Of a DNA stretch of 64,000 bases, positions 1-64,000 are shown piece by piece; the stretch's first letter is position 1; each line of letters opens with the position of its first letter. The position numbers were made by a program, and so were the translations under genes. The notes below the pieces were generated by a model. That model worked only from the letters and a program-made list of their open reading frames with translations. It was not told the origin of the DNA and searched no databases. Origin of the DNA: Fictibacillus marinisediminis (GTDB lineage: Bacteria; Bacillota; Bacilli; Bacillales; Fictibacillaceae); contig NZ_JAIWJX010000002.1 of the NCBI RefSeq assembly GCF_023149135.1, positions 434,001 to 498,000 on the forward strand, given 5' to 3'.

Positions 1-1
1 G

Positions 2-184
2 GTCATGATTATTCACGGGACAGAGGATGAAGCGGTTCCTCATGAATATGGACAAAGGTATTACGATACGTATGTGAACAACGATCGCGGCATTCATTTA
101 ATGGAGGGTGTTGACCATGTTTTCGGAAGACTGAGCTGGATCGATGAACTGTTTGATCACAGTATTCAATTTTTGAACAACTAA
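2..184 (+). CDS. alpha/beta hydrolase, C-terminal fragment (cut by window edge)
   Basis: The frame is open from the window edge and gives the last 60 residues of a protein. It holds the two C-terminal landmarks of an alpha/beta hydrolase: IIHGTEDEAVP, where the acidic residue after the strand would be the triad Asp, and GVDHVF, where the His would be the catalytic base. The stop TAA is at 182-184. The nucleophile elbow lies outside the window, so the substrate cannot be inferred. It could be a serine aminopeptidase/esterase-like enzyme. Confidence 0.75.
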   Translation, partial: VMIIHGTEDEAVPHEYGQRYYDTYVNNDRGIHLMEGVDHVFGRLSWIDELFDHSIQFLNN

Positions 185-330
185 AGTGCAGTTTCCGCTT
201 TCTATAATAAACTCCTAAGCAGGATTCTCCCATAACAAAGAGAAGTGTACAGAGTGATCAAAGCTTATTCGGAAGCAAAATCTGTATTTGTATATCGTGT
301 AGTGCTTCATCCATAATGAAAGGAGATCTC

Positions 331-798
331 ATGATGCCTGAGCTATACCACACACCGGTTGTAAGAGCAGAAATGCTTATTAGAAGACCGGTGGAAGTCG
401 TATTTGAGGCTTTTATCGAACCGGCGATTACGACCAAATTTTGGTTCACTAAAAGCAGCGGCAGAGTAGAAGAGGGGAAAAAAATCCAATGGGAATGGGA
501 GATGTACGGTGTATCGGATCGCGTTTTTGTAAAAAGACTAGAGGAAAACGAACGCATTCATATTCAATCGTCGGACGGAACAGAGGTGGAGTGGACCTTT
601 GTTTCCAGAAAAGATAACGAGACGATGGTCACGATACTTAACTCGGGATTTAAAGGAAGTGGAGATGAGATCGTAAATACCGCCATTGATTCCATGGGAG
701 GGTACACGATGGTCCTCTGTGGATTAAAGGCGCTCCTGGAACATAACATCATCTTAAATCTTGTGCCGGATAAAGCGCCTGACTTTCATGTTAAATAA
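331..798 (+). CDS. SRPBCC / AHSA1-like domain protein
   Basis: A 155-residue START-like (SRPBCC) protein of the AHSA1 group: an N-terminal strand VVRAEMLIRRPVEVVFEAF, a FWFTKSSG segment, GKKIQWEWEMYG, and a long C-terminal helix (GGYTMVLCGLKALLEHN). The family forms a helix-grip fold with a hydrophobic cavity; the ligand is unknown. The start is placed at ATG 331 (or 334) because AAAGGAG at 319-325 precedes it; the in-frame ATG at 316 lies before this RBS. Similar domains occur here at 42332, 46867 and 53833. No partner gene is evident. Confidence 0.75.
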   Translation: MMPELYHTPVVRAEMLIRRPVEVVFEAFIEPAITTKFWFTKSSGRVEEGKKIQWEWEMYGVSDRVFVKRLEENERIHIQSSDGTEVEWTFVSRKDNETMVTILNSGFKGSGDEIVNTAIDSMGGYTMVLCGLKALLEHNIILNLVPDKAPDFHVK

Positions 799-896
799 AA
801 CAAGGTCCTTTTCGCTATATCGGTTTAAGAATGGAGTTGCTGCTGCAGCTCTTTATTTCTGTCCGTTTAAATAAGAATGAACTGAAGGTGAATGAG

Positions 897-1796
897 TTGA
901 ACGCAAAGACTTTCTTTATGGCACTTATTACGATTATCATTTGGGGATCAACATTTGCGGCCATCCGGGCGGGGCTGCATGGCGGTTATTCGGCGGGACA
1001 CTTAGTTCTCATTCGTTACTTAATAGCATCCGGTGCTTTTATCCTTTACGCTCTGTGGCCGGGTGTGAAATTTCGGCTGCCGAAAAAAGAAGATCTTTTT
1101 AGGCTTTTGCTGCTTGGATGGATTGGAATCAGCATCTATCACATAGGGGTAACGTTCGGTGAGCAGACTGTATCGGCAGGAACTGCCGGCATGCTGATTG
1201 GAGCAGCGCCTGTCTTTACGGCGCTCATTGCTGTTTTCGTATTAAACGAGCGTTTAGGGAGATTTGGATGGCTGGGTCTTGGCATCGGTTTAGCTGGCGT
1301 TATATTGATTACGTTGGGTAGTTCTGGCCCGTCCCTGACGATTTCTAAAGGAGCTTTTTTAGTATTGATGGCTGCTGTCGCTACGTCTGTCTTTTTTGTT
1401 TTCCAAAAACCGTTCTTACATCGATATACGCCGATTGAACTGACGGCTTATGTGACCTGGGCGGGTACACTGCCTTTTTTCTGGTTCTCTCCTGGACTCT
1501 TTGACTCCATTCAGCACGCTACCATGGAAGCCCATATATCGGCGCTTTATGTAGGGATTTTCCCGGCGGCGATCGCTTATGTCACATGGGCGATTGCCCT
1601 CTCGACAGGCAATGCCAGTTCTGTGGCGAGCATGATGTACCTGGAGCCGGCAATCGCCATACTTACCGCATGGGTTTGGCTGAACGAGTGGCCGAGTACC
1701 CTTTCGCTGATCGGAGGATTGGTTGCCATATCGGGTGTTCTTGTGGTTAATGGCTTGGATAAGAAGCGTGTTACGGCGGAAAAGAAGTCAGCATGA
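897..1796 (+). CDS. EamA/DMT-family transporter
   Basis: An integral membrane protein of the drug/metabolite transporter superfamily, about 299 residues with roughly ten hydrophobic segments arranged as two EamA repeats. The first opens with ALITIIIWGSTFAAIRAG; the second closes with YLEPAIAILTAWVWLNE and GGLVAISGVLVVN. The family exports amino acids or metabolites; the substrate cannot be read from sequence. I prefer a TTG start at 897 because AAGGTGA lies 5 nt upstream; an in-frame ATG at 831 would add 22 residues with no RBS. It stands alone and is followed by a terminator. Confidence 0.85.
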   Translation: MNAKTFFMALITIIIWGSTFAAIRAGLHGGYSAGHLVLIRYLIASGAFILYALWPGVKFRLPKKEDLFRLLLLGWIGISIYHIGVTFGEQTVSAGTAGMLIGAAPVFTALIAVFVLNERLGRFGWLGLGIGLAGVILITLGSSGPSLTISKGAFLVLMAAVATSVFFVFQKPFLHRYTPIELTAYVTWAGTLPFFWFSPGLFDSIQHATMEAHISALYVGIFPAAIAYVTWAIALSTGNASSVASMMYLEPAIAILTAWVWLNEWPSTLSLIGGLVAISGVLVVNGLDKKRVTAEKKSA

Positions 1797-1832
1797 ATGT
1801 TTATATCAACTCAAGGGTTAGAATCCAATGAA

Positions 1833-1870
1833 AGATCAACTGCTCTAAGATGGCAGCTGGTCTTTTTATT
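1833..1870 (+). terminator. rho-independent terminator of the DMT transporter
   Basis: A stem GATCAACTGC / GCAGCTGGTC (with G-T pairs) is followed by TTTTTATTTT. Confidence 0.8.
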
Positions 1871-1894
1871 TTATTTAGTCCCTGAGTCAATCAT

Positions 1895-1948
1895 TTGAAA
1901 ATTAGCCTTTTCTAAGATAATCTTACACATAATGATTACTTAAAGTAA
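1895..1948 (+). promoter_or_regulatory. SigA-type promoter and palindromic operator of the OYE gene
   Basis: TTGAAA (1895-1900), a 17-nt spacer and TAATCT (1918-1923) form a plausible promoter. Just downstream, TTACTT-A-AAGTAA (1936-1948) is a perfect 6-1-6 palindrome, positioned to block transcription. OYE reductases are often under MarR/HxlR-type electrophile sensors. No such regulator gene is adjacent, so the binding protein is unknown. Confidence 0.5.
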
Positions 1949-1987
1949 GTTTTTTCAATAAACAAGAGGTTAATAGGAGGAATTTAT

Positions 1988-3043
1988 TTGAGTACAATTT
2001 CTAAGCTGTTTGAACCCGTAACCATAGGTGCATGGAACTTAAAAACAAGAACAGCAATGGCTCCGATGACCCGGTCGTTTGCGGATGATAAAACCGGTGT
2101 GGTGAATGACCAAATCGTAGAGTATTACCGAAAACGAGCTCAAGATGGAGTAGGGCTCATCATTACAGAGGGTGTTGTGATTTCTCCAAGAGCAAAGGGA
2201 AATCCTGGTGTACCTGGGCTATATACTCAAGAGCAAATCCATGGCTGGAAAAAAGTAACCGAAGCTGTACACGCTGAAGGCGGAACGATTATTGCGCAAA
2301 TATGGCATGTCGGCCGGGCAAGCCATCACGAAATTGCAGGAGGACTACCTCCACAGGCTCCATCGCCTATTGCGGCTGAAGGAAAAGTGTCACGATTCGG
2401 TAAATCTTTCGATGTTCCTGAAGAAATGACTGAAAATGATATTAAAGAAGTCGTAAATCAATACGCACAAGCTGCAAAAAATGCGATGGAAGCTGGCTTT
2501 GACGGTGTGGAAATCCATGGTGCACACGGTTACTTAATCGATCAGTTTAACTCGGACGTTTCGAATAAAAGGACGGATCGGTACGGCGGTGATTTAAAAC
2601 AGCGCCTGACCTTTATGAAGGAAGTTCTAAAAGCAGTCATTGATGCCGTCGGAGCAAACCGTACCCTTATTCGTTTCTCGGCTTTCAAAATTGATCAGCC
2701 CACTTACATGTGGGAAGATCCTGAATCAGCCATTCAAACATTTATTGAAGCGTTTAAAGAAACGGGTGCTGAAATGATTCACCCTTCGACCATGGAATTT
2801 ACCAAACCGATTGCCAGAGGGTTAACGATGCATGAATTGACACGCAGCCACTGGGATGGAGTTATCGTCGGCGTAGGTGGGCTTGATGCGGAAACAGCAG
2901 AAGCCGCACTTGAAAAGGGCACGATTGATGTTGCTGCGATTGGCCGGCCGCTTATTGCCAATCCAGATTATCTGGCACGAATTAAGCAGGGTCAACAACT
3001 TGTCGAGTATGAAGCAAAGAAACATTTAACTCAATTGGTGTAA
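1988..3043 (+). CDS. Old Yellow Enzyme family NADH:flavin oxidoreductase
   Basis: A 351-residue FMN-dependent TIM-barrel ene-reductase. Visible family marks are LFEPVTIGAWNLKTR, MAPMTRS, IAQIWHVGR, the substrate-binding pair in EIHGAHGYLIDQF, the SNKRTDRYGG stretch, and GVGGLDAETAEAAL...IGRPLIANPD near the C-terminal phosphate-binding loop. The family reduces activated C=C bonds with NAD(P)H in the cytoplasm, often for detoxification. The start is TTG at 1988: AGGAGG sits 7 nt upstream and no nearer ATG fits. It is monocistronic, between a promoter/operator and its own terminator. Confidence 0.9.
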   Translation: MSTISKLFEPVTIGAWNLKTRTAMAPMTRSFADDKTGVVNDQIVEYYRKRAQDGVGLIITEGVVISPRAKGNPGVPGLYTQEQIHGWKKVTEAVHAEGGTIIAQIWHVGRASHHEIAGGLPPQAPSPIAAEGKVSRFGKSFDVPEEMTENDIKEVVNQYAQAAKNAMEAGFDGVEIHGAHGYLIDQFNSDVSNKRTDRYGGDLKQRLTFMKEVLKAVIDAVGANRTLIRFSAFKIDQPTYMWEDPESAIQTFIEAFKETGAEMIHPSTMEFTKPIARGLTMHELTRSHWDGVIVGVGGLDAETAEAALEKGTIDVAAIGRPLIANPDYLARIKQGQQLVEYEAKKHLTQLV

Positions 3044-3055
3044 TAGAGAATGTAA

Positions 3056-3088
3056 AGACCAGCTGCTCTAATGGAAGCTGGTCTTTTT
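3056..3088 (+). terminator. rho-independent terminator of the OYE gene
   Basis: A perfect stem AGACCAGCT / AGCTGGTCT is followed by a T run. It is nearly the same hairpin as at 1833. Confidence 0.9.
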
Positions 3089-3259
3089 AAATGATAAATC
3101 CTTTTCTTTTCTATTGACGAAACGTTCAGGTTAGTTAAACACGGAATAAAAGGATTTGTACCAAGAAACGCAGAATATAGACATCTATCACAGATTGAAC
3201 CGGTAAGGCAGGAATATCGGCAGTAAAACTAAGGCTAAAGAAGAGGAGAGAATCTATTC

Positions 3260-3682
3260 ATGTACGAACTAAAAACCAAAGAAACCGACAGTAGTGTCAT
3301 TGAGTTTATTGAAAATGTTGAAAGCCCTAAAAAACGTGAAGACGCATATAAATTATTAGATATTTTTACAGAAGCGACAGGTTATGAACCGAAGATGTGG
3401 GGACCGAGTATTATTGGATTTGGTGCATATCATTATAAATATGAATCCGGTCATGAAGGCGATGCGCCACTCGTTGGCTTTTCACCTCGAAAAGCTAAAA
3501 TCAGTTTGTATTTTGCAACGGGTGACACGAAACGAGAGGAATTATTAAAGGACTTTGGCAAACATACCACTGGAAAAGCGTGTGTGTACATAAATAAGGT
3601 AGCAGATATTGACGTTGATGTCTTAAAATCATTAATCAATCAATCTGTAAGGTTTTTGAAAGAAACCTATACATATCATTAA
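3260..3682 (+). CDS. DUF1801 domain protein
   Basis: A 140-residue cytoplasmic protein with the DUF1801 (YdhG-like) pattern: an N-terminal helical part with KKREDAYKLLDIF, then MWGPSIIGFGAYHYKYESG, GFSPRKAKISLYF and a C-terminal helix starting DVDVLKSLI. The function of the family is not established; the fold resembles that of the frataxin-like YdhG group. An RBS (AGAGGAGAG) precedes ATG 3260. The next gene follows after 37 bp on the same strand and could be co-transcribed. Confidence 0.85.
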   Translation: MYELKTKETDSSVIEFIENVESPKKREDAYKLLDIFTEATGYEPKMWGPSIIGFGAYHYKYESGHEGDAPLVGFSPRKAKISLYFATGDTKREELLKDFGKHTTGKACVYINKVADIDVDVLKSLINQSVRFLKETYTYH

Positions 3683-3719
3683 ATAATCGGACAATAAGCA
3701 GGGGAATTGAGGTATAGAG

Positions 3720-4349
3720 ATGAATAAATCATTGCGAATCTTACGGCTTTTGTTTGGGCTTTTTTTATTTGCGTTGGGCTCTGTGATCGTTATGAAAGGA
3801 AATTTAGGCTTTGGTCCTTGGGAAGTGTTTCAGGCAGGGCTCACCAACTATCTTCCATTGACCATCGGGCAAGCCACCGTTCTAGTAAGCGTGATTATTG
3901 TTGGTTTGATTATCCTGCTGAAAGAGAAAATTGGAATCGGCACCTTGGCCAATATGATTCTGATTGGATTTTTCATGGACTTCATTTTATGGACCGATGT
4001 ACTGCCGAAGGCGTCCGGTTGGCCCAGTGGCTTGGGTATGCTGATGCTGGGGCTGTTTACCACAGCGTTGGGCAGTTATTTTTACATAAGTTCTGGCTTT
4101 GGGGCGGGGCCGCGTGATTCACTCATGGTGTCGATCCGTAGGCGCACGGGTCTTCCAATTGGGGTCTGTCGTTCTTCATTGGAATGTTCAGTTGCACTGG
4201 TCGGTTGGCTGCTGGGAGGGCCACTAGGGATGGGAACAGTGGTTACTGCATTTGGACTTGGAGTATTTGTTCAGCTGATCTTCCGTCTTTTCTCTTTTGA
4301 AACAACGACAATCCATCATGAGAACTTGCGGGAAACCTTTAAAGCGTAG
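3720..4349 (+). CDS. YczE/YyaS/YitT-family membrane protein
   Basis: A 209-residue polytopic membrane protein with about five hydrophobic segments. Family marks are LGSVIVMKGNLGFGPWEVFQAGL near the N-terminus and a partially repeated SSGFGAGPRDSLMVSIRRRTG in the second half. B. subtilis YczE, of the same family, is needed for surfactin production, but its biochemical role is not settled. GAGG lies 7-8 nt upstream of ATG 3720. A strong hairpin lies downstream. Confidence 0.85.
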   Translation: MNKSLRILRLLFGLFLFALGSVIVMKGNLGFGPWEVFQAGLTNYLPLTIGQATVLVSVIIVGLIILLKEKIGIGTLANMILIGFFMDFILWTDVLPKASGWPSGLGMLMLGLFTTALGSYFYISSGFGAGPRDSLMVSIRRRTGLPIGVCRSSLECSVALVGWLLGGPLGMGTVVTAFGLGVFVQLIFRLFSFETTTIHHENLRETFKA

Positions 4350-4418
4350 GCTTTTTTTGAATATGTAGTTCTTGTGTTGGGAGGATGATGTTTACTAGTC
4401 TGATGATTCATAAGGAAT

Positions 4419-4450
4419 ACCCCTTAGATTATAATCTAAGGGGTGAAATT
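4419..4450. terminator. bidirectional terminator between convergent genes
   Basis: A 13-bp perfect palindrome ACCCCTTAGATTA / TAATCTAAGGGGT between the ends of the YczE-like gene and the minus-strand gene at 4521; a T-rich stretch follows on the plus side. Confidence 0.75.
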
Positions 4451-4520
4451 TTCTCAGCTTGATGGAAAAGTTGACAGCATCGCTAATACACGCATGTGTT
4501 ATGTGTGGAATAACATCTCT

Positions 4521-4946
4521 TTAACAATTGGAATTGGTGCGCGCATCAATAACAGTACACTGTCTGGCACCTTGGCGAATTAATCGTCTCGCTTCTTCCA
4601 TGGAAATCTTTACAAATACTGCCTCATCAAAATCGTTCTCCACATCAAACAATGCAAAGGCCTGATTACGGTTAATAAATATACACTTAAACTCAACTTC
4701 AACACCGTTTCTTGATCTAGGTGCAGAATTTCGAACTTCACACAATTCCAAACCAGCATTGTTTAATCGTCTTGCAGTCGCTTCATTTATGCGAATAATC
4801 ACAAATTCCTCTAGATCCACTCCAGGAACCTCTGACTCAATTTCCACCACCGCAAAAAAACGGTTTCCAAGTACCAAAAGGCAATTAGCACCTATTTCAA
4901 AAATTTCTTCGTTGTTCATATTCATATCCCTATTGAATAAACTCAT
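4521..4946 (-). CDS. unrecognised 141-aa protein with an internal duplication
   Basis: I do not recognise this family. The protein is a tandem duplication of about 55 residues. Repeat 1 runs from CLLVLGNRFFAVVEIE to FVIIRINEATARRL; repeat 2 from CIFINRNQAFALFDVE to FVKISMEEARRL. Each unit has two strand-like segments joined by an acidic loop, then a short helix E-A-x-R-R-L and a Cys-containing end (LCEV, QCTV). There is no signal peptide or membrane segment. A GAGGGGG RBS lies about 10 nt upstream of the ATG. Composition resembles small CotP/YabP-like Bacillus proteins, but this is only an impression. Confidence 0.7.
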   Translation of the reverse strand: MSLFNRDMNMNNEEIFEIGANCLLVLGNRFFAVVEIESEVPGVDLEEFVIIRINEATARRLNNAGLELCEVRNSAPRSRNGVEVEFKCIFINRNQAFALFDVENDFDEAVFVKISMEEARRLIRQGARQCTVIDARTNSNC

Positions 4947-5215
4947 AAACTTTTATCCCCCTCGTAGTTAAATCCGTTGAATGGATGCTGGTATAGCCAC
5001 TTGCTCTTCATGGCAAAAAGATAATCTTCCTTGCATCATTCACTTTAGTATATTCTGCACAAGCACAATTGCTACTAAAATAGTGATTTAACTATTAGGG
5101 CATTGGTTTTCCCCTATTATTTTTTACAGTCTAACCAGCTTACCTGAACAAAGGCTTTTTAGCCGAAGCTATAGAATAATTACTGTAGCTTTATGAAGCA
5201 GAAAGGGAGAGTTTC

Positions 5216-5752
5216 GTGTTAAATGTTGAGATTAGAAGGCCGGCGATTGAAGACCTTTCACCGTTACATGAATTTTTCCGGATCGTCATTACAGATACCT
5301 TTGCTAAAGAGGGAATCGAAGAGAAGCTGGATGATCTAAAGGATGAAATTGAGAGTAAGAAGCGTTATTTAGAAAGTGATTTAAAAAGCGAAGGAAGGGA
5401 TCGCCATTTCCTAATTGCGATAGAAAGGAATCAAATGGTTGGTTCCATCGAATACGGTCCCGCAAGTGAACTGATCTGTACTTGTACAAACGGTGCTCTA
5501 AAAGAGCTGATTGAGATCGGTACTGTATTTGTTCATCCTGACTATCAAAGAAAAGGGATAGGGAATCTCTTATTGAACACCATGTATGCCACGCTGCGGA
5601 ATAGAGGCATTAACGAATTTTGTTTAGACAGCGGATACCGCAGCGCACAAAAAATTTGGACAAAGAAGTTTGGCGAACCGGATTACCGGCTTAAGGATTA
5701 TTGGGAAGAAGGCTTTGACCATATGATATGGAAAGTAAGTGTATCTGTTTAA
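5216..5752 (+). CDS. GNAT-family N-acetyltransferase
   Basis: A 178-residue acetyltransferase. The acetyl-CoA-binding motif A is TVFVHPDYQRKGIGNLLLN (Q/R-x-x-G-x-G/A), preceded by the strand LIEIG and followed by CLDSGYRSAQKIWTKKFG, where the altered motif B is. The substrate is unknown. The start is GTG 5216, with AAAGGGAGA just upstream. Monocistronic. Confidence 0.85.
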   Translation: MLNVEIRRPAIEDLSPLHEFFRIVITDTFAKEGIEEKLDDLKDEIESKKRYLESDLKSEGRDRHFLIAIERNQMVGSIEYGPASELICTCTNGALKELIEIGTVFVHPDYQRKGIGNLLLNTMYATLRNRGINEFCLDSGYRSAQKIWTKKFGEPDYRLKDYWEEGFDHMIWKVSVSV

Positions 5753-5905
5753 TAACAATAGAGGGGAAGAATAGTGATGAAGCTAGTCTTTTTGTATCAT
5801 CGGGTAATATAGCTGAAAACATCGGATCTTGATGAGGAAAGTACTATATATGAAAACTACACCATAAGCTTCCTTAGAATGAAAAATACAGAAGGGGTTT
5901 TTATC

Positions 5906-6172
5906 ATGCGGCAGATAAAATTCATGCTGAAACAATTTCTAAAGGAGCCTCTGTGGTTTAAACTGCTAATCATTGCAGCGTTACTTATTTCTATTATTTT
6001 TAGCAGTTCATATTTTTCACACCATGCTTATAATGAAAGCATCTCCAAATTAGCTGCGGCTATCTTTTTAGGTGCTTATGGAATTAAATTTAGGAGAAGT
6101 CCTGTAACTTCTATCATTTTATTTGTTGCAGCAGCTATAGGCATTTATCTGGCCATTTCAGCAGTAGTTTAG
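5906..6172 (+). CDS. small hydrophobic membrane protein (88 aa)
   Basis: No family is recognised. From ATG 5906 (AAGGGG 7 nt upstream; the in-frame ATG at 5879 lacks an RBS) it encodes 88 residues with a basic N-terminus (MRQIKFMLKQFLKEPLWFK), one membrane segment LLIIAALLISIIFSSSYF, and a C-terminal hydrophobic pair ending GIYLAISAVV. It could be a 2-3 TM protein with the N-terminus inside. The neighbours give no functional hint. Confidence 0.6.
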   Translation: MRQIKFMLKQFLKEPLWFKLLIIAALLISIIFSSSYFSHHAYNESISKLAAAIFLGAYGIKFRRSPVTSIILFVAAAIGIYLAISAVV

Positions 6173-6280
6173 CAGTGAGGCGGTAAATATTAAAATAGTC
6201 CGCAATTGAATCAAGGAACTTAAATAGCCGGTAAAAACCGAACAATAAATTTATTAATGTAAATAAAATTCGTATTTTTA

Positions 6281-6309
6281 TTGTAGATTGTTTAGTTGTT
6301 TGCTATATT
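6281..6309 (+). promoter_or_regulatory. SigA-type promoter of the guanine-riboswitch transcript
   Basis: TTGTAG (6281-6286), a 17-nt spacer and TATATT (6304-6309). Transcription would start near 6316, about 20 nt before the aptamer. Confidence 0.65.
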
Positions 6310-6335
6310 ATCAAAGTAATCTTCTATATATCATT

Positions 6336-6406
6336 ACTCGTATATGCTCGGAAATATGGTCTGAGTGTCTCTACCTGGTTCCCATTGCAAGAACTGGACT
6401 ACGGGT
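6336..6406 (+). ncRNA. purine (guanine-type) riboswitch aptamer
   Basis: All parts of the three-way junction can be read. P1 is 6336-6342 with 6400-6406. P2 is GCTCGGA/TCTGAGT, closed by an ATATGG loop. J2/3 carries TCTCTA. P3 is 6375-6381 with 6391-6397, with an L3 loop ending TTGCAA. The specificity base, equivalent to C74 in the xpt aptamer, is C at 6399 (G-A-C-T-A), so guanine or hypoxanthine is expected rather than adenine, which needs T there. Confidence 0.93.
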
Positions 6407-6469
6407 TAAAGTATTCGATTTTTTAGCTTTTTTCAGCTGATTTCATTTTGTATACTTTGACTTTCGCCG

Positions 6470-6510
6470 GTCCAGTGGGTAGAACGTATTCTACCTGTCT
6501 GGACTTTTTT
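6470..6510 (+). terminator. riboswitch expression-platform terminator
   Basis: GTCCAG (6470-6475) pairs with CTGGAC (6499-6504), with a further inner stem GGGTAGAA/TTCTACC, followed by six T. The same CTGGAC occurs in the aptamer (6394-6399) and can pair with GTCCAG as an antiterminator. Ligand binding would hold it in P3/J3-1 and allow termination, so this should be an OFF switch. Confidence 0.9.
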
Positions 6511-6559
6511 CTTTGGGCCAGATCTTCGAGTATATCAAACCACTAGGAGGATCATGGAT

Positions 6560-7441
6560 ATGAAAAAGATGAAAACAAAATACGCTCTATTAGCGGTGGT
6601 TACAGCACTGTTACTTGGGGCAGCTGCAGGATGGAGATCTGATTCACCGAATGAAACAGTACAAGCCAAGTCTCATCATAAGCCGATTGTTATTCAAGGA
6701 CCGATGCCGATTGAAGCTGAAAAATTTGCGCAAAAGCTAAAGAATGTGAAAGTGGAAAAATCAGGCACTTTTGTTTTTTATAAAGGTACGCTTAACCATT
6801 ATCCCGTAATCGTGGCAAAAACAGGCAAGGGAATGGAAAATACAGCAGCCGCTACATCGATCGCTATCGAAAAATATCATCCAATTGCCATCATCAATCA
6901 AGGAACATCAGGCGGTCATGATCCAGAACTGAATGTTTTTGATATTGTGTTAGGAAAACAAACAGTAAATCTCGGCTCTTTAAGAACAGGGGAGAAGGGT
7001 GAAGGCGAGGGAATGGATCCTGCAGCATGGAAGCCGATGGATCTTATGGCTTCTGAAGGAAGTGCAGGAGAAGATCCGAATGCTGAAAAACCTCGTTTCT
7101 ACGCAGGGAATAAGGATTTGCTCGAAGCAGCTAATGAAGTTAAAGATAAATACACCAAGGGTAAGGTTGTAGAAGGTACGATAGGTTCGGCAGACGTTTG
7201 GAATAATGAAGTGGATCGAATTAAATGGTTCCATTCAAAGTACGGTACATCGGTGGAAGAAATGGAAGGTGCTTCAGCGGCACAAATGGCCCAGGCCTAT
7301 AATGTACCATTCTTGGGAATCCGAGTATTGTCCAATAATAAAACAAATGGCGGTAAATACAACCCCAATACAGCAGAAGCATGTCAAAACTATGTTTATC
7401 AAGTAGTTGAAAAATATATTTCTGAGATACCTAACAAATAA
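6560..7441 (+). CDS. exported nucleoside phosphorylase/nucleosidase (MTAN-like fold)
   Basis: About 293 residues. An N-terminal signal peptide (basic MKKMKTKY, then ALLAVVTALLLGAAAG, possible cleavage after QAKS) precedes a nucleoside-phosphorylase-I domain. It has GPMPIEAEKF for the N-terminal active-site acid, INQGTSGG, and VEEMEGASAAQMAQAYNVPFLGIRVLSNN. MTA/SAH nucleosidases have S-D where this has S-N (Asn at 261 counted from the ATG at 6554), a change that in trimeric PNPs goes with 6-oxopurine binding. With the guanine riboswitch upstream I infer purine salvage from external nucleosides. AGGAGG at 6545-6550 favours ATG 6560 (9 nt) over ATG 6554 (3 nt). Confidence 0.88.
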   Translation: MKKMKTKYALLAVVTALLLGAAAGWRSDSPNETVQAKSHHKPIVIQGPMPIEAEKFAQKLKNVKVEKSGTFVFYKGTLNHYPVIVAKTGKGMENTAAATSIAIEKYHPIAIINQGTSGGHDPELNVFDIVLGKQTVNLGSLRTGEKGEGEGMDPAAWKPMDLMASEGSAGEDPNAEKPRFYAGNKDLLEAANEVKDKYTKGKVVEGTIGSADVWNNEVDRIKWFHSKYGTSVEEMEGASAAQMAQAYNVPFLGIRVLSNNKTNGGKYNPNTAEACQNYVYQVVEKYISEIPNK

Positions 7442-7452
7442 TAGGTTCCAAA

Positions 7453-7680
7453 GGGGCTGTCCAAGAAGTCTGTAAGCTGTTGATTTCCGTTCCAGGCTGC
7501 TCGCTTTCCGCGGGGCGTGCGGTGAGCCTCTTGGTGCAAGCACCGGCGGGAGTCTCACCTGTCACGCTAGTCCCGCAGGAGTCTCGCATCTTCCACTTCA
7601 ATTAACTTTTCATTGAAGATTTTTCAAGCCAAAAAGGGGCTGCCTGAAGGTCAATTTTCGACTTTCTGGACAGCCTCTTT
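7453..7680 (-). repeat. dispersed repeat, family B copy 1 (MITE-like)
   Basis: About 228 bp with terminal GGCTGTCC / GGACAGCC. It has a GC-rich core (ctcgctttccgcggggcg...) and a terminator-like hairpin near the 3' end (GAAGGTC...GACTTTC then CTTTTT). The opposite strand aligns along its whole length with 42873-43094. It shares the core with family A. It fills the gap between the nucleosidase and the SnoaL-like gene. Confidence 0.8.
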
Positions 7681-7764
7681 TTATATGAACTAAAAGGAAA
7701 GTTAAATAAACATGTGTAATACAGATAGTAATATGATGTGCAGCAAAGCTGGGAGGAATATAGT

Positions 7765-8154
7765 ATGGAACATGATTTAAAAGAGTTAATTAATAAGTGT
7801 GACTTGGCAATAAAGAAGGAAGATCTTGATACGCTGATGAACTACTATACTGATGATGCAGTTCTGGTTGTAAAGCCAGGAATGATTGCACGAGGTAAAG
7901 TAGAAATCAAAAAAGCATTTATTGCCATTGCAGAGTATTTTAATAACAGTATTGTACCAACGCAGGGGGAGATGACTATTTTAGAGGCTGGGGATACTGC
8001 GTTAGTTATTTCCCAAACGTTGCTTGCTGCCGATAAAAATGATTCCGAATATTCCATGGATAGAAGAGCAACATACGTGTTTAAGAAAAATTCAAACGGC
8101 GAATGGCTTTGTGCAATTGATAACTCATATGGTACTGACTTAATTAATAAATAG
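7765..8154 (+). CDS. SnoaL-like / NTF2-fold DUF4440-type protein
   Basis: A 129-residue NTF2-like protein: an N-terminal helix [24 protein letters not shown] followed by [11 protein letters not shown] and [10 protein letters not shown], central strands [17 protein letters not shown], and the C-terminal [24 protein letters not shown], typical of the SgcJ/DUF4440 group. The cone-shaped fold binds small ligands; the function is unknown. GGGAGGA (7751-7757) fixes ATG 7765; an in-frame GTG at 7738 is unlikely. The GNAT gene follows after 29 bp and may be co-transcribed. Confidence 0.85.
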
Positions 8155-8183
8155 AGTTTTCAACGATCACGGAGGAAGTGGAA

Positions 8184-8603
8184 ATGAAAATAACGCAGCA
8201 ATGGAATCAAGAAGATAGTGATTATATTCGTAAAAAGGTTATTGAATATAATTTGTCAAAAATGCCTGATGAGACCATACCTCCCGTCAAAAACATTAGC
8301 TTTATCCTTAGAGGTGAAGATGGAAGCATTTTAGGGGGTATAACAGGAAAAATATCTTCGTCACTTATAGTAGATTACTTATGGGTGGATGAATCACTAA
8401 GGGGTAAAGGATATGGGAAAGAGCTATTAAAGCGTTTAGAGGAAATGGCGAGAGAGAATCATTGCAGACTGGTACAGCTGTTTACATTCAGCTTTCAAGC
8501 TCCGGATTTTTATCAAAAGAATGGATATGAAATTGTAGGTGTAGTTCAAGAAAATCCTACTAAGGAACATCAGCAGTATTATTTAATGAAGAGACTCACT
8601 TAA
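8184..8603 (+). CDS. GNAT-family N-acetyltransferase
   Basis: A 139-residue acetyltransferase. Motif A is DYLWVDESLRGKGYGKELLKRLE, and motif B is FSFQAPDFYQKNGYEIVGVV, which ends the domain. The substrate is unknown; short enzymes of this kind often act on small amines or antibiotics. GGAGGA at 8171-8176 supports ATG 8184. It follows the SnoaL-like gene closely and ends at a strong terminator. Confidence 0.87.
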   Translation: MKITQQWNQEDSDYIRKKVIEYNLSKMPDETIPPVKNISFILRGEDGSILGGITGKISSSLIVDYLWVDESLRGKGYGKELLKRLEEMARENHCRLVQLFTFSFQAPDFYQKNGYEIVGVVQENPTKEHQQYYLMKRLT

Positions 8604-8611
8604 ACAAATAA

Positions 8612-8651
8612 AATGAAAATAGGCTGCCGAATCAGGCAGCTTATTTTCATT
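8612..8651 (+). terminator. rho-independent terminator
   Basis: A long stem GAAAATAGGCTGCC / GGCAGCTTATTTTC after the GNAT gene. Confidence 0.85.
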
Positions 8652-8719
8652 GAAGGTATTTTTATTTGAATTTATTAATAAAGATAGAATAGACGTTGTA
8701 TTTACTGGGAGGGTTAGGA

Positions 8720-9559
8720 ATGAATGGAGATGAAGCTATATTACATCCTGATACGGGTGTAACTTCTGTGATTTTTGTTGAGCGATCATTAAATGAAATT
8801 CGTTTTTGGTCTAGAATCATGAAAGAACATTCTTTATTTCTCCGATTGGGTTTTAGAGCGGAGGATACTCAATTAATCAATGAGGCTAATCAATTTTACC
8901 GATTGTTCGAACGCATCGAACAAACCTCACATTCCTTTACAAATCAAACAGATCCTGAGCAAATTAAAAGATTTAATACAGAAGTACAACAGGCTGCAAC
9001 CAATATTTTCGGATTTAAACGAAAAATACTGGGATTGATTCTTACATGTAAATTGCCAGGGGCAAATAATTTCCCCCTGTTAGTGGATCATACAAGCAGG
9101 GAAGCGAATTATTTTAGAAAACGATTAGGTGAATTAAATGAAGGGAAATTGAAACCTCTTCCTGATGCCATTATAAAAGAAAATGTCTTCTTCTTAAGGA
9201 TTATGGCAGACCATGCTAAATTTATTGGTCATCTGCTGGATCCGTCCGAAAGGAAGCTAATTGATATCGCCCGAAATTTCAGCAATGATTTTGATCAATT
9301 GATGTATCAAGCCAGGGACCTAGAATCGATGAAGCCACAATCTCAAACGGTTCCTCTTCTGGATCAATTCCTGGATCAGAATCGTGTGTCGGTCTCATCT
9401 CTTCGGGACTTCAAGAAAACGGCACGTGATTTAATTGAGCAATGTAAAATAAAGAGTATCATTCATCCGCTATTAGCAGACCATGTTTTCCGTGAAGCTG
9501 ATCGATTCCTTGAAATAATAGACATGTTCGATGCTCATCTTACAAGCGGCACCCCATAA
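8720..9559 (+). CDS. DUF2935 family protein
   Basis: A 279-residue, all-helical cytoplasmic protein made of two related halves. Each carries FxER/SLNEIRFWSRIMKEHSLFLR-like and LLVDHTSREANYFRKRL-like helices; the second half repeats as FFLRIMADHAKFIGHLLDPSE and LLADHVFREADRFL. The regular E-x-x-F-W and D-H...E-A residues suggest hemerythrin-like metal binding, but no function is established for DUF2935. GGGAGGG lies 6-7 nt before ATG 8720; a TTG at 8696 precedes this RBS and is rejected. Confidence 0.88.
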   Translation: MNGDEAILHPDTGVTSVIFVERSLNEIRFWSRIMKEHSLFLRLGFRAEDTQLINEANQFYRLFERIEQTSHSFTNQTDPEQIKRFNTEVQQAATNIFGFKRKILGLILTCKLPGANNFPLLVDHTSREANYFRKRLGELNEGKLKPLPDAIIKENVFFLRIMADHAKFIGHLLDPSERKLIDIARNFSNDFDQLMYQARDLESMKPQSQTVPLLDQFLDQNRVSVSSLRDFKKTARDLIEQCKIKSIIHPLLADHVFREADRFLEIIDMFDAHLTSGTP

Positions 9560-9581
9560 TCAAAATAATTGTCCATAAGCT

Positions 9582-9617
9582 GAGGAGCTAACAATTTATT
9601 GTTAGCTCCTTTTTATT
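9582..9617 (+). terminator. rho-independent terminator of the DUF2935 gene
   Basis: A perfect stem GGAGCTAACA / TGTTAGCTCC followed by TTTTTATT. Confidence 0.9.
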
Positions 9618-9635
9618 GAGCCCTTTGGCTTCACG

Positions 9636-10700
9636 TTACGCCAATCTAATATTAAATTCCTGAATTAAATCTTTAAAAGCAGGCCTTTCATTTCCATCTC
9701 TTCCGACGACATGCGTGGCTGTCACTAAAGAATTTAATACGGACTCTTCAACAGCCTCCCCAACGGCCCGAAAAGCCGTATCCATCTCTTCCTCATGAAT
9801 CGCAGGAATGCTTAAACAGTGGTTTGGGTTGTCATGAGGGATTTTAGTGGCGGTTGAAAAACCAATAATAACTTCTCCGCTGCCATGCGTAATGATGGAC
9901 CCTGTCCGTGATAGGCCGGCAACCGACCGCTTGATGATGCGATTGAGCTGACGTTCTGAAACCGGCAGATCCGTGGCAACAATGATCATAATCGATCCTT
10001 TATCCTTTTCCTCCCAAGATCGGAGCAGCTCTTCTTTCAGCTCTTGCCCAATCGCCCTGCCATTCATCATGAGATCACTTAAAATACCAAAGTTCGATAG
10101 GACGAGCACCCCAATGGTGTACTCTCCATGAGCCAATTGAAACTGTCTTGAGGCAGTGCCGATTCCTCCTTTTAAGGAATAACAAAGCATGCCCGTTCCC
10201 GCTCCGACACTTCCTTCCTCAAATTCAGTTGAAGCGTTATGTATGGCTTGAAAAACATGTTCCTTCTCAATAAATTGAGCTCTTACATCATTGAGGAACA
10301 TATCATTGCATTCCCCGATGACGGGATTGACCGTCCCAGTCGATCGGCCGATTTCCGGGTTCTGCTCCAGCATGTATTGAATCAAGGCATCTGCAGCTGT
10401 ACCGATACTTAAGGTGTTTGTTAAAATGATAGGCGTTTCTAACACACCCAACTCTTGCATTTGAATGGTACCCATCGTTTTTCCAAAGCCATTGATAATA
10501 TGGCTTGATGCTATCAGTTTTTCCTTAAACGTGTTGCCAGTGTGAGGGAGGATGGCTGTTACTCCCGTTTGCATGCTCTGATCACTAAGTGTTACGTGGC
10601 CGACTGTAACGCCTTCGACATCGGTAATTGCGTTGTAGCGTCCGGTTTCTAAGCATCCTATTTTAATACCATAATCGCGTATTCTTTTTTGGTGACGCAT
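9636..10700 (-). CDS. P1 (S58) family peptidase, DmpA-type aminopeptidase
   Basis: An N-terminal-nucleophile hydrolase of the DmpA/BapA family that matures by autocleavage. Visible marks are IRDYGIKIG, NAITDVEGVTVGHVTL, INGFGKTMG, EGSVGAGTGM and the cleavage region KDKGSIMIIVATDLP. There the Gly-Ser bond (Ser240 counted from the GTG at 10712, 236 from this ATG) would be cut and Ser become the nucleophile. The family releases N-terminal residues, including D- or beta-amino acids. GGAAGGTGA upstream favours ATG 10700. It lies 30 bp downstream of the VOC gene on the same strand, so a two-gene operon is likely. Confidence 0.9.
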   Translation of the reverse strand: MRHQKRIRDYGIKIGCLETGRYNAITDVEGVTVGHVTLSDQSMQTGVTAILPHTGNTFKEKLIASSHIINGFGKTMGTIQMQELGVLETPIILTNTLSIGTAADALIQYMLEQNPEIGRSTGTVNPVIGECNDMFLNDVRAQFIEKEHVFQAIHNASTEFEEGSVGAGTGMLCYSLKGGIGTASRQFQLAHGEYTIGVLVLSNFGILSDLMMNGRAIGQELKEELLRSWEEKDKGSIMIIVATDLPVSERQLNRIIKRSVAGLSRTGSIITHGSGEVIIGFSTATKIPHDNPNHCLSIPAIHEEEMDTAFRAVGEAVEESVLNSLVTATHVVGRDGNERPAFKDLIQEFNIRLA

Positions 10701-10730
10701 TGAAAAGATCACCTTCCATCGTTATTGTTA

Positions 10731-11084
10731 TCAACACTTACAAATCATGAGATGATTTCCATCAGGGTCTCTAAAATTAAAATAGTGATGATGTTCAATT
10801 CCAGTGATTAAATCAACCTTCTTTTTTTTCATAAACTGATAGGCTTCTTCAATATTTTCTGTATTGAAATGAAATAAGGGGGTTTTTACGATATTTTCTT
10901 CTGAAAAAATCTTGCTGTCTAATACAATCCCTGTACCATTCATAGGTATGACATAAATATGACCGAACTGTATTTCTCCATCTGCTTGTAACCCTAAAAT
11001 GTCACAATACCAATCTCGAGCTTGTTCGATGTTGCTTACTGGAATAAAGACCGTTCCTATTTGAGTTAAAACAGGACTATTCAA
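10731..11084 (-). CDS. VOC (glyoxalase-fold) protein
   Basis: A 117-residue single VOC module: TVFIPVSNIEQARDWYCDILGL at the N-terminus and HHHYFNFRDPDGNHLMICKC at the C-terminus. It has paired beta-alpha-beta-beta-beta units, and the final Glu of the classical metal site is not obvious. The family covers glyoxalase, dioxygenase and antibiotic-binding proteins; no substrate can be assigned. It is probably first in an operon with the P1 peptidase. A paralogue of similar design lies at 21795. Confidence 0.85.
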   Translation of the reverse strand: MNSPVLTQIGTVFIPVSNIEQARDWYCDILGLQADGEIQFGHIYVIPMNGTGIVLDSKIFSEENIVKTPLFHFNTENIEEAYQFMKKKKVDLITGIEHHHYFNFRDPDGNHLMICKC

Positions 11085-11186
11085 AAAAATTCCTCCTAAT
11101 TATTTTCTGGTACCCTTATCTATTACATTCACTTTTTAATATAACTATCCTGTCTGTTATTTGGACATTTTACATAATAATCCTAG

Positions 11187-11372
11187 GAAAAGTTTAATGC
11201 ATTGCCTGAGGATAAGAAGCCGCAAACCTATGTTATCCCCGATCATGAAAGCGAGTTTATTAAACAGGCCTGTTTATTTATCATCAAGAAGGACTATAGC
11301 CTCTTCATGCAGAAAAGAGTAGGAAAAATTTCTGACCCTTTGTTTAGAGAAATGATGGAGGATGTTAAATGA
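11187..11372 (+). pseudogene. 3' remnant of an unrecognised gene, ending in an ATGA overlap with the DinB gene
   Basis: An open stretch of 61 codons with protein-like composition (QTYVIPDHESEFIKQACLFI, then KKDYSLFMQKRVGKISDPLF). It has no RBS or good start and begins directly after a TAG. Its TGA overlaps the ATG of the following gene as ATGA, the usual sign of translational coupling. I read it as the C-terminal end of an upstream operon gene whose 5' part is lost. The family is not recognised. A genuine small gene starting at TTG 11202 is the alternative. Confidence 0.45.
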
Positions 11373-11812
11373 ATAAGTTAGTGTCTGAGCTAGAAAGTAA
11401 TCTATCTTCAATGCCGAAAAGAATTAAAACAATTTCGGATCTCGAGGCCAAACCTCTGCCGTCCAAATGGTCTAAAAAAGAAATTCTTGGACACCTTTGT
11501 GATTCGGGTAATGTGAACCACCAGCGCTTTGTTGATATCATCGCCTCAACTCAAGTGGTTACCCTGAAGAGTTATAATCAGGACTTTTTTGTGGAGATTC
11601 ATGACTATCAGCATTCATTTACTGTTGAAGACATTCTTCAGCTATGGATTTCAATCAATAAACAGATCGCAGCACTTCTTGTGAATGTTTCGGAGGAACA
11701 ATGGAAGCTTGAATGTAAAGTAGATGCACAAAACATTCAAACGTTAGAGTGGCTGGTAAGGGATTATATTGATCATATGAACCATCATCTTGGACAAATT
11801 TTGGCGGATTGA
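11369..11812 (+). CDS. DinB/YfiT-family protein
   Basis: A 147-residue four-helix-bundle protein. Its three metal-ligand positions are visible: H42 in EILGHLCDSG, and two His in DYIDHMNHHLGQI at the C-terminus, the usual DinB layout (H...H-x-x-x-H). The family includes metal-dependent thiol transferases and damage-inducible proteins; the substrate is unknown. Its ATG overlaps the stop of an upstream gene remnant, so an intact RBS lies within that remnant (GATGGAGGATG). Confidence 0.85.
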   Translation: MNKLVSELESNLSSMPKRIKTISDLEAKPLPSKWSKKEILGHLCDSGNVNHQRFVDIIASTQVVTLKSYNQDFFVEIHDYQHSFTVEDILQLWISINKQIAALLVNVSEEQWKLECKVDAQNIQTLEWLVRDYIDHMNHHLGQILAD

Positions 11813-11838
11813 ATGAGCCCTGCCCTGAAATTGGCGAT

Positions 11839-12264
11839 TTATTTGCGGAGAGTGAACATAAGTGTCATTTTATCCAAGATAGTGGCAATCAGGATTCCTG
11901 CTGTGTACCGAATCAGATCTACAATAAGAAAACCTTTGCCCAGGATCAATGCTCCGAGCAATGTATCACGAATAGGCTTGATCCAGTTTTCCTGATACAG
12001 CTGACTGAATTCAATGCCGAAGCTGAATAAAAAACTGAGCCATAAAGATGTGTGCAGGCTTTTACGCACCAGTAATAAACGGAATCCGAAATAGACCATC
12101 ATGGCCCATAGCATATCTCCGGCGTTCTGCGCTGCAACTAACGGAAAAAGATGGCTCCACTTCCTGGAGGCGAGCCCTAAAAAAATGGTGATACCAACAG
12201 CTATACTATAAGCTATCCTCATTTTACGGTAATGCGGTTTTATCGTTTCCTTTTTAGTAGTCAA
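11839..12264 (-). CDS. DUF2809 membrane protein
   Basis: A 141-residue membrane protein with four hydrophobic segments: IAYSIAVGITIFLGLASRK, GDMLWAMMVYFGFRLLL, LHTSLWLSFLFSFGIEFSQL and the C-terminal YTAGILIATILD. The motifs SRKW...GDMLWA and ExxQLYQ...IRDTLLGA...GFLIVDLIRY are those of DUF2809 proteins; their function is unknown. It is convergent with the DinB gene, with only 26 bp between the two stop codons. Confidence 0.85.
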   Translation of the reverse strand: MTTKKETIKPHYRKMRIAYSIAVGITIFLGLASRKWSHLFPLVAAQNAGDMLWAMMVYFGFRLLLVRKSLHTSLWLSFLFSFGIEFSQLYQENWIKPIRDTLLGALILGKGFLIVDLIRYTAGILIATILDKMTLMFTLRK

Positions 12265-12398
12265 TCGAATCCCTCTTTACCATGATATTGATATTCATTG
12301 TACTATAAAGGTTCATTCGTAAATGAAAGTAGAGCAATCTTTTGTGTAGGGAGTGCTGAATCCGCCCGTTTTTACCAGCAAAGTCGACACGCCATATT

Positions 12399-12497
12399 TT
12401 TTATTTTCAAATTACAGTTTTTATGTTCAAAAACGCCGATTTATGTTCAAAAAATCTGATTTATGTTCAAAATCAACTCATTTATTTTCAAACGGTT
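12399..12497. repeat. AT-rich 20-21 bp tandem repeat
   Basis: Five imperfect units built on ATTTATGTTCAAAA, spaced 20-21 bp. They lie upstream of the T-box promoter. The open frame that runs through them is a by-product of the repetition. Confidence 0.7.
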
Positions 12498-12534
12498 TAT
12501 ACTCGACACCATACGACAGGATTCAACGTGTTTA

Positions 12535-12563
12535 TTTACAACATGGTAAATAAAGGATATAAT
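12535..12563 (+). promoter_or_regulatory. SigA-type promoter of the T-box leader
   Basis: TTTACA (12535-12540), a 17-nt spacer and TATAAT (12558-12563). Confidence 0.75.
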
Positions 12564-12574
12564 CTAAAAAATCA

Positions 12575-12812
12575 AATGTTGATATAAGCGTTGGAGAGAA
12601 AAGTAGTTAGGAAATGAGTATTTTCAGAGAGCTCCTATTTGCTGAGAAGGAGCAATATTCGTCTTAACGGAAAAAGCCTCGGAGTTGAGATAGGGTATGG
12701 AAGTACCTGAAGAGGTTGATATGGTGACATATGAACAAACTGAGGTGGTACCACGATGCTGCAACTCTCGTCCTCAAGGTCTTTTTGATCTTGGGGGAGG
12801 GAGTTTTTTTAG
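12575..12812 (+). ncRNA. T-box leader with terminator
   Basis: The T-box core TGAGGTGGTACCACG is at 12741-12755. Upstream, AGAAAAGTAGT, CAGAGAGCTCC...GAAGGAGC and GCCTCGGAG match the Stem I layout. A terminator hairpin AACTCTC...GAGGGAGTT plus T run (12763-12810) follows. If the pattern GAA-NNN before CYYYGGAG holds, the specifier would be AAA (Lys), but I am not sure of this. Downstream is a frameshifted acetyltransferase gene. Confidence 0.88.
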
Positions 12813-12855
12813 TTCTAGAAGAAAGATGAAAAATAATGAAACGAGGGGTATTGCC

Positions 12856-13416
12856 ATGAATCCGATATTAATGGAGTTCCAACTCAATTGGAAACTGAAA
12901 GACTGATCCTTAGAGCTCCTTTACGTTCTGGAGATGGAAAGATCGTCAATCAAGCCATAAAAGCATCTTATCAAGAATTAAAAGCGTGGCTGCCATTTGC
13001 TCAGACCCTTCCTGCTGTAGAAGAAACAGAAATTAACTTGAGGGAGGCCCATATCAACTTCCTAAAAAGAGAGAACTTTCGTTTCCTGATTTTCCACATG
13101 GTATCCAATGATTTTATAGGAACCACCAGTCTTCAAAGCATCGATTGGACTATTCCAAAATGCGAAATAGGATACTGGATCAATACCAAATTCAGTGCCA
13201 TGGCTATATGACAGAAGCTGTAAAGAAATTGACGGACTTGGTATGGAACAGCTGCAATTTAAAAGAATTGAAATCAGATGTGAGTCTACAAATACGAGAA
13301 GCCGTTCTATACCTGAAAAATTAGGCTTTCCATTAGAGGGCATTCTCAAAAACGATGATTTATCTGCAGATGGAACCAGACTGACTGATACTTGTGTTTA
13401 TGCGAAAACGAGTTGA
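12856..13416 (+). pseudogene. GNAT acetyltransferase (RimJ/RimL-like) with three frameshifts
   Basis: Start ATG 12856 with GAGGGGT 6 nt upstream. The protein must be read in three steps: MNPILMEF, then QLETERLILRAP to GYWINTKFS, then GYMTEAVKKLTDL, then GMEQLQFKRIEIRCES to the stop. Each break (near 12876, 13197 and 13240) would be healed by adding one base in a short T or G run. The restored product of about 186 residues has a complete GNAT layout with IPEKLGFPLEG as motif B. Either it is a decayed gene or the breaks are sequencing errors in homopolymers. Confidence 0.8.
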
Positions 13417-13474
13417 GCAGGTACAGGATATTGCTGAAGAAGGAAGAAATGAATGCTGTGAGCTAAAGGATTAA

Positions 13475-13615
13475 ACGTTAAACGATACGGTTGAATATGA
13501 AGGCAACCAAGCAACCATACAATGGAGCTTGTGGCATATAGCGGATCATAACAGATATCATCAAGCGCATATTAACCAGCTGCTTACATGGTTTCATTAT
13601 CATAAAAGGGGATAA
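13475..13615 (+). pseudogene. C-terminal remnant of a DinB-family gene
   Basis: An open stretch without a start encodes DTVEYEGNQATIQWSLWHIA, then DHNRYHQAHINQLL, ending at TAA. The H-x-x-x-H-x-x-Q arrangement is the last helix of DinB-like proteins. No N-terminal part is found upstream. The remaining gap up to the aldo/keto reductase (13616-13756) holds only its promoter region and RBS. Confidence 0.6.
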
Positions 13616-13756
13616 TGCTTTTTTTGACAGGTACCAAAAAGTAATCAAAGAACTTAATAGTTCCTACGTCACTTTAAAGTGCGTACTTCTCTTTCTCCTG
13701 TAAATATTCAATAATTAACTTGTTTGATTGGCTCTTAAACAAGGGGAGGAAAAACA

Positions 13757-14599
13757 GTGGCAAATCATTTACAGGATACAACCACTTTGCATAATGGAGT
13801 AAAAATGCCATGGTTTGGATTAGGGGTATTTAAAGTTGAAGAGGGGCCGGAGCTTGTTAATGCAGTAAAAGCAGCCATTCGGCATGGCTATCGCAGCATT
13901 GACACAGCAGCCATATATGAGAATGAAGAAGGAGTCGGAAAAGGGATTCAAGAGGGTTTAGCTGAAAGCGGCGTTGAAAGGCGAGACCTATTTGTAACAT
14001 CAAAAGTCTGGAATGCTGATTTAGGCTATGAATCAACAATAGCGGCTTATGAAGAGAGCTTACGGAAGCTTGGTCTGGAATATCTCGATCTTTACCTCAT
14101 CCACTGGCCTGTTGAAGGCAAGTATAAAGATGCTTGGAGAGCTCTTGAAACATTATATAAAGAGGGCAGAGTCAAGGCGATAGGGGTAAGTAATTTTCAA
14201 ATCCATCATCTTAAAGATGTGATGAAAGATGCTGAAATAAAACCGATGATCAATCAAGTTGAATATCATCCGAAATTGAGCCAAAAGGAGCTTCAGGAGT
14301 TTTGTAAAGCACAGGGTATTCAAATGGAGGCCTGGTCTCCGCTCATGCAGGGGCAGCTTCTGGATCATCCTGTTCTAAAGGAGATTGCAGATCATCATAA
14401 CAAGTCTGTTGCCCAAGTTATTTTACGCTGGGATCTGCAAAACGGGGTGGTTACAATTCCTAAGTCAACCAAGGAAAATCGTCTCGCAGAAAACTCAAAG
14501 GTCTTTGATTTCCGGTTAACAGATCACGAAATGAACCGGATCAATGATTTGAATGAAAACTTGCGGGTAGGTCCGAATCCTGATAATTTTGATTTTTAA
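13757..14599 (+). CDS. aldo/keto reductase (YvgN/YtbE-like)
   Basis: A 280-residue TIM-barrel NADPH-dependent reductase. The catalytic tetrad is visible as D49 (RSIDTAAIY), Y54, K83 (VTSKVW) and H116 (LIHWP). Coenzyme-binding parts are VIGVSNFQIHHL-like near 146 and IPKSTKENRLAEN near 245. B. subtilis homologues YvgN and YtbE reduce glyoxals and other aldehydes. The start is GTG 13757 with GGGGAGGA 7 nt upstream. Monocistronic with a strong terminator. Confidence 0.92.
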   Translation: MANHLQDTTTLHNGVKMPWFGLGVFKVEEGPELVNAVKAAIRHGYRSIDTAAIYENEEGVGKGIQEGLAESGVERRDLFVTSKVWNADLGYESTIAAYEESLRKLGLEYLDLYLIHWPVEGKYKDAWRALETLYKEGRVKAIGVSNFQIHHLKDVMKDAEIKPMINQVEYHPKLSQKELQEFCKAQGIQMEAWSPLMQGQLLDHPVLKEIADHHNKSVAQVILRWDLQNGVVTIPKSTKENRLAENSKVFDFRLTDHEMNRINDLNENLRVGPNPDNFDF

Positions 14600-14616
14600 T
14601 ATTCGATATTGGTTTG

Positions 14617-14645
14617 AAAAGACGCGAAAATTCGCGTCTTTTTTT
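14617..14645 (+). terminator. rho-independent terminator of the aldo/keto reductase
   Basis: A perfect stem AAGACGCGAA / TTCGCGTCTT followed by a T run. Confidence 0.9.
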
Positions 14646-14658
14646 ATGCCAAAGGTTA

Positions 14659-14708
14659 TTGACAAAGCGGGCTTTTGAAAAGATAATTAATAATGATAAT
14701 TATTATCA
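14659..14708 (+). promoter_or_regulatory. efeUOB promoter with perfect Fur box
   Basis: TTGACA (14659-14664), a 17-nt spacer and GATAAT (14682-14687) form the promoter. TGATAAT-T-ATTATCA (14694-14708) is an exact 7-1-7 Fur box just downstream of the -10. Iron-loaded Fur would block transcription. Confidence 0.92.
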
Positions 14709-14729
14709 ATTAGGTTAGGGGAATTATTG

Positions 14730-16214
14730 ATGATTAGAAGAAGTCTCTCTATCTTTATTTTCGCCTTTTTTTTACTGGTGGGAGCACCCTTTCATGTTGT
14801 GGCTAAGGAAAGCAGCTCTCAAGTCAAAGTGTCTCATACCATTCCTTACATAGATGCTTCTATTGATGCGGTAAAACAAAAGGACTTCAATCAGGCTGAA
14901 AAGTCTTTTAATATGTTTAAAGAAAAATGGGCCCGGGCAGAAGGAGAGATCCGCAGTGAAAATTTGAGCGGATATGGAAAAATTAAAACGAAAATGGCAG
15001 CTGTTTCCGTAGCGTTGTTGAATGAAGATCAAAAGAAATCAGAAGAATCTCTTCAAATGCTAAAGGTGCTGCTTAAGCAATATAAAGAAGGACAGCTAAC
15101 CAATTCATCAGCCAAAACATCATCCAAAAACGTAAGTATCTCTGCGTATTTACTAAAAATTAAAGAAGCGAAACAATCTCTTGATGAAGGAGATCAGGCC
15201 CAATCAAAAGCTCAGGTTGAGGAGTTGAAATCTCTTTGGCTCAGCGTAGAAGGAAACGTAGTAGGGCAATCCCAAAAAGTATATAACAACTCCGAGCGGA
15301 GGCTGGTTCTGCTTGCCTCTTCTGTCGATGACCCGAGTGAAAACAAGAAATCCATTCAAATGCTGGATGACATGCAGAAGGACCTGGGGCCACTTGCGAA
15401 TTCTTCATATGGCATGTGGGATGCAGCAATGATTCCGCTTCGGGAAGGCCTTGAAGCCTTACTTGTGATCGGTGCACTGTTAACTTTTACAAAACGAAGA
15501 GAAGAAAATAAAGGGGCTCTTTATGTCTGGAGCGGTACGATAACAGGAATCGCTGCCAGCTTGGGGGTGGGCTTCCTCGTAAGCTATGTGCTGAGTTCAG
15601 CTGCTTTCGGCCAGAATAATTTTCTCATTAATGGCTGGTCTGGGGTCATCGCCAGTCTCATGCTGCTTTACGTCAGTTACTGGCTGCACAGAAATACAAA
15701 TGTGAACCGCTGGAACTCCTTAATGAAGGCAGAAACAGAAAAAGCCGTAAGCGGAGGCAGACTTATCTCTCTCGGTATATTGGCATTCCTGGCAGTTCTC
15801 CGTGAAGGGATTGAAACCGTTATTTTCTTAATCGGCATGGCGAACCAAATGTCCTTGACCTCATTAATCACAGGAATCACAGTCGGATTTGGAATTCTGG
15901 CAGTCATTGGAGTATGCATGCTGAAGCTAAGCGTTCGATTGCCGCTAAAGCCTTTCTTCATGGTATCCAGTATGATCGTTTTTTATTTATGCTTAAAATT
16001 TATGGGATCTGGCATACACAGCTTGCAGCTCTCAGGGTTCATGCCATCAACGACCGCTGAATTCATTCCTACCATCCAGTCAATTGGTGTGTATCCGTCC
16101 TTGTACAGTACGATGCCGCAGATTATCATACTCAGCATTGCTATCATTGTCATTTTTACACAGCAGTTTAAAAAGAAAAAATACAACCATAAACGGCAGC
16201 AGGAGGCCAGCTAA
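14730..16214 (+). CDS. efeU: FTR1-family iron permease EfeU
   Basis: About 494 residues. A signal peptide (SLSIFIFAFFLLVGAPFHVVA) precedes a helical extracytoplasmic region of about 210 residues and then seven membrane segments of the Ftr1 type. Both REGxE iron-binding motifs are present: IPLREGLEALLVIGALL and LAVLREGIETVIFLIG. It imports ferric iron delivered by EfeO and EfeB (B. subtilis YwbLMN). ATG 14730 is chosen with AGGGGA about 8 nt upstream; a second in-frame ATG directly precedes it. It is first of three tightly packed genes behind a Fur box. Confidence 0.95.
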   Translation: MIRRSLSIFIFAFFLLVGAPFHVVAKESSSQVKVSHTIPYIDASIDAVKQKDFNQAEKSFNMFKEKWARAEGEIRSENLSGYGKIKTKMAAVSVALLNEDQKKSEESLQMLKVLLKQYKEGQLTNSSAKTSSKNVSISAYLLKIKEAKQSLDEGDQAQSKAQVEELKSLWLSVEGNVVGQSQKVYNNSERRLVLLASSVDDPSENKKSIQMLDDMQKDLGPLANSSYGMWDAAMIPLREGLEALLVIGALLTFTKRREENKGALYVWSGTITGIAASLGVGFLVSYVLSSAAFGQNNFLINGWSGVIASLMLLYVSYWLHRNTNVNRWNSLMKAETEKAVSGGRLISLGILAFLAVLREGIETVIFLIGMANQMSLTSLITGITVGFGILAVIGVCMLKLSVRLPLKPFFMVSSMIVFYLCLKFMGSGIHSLQLSGFMPSTTAEFIPTIQSIGVYPSLYSTMPQIIILSIAIIVIFTQQFKKKKYNHKRQQEAS

Positions 16215-16216
16215 TC

Positions 16217-17377
16217 ATGAAATTATCCAAATCCATTATCCATACCGCACTGACCCTTTCTTTAATCACAGTACCTGTTATTTCGGGCTGCAGCAATGAC
16301 GCGGCATCATCCGGTGAACATAAAAAAGCATCATCATCCAAGAAAAACGAACTGAAATCCCAGGTGAAGGAAATGCAGACGTCACTCCATAATCTACAGG
16401 ATTCCCTAAAAGATAAGAATGAAAATCAAGTAAAAGAATACGGCAAACGCCTTAATAAGCAATGGTTATCCTATGAGAACAGCATCCGGGAAAAGTACCC
16501 GCTGCTGTATACGGATACTGAAAAATACTTGCTCCCTTTGTATGCTGAAGTAACAAAAGATAACTATAGCAGCGGCAAGGTTCAGCAGCTAAGCGTGGAC
16601 TTGGATCGTTCTCTGACAAACCTTGAAAAAGCAAAAGAAACAACACAGAAAACGACAGAAGTATTGGATACAGCAGTAAAGAAATATAAAGCTTATGTGG
16701 ATGAACAGACAGAGGAACTCGTTAAATCAACTGCCGTCTTTACAGATGCAGTAAAAGCGAACGACACACAAAAAGCGAAAGAGGCTTATGCCGAAGCTCG
16801 TGTTTACTATGAGAGAATCGAACCGATTGCTGAGAGTTTCGGTGATCTTGATCCAAAAATTGACGCTCGTGAGAACGATGTTGAAGGTGAGTGGACAGGT
16901 TTCCATAGAATTGAAAAAGCCTTATGGAAAGACGGCAGCATAAAAAATATGAAGAAATATGCAGACCAGCTTGATCAAGATGTTGCAGAGCTGCAGAAAA
17001 AGATTCAGGATGTCAAATTGAATCCGACTCAGATTGTTGCAGGATCCATGGAGCTTCTGAATGAAGCCGCGATTTCCAAGGTAACGGGAGAAGAAGAGCG
17101 TTATTCGCATATTGACCTGGTCGACCTTGCTTCCAACGTGGAAGGTTCTCAGGCGGTATATCATGCGGTTCTCCCAGTTCTTAATGAAAAAAACAAGGAC
17201 TTGGCACAAGACTTGGATACTGAATTTAATAAGATTACAGCCTTGCTGGAAGAGCATAAGAAAAGTGGAGCTTACTTGAATTATATGAAGCTCACCAAGC
17301 CGCAGGTTCGTGAACTGAGCCAGCAATTAAACACGTTATCTGAATCCATGGCACAAACGGCTGAAATTTTTCAATAG
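16217..17377 (+). CDS. efeO: iron-uptake lipoprotein EfeO (M75/imelysin-like)
   Basis: A 386-residue lipoprotein with a type II signal: ITVPVISGC with the lipidated Cys at 25, then a Ser/Lys linker. The rest is helical, with the M75-family metal-binding motif GFHRIEKALW (H-x-x-E) around residue 230 and a C-terminal region rich in heptads. EfeO binds ferrous or ferric iron outside the membrane and passes it to EfeU. AGGAGG at 16199-16205 overlaps the end of efeU; the two reading frames are 2 bp apart. Confidence 0.95.
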   Translation: MKLSKSIIHTALTLSLITVPVISGCSNDAASSGEHKKASSSKKNELKSQVKEMQTSLHNLQDSLKDKNENQVKEYGKRLNKQWLSYENSIREKYPLLYTDTEKYLLPLYAEVTKDNYSSGKVQQLSVDLDRSLTNLEKAKETTQKTTEVLDTAVKKYKAYVDEQTEELVKSTAVFTDAVKANDTQKAKEAYAEARVYYERIEPIAESFGDLDPKIDARENDVEGEWTGFHRIEKALWKDGSIKNMKKYADQLDQDVAELQKKIQDVKLNPTQIVAGSMELLNEAAISKVTGEEERYSHIDLVDLASNVEGSQAVYHAVLPVLNEKNKDLAQDLDTEFNKITALLEEHKKSGAYLNYMKLTKPQVRELSQQLNTLSESMAQTAEIFQ

Positions 17378-18664
<1,287 letters not shown>

Positions 18665-18712
18665 GAAAAGAAAGAACCCGATGAATACCAAAATTGAAGG
18701 CAGGTAACCCAA

Positions 18713-19267
18713 GTGTTGTACGGTTTTGCAAAATGCAGTGTAGATGACCCGAACGGTGAGCAGCAAGTAAAGTCATTAATAGAATATGGTGTACAGAAGG
18801 GTAATCTCTACCTGCAGCAGAGTGAAACAGAAGTTACGACTCCTCGTGTGTTTTACAAACTTTTTCCTCAGGTGAAAAAAGGGGATACGGTGGTGGTTCA
18901 TAGATTTAGCAGTATCAGCCAAGACACCACTTTCTTCATCAACCTCATCAGCAGTTTTCAATCGAAGGGCATTCATTTTACCTCTTTAAGTGAATCCGTT
19001 GATACTGCTGCCTCTGAAGGCCAGGTGATATTCAGGCTGTTTCAGGGACTGGCACAATTAACTCAGGACGGAGTTACGGAAAAAATAAAGTCAAGTGTCA
19101 GCCTGGCAAAAGTAAGAACGGGTGGCAGACCTAAAGTGGATCCCGTCATGCTGGAACTGGCATTGAATATGTATTTCGATGAAGACAACCCCTGTTCAAT
19201 TCATGAAATAGTACAGAAAACTGGGGTAAGCAGGGCTACATTCTACCGGTATCTAAACAGAAAGTGA
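18713..19267 (+). CDS. serine recombinase homologue with a degraded active site
   Basis: A 184-residue protein with the layout of a small resolvase: catalytic domain (1-125), linker helix and C-terminal HTH (GRPKVDPVMLEL, then SIHEIVQKTGVSRATFYRYL). The nucleophile Ser9 (AKCS) is kept. Compared with gamma-delta resolvase, Arg8 is Lys, Asp67/Arg68/Arg71 are Ser/Ser/Gln (HRFSSISQD), and the E-R pair of the AQAERRR helix is missing. It is thus probably a DNA-binding protein without recombinase activity. GTG start with a modest GAAGGCAGG RBS. No repeats or transposase genes flank it. Confidence 0.8.
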   Translation: MLYGFAKCSVDDPNGEQQVKSLIEYGVQKGNLYLQQSETEVTTPRVFYKLFPQVKKGDTVVVHRFSSISQDTTFFINLISSFQSKGIHFTSLSESVDTAASEGQVIFRLFQGLAQLTQDGVTEKIKSSVSLAKVRTGGRPKVDPVMLELALNMYFDEDNPCSIHEIVQKTGVSRATFYRYLNRK

Positions 19268-19287
19268 AGCATGTTCCTGGAAGTACA

Positions 19288-19340
19288 TTTAAAAACAGTG
19301 CATCATATCCGTATTTTTCGGATGATGCACTGTTTTTTTA
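19288..19340 (+). terminator. rho-independent terminator
   Basis: A long stem AAAACAGTGCATCAT / ATGATGCACTGTTTT with T run after the recombinase-like gene. Confidence 0.9.
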
Positions 19341-19378
19341 TCTTTCATATCTCTTTTGCTGTGTCCTGATCCCGACAT

Positions 19379-19960
19379 TTACGTTTGATCTTCGGTAAGG
19401 TATGTTTTTACGGCTGGCGGTTCATAGTTGCTGAATTGATTCAGGAGGTCTTGTGGATTGGGAGCTGTTAGTGCCATCTCACGGTACTTTTCTTGCATAA
19501 ATCCTTCGGCCGTCATGTGGTTAAACAAGGAGATCAGAGGATCGAAATAGTGATTGATATTCAACAGACCGCAAGGCTTTTGATGTAAGCCTAATTGTGC
19601 CCACGTGAAAATCTCAAAGAATTCTTCCATGGTTCCTGGTCCGCCGGGTAAAACGATGAACCCGTCCGCCAATTCAGCCATTCTTGCTTTTCTTTCATGC
19701 ATGGAATCTACCACGATAAGATTGGTTAAGTTCTTATGGGAGATTTCTCTTTTTTTCAGAAAGTCTGGCATGATTCCGGTTACTTGTCCACCATGCTGCA
19801 GTACGGAATCAGCAACGGCTCCCATCACGCCTACACTTGCCCCGCCATACACGAGTCCGATGTTGCGTCCGGCCAGTTCTTTCCCCAGTTTCGCAGCTTC
19901 TTTAACATAGATTTCCGATACACCATTGCTTGAGCCACAGAATACAGCTAGATTTTTCAA
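19379..19960 (-). CDS. LOG-family protein (TIGR00730, YvdD-like)
   Basis: A 193-residue Rossmann-fold protein. It has the N-terminal FCGSSNG, the LVYGGASVGVMGAVADSVL segment, and the signature PGGPGTMEEFFEIFTW (residues ~105-120) with MHERKARM before it. Family members (LONELY GUY) hydrolyse nucleoside 5'-monophosphates, releasing the base from ribose-5-phosphate; plant-type substrates are cytokinin nucleotides. In Bacillus the physiological substrate is not certain. It stands alone on the minus strand. Confidence 0.92.
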   Translation of the reverse strand: MKNLAVFCGSSNGVSEIYVKEAAKLGKELAGRNIGLVYGGASVGVMGAVADSVLQHGGQVTGIMPDFLKKREISHKNLTNLIVVDSMHERKARMAELADGFIVLPGGPGTMEEFFEIFTWAQLGLHQKPCGLLNINHYFDPLISLFNHMTAEGFMQEKYREMALTAPNPQDLLNQFSNYEPPAVKTYLTEDQT

Positions 19961-20086
19961 ATGAATCTCCTCCTTTTATCTGCAGTTAAAATTATATCAG
20001 TTCCTTGGGCTGCTAACAGGAAGGAGATTTTCACCCCTCTTGACGAATACACGTAAGTGGAAAATAAAGGTGGAGGTTTTTTAAGA

Positions 20087-21022
20087 ATGAAGTTAGATTG
20101 GGTGAGATCAAGGATAAGATCGCTTTCGACTGCTGAAAAAATGAAGCATATTCCTAAAGGCTATTCTGGAGATCAGAAATACGCTGTAACATTAAAGGAC
20201 GGCAATAAGGTTTTATTGAGGATTGCCGCTATAGGGGATTATGAAAGGAAAAAATCCGAGTTCCAGCTGTTAAGCAAAATCATGAGGTATCCCGTTCAGA
20301 CACCGGAGCCTATTGAAATAGGAAAGCTGGAGGAGATGAACCTCTGCTTTTATGTCCTCTCCTTCATCGAGGGAGAGGAGGCGAATGAGGTCTTACCTCA
20401 TTTAACTGAAAAGGAGCAATATGAGATTGGTGCAAGAGCGGGGAAAGAGCTGAGAATCATGCACCAGTATCCTGCGTCCGAGGAGATTGAGACTTGGTAT
20501 GAAAGAGTGATGAGCAAGTACTATCGATATGTGGACGCCTATAAGACATGCGGTGTCAAAGTAAAAAATGAGGAGAAAATCTTCGCGTTTATCAACAAGA
20601 ATAAACATTACTTAAAAAGTCGCCCCAACCGTTTTCAGCATGACGATTTCCATCCAAGCAACCTTATTGTGAAGAACAAACAATACGCTGGAGCCATTGA
20701 TTTTAACCGCTTTGATTGGGGCGACCCTTATCATGACTTCTGTAAGGTCGGTTTATTCAGTAAAGAGGTGAGTGTTCCGTTTTCCATTGGACAAATCAAT
20801 GGATATTTTGAGAATAAGATCCCTGAGGATTTTTGGATAATTTACTCTCTTTATATGGCTATGAATGTTATGTCTGCCATCGTATGGACGATCAGGGTCA
20901 CACCAGATCAAATCGATGAAATGGCAGACCGATTACACCAGGTGCTGGAGGATCATCAAGATTTTAAAGTGCTGGAGCCGAAATGGTATACAGCTCATTC
21001 CTTCTCGGTTAATCAGGTATGA
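20087..21022 (+). CDS. APH-family phosphotransferase
   Basis: About 311 residues with a protein-kinase-like aminoglycoside phosphotransferase fold. The Brenner motif HDDFHPSNLIV gives the catalytic Asp and a Mg-binding Asn, and AIDFNRFDWGDPYHDF is the DFG-like segment. The N-terminal lobe has GDQKYAVTLKDGNKVLLRI with the ATP-anchoring Lys. Many such enzymes act on small metabolites rather than antibiotics. The RBS AAAGGTGGAGG (20066-20076) supports ATG 20087; GTG 20057 precedes it. Next gene starts 5 nt after the stop, implying coupling. Confidence 0.85.
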   Translation: MKLDWVRSRIRSLSTAEKMKHIPKGYSGDQKYAVTLKDGNKVLLRIAAIGDYERKKSEFQLLSKIMRYPVQTPEPIEIGKLEEMNLCFYVLSFIEGEEANEVLPHLTEKEQYEIGARAGKELRIMHQYPASEEIETWYERVMSKYYRYVDAYKTCGVKVKNEEKIFAFINKNKHYLKSRPNRFQHDDFHPSNLIVKNKQYAGAIDFNRFDWGDPYHDFCKVGLFSKEVSVPFSIGQINGYFENKIPEDFWIIYSLYMAMNVMSAIVWTIRVTPDQIDEMADRLHQVLEDHQDFKVLEPKWYTAHSFSVNQV

Positions 21023-21026
21023 ACTG

Positions 21027-21614
21027 ATGCTTATTAAACGAATATCCTGCAAAGTAAAAGAAGGACATCAAGATTTATTTTATGACTGTCAAAAACAATG
21101 GGGACCGCTTAGTCAGGTGAAGGGGTTTATGGGGCAAGTGGGAGGGTGGAGCGACCATAAGCAATCGACTGCTTGTATCTATGCTTTCTGGGAAAGTCAA
21201 CAGGATTATCAGTATTTTATGGATGAGATCCATAATCAGATTTTTGCAGCCTCAGGGCAAGGAAACACCTATACTTCGATAGAGATAGATTTTTTCCAAG
21301 AAGAGCTGAGAATCACCGGTTTGGAAAATCAATTTGCAGATGTTATAAGAAATGCCCAATATATTTATTCAGTTATACAGCAAGCTGAAAAACATAGCTG
21401 GAATGCAGGCTTGCAAAAAGCCAAGGGAATGCTGGGAGGCACATTTGCATCGTCCCAAAAAGATAGGGACACTTTCCTTGTATGGTCGGCCTGGCAGTCT
21501 GAGAAGCAGCAAAGAAGGACTCTGCCACAAGGTGGTGCGCTAGAATGGGCAGATGAAAAGTTTAGTGTCATAGAAGCTTGGCGAGTTTGTCCGAGCATTA
21601 TTGATAGAGACTGA
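21027..21614 (+). CDS. DUF4937-type monooxygenase-fold protein
   Basis: A 195-residue protein made of two similar halves. Each opens with a strand (LIKRISCKVKEGH; the second at about residue 85) and contains FMGQVGGW / MLGGTFAS followed by FWESQQDYQYFMD and WSAWQSEKQQ. This is the ferredoxin-like alpha/beta-barrel arrangement of antibiotic-monooxygenase-fold proteins, and the sequence fits DUF4937 (YdbC-like). No cofactor motif is visible; the function is unknown. ATG 21027 lies 4 nt past the stop of the kinase gene and has only a weak RBS, so it is probably translated by coupling. Confidence 0.75.
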   Translation: MLIKRISCKVKEGHQDLFYDCQKQWGPLSQVKGFMGQVGGWSDHKQSTACIYAFWESQQDYQYFMDEIHNQIFAASGQGNTYTSIEIDFFQEELRITGLENQFADVIRNAQYIYSVIQQAEKHSWNAGLQKAKGMLGGTFASSQKDRDTFLVWSAWQSEKQQRRTLPQGGALEWADEKFSVIEAWRVCPSIIDRD

Positions 21615-21639
21615 AGAATGATAAGCAGGAGGTCCAGGA

Positions 21640-21732
21640 ACGCTGTACGAAAACCATGTCAAAACCAAAAATTTAGAAGAGGCTATGGAGTTTTATACGA
21701 GGTTAGGAGAAGGATGTTATGTACTTAAGTGA
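21640..21732 (+). pseudogene. VOC-family gene remnant with a lost start codon
   Basis: AGGAGG (21627-21632) is followed 7 nt later by ACG where an ATG would be expected. The frame then encodes LYENHVKTKNLEEAMEFYTR, a typical first VOC half-module, and stops after 30 codons at TGA. The rest of the domain is absent. I read this as a decayed glyoxalase-fold gene. Confidence 0.6.
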
Positions 21733-21760
21733 ATGGGAGATACTTTCGTAAAAATAGATG

Positions 21761-21790
21761 AAGCAGGAACTGTTTGGGTCCCTGCTTTTC
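21761..21790. terminator. terminator between convergent genes
   Basis: AAGCAGG / CCTGCTT stem followed by T on the plus side, just beyond the end of the minus-strand VOC gene. Confidence 0.6.
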
Positions 21791-21794
21791 CTTG

Positions 21795-22178
21795 CTAGCA
21801 GTTACAGATCATTAAAACGTTGCCGTCTAAATCCTGAAAATTAAAATAGGCAAATTCTCCAATGCGTTCTACGTTCTTCACGATGGTGATGCTATTTTCT
21901 TTTATGAATTCATAGGCTTTATCAATATCCGGTACATAAAAATTAAACAGCACATGCGAAGAAGGTTTGAATACAAAGTCGGGATCAAACGTGTGGTCGT
22001 CCAATGTTAGTCCTGTTTCATTGGTTACAGGCAGGTTGTAAACAGGAGAGTCTACGTTTTCAGGATTGAAAGGTACGCCAAGCAAATGACTGTACCATTC
22101 TGCAGATTTCTTTAAGTCCTTAACATGGATAAACACATTATTCACCTTGCAAGCGATGGGCGACACGGTTGAGTTCAT
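21795..22178 (-). CDS. VOC (glyoxalase-fold) protein
   Basis: A 127-residue single VOC module: KVNNVFIHVKDLKKSAEWYSHLLGV at the start and FAYFNFQDLDGNVLMICNC at the end, with VLFNFYVPDIDKAYEFIKEN as the second module. It closely resembles the product at 10731 in length and termini (YFNFxDxDGNxLMICxC), so the two are paralogues. The substrate is unknown. Monocistronic. Confidence 0.85.
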   Translation of the reverse strand: MNSTVSPIACKVNNVFIHVKDLKKSAEWYSHLLGVPFNPENVDSPVYNLPVTNETGLTLDDHTFDPDFVFKPSSHVLFNFYVPDIDKAYEFIKENSITIVKNVERIGEFAYFNFQDLDGNVLMICNC

Positions 22179-22266
22179 GATCTTACCACCTTTTGGTCAT
22201 ATTTTACAATTAGTCATTCAACAATAGTAAGGGAAATCCTTTTATAAACCGATGGAAAATAAACAA

Positions 22267-22590
22267 GGCTCTTTTCTAAAAGATTGTGGCTTTGGGGACA
22301 TTTATGTATAGCAACTTCATTGATCAGTTGATTGGAGTGCAAGGTGCGAGATTCCTCGAAAATGAATTTCACATTTTCTTCGTGCGATATAACGCTGCCG
22401 AAGCCTTCCTTGTCCGGCGGGAGCAGCGGGACAGGTGAGACCCGCAGGTGCCTGCGCCGAGAAAGTAGGCGCTGGCGCCGGTAAGGCTCACCGCACGCCA
22501 CGCGAAAGTAGGCGTTTACGCCGGTAAAAGCGAGCAGCCTGAAACGGAGATCAACCACTCCCAAGAGCAGCAAAGGTTACGAAAACAGCC
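22267..22590 (+). repeat. dispersed repeat, family A copy 1 (MITE-like, 324 bp)
   Basis: The left end is GGCTCTTTTCTAAAAG; the right end read on the other strand is GGCTGTTTTCGTAACC, giving imperfect terminal inverted repeats of about 30 bp. The core (gcgagactcct, gaagccttccttg, gcgagcagcctgaaacgg) is shared with 41629 and 56239. Unique to this copy are two inserts of a 24-bp unit with GAAAGTAGGCG at 22461 and 22503. The open frames inside are not genes. Confidence 0.85.
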
Positions 22591-22618
22591 ATAAACAAAA
22601 AGGATTGAGGTGATTGAA

Positions 22619-23185
22619 ATGCTGCAGCACGCAGAAAAGAAGATAGTTATTGGGGCAGGACCCTATAATAATAATCCTGGGTGGATTCATACACAGGAAG
22701 AAGAATTGAGTTTATTGGACAAGAGGCAGTGGGAAAATGCATTTGAAAAAAATTCAGTGGCCGCCATTCTAGCTGAACATGTGTGGGAACACCTTACGTA
22801 TGAAGAGGGAGTAAAAGCTGCTGAAAACTGTTATGAATTTTTAAAGCCGTCTGGTTACATCCGCTGTGCTGTTCCAGACGGATACTTTCCCGATGAGGAG
22901 TATCAGCATAACGTACAAGTTGGCGGGCCTGGACCTAAAGACCATATCTGCGCAAGCCATAAGATTGTACATAACTATAAAACGTTATCGGCTATGTTTG
23001 AAGCAGCGGGCTATACGGTAAGGCTGCTTGAATATTTTGATGAGACTGGGAGCTTTCATTTGGAAGATTGGAACGGGGATGAAGGCATTATTTTCCGATC
23101 AAAAAAGTACGACCCAAGGAATCAAGGAGATAAAATAGTGTTTGCTTCATTAATAGTAGATGCCATCAAGCCTCCAGCAGACTGA
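22619..23185 (+). CDS. SAM-dependent methyltransferase-like protein
   Basis: A 188-residue class I methyltransferase-like protein with a short N-terminus: KIVIGAGPYNNNPGW replaces the usual glycine-rich motif I. The post-I region AAILAEHVWEHLTYEEGVKAAENCYEFLKPSG matches the D/E-x-x-E-H-x-x-x-H-L and K-P-G-G pattern of the family, followed by IRCAVPDGY. No substrate can be named. The RBS GAGGTGA lies before ATG 22619. It directly follows a dispersed repeat. Confidence 0.8.
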   Translation: MLQHAEKKIVIGAGPYNNNPGWIHTQEEELSLLDKRQWENAFEKNSVAAILAEHVWEHLTYEEGVKAAENCYEFLKPSGYIRCAVPDGYFPDEEYQHNVQVGGPGPKDHICASHKIVHNYKTLSAMFEAAGYTVRLLEYFDETGSFHLEDWNGDEGIIFRSKKYDPRNQGDKIVFASLIVDAIKPPAD

Positions 23186-23202
23186 TTTCCAGGAAAACCT
23201 AA

Positions 23203-23273
23203 ATGAGTAAGCACTCACCTTTTATTGACGAGAGGCATAAATATGATATTATAAAAATGAGTGAGTACTCACT
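23203..23273 (+). promoter_or_regulatory. promoter with two TetR-type operators for the ABC exporter operon
   Basis: Operator 1 (23203-23218) is ATGAGTAAGCACTCAC. Operator 2 (23260-23273) is the perfect palindrome AGTGAGTACTCACT within ATGAGTGAGTACTCACT. They match at all but two positions of a 16-bp window and start 54 bp apart. Between them are TTGACG (23225-23230), 16 nt and TATTAT (23247-23252). The TetR gene is third in this operon. Confidence 0.85.
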
Positions 23274-23290
23274 TTATTAGGGGGCTGGTT

Positions 23291-24034
23291 ATGAACTATA
23301 GTGTTGAAATTGAGAACGTTAGCAAAAGCTTCGGTAAAAAAGCGGTTTTAAAAGAAATCAGCTTAAATATTGAAGAAGGAAAAATTTATGGATTTATTGG
23401 CCCATCAGGTTCTGGAAAGACCACTCTGGTAAAATTGCTGGTTGGAATGGATGATCCTGACAATGGGATGGTACATGTGTTAAAGGAAAAGGTTCCAAAC
23501 CTCGGACTGCTGCAGAACATTGGCTATATGGCGCAGTCTGATGCTTTGTACCTGAATTTAACGGGCAAAGAGAACTTGAAATTTTTTGCTTCACTTTACA
23601 AGATGCCGAAGTTAGAGGTGGCTGAGCGGATATCTTATGCCGCTGATCTCGTAAAGCTTACACCTGATTTAAATAAAAGAGTTTCGGCCTATTCGGGTGG
23701 TATGAAACGCAGATTATCTCTGGCTATTGCTTTAATCCAAAACCCTAAACTTCTTATTTTGGATGAGCCGACCGTGGGCATTGATCCGGAATTGCGTTTA
23801 ACTATTTGGAATGAATTATTGCGGCTGAAAAACGAAGAAGGAAAGACGATCATCGTAACGACGCATGTCATGGACGAAGCGGAACGGTGTGATTTGATTG
23901 CAATGATCAGAGAAGGCCGCATATTGGCTAACGGCACACCAGATGAATTAAAAGAGTTGTATCAAGCAAAGAATTTTGATGAAGTCTTTTTAAATGCGGG
24001 GAGGAAAAGTCATGAGAACAGCCGCTCTAATTAA
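23291..24034 (+). CDS. ABC transporter ATP-binding protein
   Basis: A 247-residue ATPase subunit of an ABC-2-type exporter. Walker A is GPSGSGKTT, the Q-loop is IGYMAQSDALY, the signature is YSGGMKRRLS, and Walker B is LLILDEPTVGIDP, followed by VTTHVMDEAERC (H-loop). The C-terminal extension is short. It energises export by the permease encoded next. AGGGGG before ATG 23291 sets the start; a GTG at 23261 lies inside the operator. The gene overlaps the permease gene by 23 bp. Confidence 0.92.
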   Translation: MNYSVEIENVSKSFGKKAVLKEISLNIEEGKIYGFIGPSGSGKTTLVKLLVGMDDPDNGMVHVLKEKVPNLGLLQNIGYMAQSDALYLNLTGKENLKFFASLYKMPKLEVAERISYAADLVKLTPDLNKRVSAYSGGMKRRLSLAIALIQNPKLLILDEPTVGIDPELRLTIWNELLRLKNEEGKTIIVTTHVMDEAERCDLIAMIREGRILANGTPDELKELYQAKNFDEVFLNAGRKSHENSRSN

Positions 24035-25064
24035 ACGGATCTTTCAAGAGATGTTCCGAGATAAACGAACGTTAGCGCTGTTGTTTGTTGCTCCTTTGCT
24101 GATTTTATCCCTGATGTATTTATTATTTAACTCCGACACTATCAATCCGAAGCTGGGAGTGACTGGTGCGGATCATCAGCTTGTTGAGGCACTGGAAAAA
24201 GCCGACATTCATACGGTTCACTATAAGAGAATCACCAATACGAAGAATACGATAAAAAGTGAAAATCTTGATGCTATTTTACAGTATAAAGATTCTCACT
24301 GGAAATTAACCCTGCAAAATAACGACCCGACAGCCGCCAAAGCCTTGCAGATGAAGGTTCAACAAACCGTATCCCAATTTCAAACAGCACTTATGAATAA
24401 AGGGAACGCAGGCCTTCCAAAAGAAAATATTAAGACAGCATACATCTATGGAAATAGCGATACCGATTTTTTTGATGTCCTGAGTCCTACGCTGGTTGGT
24501 TTTTTTGTTTTCTTTTTCGTTTTCCTCATTTCGGGTATTGGTTTATTAAAGGAACGGACATCAGGTACTTTGGAACGATTAATGTCTACACCCATTCGCA
24601 GATGGGAAATTGTAATGGCCTATCTGGTTGGATTTGGAACGTTTGCCGTCATACAAACCGTAATTGTCGTCCTGTATGCCATCAATATTTTAGATATGGT
24701 TCTGGAAGGATCCATTTGGAGTGTTATTTTGATTAACTTATTATTGGCATTGGTAGCTTTGTCATTGGGAATCCTTTTATCCTCTTTTGCTGCATCCGAA
24801 TTTCAAATGGTGCAATTTATCCCAATAGCAGTCGTTCCACAAATCTTTTTTTCAGGAATCATTCCCCTTAATGGCTTGGCAGACTGGCTGCAAGCCGTTG
24901 CTAAAGTGATGCCGCTTTATTATGCGGCAGATGCACTAAAAGGTATAATGTATAAAGGAATGGAATTAAGCGATATTAGTGGAGATCTTATTGCACTCGT
25001 GCTATTTGCTTCGTTCTTTACTGTACTGAATGTATTTGCATTAAAAAAGTATCGTAAATTATAA
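24012..25064 (+). CDS. ABC-2 type permease
   Basis: About 350 residues. One N-terminal membrane segment (TLALLFVAPLLILSLMYLLF) is followed by an extracytoplasmic domain of about 130 residues and then five membrane segments, the classic ABC-2 layout. LKERTSGTLERLMSTPIRRWE is the conserved cytoplasmic coupling stretch. Such pairs export drugs, lipids or peptides; the substrate is unknown. ATG 24012, with GGGGAGGA just before it, lies inside the 3' end of the ATPase gene. Confidence 0.9.
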   Translation: MRTAALIKRIFQEMFRDKRTLALLFVAPLLILSLMYLLFNSDTINPKLGVTGADHQLVEALEKADIHTVHYKRITNTKNTIKSENLDAILQYKDSHWKLTLQNNDPTAAKALQMKVQQTVSQFQTALMNKGNAGLPKENIKTAYIYGNSDTDFFDVLSPTLVGFFVFFFVFLISGIGLLKERTSGTLERLMSTPIRRWEIVMAYLVGFGTFAVIQTVIVVLYAINILDMVLEGSIWSVILINLLLALVALSLGILLSSFAASEFQMVQFIPIAVVPQIFFSGIIPLNGLADWLQAVAKVMPLYYAADALKGIMYKGMELSDISGDLIALVLFASFFTVLNVFALKKYRKL

Positions 25065-25087
25065 AGGTTAAAAGCTCGAAAGTAGGG

Positions 25088-25759
25088 ATGAGAGTGTTTA
25101 AAGGCAGTCTCTTGGAGGCGATGGTTGCCCATGCATCTGATAACAAAAAACAAACGGATAAACAGCAGAAGATTTTGGAGTCGGCCATTAGAATCTTTGC
25201 AGAAAAAGGATATACAAACACCTCGACAAGTGAGATTGCCAAAGCAGCGGGTGTAGCTGAGGGGACCATTTTCCGTAAGTATGGAACAAAGGATAATTTA
25301 TTGCTCTCGGTGATCGTTCCCTTTATAAAAGACTTATTTCCTGCTATGGCTGAGGGTGTTTTTAATGAAGTGATGTCAAAAGACATTCTTAGTTTTGAAG
25401 ATTTCTTGCGGGCTTTCTTGAAAAACAGAATTGTCTTCTTTAAAGAGAATATGGAAATCTTTCAGATTGTTGTGAAAGAGATGCTCTATAACGTGGAATT
25501 ACGAAAGGAATTACTGCCTTTTTTTAAGGAAAATGTCACTCCGCGTCTCATTAAAGTCATCAACATCTTTAAAGAACGAGGAGATTTAGCAGATATTCCA
25601 ACAGGGTTGATTCAAAAAATGGTGTTTACTTTCGTTGGCGGATATTTTGTTTCTCACTTCGTCTTGCTGCCAGAAAACTCATTTGGGGATGAGGACGAAG
25701 AAATTGGAAATATGATCAGATTTGTGATGGATGGCGTACGGAACAGGAAAGAAACTTAA
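25088..25759 (+). CDS. TetR-family regulator of the ABC exporter
   Basis: About 212-223 residues. The N-terminal HTH is ILESAIRIFAEKGYTNTSTS followed by EIAKAAGVAEGTIFRKYGTKDNL; the C-terminal ligand domain is helical (QKMVFTFVGGYFVSHFVLL). It is the third gene of the exporter operon, 23 bp after the permease. Its likely targets are the two TGAGT-type palindromes in the operon promoter, making a self-regulating efflux unit. The start is uncertain: ATG 25088 or ATG 25121 (GGAGG only 2 nt upstream). Confidence 0.88.
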   Translation: MRVFKGSLLEAMVAHASDNKKQTDKQQKILESAIRIFAEKGYTNTSTSEIAKAAGVAEGTIFRKYGTKDNLLLSVIVPFIKDLFPAMAEGVFNEVMSKDILSFEDFLRAFLKNRIVFFKENMEIFQIVVKEMLYNVELRKELLPFFKENVTPRLIKVINIFKERGDLADIPTGLIQKMVFTFVGGYFVSHFVLLPENSFGDEDEEIGNMIRFVMDGVRNRKET

Positions 25760-25760
25760 A

Positions 25761-26255
25761 TTATAAAGGCTTTACCCCTAAATTGTCCAACGCCTCATTC
25801 ACATCCTGAAGATTATAGATTTCCTTCTCCAAACAAAATTGAATGACCAGGTCTGATGTATCACTGTCAGACAAAGAGAAGCCGGCAGAGCTTAGAAGCT
25901 CACCGGCTTCTTCTATGTTTAATTGAAGAGCCAGGGCGAGTAAAATGACCGTATTTTTTCGGGGGCGGTAATCAGGATTGGAACGGATTTTTGAAAAATG
26001 GCGGCGGTCAATTCCTGCTTTTTTGTAGATTTCGGAATCACTGGCGCCTCTTTGATCGATATAGCTGAACAAGAGATGACGGAGGGAAGGTTTGCGTCTG
26101 GACTGGATAAACTCGTCAAGGTCCGCTGGCTGTCGATCTTCTTCAAGGATTTCGCTCTCTAGAGGTGCACAGGCATGTAAAATCTCTGCCGGAGAATGGT
26201 TCAGGCAGTAGTCTACATATTCTTTTAGTTCAATCAGAGTTTTTTCTGCGAGCAT
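25761..26255 (-). CDS. XRE-like HTH protein, divergent partner of the VWA gene
   Basis: A 164-residue protein with an acidic helical N-terminal part (1-80) and an HTH in the middle (SDSEIYKKAGIDRRHFSKIR, ~84-103). The segment NTVILLALALQLNIEEAGEL then closes a lambda-repressor-like bundle, and a C-terminal tail has DLVIQFCLEKEIYNL. I do not know its target. It is divergent from a VWA gene 96 bp away, with GTCGC-N7-GCGAC between them. GGGGAGG precedes the ATG. Similar HTH plus VWA pairs are known, but I can give no tested function. Confidence 0.75.
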   Translation of the reverse strand: MLAEKTLIELKEYVDYCLNHSPAEILHACAPLESEILEEDRQPADLDEFIQSRRKPSLRHLLFSYIDQRGASDSEIYKKAGIDRRHFSKIRSNPDYRPRKNTVILLALALQLNIEEAGELLSSAGFSLSDSDTSDLVIQFCLEKEIYNLQDVNEALDNLGVKPL

Positions 26256-26275
26256 TGTGATGACCTCCCCAAAAT

Positions 26276-26292
26276 GTCGCTTGCCAGGCGAC
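26276..26292. promoter_or_regulatory. inverted repeat between the HTH and VWA genes
   Basis: GTCGC-TTGCCAG-GCGAC in the divergent intergenic region is a candidate operator for the HTH protein; a TATTAT-like -10 for the VWA gene lies near 26316. Confidence 0.45.
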
Positions 26293-26351
26293 CAAATGAT
26301 GGCAGAATCCAGCTATTATTATAGCATGATGAATAGAAGGGGATGGGTCGC

Positions 26352-26936
26352 ATGAATCACAATAAAACGGAGATTATCTTTCTGCTGGACCGGAGCGGAT
26401 CAATGGCAGGGCTTGAAGAGGAAACGATCGGCGGGTTTAACAGGCTGATTGAAAAACAATACCGGCCGGAAGGAGAGACGGAAATTACGGCGATTCTCTT
26501 TGATGATCAGTATGAGGTCGTATGGACTGGCAAAAACGCCAGAGAGGTAAGGCTGTCAGACAAAGAGTATTTTGTAAGAGGCTGTACCGCACTGCTGGAT
26601 GCCATAGGTAAAGCGATCGTGGATACCGGGCACAGGCTAGCAATGACAGACGAGAATGAAAGGCCAGGCAAGGTCATCTTCATTGTTACAACTGATGGGA
26701 TGGAAAACGCGAGCACGGAATTTACCTATCCCAAAATAAAGGGGCTGATCAAGCACCAGCAGGAGAAATACAGCTGGGAGTTTATATTTATGGGAGCGAA
26801 CATCGATGCCGTGGAGGAAGCGGACAGCCTTGGGATTTCAGTCGACAACGCCTATAACTTTGAGGCTTCATCACATGGGGTAGAGGAGATGTATGCTGTC
26901 ATGTGTGAAGCGGTGGCGGAGAAAAGGGGGAAATGA
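26352..26936 (+). CDS. stand-alone VWA-domain protein
   Basis: A 194-residue protein that is a single von Willebrand A domain without signal or membrane segment. The MIDAS metal site is complete: DRSGSMAG at residues 12-19, a Thr in FVRGCTALLDAIG, and TTDGMENAS around 104-112. VWA proteins in bacterial cytoplasm usually act as scaffolds with AAA ATPases or toxin-like enzymes, but neither is nearby. AAGGGGA lies 8 nt before ATG 26352. It is divergent from the HTH gene and may be controlled by it. Confidence 0.85.
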   Translation: MNHNKTEIIFLLDRSGSMAGLEEETIGGFNRLIEKQYRPEGETEITAILFDDQYEVVWTGKNAREVRLSDKEYFVRGCTALLDAIGKAIVDTGHRLAMTDENERPGKVIFIVTTDGMENASTEFTYPKIKGLIKHQQEKYSWEFIFMGANIDAVEEADSLGISVDNAYNFEASSHGVEEMYAVMCEAVAEKRGK

Positions 26937-26953
26937 TTATCATATGGGCAAAG

Positions 26954-26988
26954 GAGCACCCAACGTTTTTTTTCGGCGGGTGCTTTTT
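26954..26988 (+). terminator. rho-independent terminator of the VWA gene
   Basis: AGCACCC / GGGTGCT stem followed by TTTT; it overlaps the 3' end of the convergent XRE-cupin gene. Confidence 0.8.
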
Positions 26989-27541
26989 AGTTCGGATAAT
27001 AGATGGTCATGCTCAAGCGGGTCAAAGTGTCACCGGAGTTATGGTAGACGTGAGGCCTGTCGGCTCTGAACCGGATAGAGTCCCCATTTTTCACGGTGTA
27101 TTCTATATTGTTCACACGTACGGTTAATTCCCCGTCAAAAACGGTTACAAATTCTTCGGTGCCTTCTCCATGAGCGTCAGAGCTTAGAAAGCCGCCTTTG
27201 TCGATCTCGACGGAATACATTTCAAATCGGCGGTCATCCTGAAATGGAAAGTAGGGATATACTCTGTATTTTCCGTTGTCCTCTGTTAAGGCTTGTACTT
27301 CGCTTCGCAAGACTACTTTCGTATCGGGCTGCGGATCATTGATCAGGGAAGTAAACGAGATCTTTAGTCCATTGGCGATTTTCCAGATCGTCGTAATGGT
27401 AGGGCTGGATTCGCCTCTCTCAATTTGTCCAATCATTGTTTTGCTTACACCGGTCAGTTCAGCCACTTTTTCAAGGCTTAATTTTTTGTATTCCCGAAAG
27501 GCTTTTAAATTTTTCGCAATGATAAGATGGATTTCCTCCAT
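26987..27541 (-). CDS. XRE-cupin transcriptional regulator
   Basis: A 184-residue regulator. The N-terminal HTH_XRE is LEKVAELTGVSKTMIGQIER with GESSPTITTIWKIANGL (residues 20-60). The C-terminal cupin (100-184) has HGEGTEEFVTVFDGELTVR and GDSIRFRADRPHVYHN, giving two conserved cupin motifs. Such proteins sense small ligands and often control an adjacent exporter gene. Here it is divergent from a LysE-type exporter, with inverted repeats between the two. Confidence 0.9.
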   Translation of the reverse strand: MEEIHLIIAKNLKAFREYKKLSLEKVAELTGVSKTMIGQIERGESSPTITTIWKIANGLKISFTSLINDPQPDTKVVLRSEVQALTEDNGKYRVYPYFPFQDDRRFEMYSVEIDKGGFLSSDAHGEGTEEFVTVFDGELTVRVNNIEYTVKNGDSIRFRADRPHVYHNSGDTLTRLSMTIYYPN

Positions 27542-27588
27542 AAATAACCTCCAGACCTATTTACAATATAGCGACCATTCTGTACAAT

Positions 27589-27620
27589 ATATTGAAAATC
27601 GTTATAGTGTTCAATATAGA
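27589..27620 (+). promoter_or_regulatory. LysE-type exporter promoter with inverted-repeat operator
   Basis: ATATTGAA (27589-27596) and TTCAATAT (27610-27617) form an inverted repeat 21 bp centre to centre. It overlaps TTGAAA (27593-27598), a 16-nt spacer and TATAGA (27615-27620). It is the likely target of the divergent XRE-cupin protein. Confidence 0.65.
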
Positions 27621-27652
27621 CATTATAACATACACAACGGAGGGGGATCACA

Positions 27653-28240
27653 ATGTCCATTTTGTCTTTTTTGTTGTACGTGTTTGTTACAAGCTTCACT
27701 CCAGGACCGAATAACATTATGGCGATGCTGTTTGCCAATCAATACGGTTTGAAGCGAACCCTCAGATTCTGTGTTGGAGTTGGAGCTGGATTCTTTATCA
27801 TCATCATGCTGAGCAGCTACTTTAATCTTTGGCTGAAGAACTTCATACCAAAGATCGAGTTTGCGATGACGATCCTCGGTGCGGTATATATGCTGTATCT
27901 GGCTTATAAGGTGTTAACCAGCAAAAGCAAGACTAAAAACAGCGAACGAGAAGACAAGAATAACAGTTTTAAAGCAGGCATGCTGCTTCAGTTCGTTAAT
28001 CCAAAAGGCCTCTTATACGGCTTGACTGTCATTTCCACGTTTGTGATTCCCTTTTACCATTCCAATGCCAGCCTGCTGCTGATTTCATTATTTCTAGCGT
28101 TTATCGGCTTCCTGGCTACGTTTAGCTGGAGTCTGTTCGGTTCCATGTTTCAAGTCTTTTTATCAAAATACAGAAGAGCATTCAATGTGGTGATGGCCCT
28201 TTTGTTAGTGTATAGTGCGGTTTCGGTGGTTGTGGAATAA
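27653..28240 (+). CDS. LysE/RhtB-family exporter
   Basis: A 195-residue membrane protein with about six hydrophobic segments. The family signature FTPGPNNIMAMLFANQYGLKR is at residues 14-34, and QFVNPKGLLYGLTVIS is the mirrored second-half motif. LysE/RhtB proteins export amino acids such as lysine, arginine, threonine or homoserine; the substrate cannot be told. GGAGGGGG precedes ATG 27653. It is controlled, by position, by the divergent XRE-cupin regulator. Confidence 0.88.
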   Translation: MSILSFLLYVFVTSFTPGPNNIMAMLFANQYGLKRTLRFCVGVGAGFFIIIMLSSYFNLWLKNFIPKIEFAMTILGAVYMLYLAYKVLTSKSKTKNSEREDKNNSFKAGMLLQFVNPKGLLYGLTVISTFVIPFYHSNASLLLISLFLAFIGFLATFSWSLFGSMFQVFLSKYRRAFNVVMALLLVYSAVSVVVE

Positions 28241-28322
28241 GATATCAATGATTAAAACGATCGTTTAAAGAGGCTGGTCATTAGGTCAGGTCTCTGTCTT
28301 CATATAATCTGGATCGATAGAA

Positions 28323-28363
28323 AAAAAGAGCACTGGCTGAGAAAAATGCAGCCGTGCTCTTTT
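28323..28363. terminator. bidirectional terminator between LysE exporter and dbpA
   Basis: AAAAGAGCAC...GTGCTCTTTT with an inner GGCTG/CAGCC pair; the AT flanks allow use in both directions. Confidence 0.85.
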
Positions 28364-28381
28364 GCTTACCAGAAGGATTAT

Positions 28382-29827
28382 TTACTTTTTCGCCTTGCTG
28401 ACTTTCAGTTTCTTGCCTTTAACTGTGGTATTTTCCATGGCCTGCAGGACAAGTGAGCCTTTTCCGTTAAGAATATCAACATAGGACCAATTCTCCTGGA
28501 TGGTGATAATGCCGATATCATCTGCTGAGACTCCAGGGATTTTTGCGATGGTTCCAACGAAATCGACCACTCGGATCTTCTTGTTTTTTCCGCCGCTGAA
28601 GTGGAGTTTCGTAATATCCTGGTTGATTCGGGCCGTTTTATTATTTCTCATGACTCGGCGCCCGCTGAGCTTTTCTTCAAAAGCTCGTTGCATTTTAGCC
28701 ACTTCTTGTTTTGTCGGTGCTTCTTCTTCATCGATCTCAAAGCCGATGTATCTTTCGATGGCTCTAAGATATTTTCCTTCATAAGGCAATGCAAACGTAA
28801 TGGCTCTTCCTTTTTTGCCGGCCCGGCCAGTTCTTCCTGTACGGTGGACATAGCTCTCTTTTTCCATGGGAACGTCATAGTTGATAACAAGGGTTACATT
28901 ATCAATATCAATTCCTCTCGCAGCTACATCCGTGGCGACAAGGTAACGGAAATTCCCGATCTTGAACCCGTCCATCACCGCAAATCGATCTTCTTGTTCC
29001 AATCCTCCATGAAGCTTTTCAACAGAATACTGAGAGGCTTCGAGCTCTGCAAACACGGAATCGACGTGCTCTTTCGTATTGCAGAAAATGATGCAGCTGT
29101 CCGGGTTTTCAACGACCGTCACGTCTTTCAGAAGAGCAAGCTTTGCCTCTTCCTGAACGTTGATTAAAGAATGCTCGATCGTATCTGTCGTCATCCCGGC
29201 AGAAGCTATTTCGATTTTTGCTGGATCCTTCATATATTGATGGCAGAGATTTTCGATATCTTTTGGCAATGTTGCAGAAAAGACCATGGTCACTCTGTTT
29301 GAAGGAAGTTGTTTAATAATCTTTTTGACTTCATCAATAAAGCCCATGTTCAGCATTTCATCTGCTTCATCAATGATCAGGTACTTGATTTGGTCCAAGA
29401 CCAGGGTTTCACGCTCGATATGGTCCATGACGCGTCCCGGTGTACCGACGACGACATGCGTTTTTTGTTTCAATTCTTCTTTTTGTTTCGCAAAAGGCTC
29501 TTTACCATATACAGCAACAGCTTTAATCCGCTTGAACCTTCCAATGTTGGTCAGGTCTTCACGAACTTGAACAGCGAGCTCACGCGTGGGAGTAAGGATC
29601 ATTGCTTGTGGCCGTTTTTCTTCCCATTCCAGCATTTCGCATACCGGAATACCAAAGGCTGCTGTTTTTCCGCTGCCTGTTTGGGATTTTACGACGAGAT
29701 CTTGTTTTTCCAGAGCTAATGGTATGACTTCAGTCTGAACCTCAGTCGGAGTTTCATATTTCAACACTGTAAGTGCTCGTTTTATTTCATCGCTTATACG
29801 ATAATCGTTAAAACTTCTATTATTCAT
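28382..29827 (-). CDS. dbpA: DEAD-box RNA helicase DbpA
   Basis: About 481 residues. The helicase core has [11 protein letters not shown] (motif I), PTRELAVQ (Ia), TPGRVMDH (Ib), [13 protein letters not shown] (II), FSATLP (III), [11 protein letters not shown] (V) and HRTGRTGR (VI). The last 75 residues form the DbpA RNA-binding domain ([20 protein letters not shown]...), which in B. subtilis (YxiN) and E. coli targets hairpin 92 of 23S rRNA during 50S assembly. The ATG at 29827 has GAGG 8 nt upstream; an upstream ATG at 29905 lacks an RBS. Confidence 0.94.
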
Positions 29828-30024
29828 GTAGGAACCTCGATTTTTTATATTATCCAGAATCAGCATAACCTGAATAGTGTTCATTATACTTGAAATGATG
29901 GACAATCGGGTTTAATTTTAAACGATTGTTTAAATGAACCCTTCCGTACGATCGCAGGTGATAGGTAAACAATGATATAATGAGGGAATTAATTCAAAAG
30001 TAAAAAACTGGCAACAAAAAACAG

Positions 30025-30053
30025 TTGAAGGAACGATAGCGCTGTTTTATAAT
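30025..30053 (+). promoter_or_regulatory. SigA promoter of the lysine riboswitch/permease transcript
   Basis: TTGAAG (30025-30030), a 17-nt spacer and TATAAT (30048-30053). Confidence 0.8.
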
Positions 30054-30095
30054 AACTCTTAGCGTTAACTAACTTGATATTAAAATCCTCATCAA

Positions 30096-30250
30096 TCCGA
30101 TGAGGTAGAGGTCGCGGCTTTTATTAGTAGGACGTACGAGATGAAGAGGACATCATAGACTCCGTGTGAAAGGAAAAGCTGCCGAAATTTGTGCTTAACT
30201 CTGGAAGTATGAATTGGGGCTGTATTCGAACAGGAACAGCACTGTCACAC
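30096..30250 (+). ncRNA. lysine riboswitch (L box) aptamer
   Basis: The conserved blocks appear in order: GATGAGGTAGAGGTCGCGGC, then TTAGTAG, GTGTGAAAGGAAAAGCTGCCG, CTGGAAG and GCACTGTCAC. This is the five-helix L box of Bacillus lysC-type leaders. It lies between a strong promoter and a terminator, in front of a lysine-type amino acid permease. Confidence 0.93.
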
Positions 30251-30315
30251 CCACGAATAACCGGTGGGTGGGATGCGCTATCTTACGGAAGGCATGATGC
30301 GGATTAATACTAATC

Positions 30316-30343
30316 GTCGCCCAATGCTTGGCGGCTTTTTTTA
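30316..30343 (+). terminator. lysine-riboswitch terminator
   Basis: GTCGCC / GGCGGC stem followed by eight T. Lysine binding should favour this hairpin and switch the permease off. Confidence 0.85.
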
Positions 30344-30382
30344 TTTCCCACTCCTTCCTAAAACGAAAAGGAGTTTTTTTTT

Positions 30383-31846
30383 ATGCGAAACACATCACAG
30401 AATCCATCACAGCCGCCGTCGCCAAACGCGGACAATGAATTAAAGCGGGGACTGAAATCCCGCCATTTAACGATGATCTCCCTTGGGGGAACAATCGGAA
30501 CAGGATTATTTTTAGCAAGCGGAGGATCCATTCATACTGCAGGGCCAGGCGGCGTTCTGTTTTCATATGCAGCGATTGGAATCATGGTGTTCTTCTTAAT
30601 GACAAGCCTCGCAGAAATGGCGTCTTACATGCCGGTTGCCGGTTCATTCAGCACGTATGCTTCAAAATTTGTGGATCCATCACTAGGATTCGCGCTCGGC
30701 TGGAACTATTGGTACAACTGGGCAATCACCATTGCAGCTGAACTTGCAGCCGTAACATTAATCATGAAATTTTGGTTTCCGGATACCCCTTCATTTATCT
30801 GGAGTGCACTGTTTCTAGGCATTATGTTCTTATTAAATTATTTATCGGTAAAAGGGTTTGGTGAAGCAGAATATTGGTTCTCGCTGATCAAAGTCATTAC
30901 CGTCATTATCTTCTTGATCTTAGGAACACTTATGATCTTCGGCATTTTAGGCGGAGATCCGATCGGATTTAAGAACTTTACGATCGCTGACGCACCGTTC
31001 CACGGCGGATTCTTTACGACGCTTGGCGTATTCATGGCTGCAGGTTTCTCATTCCAGGGAACAGAACTGTTAGGGGTTGCGGCAGGAGAAACGGAGGATC
31101 CGAAAAAGAACATCCCGAAAGCAATCAAAAGCGTGTTCTGGCGTATCCTTTTGTTCTATGTTCTGGCAATCTTGGTCATTTCTTTAATTATTCCCTACAC
31201 AGACAGCCGATTGGCAAGCAGCGATATTACTGTAAGTCCATTCACACTTGTCTTTGATAAAGCAGGAATTGCGTTTGCGGCTTCCGTTATGAACGCGATC
31301 ATCTTAACAGCAGTATTGTCTGCCGGTAACTCCGGTATGTATGCATCGACCCGTATGCTTTGGGATATGGCACGAGACGGAAAGGCACCTAAGTTTCTGG
31401 CGAAGCTGGATTCCCGCGGTGTACCGGTTCCAGCCCTAATTGTAACAGCCGCTGTTGGAGCTGTAGCTTTCTTTGCTTCACTGTTCGGTGACGGCGTCAT
31501 CTACACATGGCTGCTGAATGCCTCCGGGATGTCCGGCTTTATCGCCTGGCTCGGAATTGCGATCAGCCATTACCGATTCAGAAGAGCGTATGTGGCACAG
31601 GGGCGGAATTTAAAAGAACTGCCTTACTTGGCAAAATGGTTCCCAATCGGTCCGATCTTTGCTTTCGCTCTCTGTTTTGTCGTTATCCTCGGCCAAAACT
31701 ATTCTGCCTTTACAGGCGGAAACATCGATTGGAAAGGAGCCCTTGTTTCTTACATTGGGATTCCAATCTTCCTGGCCGTTTGGTTAGGCTATAAATTCAA
31801 ACACAAAACAAAAGTCGTACCGCTTAAAGAGTGTGATTTTGAATAA
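30383..31846 (+). CDS. lysP: amino acid permease, probably lysine-specific (LysP-like)
   Basis: A 487-residue APC-superfamily transporter with 12 expected membrane segments. The N-terminus LKRGLKSRHLTMISLGGTIGTGLFLASG holds the TM1 unwound G-x-G motif, and GFSFQGTELLGVAAGETEDPKK is the AAT-family signature after TM6. It imports a cationic amino acid with protons; the lysine assignment rests on the L box upstream and on resemblance to LysP. AAAAGGAG at 30366-30373 precedes ATG 30383. Monocistronic. Confidence 0.9.
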   Translation: MRNTSQNPSQPPSPNADNELKRGLKSRHLTMISLGGTIGTGLFLASGGSIHTAGPGGVLFSYAAIGIMVFFLMTSLAEMASYMPVAGSFSTYASKFVDPSLGFALGWNYWYNWAITIAAELAAVTLIMKFWFPDTPSFIWSALFLGIMFLLNYLSVKGFGEAEYWFSLIKVITVIIFLILGTLMIFGILGGDPIGFKNFTIADAPFHGGFFTTLGVFMAAGFSFQGTELLGVAAGETEDPKKNIPKAIKSVFWRILLFYVLAILVISLIIPYTDSRLASSDITVSPFTLVFDKAGIAFAASVMNAIILTAVLSAGNSGMYASTRMLWDMARDGKAPKFLAKLDSRGVPVPALIVTAAVGAVAFFASLFGDGVIYTWLLNASGMSGFIAWLGIAISHYRFRRAYVAQGRNLKELPYLAKWFPIGPIFAFALCFVVILGQNYSAFTGGNIDWKGALVSYIGIPIFLAVWLGYKFKHKTKVVPLKECDFE

Positions 31847-31856
31847 GAAATAAGAG

Positions 31857-31888
31857 AAGCAGGAGCCTTTCGGGGTTCCTGTTTTTTC
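31857..31888 (+). terminator. rho-independent terminator of the permease gene
   Basis: CAGGAGCC / GGGGTTCCTG stem followed by six T. Confidence 0.85.
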
Positions 31889-31986
31889 ATAATGGATTAG
31901 AAGTGAAAAGTTTAGGGAAAAAGGTATCGACTTCTGAATGTAGAACATATAAACTAACACTTACGTCAAGTGAAAGGAAATAGGAA

Positions 31987-32547
31987 ATGAACAAAAGTGT
32001 AATGCAGTTATTCAATAACTCCGAAAGGTTACAAGGAATCCATGTGTTTTACTATTCATTTGAACTAGAGAGCTATATTGAGAATGCCGTATCCTACATT
32101 GTTAATGGTGTTGAGCAAGGCGATTACATACTGTTCTTGGAGAATGAACGAATCTATCCTTTGATTATTAAAGAGTTGGAAGAGAAATTAACAACAGATC
32201 AACTCAAAAAAGTTCGTTTTATGAATAACTTTGATTTTTATTTTTGGAATAACAATTTTTACCCGCAAACGATTTTGTCTAACTTCTCCGATATCGTAAC
32301 TCCCTGGATCGAGGAAAATAGGTCCATTAGAACATGGGGCCATGTGGAATGGGGAGACAGGAAAGACTTTGAAAAAACACTTGAGGAGTTCGAAGTGGAA
32401 GTCGATCAAATGATAAAGAACGTAAAAGTCATCACGGTATGTGCCTATGATGCCGGCCGTGTGTCTGATGACCTCAAAGTGAAATTAATGGAGCATCATG
32501 ATTTTATAATGACCGATAATGAAGTCCTTCCAATAAACAGATCTTGA
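31987..32547 (+). CDS. MEDS-domain protein
   Basis: A 186-residue cytoplasmic protein covering one MEDS (DcmR-sensory) domain: GIHVFYYSFELESYIENAVSYIVNGVEQGDYILF at the start and TWGHVEWGD and VITVCAYDAGRVSDDLKVKLMEHHDFIM at the end. The domain occurs in sensory proteins and next to anti-sigma-type kinases; it lacks any output domain here. What it binds is unknown. The neighbouring ECF sigma operon is on the same strand 150 bp downstream, which may be a coincidence. Confidence 0.8.
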   Translation: MNKSVMQLFNNSERLQGIHVFYYSFELESYIENAVSYIVNGVEQGDYILFLENERIYPLIIKELEEKLTTDQLKKVRFMNNFDFYFWNNNFYPQTILSNFSDIVTPWIEENRSIRTWGHVEWGDRKDFEKTLEEFEVEVDQMIKNVKVITVCAYDAGRVSDDLKVKLMEHHDFIMTDNEVLPINRS

Positions 32548-32584
32548 AATAGCGATTTACCTGAGGATTCGTTCCTATCCAGAA

Positions 32585-32612
32585 AAGGCACCTGAATGAG
32601 GTGCTTTTTGTT
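32585..32612 (+). terminator. rho-independent terminator of the MEDS gene
   Basis: AGGCACCT / AGGTGCTT stem followed by TTTT. Confidence 0.8.
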
Positions 32613-32696
32613 TTGTCTTATAAGCCAATAAATAATTTGATCCATTGAAACTTTTTTCCACCTTTCCTCCACTAATCTATTGAAAGGAGTTGTGAA

Positions 32697-33242
32697 ATGG
32701 AAGAGCAACAATACAAATTAATTAAAAAAGCCATAAAAGGCAACAAAAATGCTTTTGAACAATTAGTAACACAGCACTATAAACAAATCTACCGGACGGC
32801 TTTCCTTTATGTTCACAATCAAGAAGATGCATTAGACGTTGTTCAAGAAGCCACATATCAAGCTTTAATTTCGATTCACACATTAAAGAACGCAGAGTAT
32901 TTCATGACATGGTTTACAAGGATTGTGATCCGCTGCTCAGCACAATTGCTCACAAAAAGGAAAAATATCATCCCGTTAACAGAAGAGGTTTTATCTAGTA
33001 TTCAATCCAGCAAAGAGCCTAAAAGTGAAGATGCATGGGAGTTATTGGATGCCATTGGACAATTGAAAGAGAACTACCGGACAACTATCATCCTTTTTTA
33101 TTACTATGATTACTCCATTAAAACCATTAGTGAAATGATGGAGATACCAGAAGGGACAGTGAAGACATACCTAAACCGTGGGAAAGAAACATTGAAAAAA
33201 AACTTCGGAAAAGAGGAAGAGCAGTGGATCATAAGAAAATAA
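32697..33242 (+). CDS. ECF-type RNA polymerase sigma factor
   Basis: A 181-residue sigma factor with region 2 (FEQLVTQHYKQIYRTAFLYV, then EDALDVVQEATYQALISI) and region 4 (LKENYRTTIILFYYYDYSIK, then TISEMMEIPEGTVKTYLNRGKETLKK, a helix-turn-helix). It is co-transcribed, with a 19-bp overlap, with a DUF4179 membrane protein that is expected to act as its anti-sigma factor. AAGGAG precedes ATG 32697. TGAAAC at 32646 could be the -35 of an autoregulated promoter, but the -10 is unclear. Confidence 0.9.
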   Translation: MEEQQYKLIKKAIKGNKNAFEQLVTQHYKQIYRTAFLYVHNQEDALDVVQEATYQALISIHTLKNAEYFMTWFTRIVIRCSAQLLTKRKNIIPLTEEVLSSIQSSKEPKSEDAWELLDAIGQLKENYRTTIILFYYYDYSIKTISEMMEIPEGTVKTYLNRGKETLKKNFGKEEEQWIIRK

Positions 33243-34642
33243 AATATGTTATTGACCAAATAGAAGTCCCTGAGGCTGAAGTTCTTCATGCAATCGACAG
33301 AGGCATCAAACAAAGCAAGCAATCAGAATGGGGCCGTTCTTCTCAAAAAAAGAAAATAATGATTAGCTGTATAATGGCAGCCTCTGTCTTCGGATTAACC
33401 TTATCCTCTGGATTTATCAATTCAAACATGAATAAAGTCCTTGCTGATGCTCCTGTGATTGGCGGGATATACGAGAGGTTTGGAGATAAGATGGGATTGA
33501 ATTTGGAAAAACAGCATTTGGTGACTGAATTGGACCAAACAATAACCAAGAATGGTGTTTCCGTTAATCTGAATAATGCCTACTTTGACGGTGAGGTCGT
33601 TTCTGTTACAGGGCATGTAAGTGGTGACTTGGATAAGGGGACAAACGAAAAGGGCGAAGTCAGTTTCAATGTGAATTTTGAGGACAATAAAGGGGATTCT
33701 GATCCTTGGTTAAATGGTAAATCAACGGATATTAACAACACAGGTAATGGATATGATTTTCAATGGAAGCTGGCATATCCTTATCAAACGATGAAAAAAG
33801 ATTTAAACTTGCCAATATCGATCCATTATATTAATGGAATTAAGGGAGACTGGAATTTTAATATCCCAATTACGCAGAAGAAAAATAAAACGTTAACCAT
33901 TAATCATTTAAAATCCTATCAAAATGAAGATATCCAAATAAAGATTGATAAGATCAATTGGGCCAAAGCATCTTCAACAATGTTATTTGAAACCGTTTCT
34001 AATTATAAAGACGACCATATTGACATTAATAAAGCGAAAGACGAAAAAGGGAATGTATTATTTCATTACGCAAATAACACGAGGCTTTCTCAATCCAAGG
34101 AAGAGGATGGCTATCATACCGCTTTAAGAAAATCTCTGAATAAAATAGATAAGAATGTAAAATCTATTGCCTTCTATCCATTTGTGTCAATCTCTGATCC
34201 GCCAGTTCAAAAAGTACTTACTTCTTCAACATTTGTTTTACAAAGTAAGCGCACGAAAATGGCGATTAAAGTAAATAATGTTAGCTGCAAGAACAACAAA
34301 TTAATTCTTGATTATCAATTCCTGGGGTTGCCAGACCACATGAGCAAAAACCGCTTTGATATCTTGACTCACAATTTATCCTATGAATTTTTATTGGTGG
34401 ATAAACAATATGCAGGAAAGATTAATCCGGAAAACCCGGTGCCGCCTAAAAACCACAGTATCTCAAGAAACCATGTAAAAGTTCTTGATAAAAAAGCGTA
34501 TCAATTTCAATCTGTTTTTCAATTGGATGGAGAAGATCAGATCGAAAACTTCTCATTACAAGATACTGTCCTGCAGTTTGATTTCTCAAGTTTTATTGAA
34601 ACTAGGGAGTTGGCTCCGTTCACGGTTCATTTATCTAAGTGA
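33224..34642 (+). CDS. DUF4179 membrane protein, putative anti-sigma factor
   Basis: A 472-residue protein. A short cytoplasmic N-terminus of about 45 residues precedes one membrane segment (IMISCIMAASVFGLTLSSGF), and an extracytoplasmic part of about 400 residues begins with the DUF4179 region (APVIGGIYERFGDKMGL) and continues in beta-rich immunoglobulin-like modules. Such genes regularly follow ECF sigma genes in Bacillus and likely hold the sigma factor at the membrane. The GTG start 33224 lies inside the sigma gene, with GAGGAAGAG as RBS. Confidence 0.85.
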   Translation: MDHKKIKYVIDQIEVPEAEVLHAIDRGIKQSKQSEWGRSSQKKKIMISCIMAASVFGLTLSSGFINSNMNKVLADAPVIGGIYERFGDKMGLNLEKQHLVTELDQTITKNGVSVNLNNAYFDGEVVSVTGHVSGDLDKGTNEKGEVSFNVNFEDNKGDSDPWLNGKSTDINNTGNGYDFQWKLAYPYQTMKKDLNLPISIHYINGIKGDWNFNIPITQKKNKTLTINHLKSYQNEDIQIKIDKINWAKASSTMLFETVSNYKDDHIDINKAKDEKGNVLFHYANNTRLSQSKEEDGYHTALRKSLNKIDKNVKSIAFYPFVSISDPPVQKVLTSSTFVLQSKRTKMAIKVNNVSCKNNKLILDYQFLGLPDHMSKNRFDILTHNLSYEFLLVDKQYAGKINPENPVPPKNHSISRNHVKVLDKKAYQFQSVFQLDGEDQIENFSLQDTVLQFDFSSFIETRELAPFTVHLSK

Positions 34643-34720
34643 AATCACAACTGAAGGTGAATGAGAAATAGAGAACGCAGGAGCATACAGGGGTTCCGAG
34701 TGTAATATGTAGCGAATCAA

Positions 34721-34757
34721 AGAGGCCAAGCTCAAAATTGAGCAGGGTCTCTTTTGT
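34721..34757 (+). terminator. terminator of the sigma/anti-sigma operon
   Basis: AGAGGCC...GGTCTCT with an inner GCTC/GAGC stem, followed by TTTT. Confidence 0.65.
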
Positions 34758-34778
34758 GTTAGAAGTATTTACCAATTG

Positions 34779-34804
34779 GGAGTTGTTTTACTAGTTAGTA
34801 AAAC
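34779..34804. other. perfect hairpin over the stop codon of the minus-strand gene
   Basis: GTTGTTTTACT / AGTAAAACAAC is a perfect inverted repeat across the stop (34795-34797) of the gene at 34795. It could act as a transcript-end structure for that gene. Confidence 0.55.
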
Positions 34805-35322
34805 AACTTTCTAAGCACATTCGGAAAATGGTAAACAGGGTTATGCATGTACCCTCGTGTTTTTACATTTCTTTTGCGCTCTGATTTGAAAAGATTTTTG
34901 TTCCCGTGGTAAAGAGAGATATACCAGATCTTCACCATCTTGTAGAACTCGCGATACTCACGGTTAGCCAATGAGAGATCTGGCGGAAATCCGATATCAT
35001 AGAGTCGCTCCATAAAGAAGGTTTCGGCAATCTTATCGGTTTCCTCGGAGATCTTCCCGCGCTTCACATCAAAACCTTTATGCTGCAACTGACGCTCGAA
35101 TCCATTCAGTGTATTTCCTCTGCAGAGCAGCACGGCTTCATCTTTTGGAACATTTAACTGGGTGAGAAGAGACATAATGTACTCTTCTTTAGAGGTTTTT
35201 AATGATGTTTCAGAGGGGAGCGGGACATAGACAGCCGCTTGTTCTCCCGTTTCTACTCTTCTGGCTGCGAACACTTCTCCTAATATGGGGCATCCATTTC
35301 CTGCATCATCTACTTCAATCAT
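34795..35322 (-). CDS. unrecognised 175-aa protein with RNase HII-like N-terminus
   Basis: I do not recognise the family. The N-terminus MIEVDDAGNGCPILGEVFAA closely resembles the first active-site strand of RNase HII (D-E-A-G-R-G-P...G-P-V-V-A-A). The following segments (EAVLLCRGNTLNGFERQL, then KISEETDKIAETFFMERL) could be the second strand with helices of an RNase H-like fold. The basic C-terminal tail (YHGNKNLFKSERKRNVKTRG) might bind nucleic acid. The gene stands alone between two plus-strand regions. The enzyme assignment is inference from one motif. Confidence 0.6.
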   Translation of the reverse strand: MIEVDDAGNGCPILGEVFAARRVETGEQAAVYVPLPSETSLKTSKEEYIMSLLTQLNVPKDEAVLLCRGNTLNGFERQLQHKGFDVKRGKISEETDKIAETFFMERLYDIGFPPDLSLANREYREFYKMVKIWYISLYHGNKNLFKSERKRNVKTRGYMHNPVYHFPNVLRKLFY

Positions 35323-35395
35323 TTAAAAGACTCTCCTGTGTATATTCTAATAGAACATTAACTCTCAGCTTCAGATGAAAGCCGTCTTTTTATTT

Positions 35396-35432
35396 GGCTC
35401 TTTTCTGAAAGATTGTTGCTTTGGGTTCACTT
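35396..35432 (+). repeat. family A repeat, left-end fragment
   Basis: GGCTCTTTTCTGAAAGATTG and the next TTGCTTTGGG match the left end of the family A elements; the rest is missing. Confidence 0.65.
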
Positions 35433-35504
35433 TCATTCTTAAAATTTCCTTTCGCATTGAAAATGTTACATCTTCCATTATACAGCAACCACTTAAATGA
35501 ACAA

Positions 35505-35541
35505 AAAAGCAGAAGTCTTTTTTACTGACTCCTGCTTACTA
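35505..35541 (-). terminator. terminator of the Gfo/Idh/MocA gene
   Basis: On the minus strand: AGCAGGAGTC / GACTTCTGCT stem followed by six T. Confidence 0.85.
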
Positions 35542-35551
35542 TCGGTTTGCT

Positions 35552-36520
35552 TTATTTTGTTTGTAATTGAGAAGAAAGAAGCTGTTCAAGAACTTTTTGT
35601 ACTTCCAATCCTTCAGAGAAGGTAATCAAGTCAGCTTCTTCTCCTTGGAACTTTTTCACGAACTGGTCAATCAAGCCTGCTCCACGGTTATTGTCTTCCA
35701 AGTCAATTTTCTTCAAGTCTTCATTGTCAGCCCCATAGTAGAGTTCACTCCAATTCACAAGAGAAAGAGTGCCTCTTGAGCCATAAAGAGTAAATTCAAT
35801 GTGCTCTTCCATGGCAATGTCACTGACAGCATCAATGGATACAACGGTTCCATCCTTTAGGGTCAATACCGCTGCTAAACTTTGTTCAGAAGAAACGCCA
35901 TCGGAGGGATAGTCAATCGTTGAAAATTTTACTTCCAGCTCGCCGAACAGGTGCTGGGTCAATTGCAGGAAATGCGGAAGGACTTCTTTTGTGAAGCCGC
36001 CCTGTTCCCGTAAGGCAATCCATTCTACGTTTTGCCATGCACGGGGCCACTGATGAAAGTAGGCAGATATTTTAATTCTTTTGATTTCTCCCAGGGAGCC
36101 GTTTACCACTTTTTCTTTCATGACTTGAAAAACATGCCGGTAAGGAGTAGGGAAGTTGATCGCATGAATGATGCCGCTCTGATCAGCCTTTCCTGCCATT
36201 TCCTCAGCTTCCTGCAGGGAGTTTGCCAGCGGTTTCTCACACAGGATGTGTTTTCCCTTTTTTACAGCATCCATCACGATAGGATGATGAAACTTGGGAG
36301 GAACGGCTATGTAAACGAGATCGATGAAATCATGATTGATGATTTCTTGATGATCTGTTGTCCAAGGAACCTGGTGGAATTCGTTTGAAACTTTCTGAGC
36401 CGCCTCGGGATTAATATCGCAAATGCCGACTATTTCGGTTTGAGGATGAAGGTCGAACTGCTGCAGAAGTCTTCTTCCCATCACTCCAATACCAATGACA
36501 CCAACCTTTAGTTTTTTCAT
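35552..36520 (-). CDS. Gfo/Idh/MocA-family oxidoreductase
   Basis: A 322-residue NAD(P)-dependent dehydrogenase. The Rossmann motif is VGVIGIGVMGRRLLQQF (residues 5-21), followed by VYIAVPPKFH and the conserved catalytic-lysine segment GKHILCEKPLANSL near residue 95. The C-terminal alpha/beta domain has GGFTKEVLPHFLQLTQHLFG. Substrates of the family are sugars, inositols and related polyols; none can be chosen here. It stands alone, flanked by two family A repeat copies. Confidence 0.9.
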   Translation of the reverse strand: MKKLKVGVIGIGVMGRRLLQQFDLHPQTEIVGICDINPEAAQKVSNEFHQVPWTTDHQEIINHDFIDLVYIAVPPKFHHPIVMDAVKKGKHILCEKPLANSLQEAEEMAGKADQSGIIHAINFPTPYRHVFQVMKEKVVNGSLGEIKRIKISAYFHQWPRAWQNVEWIALREQGGFTKEVLPHFLQLTQHLFGELEVKFSTIDYPSDGVSSEQSLAAVLTLKDGTVVSIDAVSDIAMEEHIEFTLYGSRGTLSLVNWSELYYGADNEDLKKIDLEDNNRGAGLIDQFVKKFQGEEADLITFSEGLEVQKVLEQLLSSQLQTK

Positions 36521-36543
36521 GAGTTATCTCCTTTTTAATCATC

Positions 36544-36662
36544 GGCTTTTTTCTAAAAGATTGTTGCTTTGGGGACATTTATGTATAACGCCCCGCGGAA
36601 AGCGAGCAGCCTGAAACGGATATCAATCACTCCCAAGAGCAGCAAAGGTTACGAAAACAGCC
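36544..36662 (+). repeat. family A repeat, internally deleted copy (119 bp)
   Basis: Both ends are present (GGCTTTTTTCTAAAAG and GGTTACGAAAACAGCC), but about 200 bp of core are missing; the break lies near 36588, where the left arm joins CCCCGCGGAAAGCGAGCAGC. Confidence 0.85.
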
Positions 36663-36810
36663 TAATCATCATATTTTTATTTTATCGCTGTTTGAACGAT
36701 CCGGCACTGCAATTATTGCGAAGAAAACGATCGCAATTTTTGATGTGAGATTTCTGCAGCTATGAATAAGGATAGAAGGAGATTGATTTCTTTGAAAAGA
36801 GGCGTTATTC

Positions 36811-38031
36811 ATGTGGAAATTCCATCCGCTCGCACGAGGGATCATTTTTGGAACATTTTTGGCACGTGCTGGCTTTTTTATGAGTCTTCCATTTTTGGGC
36901 ATCTATTTACACGAAGCTAAAGGCATTGACCCGGCAACTACAGGAGCGATTCTGGGAGTAAGTTTCTTTGTCAGCACCTTTGCGGGATTTATAGGTGGAA
37001 CCCTGTCGGACAGGGTAGGGAGATTTCCGTTGTTGTTTTTCTCTATGGTCCTCTGGGGAACGGTTTTTATTGGGTTTGCATTGGCTGAAAGTGTGTGGTT
37101 CTTTTTCGTATTGAATGCGCTAAACGGTTTGTGCAGGGCGGTGTTTGAGCCGATTGCCCGTGCTTTTTTAACCGATGTGACATCAAAGGAGGAGAGAGTG
37201 GCCGTTTTTAATGCCCGTTATTTTGCCATCAATGCCGGAGGCGCGATAGGTCCGCTCATCGGCCTGGGGCTGGGTGCTTCAAAAAGCTCTTTGCCATTTT
37301 TCATAAGTGCACTCATTTATTTTGTATACGGCCTGATCATTTTAAAGTGGACGTTCCATTATAAAAAGATATCCAAAGATAGAACGTCCTTGCCGGATGT
37401 TTCGTTTAGACACAGCTTAAAAGCTGTCGCTAAAGACAAAGTATTTACCTGTTTTTTGCTTGGTAATATTTTTGTGACGGGAGGCTATTCGCACCTCGAT
37501 ACGACGCTTGCTCAATATTTCGGTCATCAACATCTCAAGGTTTATTCGCTTTTATTTGTAGCGAATACGGTGTATATTTTGCTTTTTCAATATCCGATCG
37601 TACGGATGATGAAGCGGTTTGCGGCGCTCACTTCCTTAAAAGCGGGATGTCTTCTCTTCGGGTTGGGCCTGTTCGGGTTTGGGGTGTCTCATACTTTGCC
37701 TTTATTGATGCTGTCAATGTTCTTGTTTACGGCAGGAGAAATTCTATGTTTTATTATCGGTGATGTGTTAATCAGTGATATCGCACCGGATCATTTGCGC
37801 GGAGCGTATTTTGGAGCATCGGGTCTGCAGTTTCTCGGACAGGGTGCAAGCGCATGGGCAGGAGGGGTGCTGCTCAATGTATTGGGGTCGAGCCATGGCA
37901 TCATGATCTTTGGAATACTGGCTGGATTAACGGTGGCTGCCTTTCCGTTTTTTGAATATGGAGAGAAGCTGTCCCGACGCAATAAGAAATTAAACAGCAA
38001 CACGTGGAGTTTGGAGACAATGAAAAGCTGA
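36811..38031 (+). CDS. MFS transporter
   Basis: A 406-residue major facilitator protein with about 12 membrane segments. The conserved loop 2-3 motif A is visible as GGTLSDRVGRFPLLF (residues ~67-81), with a partial copy near the centre. The first half has INAGGAIGPLIGLGLG (motif C-like), suggesting an exporter. No substrate is evident. ATG 36811 has AAAGAGG 8 nt before it. It lies 65 bp upstream of an AraC-type regulator on the same strand, which may control it. Confidence 0.88.
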   Translation: MWKFHPLARGIIFGTFLARAGFFMSLPFLGIYLHEAKGIDPATTGAILGVSFFVSTFAGFIGGTLSDRVGRFPLLFFSMVLWGTVFIGFALAESVWFFFVLNALNGLCRAVFEPIARAFLTDVTSKEERVAVFNARYFAINAGGAIGPLIGLGLGASKSSLPFFISALIYFVYGLIILKWTFHYKKISKDRTSLPDVSFRHSLKAVAKDKVFTCFLLGNIFVTGGYSHLDTTLAQYFGHQHLKVYSLLFVANTVYILLFQYPIVRMMKRFAALTSLKAGCLLFGLGLFGFGVSHTLPLLMLSMFLFTAGEILCFIIGDVLISDIAPDHLRGAYFGASGLQFLGQGASAWAGGVLLNVLGSSHGIMIFGILAGLTVAAFPFFEYGEKLSRRNKKLNSNTWSLETMKS

Positions 38032-38095
38032 AGACCGAGGAAGGTAGGAAGGTGTATACTAGAAGAAAAAGGCAATTGGGATAAGGAGACGGAAC

Positions 38096-38920
38096 ATGAG
38101 AGTCCTGAACTTAAAGCTGGCCAACAGCAAATTAATGATGACTCATTTGCCCCCTTTTTCTTCAGACCCTGTAAAGCACGATCATGGCGGAGATTATCAG
38201 ATTACGATTCCGATTTCGGGAAGCCCTTTTATTGAAATTGAAAAGCAAACACGTTCAATGAATAAAGCGTTGAGAGTGATTACTTCACCAGGAGAAGCTC
38301 ATTTTCATTATACAGGTGAAAGCGAAAGCAGACTGTTGCTGATTAATCTGCAAAAAGAATTCGTCGATCACGTGGCATCGGCCCGTCTTCAAGTATGCCA
38401 TATCGATACGGCATTTCGAACATATGGGGAAAACTCATCTGAAAAGCTTGTGAAGATCGCGAACGACATCATCCAGACCAATCTGTTAAATGAAGTCGCT
38501 TCTGGCAAGTTGGAAGAATTGGAGTGGGCGCTGGCAGATACCTTGCTTGCCATCCAGGAAGGTTCGCATAGCGAAAAGTGGCGAAAAGAAATTACGCTGA
38601 ATGATCATCCGTTGATAAAAAACGTCCTCTCCTTTATCCATGAGCACTATGCCAGTGAACTGTCATTGGAGGAATTGGCCAAAGCATCCAGGCTGAGCAA
38701 GTATCATTTTATACGAACGTTTAAAGAGGCTGCAGGCTGCACCCCCGGCCAGTATGTTACAAAAGTCAGGCTGGAAAGGGCTATAGATCTTTTGCGTACA
38801 ACTGGGCTGGATATTACAACGATTGGATTTGCCGTGGGGTTCGGCAGCTTAACGACATTTGAACGATCGTTTAAAAAGGGATATGGCTGTTCTGTATCGC
38901 ACTATCGAAAGTCGCTTTAA
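38096..38920 (+). CDS. AraC-family regulator
   Basis: A 274-residue regulator: an N-terminal cupin-like sensor (HDHGGDYQITIPISG...) and a C-terminal pair of HTHs in residues ~175-270. HTH 1 is LSLEELAKASRLSKYHFIRTF; HTH 2 is LDITTIGFAVGFGSLTTFER followed by SFKKGYGCSVSHYR. The ligand is unknown. AAGGAGACGGAAC precedes ATG 38096. It follows the MFS gene by 64 bp, so co-transcription and control of that exporter are plausible. Confidence 0.9.
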   Translation: MRVLNLKLANSKLMMTHLPPFSSDPVKHDHGGDYQITIPISGSPFIEIEKQTRSMNKALRVITSPGEAHFHYTGESESRLLLINLQKEFVDHVASARLQVCHIDTAFRTYGENSSEKLVKIANDIIQTNLLNEVASGKLEELEWALADTLLAIQEGSHSEKWRKEITLNDHPLIKNVLSFIHEHYASELSLEELAKASRLSKYHFIRTFKEAAGCTPGQYVTKVRLERAIDLLRTTGLDITTIGFAVGFGSLTTFERSFKKGYGCSVSHYRKSL

Positions 38921-38955
38921 TACAAGAGAAAAAAGCCTGGAGGAATCCAAGCTCT

Positions 38956-39087
38956 TTATTGCTTTTTGATTAGTTTTTCTAATTCAGCGACTTTTTGTTC
39001 CAGCTGCTTTATTTTTTTAGTTGCATTCATTGCCGTCACAAATCCCATTAGTCCGAAGACAAATCCTATAAGTGCGTAGGTTTGCAC
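38956..39087 (-). CDS. 43-residue membrane/coiled-coil peptide
   Basis: A small gene starting at GTG 39087, with GGGAGG 8 nt upstream. The product begins MQTYALIGFVFGLMGFVTAM (one membrane segment) and ends NATKKIKQLEQKVAELEKLI KKQ, a charged heptad-like helix ready to form a coiled coil. It lies 27 bp after the DUF2500 gene on the same strand, so the two form an operon. The architecture resembles small bitopic accessory proteins; the function is unknown. Confidence 0.75.
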   Translation of the reverse strand: MQTYALIGFVFGLMGFVTAMNATKKIKQLEQKVAELEKLIKKQ

Positions 39088-39114
39088 CGTAAATCCTCCC
39101 AATACGAATAAATG

Positions 39115-39492
39115 TTAATGAATTTCGGCTTGAACATCCCGGCTGAAACCTAGATATCTCGTACCCTGAAAGCTCAGTTCGCCTGTATCGCCTTCAACCA
39201 GCATACCAAATTCGTTACCTTTAACCTCAAGTTCCATCCGGTCTCCGCTTTCAACCTGGAACGTTACATAGTAATCGTTATGAGCAGAGGTTTCCCCACC
39301 GCCGCGTATAGAGGTTCGTTTAGTAACGACTTTAGCCTTTACCGATAATTTGGGTGAATTGTTGTTTTTATTCCATTGTGAAAGGCTGCTGACTATGCCT
39401 ATTATAATAACAGAAATAATAATAACAAAAATAATTCCAATAAAAATGGGACCGAACTGAAACATAAAATCCCCTGCTGGATCGTCGAACAT
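39115..39492 (-). CDS. DUF2500 membrane-anchored protein
   Basis: A 125-residue protein with one N-terminal membrane segment (FGPIFIGIIFVIIISVIIIG) and a beta-rich soluble domain: VKAKVVTKRTSIRGG, YYVTFQVESGDRMELEVKG, GDTGELSFQGTRYLGFSR. These are DUF2500 marks; the domain is OB/SH3-like with unknown function. It is the first gene of a small operon with the 43-residue peptide encoded downstream. Confidence 0.85.
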   Translation of the reverse strand: MFDDPAGDFMFQFGPIFIGIIFVIIISVIIIGIVSSLSQWNKNNNSPKLSVKAKVVTKRTSIRGGGETSAHNDYYVTFQVESGDRMELEVKGNEFGMLVEGDTGELSFQGTRYLGFSRDVQAEIH

Positions 39493-39653
39493 CTTACATC
39501 CCCCTGATGTATTTTTTCCCTTATTTTAACATTTAGGAGTTTGTATTTGAAATACTTCTTTAAAATTTTGGTTTTATATGAAACTTTTTGTTATCCTTTT
39601 CGTATATGTAAGAGTTGAGATTTAAGATTACTAAATGGAAGAAGGAATAGAGA

Positions 39654-40094
39654 ATGTTAAAGAAGATTATTGCGGCTACCTTGGTTATGACGTTTGTATT
39701 GATGCCTGTGAAAGATATTGTTTTCCATGATCAGTCACAAACGGTAAGTGCGAAAGGCTATCGTTCGGGGGTAAAATCCTTTAACTCTGGTGGTAAAAGC
39801 AGCAACAACTCATTTTTTCAAAATAAGAGCCAAAACAAGCAAAAAAGCTTTTTCAACAAAAATAATAGCTATTCTGCGAAAGCTAAAAAGGGCGGATTCA
39901 TGAAAGGCCTGATCTATGGCGGAATCGCTGGTATGCTTTTCGGTGGACTGTTAGGGAACCTTGGCGCTTTTGGTTCATTCCTTGGGTTAATGATTAACAT
40001 TATCGCTGTTCTTATCATCATTTCCCTCATATCGAGAATCTTTGCGAACTTAAGAAACAGCCGTAAACCAAAGGATGACCGATGGAACAGATAA
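39654..40094 (+). CDS. hypothetical membrane protein (YxcE/Tim44-N-like layout)
   Basis: A 146-residue protein: signal-like N-terminus (KKIIAATLVMTFVLMPVKDI), a low-complexity region of about 50 residues rich in Ser, Asn, Lys and Phe, then a Gly-rich segment GGFMKGLIYGGIAGMLFGGLLG and a second hydrophobic helix IIAVLIIISLISRIFA. The layout looks like the N-terminal part of bacterial Tim44-like membrane proteins, without the C-terminal Tim44 domain. Function unknown. It overlaps the next gene (DUF2653) by 13 bp, so the two are co-expressed. Confidence 0.7.
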   Translation: MLKKIIAATLVMTFVLMPVKDIVFHDQSQTVSAKGYRSGVKSFNSGGKSSNNSFFQNKSQNKQKSFFNKNNSYSAKAKKGGFMKGLIYGGIAGMLFGGLLGNLGAFGSFLGLMINIIAVLIIISLISRIFANLRNSRKPKDDRWNR

Positions 40095-40378
40095 TGCTAT
40101 ACGAGCAGGACATTATTAATGCTCTCTGCCTGTTCCACGCTCATAAAAAGGAAGTGGAGGCGGAAGATGTTCAAGTCGAACTTCTATATGATGACGATTA
40201 CGGTTTTTCTGCAGAAGTGCATGTGGCTGGCAGGAAACAAGTGTTAATTGAAGCTAATCTGATTGAAGCCATCCGCTTCTATTTGGATAACCATATGAAT
40301 ATTAATTCCATTTCAGCTGGCCTGGAATTGGTCCTGGATGACGAAGAAGGCATTGTGGCTTACGTTAGAACCAGATAA
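40082..40378 (+). CDS. DUF2653 protein (YxcD-like)
   Basis: A 98-residue soluble acidic protein matching the DUF2653 pattern: YEQDIINALCLFHAHKKEVE, then DVQVELLYDDDYGFSAEVHV and LIEANLIEAIRFYLDNHMN. B. subtilis YxcD is of this family; its role is unknown. The start lies within the 3' end of the membrane-protein gene, so translation is coupled. A strong terminator follows. Confidence 0.85.
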   Translation: MEQIMLYEQDIINALCLFHAHKKEVEAEDVQVELLYDDDYGFSAEVHVAGRKQVLIEANLIEAIRFYLDNHMNINSISAGLELVLDDEEGIVAYVRTR

Positions 40379-40380
40379 AA

Positions 40381-40415
40381 GAAAACACCAATCTTTTAGG
40401 GATTGGTGTTTTTTG
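40381..40415. terminator. bidirectional terminator between convergent genes
   Basis: AACACCAATC / GATTGGTGTT stem with T or A runs at both sides. Confidence 0.9.
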
Positions 40416-40899
40416 CGTTTTGCAGGAAGGAATCAGGCATGACAACTGCGGTGACTTCTCCTTTTACACAGAGAGTTTCACCGGCAAACACTTCAGTAGG
40501 TACCTTCCATTTCTTCAGATGAACTTCTTCCGGCGTTCCGATAGCTTTCAATGCTATGCCATGCGGGGTAGGTTTCATAAAATCAACCTTCAGCGAGGCT
40601 GTTACAAATCGAGGTGGTTCTGCGCCGTCACCAGGTTCATGGCCATTTTTCCGGTGAAGGGCGAGAGCAGCTGAACCGGTTCCATGGCAATCAATCAGGG
40701 AGGCAATTACTCCGCCGTATACAAACCCCGGTACAGCCGTATGCTCGGGCTGAGGTGTGTAGATCGTTTCGGTCTTTTCTCCATTCCATCTTGTCTTGAA
40801 ATGGTGGCCATCTTCATTCAGCTTTCCACATCCATAACACCATGAATAATCGTCAGGATACACTTCCTGAACGGCTTTTTGTTCTGCCAATACACTCAC
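40396..40899 (-). CDS. PaaI/hotdog-fold thioesterase
   Basis: A 167-residue hotdog-fold protein. It has GCGKLNEDGHHFKTRW with a Cys-x-x-Cys-like start (WCYGCG), the active-site segment VPGFVYGGVIASLIDCHGTGSA, the strand FVTASLKVDFMKPTPHG, and a final strand LCVKGEVTAVVM. It likely hydrolyses acyl-CoA esters; the substrate is unknown. Monocistronic, with its 3' end at a bidirectional terminator. Confidence 0.87.
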   Translation of the reverse strand: MSVLAEQKAVQEVYPDDYSWCYGCGKLNEDGHHFKTRWNGEKTETIYTPQPEHTAVPGFVYGGVIASLIDCHGTGSAALALHRKNGHEPGDGAEPPRFVTASLKVDFMKPTPHGIALKAIGTPEEVHLKKWKVPTEVFAGETLCVKGEVTAVVMPDSFLQNAKNTNP

Positions 40900-41053
40900 T
40901 CCGTTTCTTTGCGGCTCATATGTTTCTTTCCACAGGTTTAGCTGATATTCCTTGTTTACCTTTTAAAAAGACATAGTTTATTTGAAAGTACCTTTTGGAT
41001 GGTAGACAAATCGTTAGTATACTTTAGTTAAGTATAAACAGTGAGGTGAAGAG

Positions 41054-41593
41054 ATGGTGAAGGAAAGAAAAGTAATCGTATATATTGCAGCCAGTCTTGA
41101 TGGATTTATCGCTAAGAAGGATGACGATATCAGCTTCCTGTCGATGGTGGAACAGCCTGATGAGGACTACGGGTATGGGGAATTTGTGAGGACGGTCGAT
41201 ACAGTGATCATGGGGAGAAAAACGTATGATAAAGTGCTATCCTTTGGGATTGATTTTCCTCATAAGGAGAGAAAGTGCTATGTGCTCTCAAAGACCAAGA
41301 AGGATACGGACGAAAATGTGGAGTTTTACAACGGAAACCTTAATGAACTGATTCATACCCTGAAAAATGAAGAAGGAAAGAACATTTTTATTGATGGCGG
41401 GGCAGGGGCGATTAAAGAGTTAAAAGAACAAAATCTTATTGATGAGTACGTGATTTCGATCATTCCTGTTTTGTTAGGGAACGGAATTCGGTTGTTTGCA
41501 GAAACGGAGAATGAAAGCAGACTTCAGTTTGTAGAGAGCAAGACGTTCGATACAGGACTGGTACAGCTGCATTATCGGACTTTTAAAGATTAA
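41054..41593 (+). CDS. RibD_C/dihydrofolate-reductase-family protein
   Basis: A 179-residue DHFR-fold reductase (YyaP/YwjB type): VIVYIAASLDGFIAKKDDDISFL at the N-terminus, TVIMGRKTYDKVLSFG for the cofactor-binding part, then IFIDGGAGAIKEL and YVISIIPVLLGNGIRLF near the C-terminus. The physiological substrate is unknown, and true folate or riboflavin activity is not implied. GTGAGGTGAAGAG precedes ATG 41054. A terminator and a dispersed repeat follow. Confidence 0.88.
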   Translation: MVKERKVIVYIAASLDGFIAKKDDDISFLSMVEQPDEDYGYGEFVRTVDTVIMGRKTYDKVLSFGIDFPHKERKCYVLSKTKKDTDENVEFYNGNLNELIHTLKNEEGKNIFIDGGAGAIKELKEQNLIDEYVISIIPVLLGNGIRLFAETENESRLQFVESKTFDTGLVQLHYRTFKD

Positions 41594-41600
41594 TAATACT

Positions 41601-41624
41601 AAGGTTGCTTCGGCAGCCTTTTTA
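41601..41624 (+). terminator. rho-independent terminator
   Basis: AAGGTTGC-TTCG-GCAGCCTT with a UUCG-type tetraloop, followed by T. The family A repeat starts 5 bp later. Confidence 0.8.
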
Positions 41625-41628
41625 TTTT

Positions 41629-41910
41629 GGCTCTTTTCTAAAAGCTTGTTGCTTTGGGGACATTTCTGTATAGAACCTTCATTGACAAGTTGATTGGAGT
41701 GCAAGGTGCGAGACTCCTCGAAAATGCATTTCACATTTTCTTCGTGCGATATAACGCTGCCGAAGCCTTCCTTGTCCTGCGGGAGAAGCGGGACAGGTGA
41801 GAACCGCAGGCGCCTGCGCCGGTAAGGCTCACCGCCCGCCCCGCGGAAAGCGAGCATCCTGAAACGGAAATCAACCACTCCTAAGAGCAACAAAGGTTAC
41901 AAAAACAGCC
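41629..41910 (+). repeat. dispersed repeat, family A copy 3 (282 bp)
   Basis: A complete copy with both ends (GGCTCTTTTCTAAAAG and GGTTACAAAAACAGCC). Its core from GATTGGAGTGCAAGG to GCGAGCATCCTG reads the same as at 56239-56466. Confidence 0.88.
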
Positions 41911-41919
41911 TTTATTTTA

Positions 41920-41959
41920 TTGAATATTCCTTTACAAGAATATTCAATTGGGGTTATAT
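41920..41959 (+). promoter_or_regulatory. promoter and operator of the ArsR/SRPBCC pair
   Basis: TTGAATATTC (41920-41929) and GAATATTCAA (41938-41947) form a perfect inverted repeat. TTTACA (41931-41936), 18 nt and TATATT form the promoter, so the right arm covers the spacer. Likely bound by the ArsR-type product. Confidence 0.75.
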
Positions 41960-41983
41960 TAGATGTGAAAGGAGAAACGATCG

Positions 41984-42319
41984 ATGAGCGCGAACATCAA
42001 TGCCACATTATCTGCACTTGCCGAGCCTAAGCGCTTACAAATGATTGAGCTATTGCGTGAAGGTCCTCTCACTGTAGGGGAAATTGCTGAACGGCTTGGC
42101 CTTCTCCAACCACAAACTTCCAAACACCTCAGAGTTTTAAATCAAGCTGGATTTGTCGAGGTTCATGCTATTGCTAATAGGCGGATCTACAAGCTGTCTC
42201 AGCAGCCTTTCAAGGATTTGAATAAATGGCTAGGATCCTTCAAGAACGTTTGGGAGGAACGATTTGATCGTTTGGATGACTATTTACGTGAGATGCAAGA
42301 AAAAACGGATGAAACTTAA
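41984..42319 (+). CDS. ArsR-family winged-helix regulator
   Basis: A 111-residue regulator: AEPKRLQMIELLREGPLTVG then EIAERLGLLQPQTSKHLRVL (recognition helix) and the wing VHAIANRRIYKLS. No metal-binding Cys pair is present in the recognition helix, so it belongs to the SRPBCC-linked type rather than the metal-sensing one. It is translated 12 bp upstream of an SRPBCC gene; the pair likely responds to a hydrophobic ligand. A palindrome in its own promoter suggests autorepression. Confidence 0.9.
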   Translation: MSANINATLSALAEPKRLQMIELLREGPLTVGEIAERLGLLQPQTSKHLRVLNQAGFVEVHAIANRRIYKLSQQPFKDLNKWLGSFKNVWEERFDRLDDYLREMQEKTDET

Positions 42320-42331
42320 GGAGGAATTGAA

Positions 42332-42856
42332 ATGTCTGTAAACTATGGAACAAAATCTTTGAAAACGGCTGTAGAAGGTAAGGTTCTTATGATTGAGAGA
42401 GTATTTAATGCTCCGAAAGATATTGTCTTCAAGGCTTTCTCTCAGCCTGAACACCTTTCAAGATGGTGGGGCCCGAAAGGCTGGGAAACTGATATTCGAC
42501 AGTTTGACTTTCAGCCCGGCGGCGTATGGCTGTATTGCATGAAATGCGTGGATAAGAACCAAGGAGATTTTTACGGCCAGGAGTCTTGCGGCAAAGCGGT
42601 GTATCAAGAGATTGTTGCACCTGAGAAGGTTGTTTACAAAGATTTTTTTACTGATGGAGAAGGAAATGAGATGGAAGGCATGCCAGGGATGCTGGTGACC
42701 CTCGAGTTTACGGAGTACGAAGGTGCAACGAAAGTAATTACTCGCAGCGAATTTGTGACAGAAGAAGCGCTTAAGCAAGTCAAGGACATGGGTGTCGTCG
42801 AAGGATTCTCCTCCCAAATGGAACGTCTTGACGATCTTTTGGAGCAGCTGCAATAA
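42332..42856 (+). CDS. SRPBCC/AHSA1 protein paired with ArsR
   Basis: A 174-residue helix-grip protein: IERVFNAPKDIVFKAFSQPEHLSRWWGPKGW near the N-terminus (the A-F-x-x-P-E-x-L-x-x-W-W signature), then GGVWLYCMKC, ITRSEFVTEEALKQVKDMGV and a C-terminal helix. AHSA1-type proteins bind hydrophobic ligands; no enzyme is proven. AAGGAGG precedes ATG 42332. It is the second gene of the ArsR pair; the same arrangement occurs on the minus strand at 46867-47644. Confidence 0.9.
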   Translation: MSVNYGTKSLKTAVEGKVLMIERVFNAPKDIVFKAFSQPEHLSRWWGPKGWETDIRQFDFQPGGVWLYCMKCVDKNQGDFYGQESCGKAVYQEIVAPEKVVYKDFFTDGEGNEMEGMPGMLVTLEFTEYEGATKVITRSEFVTEEALKQVKDMGVVEGFSSQMERLDDLLEQLQ

Positions 42857-42872
42857 GCGATTGATATTAGTA

Positions 42873-43094
42873 GGGGCTGTCCGGAAAGTCAGAGCAAATT
42901 GACTTTCTGGAAGCTTTTTTTGTTTGCGCCAAACATCTTCAGAGAAAAGTTGATTGTAGTGGAAGGTGCGAGACTCCTACGGGACGAGCGTGGCAGGTGA
43001 AACCCGCAGGCGCATGAGCCGAGGGGTTCAGCGCACGCCCCGTGGAAAGCGAGCAGCCTGGAACAGAAATCAACCCCTTTCAGATAGACAGCCT
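42873..43094 (+). repeat. dispersed repeat, family B copy 2
   Basis: GGCTGTCC at the left and AGACAGCC at the right. The left end folds as a terminator-like hairpin (CCGGAAAGTCA / TTGACTTTCTGG, then a T run) that may end the ArsR/SRPBCC transcript. It aligns with the reverse complement of 7453-7680. Confidence 0.85.
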
Positions 43095-43173
43095 GTTTCA
43101 CAGCTAGGCTGATTGGCCATGTCTATTTTATATATTAGAATGAAAGCAAGACACATAGACAGGAGCACCTAGA

Positions 43174-43782
43174 ATGACAGAACAGGAATATGACGCCTTG
43201 CTTTACATAGAAACGGTCGGGGATCAAAAATGGTTTAATCCTTCTTCCCACTATCATCGTTATGAACCTACGCCATATGCGGCATTGGAGGAATTGGCGA
43301 GCCAGTATGAACTGAAAAGCAGTGACCGGTTCGTTGATTTTGGATGCGGGAAAGGCCGGGTCAGCTTTTATATGAACCATTTTCAGCAAGCGACCGTCTC
43401 CGGAGTCGAGATGAATGAGGAGTTTTATCAAGAAGCATTGAACAACAAGGAACGTTACAAGGAAAAGCATCACAAGGGAAGGGATGACATCCATTTTCAT
43501 TTGGGACTGGCGCAGGAGTATCCTGTGCATCCAGAAGACAATCGTTTCTATTTCTTTAATCCGTTTTCCATGCCGATTTTTATGAAGGTCATCCATAATA
43601 TTGTTTTATCAGTGGAAGCTTCATCAAGAGAGGTGGAGCTGATCCTGTATTATGCCTCTGAAGAGTACACATATTTTTTAGAATATCAGACGGCTTTTGA
43701 ATTAAAAGAGGAAATAAGGCTGAAGGATCTTTATGAAAAGAATCCTTATGAGAAGTTCTTGATTTATAAGCTGAACACATAA
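43174..43782 (+). CDS. class I SAM-dependent methyltransferase
   Basis: A 202-residue protein with a Rossmann methyltransferase core. Motif I is RFVDFGCGKGRVSFYM, motif post-I has GVEMNEEFYQEAL, and motif IV is RFYFFNPFSMPIF, which replaces the usual D-P-P-Y by N-P-F. The substrate is unknown. The N-terminal 50 residues (YIETVGDQKWFNPSSHYHRY) look like a substrate-recognition lid. An ATG at 43174 follows AGGAGCACC. A terminator shared with the convergent permease gene follows. Confidence 0.85.
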   Translation: MTEQEYDALLYIETVGDQKWFNPSSHYHRYEPTPYAALEELASQYELKSSDRFVDFGCGKGRVSFYMNHFQQATVSGVEMNEEFYQEALNNKERYKEKHHKGRDDIHFHLGLAQEYPVHPEDNRFYFFNPFSMPIFMKVIHNIVLSVEASSREVELILYYASEEYTYFLEYQTAFELKEEIRLKDLYEKNPYEKFLIYKLNT

Positions 43783-43820
43783 AAACAGGACCTGCCTCAA
43801 TGGGCACGTCCTGTTTTCTT
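43782..43820. terminator. bidirectional terminator between convergent genes
   Basis: AAAACAGGAC / GTCCTGTTTT stem with a small inner stem; AT-rich at both ends. Confidence 0.88.
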
Positions 43821-45326
43821 TTATTCTGCAATACGTTCAATCGGTTTGTCGGACGGAAACTGGGTGATGTTTTCGTATTCACCCGGCCGCAAGACGCTTT
43901 GGTCACCTTTCATCAAATAGGTGTAGGCAAACATGGAGATAAATAAACCGAACGTCCAGGCGTTATCCCATATAAAACGAAGCCCGGGAACAATCAAGCC
44001 GAGCACGGGTATGGCGACTCCAATAATCAGTGCGTACACACCGTTCTTATTGTAGCCGGAAGTGTAGTTGTACCGGCCGTTCAGTTCATACAATTCTTTC
44101 AGGGCCATCTGTCTGCGGCGGACGAGCCAATAGTCGGCGATTGCGATGCCGTCGATCGGGCCAAGCAATGCTCCGTACGTTCCGAGCCAGCCGAAGATAT
44201 AGTTGCCGAAGTTGGACATGATGAACCAAGGCTGCATGAGGATGGCGAATACTCCAGTGATGAGTGCGCCGATACCGAATGTGATGCGTTTTGGATATAG
44301 ATTTTCAATTGCACGGGCGGGAGCAACGATATTCGCACCGACATTGATGGTAAGGGATGCCATGGCGATAATAATGGTTCCTAAGAAGATAATGAATGGC
44401 GGGAATTTCGCAAGCAGCTGAACAGGATCCCAAATCGCTGAACCGAAAATAACAACCGTGGCTGATGTAACGGCGATTCCAATGAATGAGAAAATGCTCA
44501 TGGTGAGAGGAAGAGAGAAGCTTTGTGCGATCATTTGTGATTTCTGGCTTTTGGCGTAGCGGCAAAAGTCCGGGATATTCAAGGCAAGGGTGGCCCAAAA
44601 GGCAATGACCCCTGTCAATGTAGGGAAGAACACTTTTAAGAACTCACCGGTCGTCGTGAACTTGGATGGTGTGGATAAAATCGGTCCCCAGCCGCCTGCA
44701 TGAGTGAACGCCCAAATCATAAGAATAATAGCTGAGACTCCAACAACAGGCGCAGCGATCAAGCTTAAAATTTTTATTGCTTCAGGACCTTTGTAAGCCA
44801 CTCCGACGTTCAACGCCCAGAATAAAGCAAAGATGATGGCAGTATGTCCGGTCAGGTTTTTCCAGGCCGGGAATGAGGCGGATAATAAGACATCGATGGC
44901 GGTTGTCCCAATCCATGTATTGATTCCGAACCATCCGGCAGCTACAACCGCACGGGCTAGGGACGGGATGTGGGCTCCCTTGGATCCAAACCACAACCGT
45001 GCAAACACGGGATAAGGTATGCCGAATTTTGTTCCGGCATGGGAGTTTAATAGAATGGGAATGAGGACAATCACATTGCCCAGAAAGATCGTTCCAATGG
45101 CTTGCCACCAGTTCATGCCGAGAGAGATCATCCCGCTCGCCATCGTGTAGGCTGGAATGCACAAACACATTCCGATCCATAACGTCGCAAAGTTCAGGCC
45201 GCTCCAGGTATGCTCCTTTTCTGTCGTAGGCCTCAGATCATCGTTCCATAGTTCACTGTCACTTAAACTTCTAGTTACATCTTCGGACAAGGTTACGATA
45301 CCATTTTGTTCAATTTGCGTTTTCAT
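43821..45326 (-). CDS. NCS1-family nucleobase/allantoin permease
   Basis: About 501 residues and 12 expected membrane segments. Family marks are NDDLRPTTEKEHTWSGLNFATLWIGM before TM1, PVFARLWFGSKGAHIPSLAR between TM2 and TM3, GWFGINTWIG in TM3, and LNIPDFCRYAKSQKSQM in the loop after TM6. NCS1 carriers (Mhp1, PucI) import hydantoins, allantoin, uracil or cytosine with Na+ or H+; the substrate is not clear. GGGAGG lies 8 nt before ATG 45326. Monocistronic. Confidence 0.9.
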   Translation of the reverse strand: MKTQIEQNGIVTLSEDVTRSLSDSELWNDDLRPTTEKEHTWSGLNFATLWIGMCLCIPAYTMASGMISLGMNWWQAIGTIFLGNVIVLIPILLNSHAGTKFGIPYPVFARLWFGSKGAHIPSLARAVVAAGWFGINTWIGTTAIDVLLSASFPAWKNLTGHTAIIFALFWALNVGVAYKGPEAIKILSLIAAPVVGVSAIILMIWAFTHAGGWGPILSTPSKFTTTGEFLKVFFPTLTGVIAFWATLALNIPDFCRYAKSQKSQMIAQSFSLPLTMSIFSFIGIAVTSATVVIFGSAIWDPVQLLAKFPPFIIFLGTIIIAMASLTINVGANIVAPARAIENLYPKRITFGIGALITGVFAILMQPWFIMSNFGNYIFGWLGTYGALLGPIDGIAIADYWLVRRRQMALKELYELNGRYNYTSGYNKNGVYALIIGVAIPVLGLIVPGLRFIWDNAWTFGLFISMFAYTYLMKGDQSVLRPGEYENITQFPSDKPIERIAE

Positions 45327-45535
45327 CAAAGAATACCTCCCTTTTCTGGCAACTCAAATTAACGGTTCAAAAGACGTGACGTTTCAAGCGACCCTCCTCA
45401 CCTCTCGTTATTTTGAAACTCAAACTTTTAAAAAATTCGCCATATGAACAATAAAAACCTTCTTCCCAAAAATTAAAGGGGTATTACCCTCAGAAGAGAA
45501 TAGTATCAAGGAAGTTTCTTTAAGAGAGAGGGAAA

Positions 45536-46627
45536 GTGAAATTGAGCGGTACATTTACAAAAGCATTTAAACAGGCAGACTATCACGTCAGCGGCCACGG
45601 TTCGAGAAATCTTCAAGTATTAAAAGATGCCCTGGAAAGCTATGACGGCGGGATGGAAAGTGATATGTACGGAAGCGGGAAGGTCATTAAAGACTTTCAG
45701 GAGAAGATGGCAGAGGTGCTGGGAAAAGAGGATGCGGTGTTTTTTCCGAGCGGAACGATGGCCCAGCAGATTGCCCTTAGGATCTGGTGTGATGAAAAAG
45801 GACTGAAGAGGGTGGCATATCATCCACTGTGTCATTTGGAGATACATGAGGAAGACGGGCTGAAGGAGCTGCATCACATCAAGCCTGTTTTGCTGGCTGA
45901 TGAGAGCCGTTTAATTGCGCTGGAAGATGTCGTGAATATGAAAGAAGAGATTGCTTGTTTATTGCTGGAGCTCCCGCAGCGTGAAATCGGCGGCCAGCTG
46001 CCCGACTATTCAACGCTTGAGGAAATCTCTGCTTACTGCCGAGAAAAAGGAATTAAGCTGCACATGGACGGTGCTCGTCTTTTCGAGATCCTTCCTTTTT
46101 ATCAAAAATCGGCTGCGGAAGTTTGTTCACTTTTTGATAGTGTCTATGTATCTGTTTACAAGGGAATTGGCGGGATTGCGGGAGCTGTTCTGGCAGGTGG
46201 TAAGGATTTTATTGATAAATCGAAGGTGTGGAAAAGGCGGCATGGCGGAGATTTAATCAGCCTTTATCCTTACATCCTGAGTGCGGACTTTTATTTTGGC
46301 CAAAGGCAGGAGAAGATGGCTCAATATTATAAAGAAGCGAAGGAGCTTGCAGGATTTTATAATGAATGCCATAGGGTTTCTACAAGACCTGCCGAGCCTG
46401 TTTCAAATATGTTTCATGTCCATTTTGAAGCGCCTAAAGAGACGATGGAGTCTTTGTTGGCAGGCTTATATGAAGAAACAGGAATTGGTCTTAGCGGCCA
46501 CATCCGAGAGATTAATGAACAAACAAGCTATTTTGAAGTAAGTGCGGGTGATTTATACGGTAAGGTGCCAGAGGAGAAGCTAAAGTGTGCTTTTCAGAAA
46601 CTGGATGAGAAGATGAGAGGGCTTTAA
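45536..46627 (+). CDS. PLP-dependent threonine aldolase/beta-eliminating lyase
   Basis: A 363-residue fold-type I PLP enzyme of the low-specificity L-threonine aldolase group: NLQVLKDALESYDGGMESDMYGSG, the glycine-rich AVFFPSGTMAQQIALR, LHMDGARLFEI (PLP-ring Asp) and SVYKGIGGIAGAVLAG with the Schiff-base Lys. Cleaves L-threonine or allo-threonine to glycine and acetaldehyde, or acts on related beta-hydroxy amino acids. The start is GTG 45536 or TTG 45542 (AGAGAGGGA gives better spacing for the TTG). Confidence 0.9.
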   Translation: MKLSGTFTKAFKQADYHVSGHGSRNLQVLKDALESYDGGMESDMYGSGKVIKDFQEKMAEVLGKEDAVFFPSGTMAQQIALRIWCDEKGLKRVAYHPLCHLEIHEEDGLKELHHIKPVLLADESRLIALEDVVNMKEEIACLLLELPQREIGGQLPDYSTLEEISAYCREKGIKLHMDGARLFEILPFYQKSAAEVCSLFDSVYVSVYKGIGGIAGAVLAGGKDFIDKSKVWKRRHGGDLISLYPYILSADFYFGQRQEKMAQYYKEAKELAGFYNECHRVSTRPAEPVSNMFHVHFEAPKETMESLLAGLYEETGIGLSGHIREINEQTSYFEVSAGDLYGKVPEEKLKCAFQKLDEKMRGL

Positions 46628-46636
46628 AATGAACAC

Positions 46637-46672
46637 AAAAAAGATGCGCTGTACGTCGAGCGCATCTTTTTT
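46637..46672 (+). terminator. rho-independent terminator
   Basis: AAAAAGATGCGCT / AGCGCATCTTTTTT stem-loop with T run after the threonine aldolase gene. Confidence 0.9.
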
Positions 46673-46859
46673 ATATGGTATCCATCATCCAATCCCGGTG
46701 TTCAAAGATTTTGCAGGCCGTTTCTTCCATATCGCATAGAACTTCCAGTCAAGATAACTGTCTCCTTAAATTGGTTTTGTTCATCATTATCCTTTAAGGA
46801 GAGGTAATCATAGAGCAGAAAAAAGAAATCTTTCTCTCATATGATGAGAAGGAGTCCAT
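46671..46859 (-). pseudogene. broken remnant of an unrecognised short gene
   Basis: Three minus-strand frames carry protein-like stretches in series: MDSFSSYERK from ATG 46859, then FLLYDYLSLKDNDEQNQFKE TVIL, then LCDMEETACKIFEHRDWM MDTI ending at 46671. Joined, they make about 62 residues interrupted by two frameshifts. The family is not recognised. It sits between the aldolase terminator and the SRPBCC gene, and explains this 190-bp gap. Confidence 0.4.
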
Positions 46860-46866
46860 GAATTGT

Positions 46867-47322
46867 CTAGATTGAAACAGCTGACAGGGTTTGTCCGGTT
46901 TCAAGGAAGCTTTTTAAATTACTTATTACCGCTGGCCAGCCATTGTTAAATCCTTCAAATGTATGATTATCCTCTACAATGTCAGATTCCAAAAGATTTT
47001 CATGCGTAAGTGTCAGTTTTACGGTCGTGTTTAGAGGATGTAATTCAAAAGTTGCGATTGTAGGACTTTGCCTTGGAGTATCGTCACCCTTATAGGTCCA
47101 TGTAAAGGAAAGCAATTTGTGCGGTTCACATTTTAAAATCTTGCCGTAGTCGGTAACTTCGCCGTTCCGAGAATAGGTGACATCAGATCCTTCTTTCCAT
47201 TCAGATTCAACTCGGCTGCCGAAAAAGTATTTCTCTGTAAATTCACCATCAGTTAAGGCATTCCATAGCTTTTCGGGTGTGGTGGCAATATAGGTCACAT
47301 AAACGAATACAGGCTTAGTCAT
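46867..47322 (-). CDS. SRPBCC/AHSA1 protein paired with ArsR (second pair)
   Basis: A 151-residue AHSA1-type protein: FVYVTYIATTPEKLWNALTDGEFTEKYFFG at the N-terminus, GSDVTYSRNGEVTDYGKILKCEPHKLLSFTW in the middle, and a long C-terminal helix FEGFNNGWPAVISNLKSFLE. It fits the group that binds hydrophobic molecules. The start lies 8 bp inside the upstream ArsR gene (RBS GAGGAGGATAAGAG), so the two are translationally coupled. It has the same partner type as at 42332 but a distinct sequence. Confidence 0.9.
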   Translation of the reverse strand: MTKPVFVYVTYIATTPEKLWNALTDGEFTEKYFFGSRVESEWKEGSDVTYSRNGEVTDYGKILKCEPHKLLSFTWTYKGDDTPRQSPTIATFELHPLNTTVKLTLTHENLLESDIVEDNHTFEGFNNGWPAVISNLKSFLETGQTLSAVSI

Positions 47323-47644
47323 TTCTCTTATCCTCCTCTAATCTTTTTTTTAGATTATTTAATGCTTCTAAATGATGGCTCTCATATTTATGAATCCAGC
47401 GGTGATAAATCTCGCTGATCGGCAGAGGGTTGAGGTAATGAAGCTTCTCCCGCCCTTGCCAAGATATTGCTACAAGATTTGCATCTTCTAAACTGGAAAG
47501 GTGTTTTGTTACAGCCTGCCGGGACATTTTAAGATGCTGGCATAATTCGCTCAATGTCTGCCCGTTTTTCAGATACAATTCATCAAGAAGTTTTCTGCGG
47601 CTGGCATCGGCAAGAGCCTTGAAGATCTTATCGATGAGTTTCAA
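47315..47644 (-). CDS. ArsR-family winged-helix regulator (second pair)
   Basis: A 109-residue regulator: FKALADASRRKLLDELYLKNGQTLSELCQHLKMSRQAVTKHLSSL with the HTH at 33-52, a wing WQGREKLHYLNPLPI, and a C-terminal helix HHLEALNNLKKRLEE. No metal-binding Cys are present. It heads a two-gene operon with an SRPBCC gene. A consensus promoter with a palindrome between -35 and -10 lies directly upstream, so it probably represses itself. Confidence 0.9.
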   Translation of the reverse strand: MKLIDKIFKALADASRRKLLDELYLKNGQTLSELCQHLKMSRQAVTKHLSSLEDANLVAISWQGREKLHYLNPLPISEIYHRWIHKYESHHLEALNNLKKRLEEDKRND

Positions 47645-47660
47645 CCTCCCTTAATACAAC

Positions 47661-47690
47661 ATTATAGGCAACTAATAAGTTGCATGTCAA
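47661..47690 (-). promoter_or_regulatory. consensus SigA promoter with ArsR-type operator in the spacer
   Basis: On the minus strand: TTGACA (47690-47685), 18 nt, TATAAT (47666-47661). GCAACT-AATA-AGTTGC (47668-47683) is a perfect palindrome inside the spacer. Confidence 0.85.
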
Positions 47691-47848
47691 ACGTCATTCG
47701 TTGTCTTCTTAAAAGTTTTCAGTAAAAGTTTAAAAGCTTTTAGGTAAATGTTCTTATAAAATAGTAATTTTTAGTAATTTCGTCCAATACCTTCATCGTC
47801 ATTTGTTTCTTACAATAAGGAAAGATAAACAGCAAAGGATGAGGTGCG

Positions 47849-48160
47849 TTGTTTGATAAGCAAAAAAACAGGCTGCAGGCAGAAATGCTGGAGTGGTATT
47901 ATGGCAAGTTGGAGCATTTGATGCAAACGCTTGACCAGCTGAGATGGGACCGTAACCGTGTGCTGACCAAAGCACAAAGCTGGGAAAGCAGGAGCAAAGC
48001 CACCTACCAGCAGATCATGAGCGAAGCTGCCGTTACGCATTTTGCAGCCGCCAGTACGGGAGAACAGCTGAAGGATGCGTTGAAAAGAGAAGCCTGCCGG
48101 CTAAGGGACGAGGCGGACGAATTCGAAGGACGAGAGAGGCTGAAAGAGCAGAACCTTTGA
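47849..48160 (+). CDS. hypothetical helical protein (103 aa)
   Basis: No family is recognised. A highly charged, all-helical protein of 103 residues starting at TTG 47849 (AGGATGAGG upstream). Residues 5-60 (RLQAEMLEWYYGKLEHLMQT and on) and the end (LKREACRLRDEADEFEGRER) have heptad-like spacing, so a coiled coil is likely. It has no signal peptide. It stands alone and ends directly before the first copy of the 50-bp palindrome. Confidence 0.65.
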   Translation: MFDKQKNRLQAEMLEWYYGKLEHLMQTLDQLRWDRNRVLTKAQSWESRSKATYQQIMSEAAVTHFAAASTGEQLKDALKREACRLRDEADEFEGRERLKEQNL

Positions 48161-48166
48161 AGAACA

Positions 48167-48216
48167 GGTGCCAGGCACCGCAATTACACAAGTGTGTAAT
48201 CGTGGTGCCTGGCACC
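48167..48216. repeat. 50-bp nested palindrome, copy 1
   Basis: Outer arms start GGTGCCAGGCACC and pair over 23 nt with two mismatches; the inner arms are ATTACAC/GTGTAAT. GGTGCCAGGCACC is itself a palindrome. The sequence is identical, base for base, to 49138-49187. It can act as a hairpin at transcript ends. Confidence 0.9.
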
Positions 48217-48290
48217 TATTTATTTTGCCATAAAACTTTGAATGTAGGGTATATCACTAGTAAATGTATATCTTGCTAGGGAGGAATTTT

Positions 48291-49127
48291 ATGAAGTGGA
48301 AAGGCAGAAGGCAGAGTACGAATGTTGAGGACCGGAGAGGAATGGGAGGTAAAACACTGGTTGGGGGAGGTATCGGCGGTATTGTGATCGTTCTGATCGT
48401 AATGATGCTTGGCGGCAATCCAGGTGATCTGTTGAACGGTATGACGGATAACGGGTCAAATCAATCTGTTCCTTATAAAGAATCAGATCAGGAAAAGGAG
48501 CTTGCTTCGTTTGTGTCTGTTGTCCTTGCTGACACAGAGGATGTTTGGACGAAGGAGTTTAAGGAAGAGGGCAAGGTTTACAAAAAGCCAAAGCTTGTCC
48601 TATATAACGGCAGTGTCCAGTCTGCGTGCGGGACAGCGGGATCGTCAGTGGGACCGTTCTATTGTCCAGGTGACCAGAAGCTGTACATTGATTTAAGCTT
48701 TTATCAGGACCTGAAAAATGAATTTCACGCTCCTGGCGATTTTGCGATGGCGTATGTTTTAGCTCATGAGGTAGGGCATCACGTGCAGAATCTGTTGGGA
48801 ACGATGGATCAGAACTCACGCCAACACTTGAGCAAGAAACAAGCGAATGCCCAGTCCGTTCGGGTTGAGCTGCAGGCTGATTATCTGGCGGGTGTATGGG
48901 CGCATCATGCACAGGGAATGGATCTGCTCGAAAAAGGTGATTTGAAGGAGGCCATCACTGCAGCAAGTGCAGTGGGTGATGACACCCTGCAAAAAAAGGC
49001 GCAAGGGTATGCTGTACCTGAGAGCTTTACTCACGGAAGCTCCGAGCAAAGGATGCGCTGGTTTAATAAAGGGTTCAAGAACGGAACAATTGAAGGTGGA
49101 GACACATTTCACGCGAAGGATCTTTAA
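48291..49127 (+). CDS. ypfJ: neutral zinc metallopeptidase YpfJ
   Basis: A 278-residue membrane-anchored metalloprotease. Short basic N-terminus (MKWKGRRQSTNVEDRRG), one membrane segment (GGIGGIVIVLIVMMLGGN), and an extracytoplasmic domain with SACGTAGSSVGPFYCPGDQKLYIDLSFY and the zinc site AHEVGHHVQNLLG (H-E-x-x-H), followed by ELQADYLAGVWA with the third ligand. The family (YpfJ/KPN_02809) is widespread but its substrate is unknown. GGGAGG supports ATG 48291. It is bracketed by two identical 50-bp palindromes. Confidence 0.92.
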   Translation: MKWKGRRQSTNVEDRRGMGGKTLVGGGIGGIVIVLIVMMLGGNPGDLLNGMTDNGSNQSVPYKESDQEKELASFVSVVLADTEDVWTKEFKEEGKVYKKPKLVLYNGSVQSACGTAGSSVGPFYCPGDQKLYIDLSFYQDLKNEFHAPGDFAMAYVLAHEVGHHVQNLLGTMDQNSRQHLSKKQANAQSVRVELQADYLAGVWAHHAQGMDLLEKGDLKEAITAASAVGDDTLQKKAQGYAVPESFTHGSSEQRMRWFNKGFKNGTIEGGDTFHAKDL

Positions 49128-49137
49128 ATAACTAAAG

Positions 49138-49187
49138 GGTGCCAGGCACCGCAATTACACAAGTGTGTAATCGTGGTGCCTGGCACC
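49138..49187. repeat. 50-bp nested palindrome, copy 2
   Basis: Identical to 48167-48216 and in the same orientation. It lies between the convergent ends of ypfJ and the SSS transporter gene, where it may serve as a bidirectional terminator. Confidence 0.9.
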
Positions 49188-49193
49188 CTTAGA

Positions 49194-50693
49194 TTATGCT
49201 CCTTTGCGGACAGAGGCTGTTTCTTTAGCCAGCTCGTTAAACAAGTAGTCTTTGACTGGGTTGCTTGCACTCTTCGTTTTCTTCACAAACAGCGGATTCA
49301 GAACGAAAACGGTCAGGAAGTTTGCAGACAGTCCCCAGAATCCTTCATAGATACCAAACGAGGTGCCGGTTGAATAGACAGTGAAGGTAACCGCTAATCC
49401 AACGATCAACCCTATAATAGTAGCTTCTCTCGTCTGGTTCCGCCAGAACAGACTGATGACGATGGCCGGGAAAATCTGCACCATGCCGGAAACGCCAAGA
49501 AGCTGCAAGGAAACGAGAGCAGTAGGGAAGACGAGGCCGAACAACAGAGCGAGTCCAATAACGACGAACACCATTCCGCGCGTGATCATCGTTAGCCGGG
49601 GCCCTTTCACCTCAGGATTAATCAAGTCACGGTAAATGTTATTGGCAAATAAATTGGATGCACCAATCGCCATGATGGAGCACGGAATGAGTGATGCTAG
49701 TGCGATCGTTGAATACGCCAGTCCTTGAGCAACACCGCCATAAGAGGTTTGGATCAGGCTTAATAAAGCAAAGCGGGGATCGGTCCCTTTTGGCAGTACT
49801 AGAAAAGCAATAAATCCAAGGAAAACAACGAGAATCAGTACGATATTGTATAAAGGCAGAAACATCGCATTTTTCCGAAGCGCATCACCGCTTTTAGCCG
49901 TAAATACACCGGTGGCCGCATGAGCCCACATGAAGAGCGCAAGCGATGAAACCAGGGAAGCGGTAATGAACCAAGGAATTCCTTTCGGCCCTGAGTTTGG
50001 AATGGTTAAGAGCTGCGGTGCTTCTTTAACAATGTGATCCACCATAGGGTTCCAGCCCCCAAAGTGAATGATCGGCAGGGATACGACCATAAACAGCATG
50101 ATCGCCCAAACAAGAACATCTTTAATAATTGCCGTGTAGGTTGGACCTTTAATCCCGCTGAAAAAGGTATAAAGGGCAACCAGCAAAAACGATGTGATGA
50201 CGACGACTTTTACATTTATAAAACCAGTTCCCGCTACCTGAAGCGTATCCTGAATTCCGCTTAGCTGCAGGCAGATGTATGGAATGAGCATCAGCACCCC
50301 GACAATAGCAATGAGTGCGGAAAGAAGCTTGCTGTCAAAGCGTTCTCTCGCATAATCAGCAAGAGTCGTTAATTTATGGTGATTCGCTACTTTCCAAAGT
50401 TTTGGAAGGAAAAAGTAAGAGATAAAGAATGCGAGTACGGAATATGGGATAGCAAAGAAGGCAAGGCTTCCAGCGGTATAAGCCGTACTTGTCAGTCCAA
50501 GGAATGTATAGGCCGTGTATAGATCAGCCCCTACAAGGAACCAGACGAGCAAGCCTCCAAAACGCCTTCCACCGACAGACCATTCTTCAACCGAACTTCG
50601 GACGGCCTTATCCCTTCCGGCCAGGAAACCGATTAAAACGACAGTGAGAATAACAAAGATGGTAATGGACAGTGCTGTAAGATTTCCCTGCAT
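49194..50693 (-). CDS. sodium:solute symporter (YhjB/MctP-like)
   Basis: A 499-residue SSS-family carrier with about 13 membrane segments: the early VEEWSVGGRRFGGLLVWFLVGADLYTAYTFLG stretch, then YGGVAQGLAYSTIALASLIPCSIMAIGASNLFANNIYRDL, the SSS signature region. Such proteins import monocarboxylates or related anions with Na+. The gene begins 1 bp after the DUF3311 stop (GGGAGG inside that gene's end), the same arrangement as B. subtilis yhjC-yhjB. DUF3311 is thought to be an accessory subunit. Confidence 0.9.
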   Translation of the reverse strand: MQGNLTALSITIFVILTVVLIGFLAGRDKAVRSSVEEWSVGGRRFGGLLVWFLVGADLYTAYTFLGLTSTAYTAGSLAFFAIPYSVLAFFISYFFLPKLWKVANHHKLTTLADYARERFDSKLLSALIAIVGVLMLIPYICLQLSGIQDTLQVAGTGFINVKVVVITSFLLVALYTFFSGIKGPTYTAIIKDVLVWAIMLFMVVSLPIIHFGGWNPMVDHIVKEAPQLLTIPNSGPKGIPWFITASLVSSLALFMWAHAATGVFTAKSGDALRKNAMFLPLYNIVLILVVFLGFIAFLVLPKGTDPRFALLSLIQTSYGGVAQGLAYSTIALASLIPCSIMAIGASNLFANNIYRDLINPEVKGPRLTMITRGMVFVVIGLALLFGLVFPTALVSLQLLGVSGMVQIFPAIVISLFWRNQTREATIIGLIVGLAVTFTVYSTGTSFGIYEGFWGLSANFLTVFVLNPLFVKKTKSASNPVKDYLFNELAKETASVRKGA

Positions 50694-50694
50694 T

Positions 50695-50895
50695 TTAATG
50701 TAAGCCTCCCTTTGATTTCTGAAGATGATAGATTCCCAATGTACATAAAGGGGTTAGGACGATCCATAGGAACAGCCAGAAGTGGAGAAACGGCAATCCC
50801 AGAATGATGGGGCCGATCCGATTTACAAATGGCAAAATAGCAAGTTGTGCGAGGAAAGGAAGAACAATGAATAAGATCAGTAAAAATTTTTTCAT
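50695..50895 (-). CDS. DUF3311 small membrane protein (YhjC-like)
   Basis: A 66-residue protein with two membrane segments: FLLILFIVLPFLAQLAILPF, and FLHFWLFLWIVLTPLCTLGI. DUF3311 genes regularly precede SSS transporter genes, and the encoded peptide is believed to assist the carrier. It starts an operon whose second gene is the symporter. The 234 bp upstream (50896-51129) holds only its 5' region and AT-rich sequence; I see no other feature there. Confidence 0.88.
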   Translation of the reverse strand: MKKFLLILFIVLPFLAQLAILPFVNRIGPIILGLPFLHFWLFLWIVLTPLCTLGIYHLQKSKGGLH

Positions 50896-51129
50896 GATGC
50901 CGACTCCTTCATAGGTGATTAGTCACAAGATTTTTTATGGAATGTTGACTATCATATCAGCAATGCAGCCGGCAAACAAGAGCAATTAAAAGAATTGTTA
51001 AAATATTTAGTATAAAAAGAAAATGATAGGGCTTACATTTAATTTATTTAATTTTTATCCATCAAAGGTATAAAAAAAACTCCTGGATTTTGTATGTGAG
51101 CCACACAGATTCAGAAGTAATCATTAAGC

Positions 51130-51678
51130 CTATTTCTCAAAAACATACACCTTCCCATGTTCAATGCGGCGGCCGAGCTTTGGTCCGGTAAAGCCGCGCT
51201 TAAGCAATTCTTTTCTCATGAACATCATCACACCGCCATGGCAGACGATCAAAATGTCTTCGCCCTCGTTTTCAATGATCCGGTTCAGCGTTTCATTCAT
51301 CAACCGGATGATTTCTTCCTTGCCGGGGGACTGAGAAGGGTGCTTCATCAGCCAGGCGAGCCGGATGAAAAGGAGGTGAATGGCCAGCGGCAGTTTGACT
51401 TTGGAACGAAAGAAAGGCGAGAGGGGGATCTCGCGCAATTCTTTCATGAGGATAATCTCTCCATCAAACGCACGGCGGGCCGTCTTTTCTGCCCTTGAAA
51501 GATTACTGGAATAACAGGTTTTCCAATCTACACCGCCTAGGTCTATCTCGCTCTCCTCAATTTCTGAAGCATCATACTCTTTAACCCATTCCATCAATTC
51601 CTCTGATGAAAAGAAACCATTCGGATACCCTCTTGTTACTTTAAAATGGCGCATCAACCCGACTTTAATAACACGCAA
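51130..51678 (-). CDS. histidine phosphatase family protein
   Basis: A 182-residue phosphoglycerate-mutase-like protein. The phospho-acceptor motif VGLMRHFKVTRG (R-H) is at the N-terminus, SSNLSRAEKTARRAF and KELREIPLSPF follow, and DILIVCHGGVMMFMRKEL near 150 carries the second His. The substrate could be a sugar phosphate or a cofactor phosphate. Start is TTG 51678 by reading frame, with GATGGGGG close upstream. It lies 21 bp after the TetR gene and may be the last gene of that operon. Confidence 0.85.
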   Translation of the reverse strand: MRVIKVGLMRHFKVTRGYPNGFFSSEELMEWVKEYDASEIEESEIDLGGVDWKTCYSSNLSRAEKTARRAFDGEIILMKELREIPLSPFFRSKVKLPLAIHLLFIRLAWLMKHPSQSPGKEEIIRLMNETLNRIIENEGEDILIVCHGGVMMFMRKELLKRGFTGPKLGRRIEHGKVYVFEK

Positions 51679-51699
51679 CCCCCATCAGCCAACTCGGCC

Positions 51700-52296
51700 T
51701 TATGATTTTGTGAACATCCTCATCAGCATCTCAACCCTCGGCATTTCATAGCCGTCTAATCCAGGGATGTTTAACGTCATCAATCCTGAAATAACAGTGA
51801 AATAACAAGAAATTAATTCGCCAATGTCGCCTTCTGCCAGTTCCCCGATTTTCTGGCCTTCTTCAAACAGTGGCTTGAGCATCTCAATATACATCTCCAT
51901 CGAGGCGCCTTTAAGGAGATGCTTAGCCTCCTCGGGCACTTCTTCAGAGGTACGTGCCTGATGCATGAGCATAAAGTAAAGCTGGCCTTCTTCATCAAGG
52001 ATTTTTTCGGTCAGCCTCATTAATTTCTCAAGGGGAGAGCCTTGCATATTGTGAACCTGCTCGGTGCCTGACACCGATCCTTGGATGGCCTGCTCGACTA
52101 GCGTGGTGAAGAGCTCATCCTTCGACTTAAAGTATCGGTACATAAGCCCTTGGCTGATGCCGGCCTCGGCGCTGATCATGCTCATTTTTGTCCCGATGAT
52201 TCCCCGGCGCGCAAAGACCTTTAAGGCGGCTGCCATGATCTGTTCTCTTCGCTCATCACGGATTTGACGGAGCTGTTCTTCGTTTAATGGTGGCAA
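51700..52296 (-). CDS. TetR-family regulator
   Basis: About 198 residues. HTH: QIMAAALKVFARRGIIGTKM, then SMISAEAGISQGLMYRYFKSKDEL (N-terminal 50 residues); the helical C-terminal domain includes LYFMLMHQARTSEEVPEEAK. TTG 52296 is preferred (TAGGAGTG 7 nt upstream); a longer frame opens at 52329 without an RBS. It follows the FAD oxidoreductase on the same strand, and a TGAATGAAT-type palindrome in the operon's promoter is its likely target. The 5' part contains a GGTGCCTGACACC palindrome in coding sequence. Confidence 0.9.
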   Translation of the reverse strand: MPPLNEEQLRQIRDERREQIMAAALKVFARRGIIGTKMSMISAEAGISQGLMYRYFKSKDELFTTLVEQAIQGSVSGTEQVHNMQGSPLEKLMRLTEKILDEEGQLYFMLMHQARTSEEVPEEAKHLLKGASMEMYIEMLKPLFEEGQKIGELAEGDIGELISCYFTVISGLMTLNIPGLDGYEMPRVEMLMRMFTKS

Positions 52297-52365
52297 AATA
52301 GATTCACTCCTACGTTGTCTTGTTACCAAAAGTATACCAATTTCAATCTCTAAGCTCTATCGAAT

Positions 52366-53832
52366 TCAGCTGATCGGCTGAAAAACTTCTCCCGAGAAGG
52401 ACGGAAGGATTTCATCCAGGAGTTCCTCTAAAGGCTTTTTGTGTTCTGCGAGAAGTTCATCCAGCCATAAGCGGCCTTCTGGGGACGTTGATAAAACGTC
52501 AGTAACGGTTTGAGGATTTAGGATGGACTGTGGAGGAACTGACAAGGTGTTGACGGCCCAATACATCCCATAAAGCTTCCAATCCTGCTCTTCAGTAGCA
52601 CGTTTGAGATAGAAATCCATGAATTTTTGTCCGAACGCTATTCCTTTTAACGGCTGTGAACCTTCATACTCAACACCCTCCCATTGGAGATCAGCTGTGC
52701 AATTCAGCCACCAGGCAGGGGCAATTACATCCTGGATTTTTTGAAGAACGTTCTGCTCAAAAAGAGGTTTCGGATCTGTTTGCTGTTCTCGGAGCAGCGA
52801 ATGCAGGACCTCAGCTTCCATTGCGGAAACGGTCATGCCTTGGCCAAAAATCGGATCAAAGTTACAGAAGGCATCACCTATAACGAGCAATCCCTCTGGC
52901 CAATGCGCCATCTGTTCGAAATGCTGGCGAAATAGTCCTGGTACACGGTAGCTCCTTGGGTTGGTCATCGGTTCAAGTTTACTGATGATTTCCGTAATGA
53001 GGGGACTTGGCAGCCTTGCGATCTCTTTTGCGTATGCTTCAGGCTCAGTTGGGGGGTAGATTCCGTCGGGACGGTAAAGCAATGTTTCTGCCACATTGTT
53101 TTCAAGAAATGAAAACACGCCATGGAATGTTCCTGTAGATGGATGTCCGGCAATGATAATTGCATCCCATTTTTCTGTAAGATGAAGTAAATGCGAAGGA
53201 AGCTTATATCTGCGGGTGCTGTATCCGATGACCGCTGTCATCCGATCAGGAGCAGGTACCTCGTATCCAAGCTCCTCCAGCCATTTGGGAAGCCTGGAGG
53301 AACGCCCGCTCGTATCTATCACAAAATCGGCATGGATTTCCTTTTCTTCATTCGTTACGCGGTCTCTTCCAAGAATGCCAGTTATGGTCTGATGGTCTGC
53401 CGAGGATAACAAGTGAACAACGTCATGCTTCTGAAGAAACTGTACATTAGTTATGTTCCTCACCCGCTGACGGATCACAAATTCAAGGACAGGCCTGCTG
53501 AACTTAATGTCATTCCGCGGATATTGGGCCACCATTGTGCCGTATTGATTATGCTGATGAACGGTTTTGTTTAGGGAGGAAGGCGCTCCATGAGCCTCTA
53601 AATCCTTTTCATAATCCGGAAAAAAGCGATTGATCACAGCTTTTCCGCGCCCTGTGATCCGGTGGGGATGGAAGGCCTGCGGAGTGCCTGGGCGAAGTTC
53701 GGGCTGATCGGAAAAAGCATCTTTTTCAACAATCACCACCTTGCTGTAAAACTCGGAAAGTACACGTGCAGCTAATAAGCCAGCAATGCCTCCGCCAATC
53801 ACAACGGCAGATTCCCATCTCATCGCCATCAT
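52366..53832 (-). CDS. FAD-dependent monooxygenase/oxidoreductase
   Basis: A 488-residue flavoprotein. The FAD-binding Rossmann motif is AVVIGGGIAGLLAARVLSEF near residue 9, followed by VVIVEKDAF. DTSGRSSRLPKWL and VIGDAFCNFDPIFGQGMTVSAMEAEVL (GD motif) are those of the aromatic-hydroxylase class. It likely oxidises an aromatic or polyketide-like compound, a view supported by the SRPBCC cyclase-type gene just upstream (1 bp gap). The C-terminal 100 residues have no known motif. Confidence 0.88.
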   Translation of the reverse strand: MMAMRWESAVVIGGGIAGLLAARVLSEFYSKVVIVEKDAFSDQPELRPGTPQAFHPHRITGRGKAVINRFFPDYEKDLEAHGAPSSLNKTVHQHNQYGTMVAQYPRNDIKFSRPVLEFVIRQRVRNITNVQFLQKHDVVHLLSSADHQTITGILGRDRVTNEEKEIHADFVIDTSGRSSRLPKWLEELGYEVPAPDRMTAVIGYSTRRYKLPSHLLHLTEKWDAIIIAGHPSTGTFHGVFSFLENNVAETLLYRPDGIYPPTEPEAYAKEIARLPSPLITEIISKLEPMTNPRSYRVPGLFRQHFEQMAHWPEGLLVIGDAFCNFDPIFGQGMTVSAMEAEVLHSLLREQQTDPKPLFEQNVLQKIQDVIAPAWWLNCTADLQWEGVEYEGSQPLKGIAFGQKFMDFYLKRATEEQDWKLYGMYWAVNTLSVPPQSILNPQTVTDVLSTSPEGRLWLDELLAEHKKPLEELLDEILPSFSGEVFQPIS

Positions 53833-54243
53833 TCAGTTCCGCCCTTCCAATACTGTTTTTAAATTGTTCAGATCCTGTTGGCCTGTAGTGATGACCTGGG
53901 AGAATTTATCGTGTGACATCCCGGGCATCTGAAAACCGGTTAAAAATACTTCACAGCCATCGCCGTTCGTGATGACCCGCATCGCATCACAAATTTCAAC
54001 ACCAGGTGCAGGGATGGAACGATGATCCAGCACGCCGAAGGAATTCTTTTGGGCAACCCTAACTTCAGAAATACAGTAAGGGGTTTCCATCATCCAGGCA
54101 TCTCCTTCATCAGCCTTTTGAATCGATTGGCAAAAGGATACCCATTGAGGGAAATTCTCCATGTTGTAAGCATACTCATAAACTTCATGTGCTGGACGGT
54201 TAATAAAAACACTGATCGTTTGGGAAGAAAGGTAAACAGTCAT
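53833..54243 (-). CDS. SRPBCC polyketide cyclase/aromatase-like protein
   Basis: A 136-residue helix-grip protein: TISVFINRPAHEVYEYAYNMENFPQWVSF, the pattern of coenzyme-Q/polyketide-cyclase domains (P-x-E-V-x-x-Y...N-x-P-x-W). The C-terminal helix is HDKFSQVITTGQQDLNNLKTVLE. It may bind the substrate or product of the adjacent FAD monooxygenase. It is the first gene of the operon; GAGAGGA precedes its ATG. Confidence 0.85.
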   Translation of the reverse strand: MTVYLSSQTISVFINRPAHEVYEYAYNMENFPQWVSFCQSIQKADEGDAWMMETPYCISEVRVAQKNSFGVLDHRSIPAPGVEICDAMRVITNGDGCEVFLTGFQMPGMSHDKFSQVITTGQQDLNNLKTVLEGRN

Positions 54244-54268
54244 TTTTAAATGCTCCTCTCAGTTTTGA

Positions 54269-54321
54269 TGAATGAATGATTCATTCACTTTTAAGGTATG
54301 CGGTATATCGGCTCAAGTCAA
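54269..54321 (-). promoter_or_regulatory. promoter and TetR-type operator of the SRPBCC/FAD/TetR operon
   Basis: On the minus strand: TTGACT (54321-54316), 17 nt, TACCTT (54298-54293). TGAATGAAT-G-ATTCATTCA (54269-54287) is a perfect 9-1-9 palindrome directly downstream of the -10. Confidence 0.85.
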
Positions 54322-54352
54322 CCAAAATTTAGAAAAAACTAGTATTTTTTAT

Positions 54353-54366
54353 TTTACATATGTTCA
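54353..54366 (+). promoter_or_regulatory. DeoR-type site upstream of deoR
   Basis: TTTACATATGTTCA fits TTTACAWWTGTTCA, the same motif that occurs twice before deoC. It suggests that deoR is self-regulated. The -10 is unclear (TAAGAT near 54386). Confidence 0.6.
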
Positions 54367-54417
54367 GGACCGGTGAAATTTTGGTAAGATATTAGGGAAG
54401 GATTATGAGAAACGGCG

Positions 54418-55371
54418 GTGGACCCTTTGGAACAAGAAAAGTTAAAGAAGGTCATTGAAGCGGCAAAGCTCTATTATTTGCTGGATTACAATCAGAACCA
54501 AATAGCGGCAGAATTGGGCATTTCGAGACCGACCGTTTCAAGACTGCTTCAGCAGGCTAAGACCGAAGGGATTGTGCAGATCAAAATCATGGATCCCACA
54601 AATGGGATTGAACAGCTGGCCAGTGAGCTTGAAGAAAAATTTAACCTTAAAAAAGCAATTGTCGCTTCCATTCCGCAATATGAGAGTACAAGCATAAAGA
54701 AGGGTCTCGGTGAGAAAGCGGGTGAGTATCTTTATGAAATCGTAAAAGATGGAGACAGGATTGGGGTTACGTGGGGAACCACTTTATATAACGTAGCCTG
54801 CCAGCTGAAGCAAAAGTTCGTCAAGGATGTTAAAGTCGTTCAGTTAAAAGGCGGCATCAGCCACTCCGAAACCAATACGTACCACTCGGAAATCCTCGAT
54901 CTGTTCGGCAAAGCGTTCAACACCGTTCCAACTCATCTGCCGCTTCCAGCGATAGTTGACCACGTTGTCGTCAAGCAGGCGATGGAAGCCGATCGGCATA
55001 TTAAACGAATTTTGGACATGGGGAAAGACGCGAATATCGCGCTGTTCACGATAGGACCTGTGAAGTCGGAATCCCTGTTATTCCAGCTTGGCTATTTTTC
55101 TGAAGAAGATCTGAAGCATATCCATTCAAAGGCTGTAGGTGACATTTGTTCCCGCTTTATTGATGAAGAGGGAGAAATTCTAAACGCCAGCCTCAATGAA
55201 CGGACGCTTGGGATTGATTTAAAAGATTTGAAGCAGAAGGAACATTCCATCCTGGTGGCCGGCGGACAGCAAAAAATCGATGGCATTTATGGTGCGCTAA
55301 AAGGCGGATACGCGAATGTGCTCGTGACCGATCAGTTTACGGCCAGATTTTTGCTGGATAAAGAAGAGTAA
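54418..55371 (+). CDS. deoR: deoxyribonucleoside regulator DeoR (SorC/DeoR family)
   Basis: A 317-residue repressor with an N-terminal HTH (YNQNQIAAELGISRPTVSRLLQQAK) and a sugar-phosphate-binding C-terminal domain (GVTWGTTLYNVACQL, VVQLKGGISHSETN). In B. subtilis DeoR represses the dra-nupC-pdp genes and is released by deoxyribose-5-phosphate. Start GTG 54418 agrees with the length of homologues, although the RBS is weak. It lies upstream of deoC with a terminator in between. Confidence 0.92.
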   Translation: MDPLEQEKLKKVIEAAKLYYLLDYNQNQIAAELGISRPTVSRLLQQAKTEGIVQIKIMDPTNGIEQLASELEEKFNLKKAIVASIPQYESTSIKKGLGEKAGEYLYEIVKDGDRIGVTWGTTLYNVACQLKQKFVKDVKVVQLKGGISHSETNTYHSEILDLFGKAFNTVPTHLPLPAIVDHVVVKQAMEADRHIKRILDMGKDANIALFTIGPVKSESLLFQLGYFSEEDLKHIHSKAVGDICSRFIDEEGEILNASLNERTLGIDLKDLKQKEHSILVAGGQQKIDGIYGALKGGYANVLVTDQFTARFLLDKEE

Positions 55372-55381
55372 AGTCCATAAA

Positions 55382-55408
55382 AGTCCCTTTAACAAGGGCT
55401 TTTTTTGT
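55382..55408 (+). terminator. rho-independent terminator of deoR
   Basis: AGTCCCTT / AAGGGCT stem followed by seven T. Confidence 0.8.
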
Positions 55409-55422
55409 TGGAAAAAAATACT

Positions 55423-55473
55423 TTTACATTTGTTCATTTAATTATTTACAATTGTTCAGTTGCTTGGTATAGT
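55423..55473 (+). promoter_or_regulatory. deoC promoter with two DeoR-type sites
   Basis: TTTACATTTGTTCA (55423-55436) and TTTACAATTGTTCA (55445-55458) are 22 bp apart. The second overlaps the -35 TTTACA (55445-55450), with a 17-nt spacer and -10 TATAGT (55468-55473). Repressor on both sites would block the promoter. Confidence 0.75.
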
Positions 55474-55549
55474 GTTCATGCAAGCAAAAATGCAATAGTA
55501 CGACTGAAAGCGTTTTATTATATTTTCAAAATAGAAAGGAACGACCTGT

Positions 55550-56227
55550 ATGTCAAACACAAAATTGGTTCAAATGATCGATCATACATTATTAAAAGCT
55601 GATGCAACGCAAGAACAAATTCAAGTACTTGCTGAGGAAGCAAAAGAGCACAAATTTGCTTCGGTATGTGTGAATCCGACTTGGGTTAAAGCAGCTGCAG
55701 AAATTCTGAAAGATACTCCTGAAGTAAAGGTATGTACGGTTATTGGTTTCCCGCTTGGAGCATCTACTCCAGAAGTGAAAGCATTTGAAACAACAAATGC
55801 GATTGAAAACGGAGCAGACGAAGTAGATATGGTAATTAACATCGGCGCTCTTAAAAGCAAACAGTTTGACGTTGTAGAAAACGACATCAAAGCAGTTGTT
55901 GAAGCAGCTAAAGGAAAAGCACTAACAAAAGTAATCATCGAAACTTCTTTGCTTACTGACGAAGAAAAAGTAATCGCATGTGAGCTTTCCGTTAAAGCAG
56001 GTGCGGATTATGTAAAAACGTCCACAGGATTCTCTACAGGCGGAGCAACTCCGGAAGATGTGGCACTTATGAGAAAAACAGTTGGACCAGATGTAGGAGT
56101 TAAAGCATCCGGCGGCGTACGCAGCCTTGAAGATGCAGAGAACGTAGTAAAAGCAGGTGCGACTCGTATCGGCGCTAGCTCAGGTGTTGCTATCGCAAAA
56201 GGTCAGACGTCTAATAGCTCTTACTAA
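55550..56227 (+). CDS. deoC: deoxyribose-phosphate aldolase DeoC
   Basis: A 225-residue TIM-barrel class I aldolase: [29 protein letters not shown], then [17 protein letters not shown] and the Schiff-base Lys in [18 protein letters not shown], and [14 protein letters not shown]. It splits deoxyribose-5-phosphate to glyceraldehyde-3-phosphate and acetaldehyde, the final step of deoxynucleoside catabolism and removal of the DeoR inducer. AAAGGAA precedes ATG 55550. A family A repeat is inserted between its stop and cdd. Confidence 0.97.
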
Positions 56228-56238
56228 TAATTTTAAAA

Positions 56239-56466
56239 GGCTCTTGTTGATTGGAGTGCAAGGTGCGAGACTCCTCGAAAATGCATTTCACATTTTCTTC
56301 GTGCGATATAACGCTGCCGAAGCCTTCCTTGTCCTGCGGGAGAAGCGGGACAGGTGAGAACCGCAGGCGCCTGCGCCGGTAAGGCTCACCGCCCGCCCCG
56401 CGGAAAGCGAGCATCCTGTAACGGAAATGAACCACTAGTAAGACCAACAAAGCTTACAAAAAAACC
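56239..56466 (+). repeat. dispersed repeat, family A copy 4, between deoC and cdd
   Basis: The left arm is shortened: GGCTCTT joins GTTGATTGGAG directly, skipping about 50 bp. The core reads as in 41629-41910 up to GCGAGCATCCTG; the right end is degenerate (CAAAGCTTACAAAAAAACC). It fills the 260-bp gap within the deo operon. Confidence 0.88.
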
Positions 56467-56484
56467 ACTTGAATGGAGATCTGA

Positions 56485-56883
<399 letters not shown>

Positions 56884-56932
56884 TTTCAGTTCTCACACAA
56901 TGATGTGAAAATAACAACTAGGGGAAATTATT

Positions 56933-58114
56933 ATGACATATATCATTGCGATTTTAGGACTTGTTGTTGTGCTTGGTTTAGCACTTCTAGCAAGCAATAA
57001 CCGTAAACAAGTAAATTACAAGCCGATTGCCATTATGATCGTCTTGCAGCTTGTATTGGCCTATGTTCTTTTAAACACCAGATTTGGCTTGGTAGTCATT
57101 AAAGGATTTGCGGGTGTGTTCGAAAAGCTGCTTGAATATGCAGCTGCAGGGGTTAACTTCGTATTTGGCGGAATTGCCAATGACGGACAAATGCCGTTCT
57201 TCATTAATGTTTTGCTTCCTATCGTGTTTATCTCTGTATTGATTGGGATTTTCCAATATATCAAAGTTCTTCCGCTCGTTATGAGAGGAATTGGATTCTT
57301 GCTCAGCAAAGTAAACGGCATGGGCAAGCTGGAATCTTATAATGCGATTGCTTCTGCGATGGTAGGACAATCTGAAGTATTTATTACCGTGAAAAAACAA
57401 TTGGGCCGTATACCGGAGCACCGCTTATATACATTGTGTGCTTCTGCGATGTCTACGGTTTCCATGTCCATCGTCGGTGCTTACATGACGATGATCGAAC
57501 CGAAATATATAGTAACTGCTCTCGTGCTTAACCTTTTCGGCGGTTTCATTATCGCTTCCATCATCAACCCTTATAAAGTTGATGAAAACGAAGATATTCT
57601 TGAAGTTGTGGAAGAAGAGAAACAGTCATTCTTCGAGATGCTTGGCGAATATATTATGGACGGGTTTAAAGTTGCGATTATTGTTGGTGCGATGCTGATT
57701 GGATTTGTTGCCTTGATGGCTGCCATTGACAGCGTGTTCGACTTGATCTTCGGCGTAACCTTCCAGCATGTGCTTGGCTATATCTTTGCACCGATTGCCT
57801 TCATCATGGGTGTTCCTTGGGCTGAAGCGGTTTCTGCCGGTGGAATTATGGCAACAAAATTAGTAACTAACGAATTCGTAGCCATGATTCAGCTTGGCAA
57901 GGTGAAGGACGCAATGAGCCCGCGTACACTGGGTATCATCTCTGTATTCCTTGTATCCTTCGCAAACTTCTCATCCATCGGAATCATTGCCGGAGCGGTA
58001 AAAGGCTTGAGCGAGAAACAAGGAAACGTGGTTGCACGCTTTGGATTGAAGCTTCTTTACGGAGCAACACTTGTCAGCGTACTTTCAGCAATCATCGTAA
58101 GCTTCATCCTGTAA
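56933..58114 (+). CDS. nupC: concentrative nucleoside transporter NupC
   Basis: A 393-residue CNT-family carrier: [59 protein letters not shown] (nucleoside-binding G-Q-S-E), [15 protein letters not shown], and [13 protein letters not shown] with [12 protein letters not shown] near the end. It imports pyrimidine and deoxynucleosides with protons. Together with DeoC and Cdd it forms the uptake-to-catabolism unit under DeoR. AGGGGA precedes ATG 56933. No pdp gene follows, unlike in B. subtilis. Confidence 0.95.
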
Positions 58115-58132
58115 TTCAAAACAAAACATAGG

Positions 58133-58182
58133 GCATATCCCTTTCTGCACTAGCGGAGGGGATCTGCTTTTTCTTTTTTAGT
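58133..58182 (+). terminator. rho-independent terminator of nupC
   Basis: GCATATCCCT...AGGGGATCTGC stem followed by TTTTTCTTTTTT. Confidence 0.75.
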
Positions 58183-58196
58183 TTCAATGAAGTAAA

Positions 58197-58379
58197 GTCT
58201 AGCTCCAGCGCCCAGGGCTGAAAACGAATTTCAGTTTTCAGCTTTAGTCCTCGGAGGACGAAAATTAAAAGCTTTTTTTCGTCCTAGGTCGCTTCACTCT
58301 TCCCCCTCAACACATAAATCTTGTTGCAGGTTAAGAGTTCCAGCGCTTTGTGGACTTAAACAGGGCGCTTGCGCTTTAC
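58197..58379 (+). repeat. hairpin-rich dispersed repeat of a second Bacillus type
   Basis: It begins GTCTAGCTCCAGCGCCC and ends GGGCGCTTGCGCTTTAC, known flanks of a Bacillaceae repeat (from memory). Inside are hairpins GCTGAAAAC/GTTTTCAGC, GTCCTC/GAGGAC and GACGAAA/TTTCGTC. No gene is contained. It explains most of the gap 58115-58432. Confidence 0.75.
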
Positions 58380-58401
58380 AATATAAGTGAGGTGAATTTG
58401 T

Positions 58402-58423
58402 CTGTGAGGTTGTTTTCTCACAG
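58402..58423 (+). other. perfect hairpin in the leader of the AmiS-like gene
   Basis: CTGTGAG / CTCACAG with an 8-nt loop, ending 9 nt before ATG 58433. No Shine-Dalgarno sequence is between the hairpin and the start; GTGAGGTGA lies before the hairpin. Confidence 0.6.
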
Positions 58424-58432
58424 CAAAACATT

Positions 58433-59065
58433 ATGGGTGACGTCGGTTTATTTCTTTCAGGAGCAGCCCTGTTCTTAAACAGCTTCATGCTTTTCGGAAA
58501 AGCGGAGGGCAAGAGCGTGGGATATTTCAACTTGTTTGTCGGAGTCCTTCAGGTCGTTATTCCGTTTTATTTGATCGTGATCTCGGATCAGCAGCACTGG
58601 ACCATTTTTAATCTGGCTTCGATCTTTTTGTTCGGGCTGACCTATTTATTTGTAGGAATCACAAATGTAAAAGGTCTTCACGGCAGCGGGCTTGGATATT
58701 ACTCGCTTTGGGTTTCCATCATTGCCGTTATGTATGCTGTTGTGTCTTATATGCAGTTTCATGATCTTGTAAGCAGCCTGACTTGGGTCGAATGGACGTA
58801 TTTATGGTTCCTGTTCTTTCTGTCAGGAGCACTGAATAAAAAAATTGATAACTATATCGGCAAGGTCGCATTCGTTCAATCTTGGCTGACGCTTACGTTT
58901 CCGGCACTCCTGTCTCTAGCTGGAGTATGGAAAACGCAGGCTGTTTCTCAAGCATGGACGTACTTGCTGATCGCATCGTTCGTGTACTTTATCGGTTGTA
59001 CTATACAGCTTATCCTGTCTTCTCAGAAAAAAGAAAAACGGTTGGAAGTACAGGCGGCTTCTTAA
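58433..59065 (+). CDS. AmiS/UreI-family channel
   Basis: A 210-residue membrane protein with six to seven hydrophobic segments. Family marks are VGLFLSGAALFLNSFMLFGK at the N-terminus, YFNLFVGVLQVVIPFYLIV, FGLTYLFVGITNVKGLHGSGLGYYSLWVSI and WFLFFLSGALNKKI. AmiS/UreI proteins are channels for short amides or urea. No amidase or urease gene is near, so the substrate is unclear. The start is placed by the family's usual N-terminus; a normal RBS is missing and a hairpin precedes it. Confidence 0.85.
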   Translation: MGDVGLFLSGAALFLNSFMLFGKAEGKSVGYFNLFVGVLQVVIPFYLIVISDQQHWTIFNLASIFLFGLTYLFVGITNVKGLHGSGLGYYSLWVSIIAVMYAVVSYMQFHDLVSSLTWVEWTYLWFLFFLSGALNKKIDNYIGKVAFVQSWLTLTFPALLSLAGVWKTQAVSQAWTYLLIASFVYFIGCTIQLILSSQKKEKRLEVQAAS

Positions 59066-59069
59066 ATAG

Positions 59070-59109
59070 AAAGAAATTCTCTCGAAGGATCGGGAGGATT
59101 TCTTTTTTC
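59070..59109 (+). terminator. rho-independent terminator of the AmiS-like gene
   Basis: GAAATTCTCTC / GGGAGGATTTC stem followed by TTTTTTC. Confidence 0.8.
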
Positions 59110-59154
59110 GTTGGCGTAGTAATCAATCAACGAATCGAGAGCGGAGGCGGAAGG

Positions 59155-59733
59155 ATGGCAAAAGAAGAGCTGCCGGCAGTATGGTTTGAAAATCATCAAG
59201 CATTGGAAGACTGGCTAGAAGAACATCATGAATCATCTCCAGGCATTCGGCTTCATATTGCGAAAAAGAATTCAGGCAAGGTGACGCCAAGTTATGACGA
59301 GGCTGTGGAAAGCGGATTGTGTTACGGGTGGATTGACAGCCAGAAGGAAAAGTATGATGATCAAACTTGGCTGCAGCGGTTTACGCCGAGAGGGCCAAAA
59401 AGCATATGGTCGAAAGTGAATAAAGACAAAGCTGAAGATCTCATAGCGGCAGGGAAGATGAAGCCTGCCGGGCTCCGGGCTATTGAAAAGGCGAAGGAAA
59501 CCGGCCTCTGGGAAAAAGCTTATGCACCCCAAGGCGATAAGACCCTGCCGGAGGATTTTGAAAAAGAGCTTCAGCAAAGGCCAAACGCGAAAGCCTTTTT
59601 CGAAACCCTGAACAGCCAGAACCGATATGCCATTCTTTTCAGGCTCCAGAATGCAAAGAAACCGGAAACCCGGCTGAAACGGATGAATCTGTTCCTTGAA
59701 ATGCTGGAAAATGGGGAGAAGATTTATCTGTAA
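59155..59733 (+). CDS. YdeI/OmpD-associated family protein
   Basis: A 192-residue cytoplasmic protein of the YdeI/BacT-associated group: LEDWLEEHHESSPGIRLHIAKKNSG, then SYDEAVESGLCYGWIDSQKEKYDDQTWLQRFTPRGPKSIWSKVN, and the C-terminal LENGEKIYL. Family function is unknown, with some members linked to antimicrobial-peptide resistance. GGAGG at 59143-59147 supports ATG 59155 over upstream in-frame starts. RluF follows after 39 bp. Confidence 0.88.
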   Translation: MAKEELPAVWFENHQALEDWLEEHHESSPGIRLHIAKKNSGKVTPSYDEAVESGLCYGWIDSQKEKYDDQTWLQRFTPRGPKSIWSKVNKDKAEDLIAAGKMKPAGLRAIEKAKETGLWEKAYAPQGDKTLPEDFEKELQQRPNAKAFFETLNSQNRYAILFRLQNAKKPETRLKRMNLFLEMLENGEKIYL

Positions 59734-59772
59734 TAAGAGATGGCGGGCATATTAACAGAAAGTGAGCAGACC

Positions 59773-60465
59773 ATGAGAATCAATAAATACATTAGTCAAA
59801 CAGGGGCTATATCCAGACGCGAAACGGACAGGCTTCTGAAAGCGGGAAGGATTACCGTCAATGGAGCAGTATGTGAAGCGGGCCAATTGGTGAGTCCGGA
59901 CGACATCGTGCTGATTGATGGGAAACCTATTGAAATTAAGGTACACTCGATATACATTGCATTGAATAAACCGGCCGGAATCACGTGCACGGCCGCTCCG
60001 CATATTGAAGGAAATATCATAGACTTTGTAAGTTACCATGAACGGATTTTCCCGGTCGGCCGTTTGGACAAGGCTTCAGAGGGTTTAATTTTGATGACGA
60101 ATGACGGGGAACTGGCAAATGCCATCTCCCATTCTGATCGCGGACACGAGAAGGAATACTTAGTAACACTTGATAAGACTTACAGCAAAGAATTTATCGA
60201 AAGTATGAGGAAGGGAGTTCAGATTCCTGAAGCTATGACAAAGCCCTGTGTGGTCAAACCAGTAAGCGATGATGAGTTCCGTATCATTCTTACGCAGGGA
60301 CTGAACCGCCAAATCCGCAGAATGTGCCGGGCGTTTGGCTATACGGTCACGAAGCTCGAACGGATTCGGATCATGAATATTGAACTCGGTGAACTTCCCA
60401 GAGGCGAATGGCGTGAATTAACGGCTGAAGAAGTTGGAACGCTTAAAGGCTTGCTCGGGATGTAA
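59773..60465 (+). CDS. rluF: 23S rRNA pseudouridine synthase RluF-type
   Basis: A 230-residue enzyme with an N-terminal S4 domain (MRINKYISQTGAISRRETDRL, then LKAGRITVNGAVCEAGQLV) and an RsuA/RluF catalytic domain: IYIALNKPAG, FPVGRLDKASEGLILMTNDG (catalytic Asp), LTQGLNRQIRRMCRAFGYTV. It isomerises a uridine of 23S rRNA (U2604 in E. coli numbering). I place the start at ATG 59773, where RluF proteins begin; an ATG at 59740 would add 11 unrelated residues. Confidence 0.92.
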   Translation: MRINKYISQTGAISRRETDRLLKAGRITVNGAVCEAGQLVSPDDIVLIDGKPIEIKVHSIYIALNKPAGITCTAAPHIEGNIIDFVSYHERIFPVGRLDKASEGLILMTNDGELANAISHSDRGHEKEYLVTLDKTYSKEFIESMRKGVQIPEAMTKPCVVKPVSDDEFRIILTQGLNRQIRRMCRAFGYTVTKLERIRIMNIELGELPRGEWRELTAEEVGTLKGLLGM

Positions 60466-60490
60466 CCTGAAACGGAAGGAGAAATACAGG

Positions 60491-61360
60491 ATGAAGGCAC
60501 AGCTGAAGGACATCATATCTAAAAGCATCTTAACACCAGGGGTAGGTCAGCTCGATGATTTTTCTCATTCGCTGAATCCCTATGCTGGCTGTACCTTCGC
60601 CTGCTCCTATTGTTACGTGAGACAGCTGCCGATTTCTCTTTACCGTGACGAAGAATGGGGCACATGGGTCGATATTAAGAGCAATGCTGCAGAACTGCTC
60701 AGGCGTGATCTTTTAAAGGCGAGAAAAAAGGGTCCGGTTACGATCTTCATGGCTTCTTCCACCGATCCGTATCAGCCGCTGGAGCACGAGACAAAGCTGA
60801 CACGCAGCTTGCTGGAGGTCATGCTCGAAACCCCGCCGGATTTTCTCCATCTCCAAACACGCTCGCCCTTAGTGGTACGCGATATCGACTTATTAAAAAA
60901 GTTTGGGGATAAAGTCAGGGTGTCGATGACAATCGAAACCGACAAGGAAGATATCCGTAAAGCCTTCGCCCCAACCGCTCCGCCTATTCCGGCCCGCATG
61001 AAAGCGTTGAGGGAAATAAAGAATGCCGGCATCACGACGCAGGCCAGCCTTTCACCGCTGCTCCCATGTTCGAGGGAATTTCCGCAAAAGCTTCGTCCGG
61101 TTGCTGACCGGGTAACGATCGATGATTTTTGGATGGGTGACGGCAGCGGCGGAAAGCGCACCGAACGTCTTGGCATCTATGAAATCTACAAAAAGACCGG
61201 CATGGAAAAGTGGTACAATCCAAACACCCATAAAGTGGTTTTGAACATGATGAAAGAGCAGATCGGCGATGAGGTTGAAGTGATGCTTTCAAAAGACGGC
61301 TTTACACCGGTTGATCCGAAACGGGAACCAGGCATCGGAGAGAACTTGACATTTTTTTAA
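60491..61360 (+). CDS. radical SAM protein (SplB-like/Rv2578c type)
   Basis: A 289-residue radical SAM enzyme. NPYAGCTFACSYCYVRQLPI holds the C-x-x-x-C-x-x-C cluster for the 4Fe-4S centre. Further marks are VTIFMASSTDPYQPLEHETK, LLEVMLETPPDFLHLQTRSPL, VRVSMTIETDKEDI and TTQASLSPLLPC. It belongs to the Rv2578c/SplB-related group; the reaction is not known. AGGAGAAATACAGG fixes ATG 60491. It follows RluF by 25 bp, so they may be co-transcribed. Confidence 0.9.
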   Translation: MKAQLKDIISKSILTPGVGQLDDFSHSLNPYAGCTFACSYCYVRQLPISLYRDEEWGTWVDIKSNAAELLRRDLLKARKKGPVTIFMASSTDPYQPLEHETKLTRSLLEVMLETPPDFLHLQTRSPLVVRDIDLLKKFGDKVRVSMTIETDKEDIRKAFAPTAPPIPARMKALREIKNAGITTQASLSPLLPCSREFPQKLRPVADRVTIDDFWMGDGSGGKRTERLGIYEIYKKTGMEKWYNPNTHKVVLNMMKEQIGDEVEVMLSKDGFTPVDPKREPGIGENLTFF

Positions 61361-61365
61361 TTGTG

Positions 61366-61399
61366 AAAGACTGGTCGGACAGACCGGTCTTTTTTTTAT
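61366..61399 (+). terminator. rho-independent terminator
   Basis: AGACTGGTC / GACCGGTCT stem followed by eight T after the radical SAM gene. Confidence 0.9.
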
Positions 61400-61549
61400 G
61401 AGGATGTTCGCCGCTTTCGGGCTTTCAGTGACACTAGGACTTTCCTATCCAGACTAACGAACCTATTTTATGTAATTTTCAGAAAATATATGTACTTACC
61501 ATCCTGCTCTATGAATAATGGATGTATCTCATAGAATGGAGGAAGGCAT

Positions 61550-62491
61550 ATGCGAAAGACAACAGTACTTAAGTGGATGGTTGTTTTAAGTTTTTTAGCT
61601 GGAATCATTTTTGGCGGAATGAATTTTTCATCGGCCACGAAAGACTCTGGTGATGTGGAATGGAACGGCAGCCAGCTGAGCACGCTGGAGGTCAATGGCA
61701 AACCCTATGTGCCGGCGGACGAACTGGCCAAGGCTTCAGGAAGTGAACTGCATAAAAAGCGAAATCATTATACGGTATCCTCAAGGCTTGACCGTATTAT
61801 GAAAAAGGGTGTAATCCGGGTAGGCACCACTGGGGACTATAAGCCGTTTACCTTTTACAATACAGACACAAAAAAATTTGAAGGCTACGATATCGAGGCT
61901 GCAGAATTAATGGCCAAGGACCTGGGAGTGAAGGTCAAATTTGTAAAAACCTCCTGGCCCACACTGATGAATGACTTGCTCGATGACAAGTTTGATATGG
62001 CGGTAGGCGGAATCAGCCGCAATACGGAACGCCAAAAGACGGCTCAATTAACCCGTCCTTATATGAATGAAGGAAAGGCACCCTTAATACGTGCAGTGGA
62101 TAAGGAAAAGTACACGAGTCTTCAAGCGATTGACCAGCCGAATGTTACGATTGGCGTAAATCCCGGGGGAACGAATCAAAAGTTTGTGGATGCCAATATT
62201 AAGCACGCGAAAGTGATAGTCGTTGAAAATAATTTAGAGATTCCACACATGGTCGCAGAGGGAAAAGTAGACGTCATGATTACGGACAGTACCGAGGCGA
62301 TGTACTATGCGAGCAGGGATCAAAGACTTTACGCTGCCCTTACTGATAACACCTTTACGAAAAGCCAAAAAGGATACCTGATCCCTAGAGGCGATTCAGT
62401 CTTTGAAAACTGGGTCAACCTCTGGATGGATGAAATGGAGCTCCAAGGTGAGTTTAACCGGTTAAAGGACAAATATATCTACAACAAATAG
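61550..62491 (+). CDS. secreted PheC-like (cyclohexadienyl dehydratase) or solute-binding protein
   Basis: A 313-residue exported protein. Signal segment (WMVVLSFLAGIIFGG), then a short stretch resembling a copper-amine-oxidase N-domain repeat (STLEVNGKPYVPADELAKAS, residues 44-63), then a periplasmic-binding-protein fold from residue 80. The latter matches Pseudomonas PheC in many blocks: RLDRIMKKGVIRVGTTGDYKPF, SWPTLMNDLLDDKFDMAVGGIS, NPGGTNQKF and MITDSTEA, where Glu249 equals the PheC catalytic Glu173. PheC turns prephenate/arogenate to phenylpyruvate/phenylalanine. Amino acid binding is the alternative. Start ATG 61550 follows AGGAGGAAGG. Confidence 0.85.
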   Translation: MRKTTVLKWMVVLSFLAGIIFGGMNFSSATKDSGDVEWNGSQLSTLEVNGKPYVPADELAKASGSELHKKRNHYTVSSRLDRIMKKGVIRVGTTGDYKPFTFYNTDTKKFEGYDIEAAELMAKDLGVKVKFVKTSWPTLMNDLLDDKFDMAVGGISRNTERQKTAQLTRPYMNEGKAPLIRAVDKEKYTSLQAIDQPNVTIGVNPGGTNQKFVDANIKHAKVIVVENNLEIPHMVAEGKVDVMITDSTEAMYYASRDQRLYAALTDNTFTKSQKGYLIPRGDSVFENWVNLWMDEMELQGEFNRLKDKYIYNK

Positions 62492-62505
62492 CTAAAAAAG
62501 AATGT

Positions 62506-62542
62506 AAAAGGAGGCCCAAGGAGACTTTTGGCCTCCTTTTTA
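62506..62542 (+). terminator. rho-independent terminator
   Basis: AAAGGAGGCC / GGCCTCCTTT stem-loop with T run after the PheC-like gene. Confidence 0.9.
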
Positions 62543-62575
62543 TGTGATACAGGCAGAGTTCAGGGAGAATTTTAA

Positions 62576-62659
62576 GAAATACGCGCCAATCTCGGCGAAA
62601 TACGATCCGATCTCCGCGAAATACGTGCCAATCTCCACAAAATACGCGCCAATCTCATA
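62576..62659. repeat. four exact-length 21-bp tandem repeats
   Basis: Four adjacent 21-bp units of the form GAAATACGCGCCAATCTCNNN, with 2-4 differences each. They lie in the gap between two convergent terminators. Confidence 0.9.
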
Positions 62660-62679
62660 ACAGCCAAATAGGCACAAAA

Positions 62680-62717
62680 ATAATCCTGGGTATCCAAACG
62701 GATATCCCAGGATTATC
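62680..62717 (-). terminator. terminator of the 3D-domain gene
   Basis: ATAATCCTGGGTATCC / GGATATCCCAGGATTAT stem; on the minus strand T follows. Confidence 0.85.
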
Positions 62718-62727
62718 ATTTAAACGA

Positions 62728-63522
62728 TTATTTCTCATAAACTGTTACTTTTACGTCTTTACGGCCCCAATTGATTGCATCACCATGGTCTGGAATGAAC
62801 ACATCGATCATCTTGCCGTTGATTCCGCCGCCAGTGTCTGCAGCGATAGCTGTGCCGTAGCCTTCAACCACTACTTTTGAACCAAGCGGAATAACATCTG
62901 GATCCACTGCAACTACTTTGCCGTCATTGTATTTTTGCAGATCAATGCCCATTCTTGTTTTGCCGGAACAGCCGTCACAATCTGCAGTATAGGCAGAGCT
63001 GTTTACCGTGAAGCTTCGTGTGGAGTAGGAAGGGCTCTTTTGGCGAAGCTTTGAGAATGTCTTAGGTCCTGCGATGCCGTCAGCTGTGATGCCCTGGTCT
63101 TTTTGAAATGAAGCCACAGCCGAAACGGTGCTGTCACCGTAAATGCCATCAACCTTTGAATCGTATGTATTCCATGCTTTCAATAAACGCTGTAATTCAA
63201 TAACGGGTTTTCCCATATCACCGCTGTGTAATACTTTAATTTTACTGATGGTCGCTGATCCTGCGATACCATCAACCTTCAAACGAGACTGCTCTTGAAA
63301 ACGTTCAACTGCGCCTTTCGTGATCGGACCATAGTAGCCAGTCGCCGTATGATATGGAAAAACACCCTTTGTCATCAAGTATTCCTGCAATTGTTTCACG
63401 TCACTGTTGCTTGAGCCTGTAGAAAGCATTTGGCTGCCTAGAGCGGCGCTGCTGTGTCCAGGAAAAAACAAGCCAGTACAGAGGACTGCCATCATCAGCA
63501 ATCCCATTAGTTTTTTCAACAT
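62728..63522 (-). CDS. secreted cell-wall protein with two PG-binding repeats and a 3D domain
   Basis: A 264-residue exported protein: signal peptide (KKLMGLLMMAVLCTGLFFPG), two peptidoglycan-binding_1 modules (SNSDVKQLQEYLMTKG...KVDGIAG at 38-90 and GKPVIELQRLLKAW...ADGIAG at 95-155), and a C-terminal 3D domain with NSSAYTADCDGC, VAVDPDVIPLGSKV, AADTGGGINGKMIDVF. The three Asp of the domain are present. It resembles YocH-type autolysins and is likely a muralytic or wall-binding enzyme. AAGGGGA precedes ATG 63522. Confidence 0.92.
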   Translation of the reverse strand: MLKKLMGLLMMAVLCTGLFFPGHSSAALGSQMLSTGSSNSDVKQLQEYLMTKGVFPYHTATGYYGPITKGAVERFQEQSRLKVDGIAGSATISKIKVLHSGDMGKPVIELQRLLKAWNTYDSKVDGIYGDSTVSAVASFQKDQGITADGIAGPKTFSKLRQKSPSYSTRSFTVNSSAYTADCDGCSGKTRMGIDLQKYNDGKVVAVDPDVIPLGSKVVVEGYGTAIAADTGGGINGKMIDVFIPDHGDAINWGRKDVKVTVYEK

Positions 63523-63704
63523 TATGAATTCCCCTTAAAATTTTTGATTCGTGTAAACCCTTTAGTTTTTTCGCTAAGAAATGACAAAATAGGGGGAAAT
63601 TTTGAATAAACGCTTCTATTTTCCTATGAACCTTACAAGAAAAGCCAATCGGCTGTTTGCGGCATTTTCCAGCGGGGTATTACTCGAATAAGAGAGAATA
63701 TAAA

Positions 63705-63733
63705 GAAAACTGACCCAAAATTGGATCAGTGAA
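63705..63733 (-). terminator. rho-independent terminator of the downstream-edge GNAT gene
   Basis: On the minus strand: ACTGATCCAA / TTGGGTCAGT stem followed by TTTT. The rest of the gap 63523-63776 shows only the leader of the 3D-domain gene. Confidence 0.7.
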
Positions 63734-63776
63734 TTACCAGATAAGATAGATTTTGGATAAGTACTTAAACAGACGT

Positions 63777-64000
63777 TTAAAACAATAATCCCATGACCAC
63801 AGTAGAGTAATAGACTCCGTTAAAATACGTGTCGTTTCGAATCAAACCTTCCACTTCAAAACCGAGTTTTTTGTAAAGAGCGATAGCCCGGTGATTGTCT
63901 TCTCGGGTCACTAAGCTGATTCTCCTGGTGATTCGGTTATGCTTAGCCCATTCAATCAGTTCAGTCATCATTCTTTCTCCAAGACCCATCCCTGTATGGG
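63777..64000 (-). CDS. GNAT-family acetyltransferase, partial (cut by window edge)
   Basis: The C-terminal 74 residues of an acetyltransferase running off the window. GMGLGERMMTELIEWAK is acetyl-CoA motif A (from Q/R-x-x-G-x-G), RRISLVTREDNHRAIALYKKLGFEVEG is motif B, and the C-terminus is YFNGVYYSTVVMGLLF. The true start lies beyond position 64000; the ATG at 63989 falls inside motif A and is not the start. Substrate unknown. Confidence 0.88.
   Translation of the reverse strand, partial: HTGMGLGERMMTELIEWAKHNRITRRISLVTREDNHRAIALYKKLGFEVEGLIRNDTYFNGVYYSTVVMGLLF

Follow-up and report, generated by a model that had tools for sequence, protein, structure and literature searches.

A guanine-class riboswitch precedes a predicted exported nucleoside hydrolase with asparagine at the catalytic aspartate position in Fictibacillus marinisediminis

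Purine riboswitches are distinguished by the nucleotide at position 74, where C marks the guanine class and U marks the adenine class. Futalosine hydrolase (MqnB) is a menaquinone enzyme that releases hypoxanthine. A protein of Aeromonas hydrophila is reportedly the subject of a 2017 paper by Xu et al.; its structure 5b7q was deposited under a title that announces a periplasmic MTA/SAH nucleosidase (MTAN) and its functional analysis. The available part of a review treats this protein as an MTA nucleosidase (PMC6302742), and a periplasmic MTAN has been used as an antibacterial docking target, according to the accessible portion of PMC9862385. Among trimeric purine nucleoside phosphorylases (PNPs), the preference of the human enzyme for 6-oxopurines is set by Asn243, and with Asp at this place its efficiency with adenosine is 4,000-fold higher (PMC6128611, in the part available), and the N256D variant of K. 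lactis PNP gains adenosine as a substrate (PMC5074518, likewise in part). The converse change has been made in MTANs: judging by the titles of the crystal structures 1z5o, 4p54 and 4oy3, MTA or SAH occupies the active sites of E. coli D197N and H. pylori D198N. The H. pylori labels are not uniform, as this Asp-bearing enzyme is titled futalosine hydrolase in 4bmx and others, and the same protein, with the residue named D198, is an aminodeoxyfutalosine nucleosidase in other entries.

Here we describe a locus of Fictibacillus marinisediminis in which a guanine-class riboswitch precedes a gene for a nucleoside-phosphorylase-fold protein (Table 1). The window, that is, the whole stretch of DNA analysed, is 64,000 nucleotides long. 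The riboswitch anatomy and its conservation, the export signal, the residue pattern and the fold were computed, and from these we infer the ligand, the direction of control, the substrate and the product. We consider that the gene probably encodes an exported 6-oxopurine nucleoside hydrolase made when guanine is low.

Table 1. Features of the riboswitch and gene, in window coordinates
Feature	Position	Strand	Basis or remark
Purine riboswitch aptamer, guanine class	6318..6421	+	RF00167, 73 bits
Aptamer helices	P1 6335-6342/6400-6407; P2 6346-6352/6360-6366; P3 6375-6381/6391-6397		Read from RF00167 alignment
CTGGAC, aptamer side of antiterminator (P3 3' strand and J3/1)	6394..6399	+	Pairs with 6470-6475
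Intrinsic terminator (stem-loop 6470-6504 and T6 6505-6510)	6470..6510	+	Sequence; RNAfold
Shine-Dalgarno AGGAGG	6545..6550	+	Sequence
Predicted exported nucleoside-phosphorylase-fold hydrolase (295 aa, or 293 aa with the likelier start at ATG 6560)	6554..7441	+	
Signal-peptide region; possible cleavage after VQA	6560..6676	+	Pattern; site read by eye
R-V-L-S-N-N motif, residues 257-262; N261 replaces E. coli MTAN Asp197	7322..7339	+	Alignment

The aptamer scores above the RF00167 gathering score of 37 (E 5.2e-11 in a whole-window search), and all three helices around the junction are present in the alignment. The discriminator is C6399, located in the J3/1 sequence GAC (GACTACG), the J2/3 segment reads GUCUCUACC, and U51 is kept (TCTACC). 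Covariation was assessed across 28 aptamers, in which 15 of 22 pairs are changed on both sides as compared with 5.8 in shuffles, and none of 200 dinucleotide shuffles of the leader from 6318 to 6530 folds as well as the leader itself (z -4.34). Judged by this anatomy, the leader is a guanine-class riboswitch of the OFF type, with both ligand and direction of control predicted. The sole plus-strand site in a promoter scan, at 6169-6196, does not lie immediately 5' of the aptamer.

The terminator stem GTCCAG...CTGGAC is followed by six T, and its 5' arm is fully complementary to the CTGGAC segment of the aptamer. An RNAfold-based search assigns the terminator -19.3 kcal/mol; a consensus terminator scan reported none in the window leader. 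Folds of 6318-6486 and 6318-6530 both pair 6394-6399 with 6470-6475, and the terminator forms when the aptamer is enforced (-52.2 kcal/mol). Complementarity and folds thus predict that terminator and antiterminator are mutually exclusive. The unconstrained fold of 6318-6515 also retains the terminator, even without ligand (-53.4 kcal/mol), which makes kinetic switching probable, as for comparable riboswitches. A search for any 6-nt complement proved uninformative, as chance often yields one, and we instead compared the 6-mer ending at C74 with the downstream leader, allowing G-U pairs and using shuffled leaders as the control. Of 76 parsed leaders, the window's among them, 64 hold a full downstream complement of this 6-mer, as compared with a fraction of 0.21 for shuffled leaders; 29 of the 64 achieve it by Watson-Crick pairs alone, 12 parsed leaders have none, and five of the 80 related loci described below (L017, L034, L057, L071 and L083) were not parsed. 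Both sides of the antiterminator vary together across leaders (CTAGAC/GTCTAG, CTGGAC/GTCCAG and CCGGAC/GTCTGG), and RNAfold-based terminators are present in 66 of 77 leaders and absent in 11. The preliminary description of this DNA had proposed a complete guanine-type aptamer with C at 6399 and a terminator sharing CTGGAC with it, and both are borne out.

The association between aptamer and gene is conserved. Of 138 relatives identified, the best 80, all in named genomes, were compared, and RF00167 is located upstream of the gene at 78 of these loci (20/20, 19/20, 20/20 and 19/20). The two loci in which even a permissive search returned no aptamer are a second copy in Peribacillus cavernae (L034) and a Sporosarcina MAG (L083). 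The discriminator is C in all 78 aptamers, 76 by pattern and two (L012 and L035) by eye. In a set of 60 genomes of relatives, own genome included, which may share species with the 80 loci, a full-length gene occurs in 24, each time with the aptamer (24/24). Compared with 22 aptamers that precede the same gene in other genomes, the window aptamer has a mean identity of 89%; compared with five of the other six in its own genome, the value is 64%, the sixth (L006) lying outside the alignment. A comparison of neighbouring ORFs of 110 aa or more yielded no candidate functional partner, the best-shared neighbour recurring at 11 of the 80 loci. Given the upstream link, the likeness among same-gene aptamers and the lack of a recurring neighbour, the aptamer and the gene seem to move together. 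By comparison, the aptamer was found at 0 of 12 loci beyond the Bacillales clade (L149-L160), and at 0 of 12 control loci of MTAN-type and futalosine hydrolase genes. In the gene tree, where the outgroup branch is very long, the MTAN rows fall into more than one group and long branches triggered warnings, the window protein groups with Gottfriedia and not with another Fictibacillus (L038); together with the absence of a full-length gene from 36 of the 60 relatives, this points to horizontal transfer or repeated loss. The closest named relative among those found is a gene of Fictibacillus sp. FJAT-27399 (98% identical). A same-genus genome carries a 62-residue remnant (L141; G201:C1:580727-580912) that is 74% identical to residues 229-290, with no aptamer within the stretch searched.

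Seven purine aptamers are present in the 4.57 Mb genome, and their nearest downstream genes are a Xan_ur_permease gene, guaA, xpt, purE, the window gene, an amidohydrolase gene and nupC. J3/1 is GAC in six of the seven and reads AUGC in L006. The L006 aptamer (1501-1603; G000:C2:1475339-1475441) lies 5' of the amidohydrolase gene, whose score as 5'-deoxyadenosine deaminase is 725.9 bits. The sequence of this aptamer raises the possibility of a variant with changed ligand specificity; it lacks a J2/3 insertion and fits neither variant class in the available part of PMC9295807. The genome also encodes a cytosolic-type MtnN with Asp (L009), an MTAN-like protein with Asp (L011) and its own futalosine hydrolase (L102). 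Separately, the window contains a lysine riboswitch aptamer, RF00168, at 30098-30288 (+; 104.9 bits).

The gene product matches PF01048 (143 bits). Translation probably starts at ATG 6560, 9 nt after the AGGAGG sequence, and the database copy of the protein has 293 aa. Its N-terminus, MKKMKTKYALLAVVTALLLGAAAGW...VQAK, is of the export type by pattern, consistent with the signal peptide proposed earlier. It reads AGW where many relatives have AGC and so lacks the lipobox cysteine; lipid anchoring is therefore unlikely, and the window protein is possibly secreted or held by an uncleaved anchor. Pattern matching across 121 close homologs gives a lipobox in 69 and a different hydrophobic stretch at the N-terminus in the other 52; of 120 proteins in a second exported group, gammaproteobacterial and clostridial, 102 show either feature, and the remaining 18 comprise 12 without an export stretch, four without the anchor motif and two fragments. 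Patterns thus suggest a family-wide N-terminal export signal. The idea of a secreted enzyme consequently survives as export, and not as free secretion in general, as the 69 lipobox-bearing homologs look like lipoproteins. Four members of the exported group (P0228, P0235, P0236 and P0239), one of them from Moorella naiadis and named stalk domain-containing, carry an added PF07833 domain, which suggests surface anchoring in Clostridia. Directly 3' of the gene is a 235-base intergenic repeat (7456-7690) with 51 matches in the genome, eight copies of which, the window's included, have at least 95% identity over most of the length. No co-transcribed gene is evident because this repeat begins just 3' of the coding sequence, and the locus consists of the riboswitch and one gene.

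The active site of the window protein combines MTAN-like and non-MTAN features. Glu12, Glu174 and Arg193 of E. coli MTAN are kept as E54, E238 and R257, while the position of the catalytic Asp197 is occupied by Asn261, as the preliminary description had read from the R-V-L-S-N-N motif. The residue at this position is Asn in 121 of 121 close homologs, in 118 of 118 proteins of the second exported group (120 second-search hits minus two 153-residue fragments, P0227 and P0233) and in 16 of 16 futalosine hydrolases (a 17th hit, L094, was unparsed and is left out), and Asp in 9 of 9 MTAN-type proteins. The arginines of the motifs DPLR and IIR in E. coli DeoD, a hexameric PNP, which we take to bind phosphate, are absent, the aligned residues being E54 and N115. 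Since the MTAN catalytic Glu and Arg are kept and the DeoD arginines are absent, hydrolysis is more likely than phosphorolysis, and a phosphorylase function was rejected. The likening to PNPs in the preliminary description therefore holds for the Asn at the purine-contacting position and gives way to a hydrolase in the type of reaction.

These features bear on an alternative in which the protein is an exported nucleosidase for the 6-aminopurines MTA and SAH, destroying or scavenging them outside the cell, with the riboswitch tying it to general purine supply. Most named homologs among those listed are called MTA/SAH nucleosidase or similar, the nearest solved protein was deposited as a periplasmic MTAN and so regarded in the review cited above, the catalytic Glu and Arg are those of MTANs, and the score for TIGR01704 (72.5 of 73.8) falls only 1.3 bits short of the cut-off. 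We nevertheless regard this alternative as unlikely: all 239 exported-family proteins aligned have Asn in place of the catalytic Asp, the same change in true MTANs yielded the substrate-bound crystals described above, and NF004079 gives only 95.2 of 169. Moreover, the genome already has a cytosolic MtnN, and the controlling riboswitch belongs to the guanine class instead of being one for SAM. Further differences occur in the region around Ile50, Phe105 and Tyr107 of E. coli MTAN, which we take to line the alkylthio pocket; a literature search for this role found nothing. The corresponding residues of Bacillales members are Lys92, Ser167 and Gly169, and Leu164 replaces Val102. The earlier statement that the protein is not an MTA/SAH nucleosidase is accordingly likely, with the deposited assignment of a homolog bearing the same Asn standing against it. 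By comparison, the score for futalosine hydrolase (TIGR03664) is 68.2 of 124.7.

The two exported groups share Trp216-Asn217 and Asn261 and differ at residue 92 and in a loop, so that base recognition looks common to both and the 5' side different. Lys92 is found in 121 of 121 close homologs as compared with Val or Ile in 116 of 118 proteins of the other group; both this lysine and the loop 164-175 are particular to the Bacillales members, and they could point to a different substrate. This substrate might be a nucleotide, in which case the enzyme would free the base from external GMP or IMP, resembling AMP nucleosidase but acting on 6-oxopurines. Lys263 adjoins the motif, and the segment that follows the motif reads SNTDLHGE in the gammaproteobacterial exported relatives P0122 and P0172, similar to SDKPLHGE in the AMP nucleosidase of E. 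coli (amn, L171). However, the phosphate-binding site is putative, the structure model contains no ligand and the other exported group lacks Lys92, and we consider a nucleotide nucleosidase improbable. A nearly inactive purine-binding protein, serving as a receptor or uptake subunit with catalysis disabled by the Asn, is more improbable still. The substrate-bound mutant structures, judged by title, suggest that the change cripples true MTANs, and the lipoboxes of 69 close homologs recall importer binding proteins; against this, futalosine hydrolases, active enzymes by name, share the Asn, the other catalytic residues are nearly invariant and no neighbour gene recurs widely.

We thus return to the 6-oxopurine nucleoside hydrolase. 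When guanine is plentiful in the cell, it would bind the aptamer, the terminator would form and the gene would be silent; when guanine is scarce, the antiterminator would form and the gene would be read. The product would be exported, being secreted or membrane-held in the window strain and lipid-anchored in many relatives, and would hydrolyse the N-glycosidic bond of guanosine, inosine and perhaps xanthosine and the deoxy forms. By roles that we presume to carry over from E. coli MTAN and PNPs, Asn261 would hold O6/N7 of the leaving base, Glu54 would activate water, and Glu238 and Arg257 would hold the ribose. A permease and a phosphoribosyltransferase, both controlled by this riboswitch class, could then import the freed guanine or hypoxanthine and put it to use. 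From the residue pattern we judge a 6-oxopurine the most plausible product, because futalosine hydrolases have the same Asn (16/16) and because of the published Asn/Asp swaps in trimeric PNPs. Genes of general purine supply such as purE are also under guanine riboswitches, so the identity of the released base does not follow from the switch by itself, and an adenine-releasing enzyme would be compatible with such control. The preliminary interpretation is in sum partly supported.

If this reading is correct, guanine riboswitches drive base release outside the cell, besides uptake and synthesis, and the exported family would allow the rule that pairs Asn with 6-oxo and Asp with 6-amino purines to be tested cleanly among hydrolases. 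Homologs at E 1e-20 or better number 1,345, of which the best 120 were examined, and many database entries would be misnamed after MTA/SAH nucleosidase, a methionine-recycling enzyme. More tentatively, and with less confidence than for the window protein itself, the whole exported family of Bacillota and Gammaproteobacteria, including the A. hydrophila protein of the 5b7g, 5b7n, 5b7p and 5b7q entries, might be a separate family of 6-oxopurine hydrolases and not of MTA/SAH nucleosidases, its Asn gained independently of futalosine hydrolase; in Bacillales it might have become a cassette of riboswitch and gene that moved horizontally and serves to forage for external purines, nucleotides possibly among them.

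The locus shares its aptamer class, terminator mechanism and purine logic with the genes known to be under guanine riboswitches in Bacillales and relatives (xpt-pbuX, pbuG, guaA, purE and nupR). No exported enzyme is among such targets in the available parts of PMC4342826, PMC9430930, PMC11477304 and PMC9295807, and a search of titles and abstracts, covering few subscription journals, found no guanine riboswitch before an exported nucleosidase; the accessible text of a C. difficile review tables a nucleosidase gene among amino-acid genes and not with purine riboswitches (PMC11477304). Compared with E. coli MTAN (mtn, 1nc1/1jys; about 26% identity), the window protein has the same fold and catalytic Glu and Arg residues, but differs in having Asn for Asp197, an export signal, riboswitch control and changed residues in what we take to be the 5' pocket. 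Futalosine hydrolase belongs to the same superfamily and has Asn in R-x-[IV]-S-N, yet forms a clade separate from the window protein family (100/100). The nearest solved protein is that of A. hydrophila (5b7g/5b7n/5b7p/5b7q), with 38-42% identity according to the aligner used and about 41% for 5b7q by Foldseek. This protein has the same Asn as the window protein and lacks the Lys92 and the MDLMASEGSAGEDP loop of the latter. Either the Asn tolerates 6-aminopurines in the exported family, or the MTA/SAH activity of the A. hydrophila protein is weak; a 6-oxopurine specificity of the family would re-open the assignment of the periplasmic MTAN that served as the docking target mentioned above.
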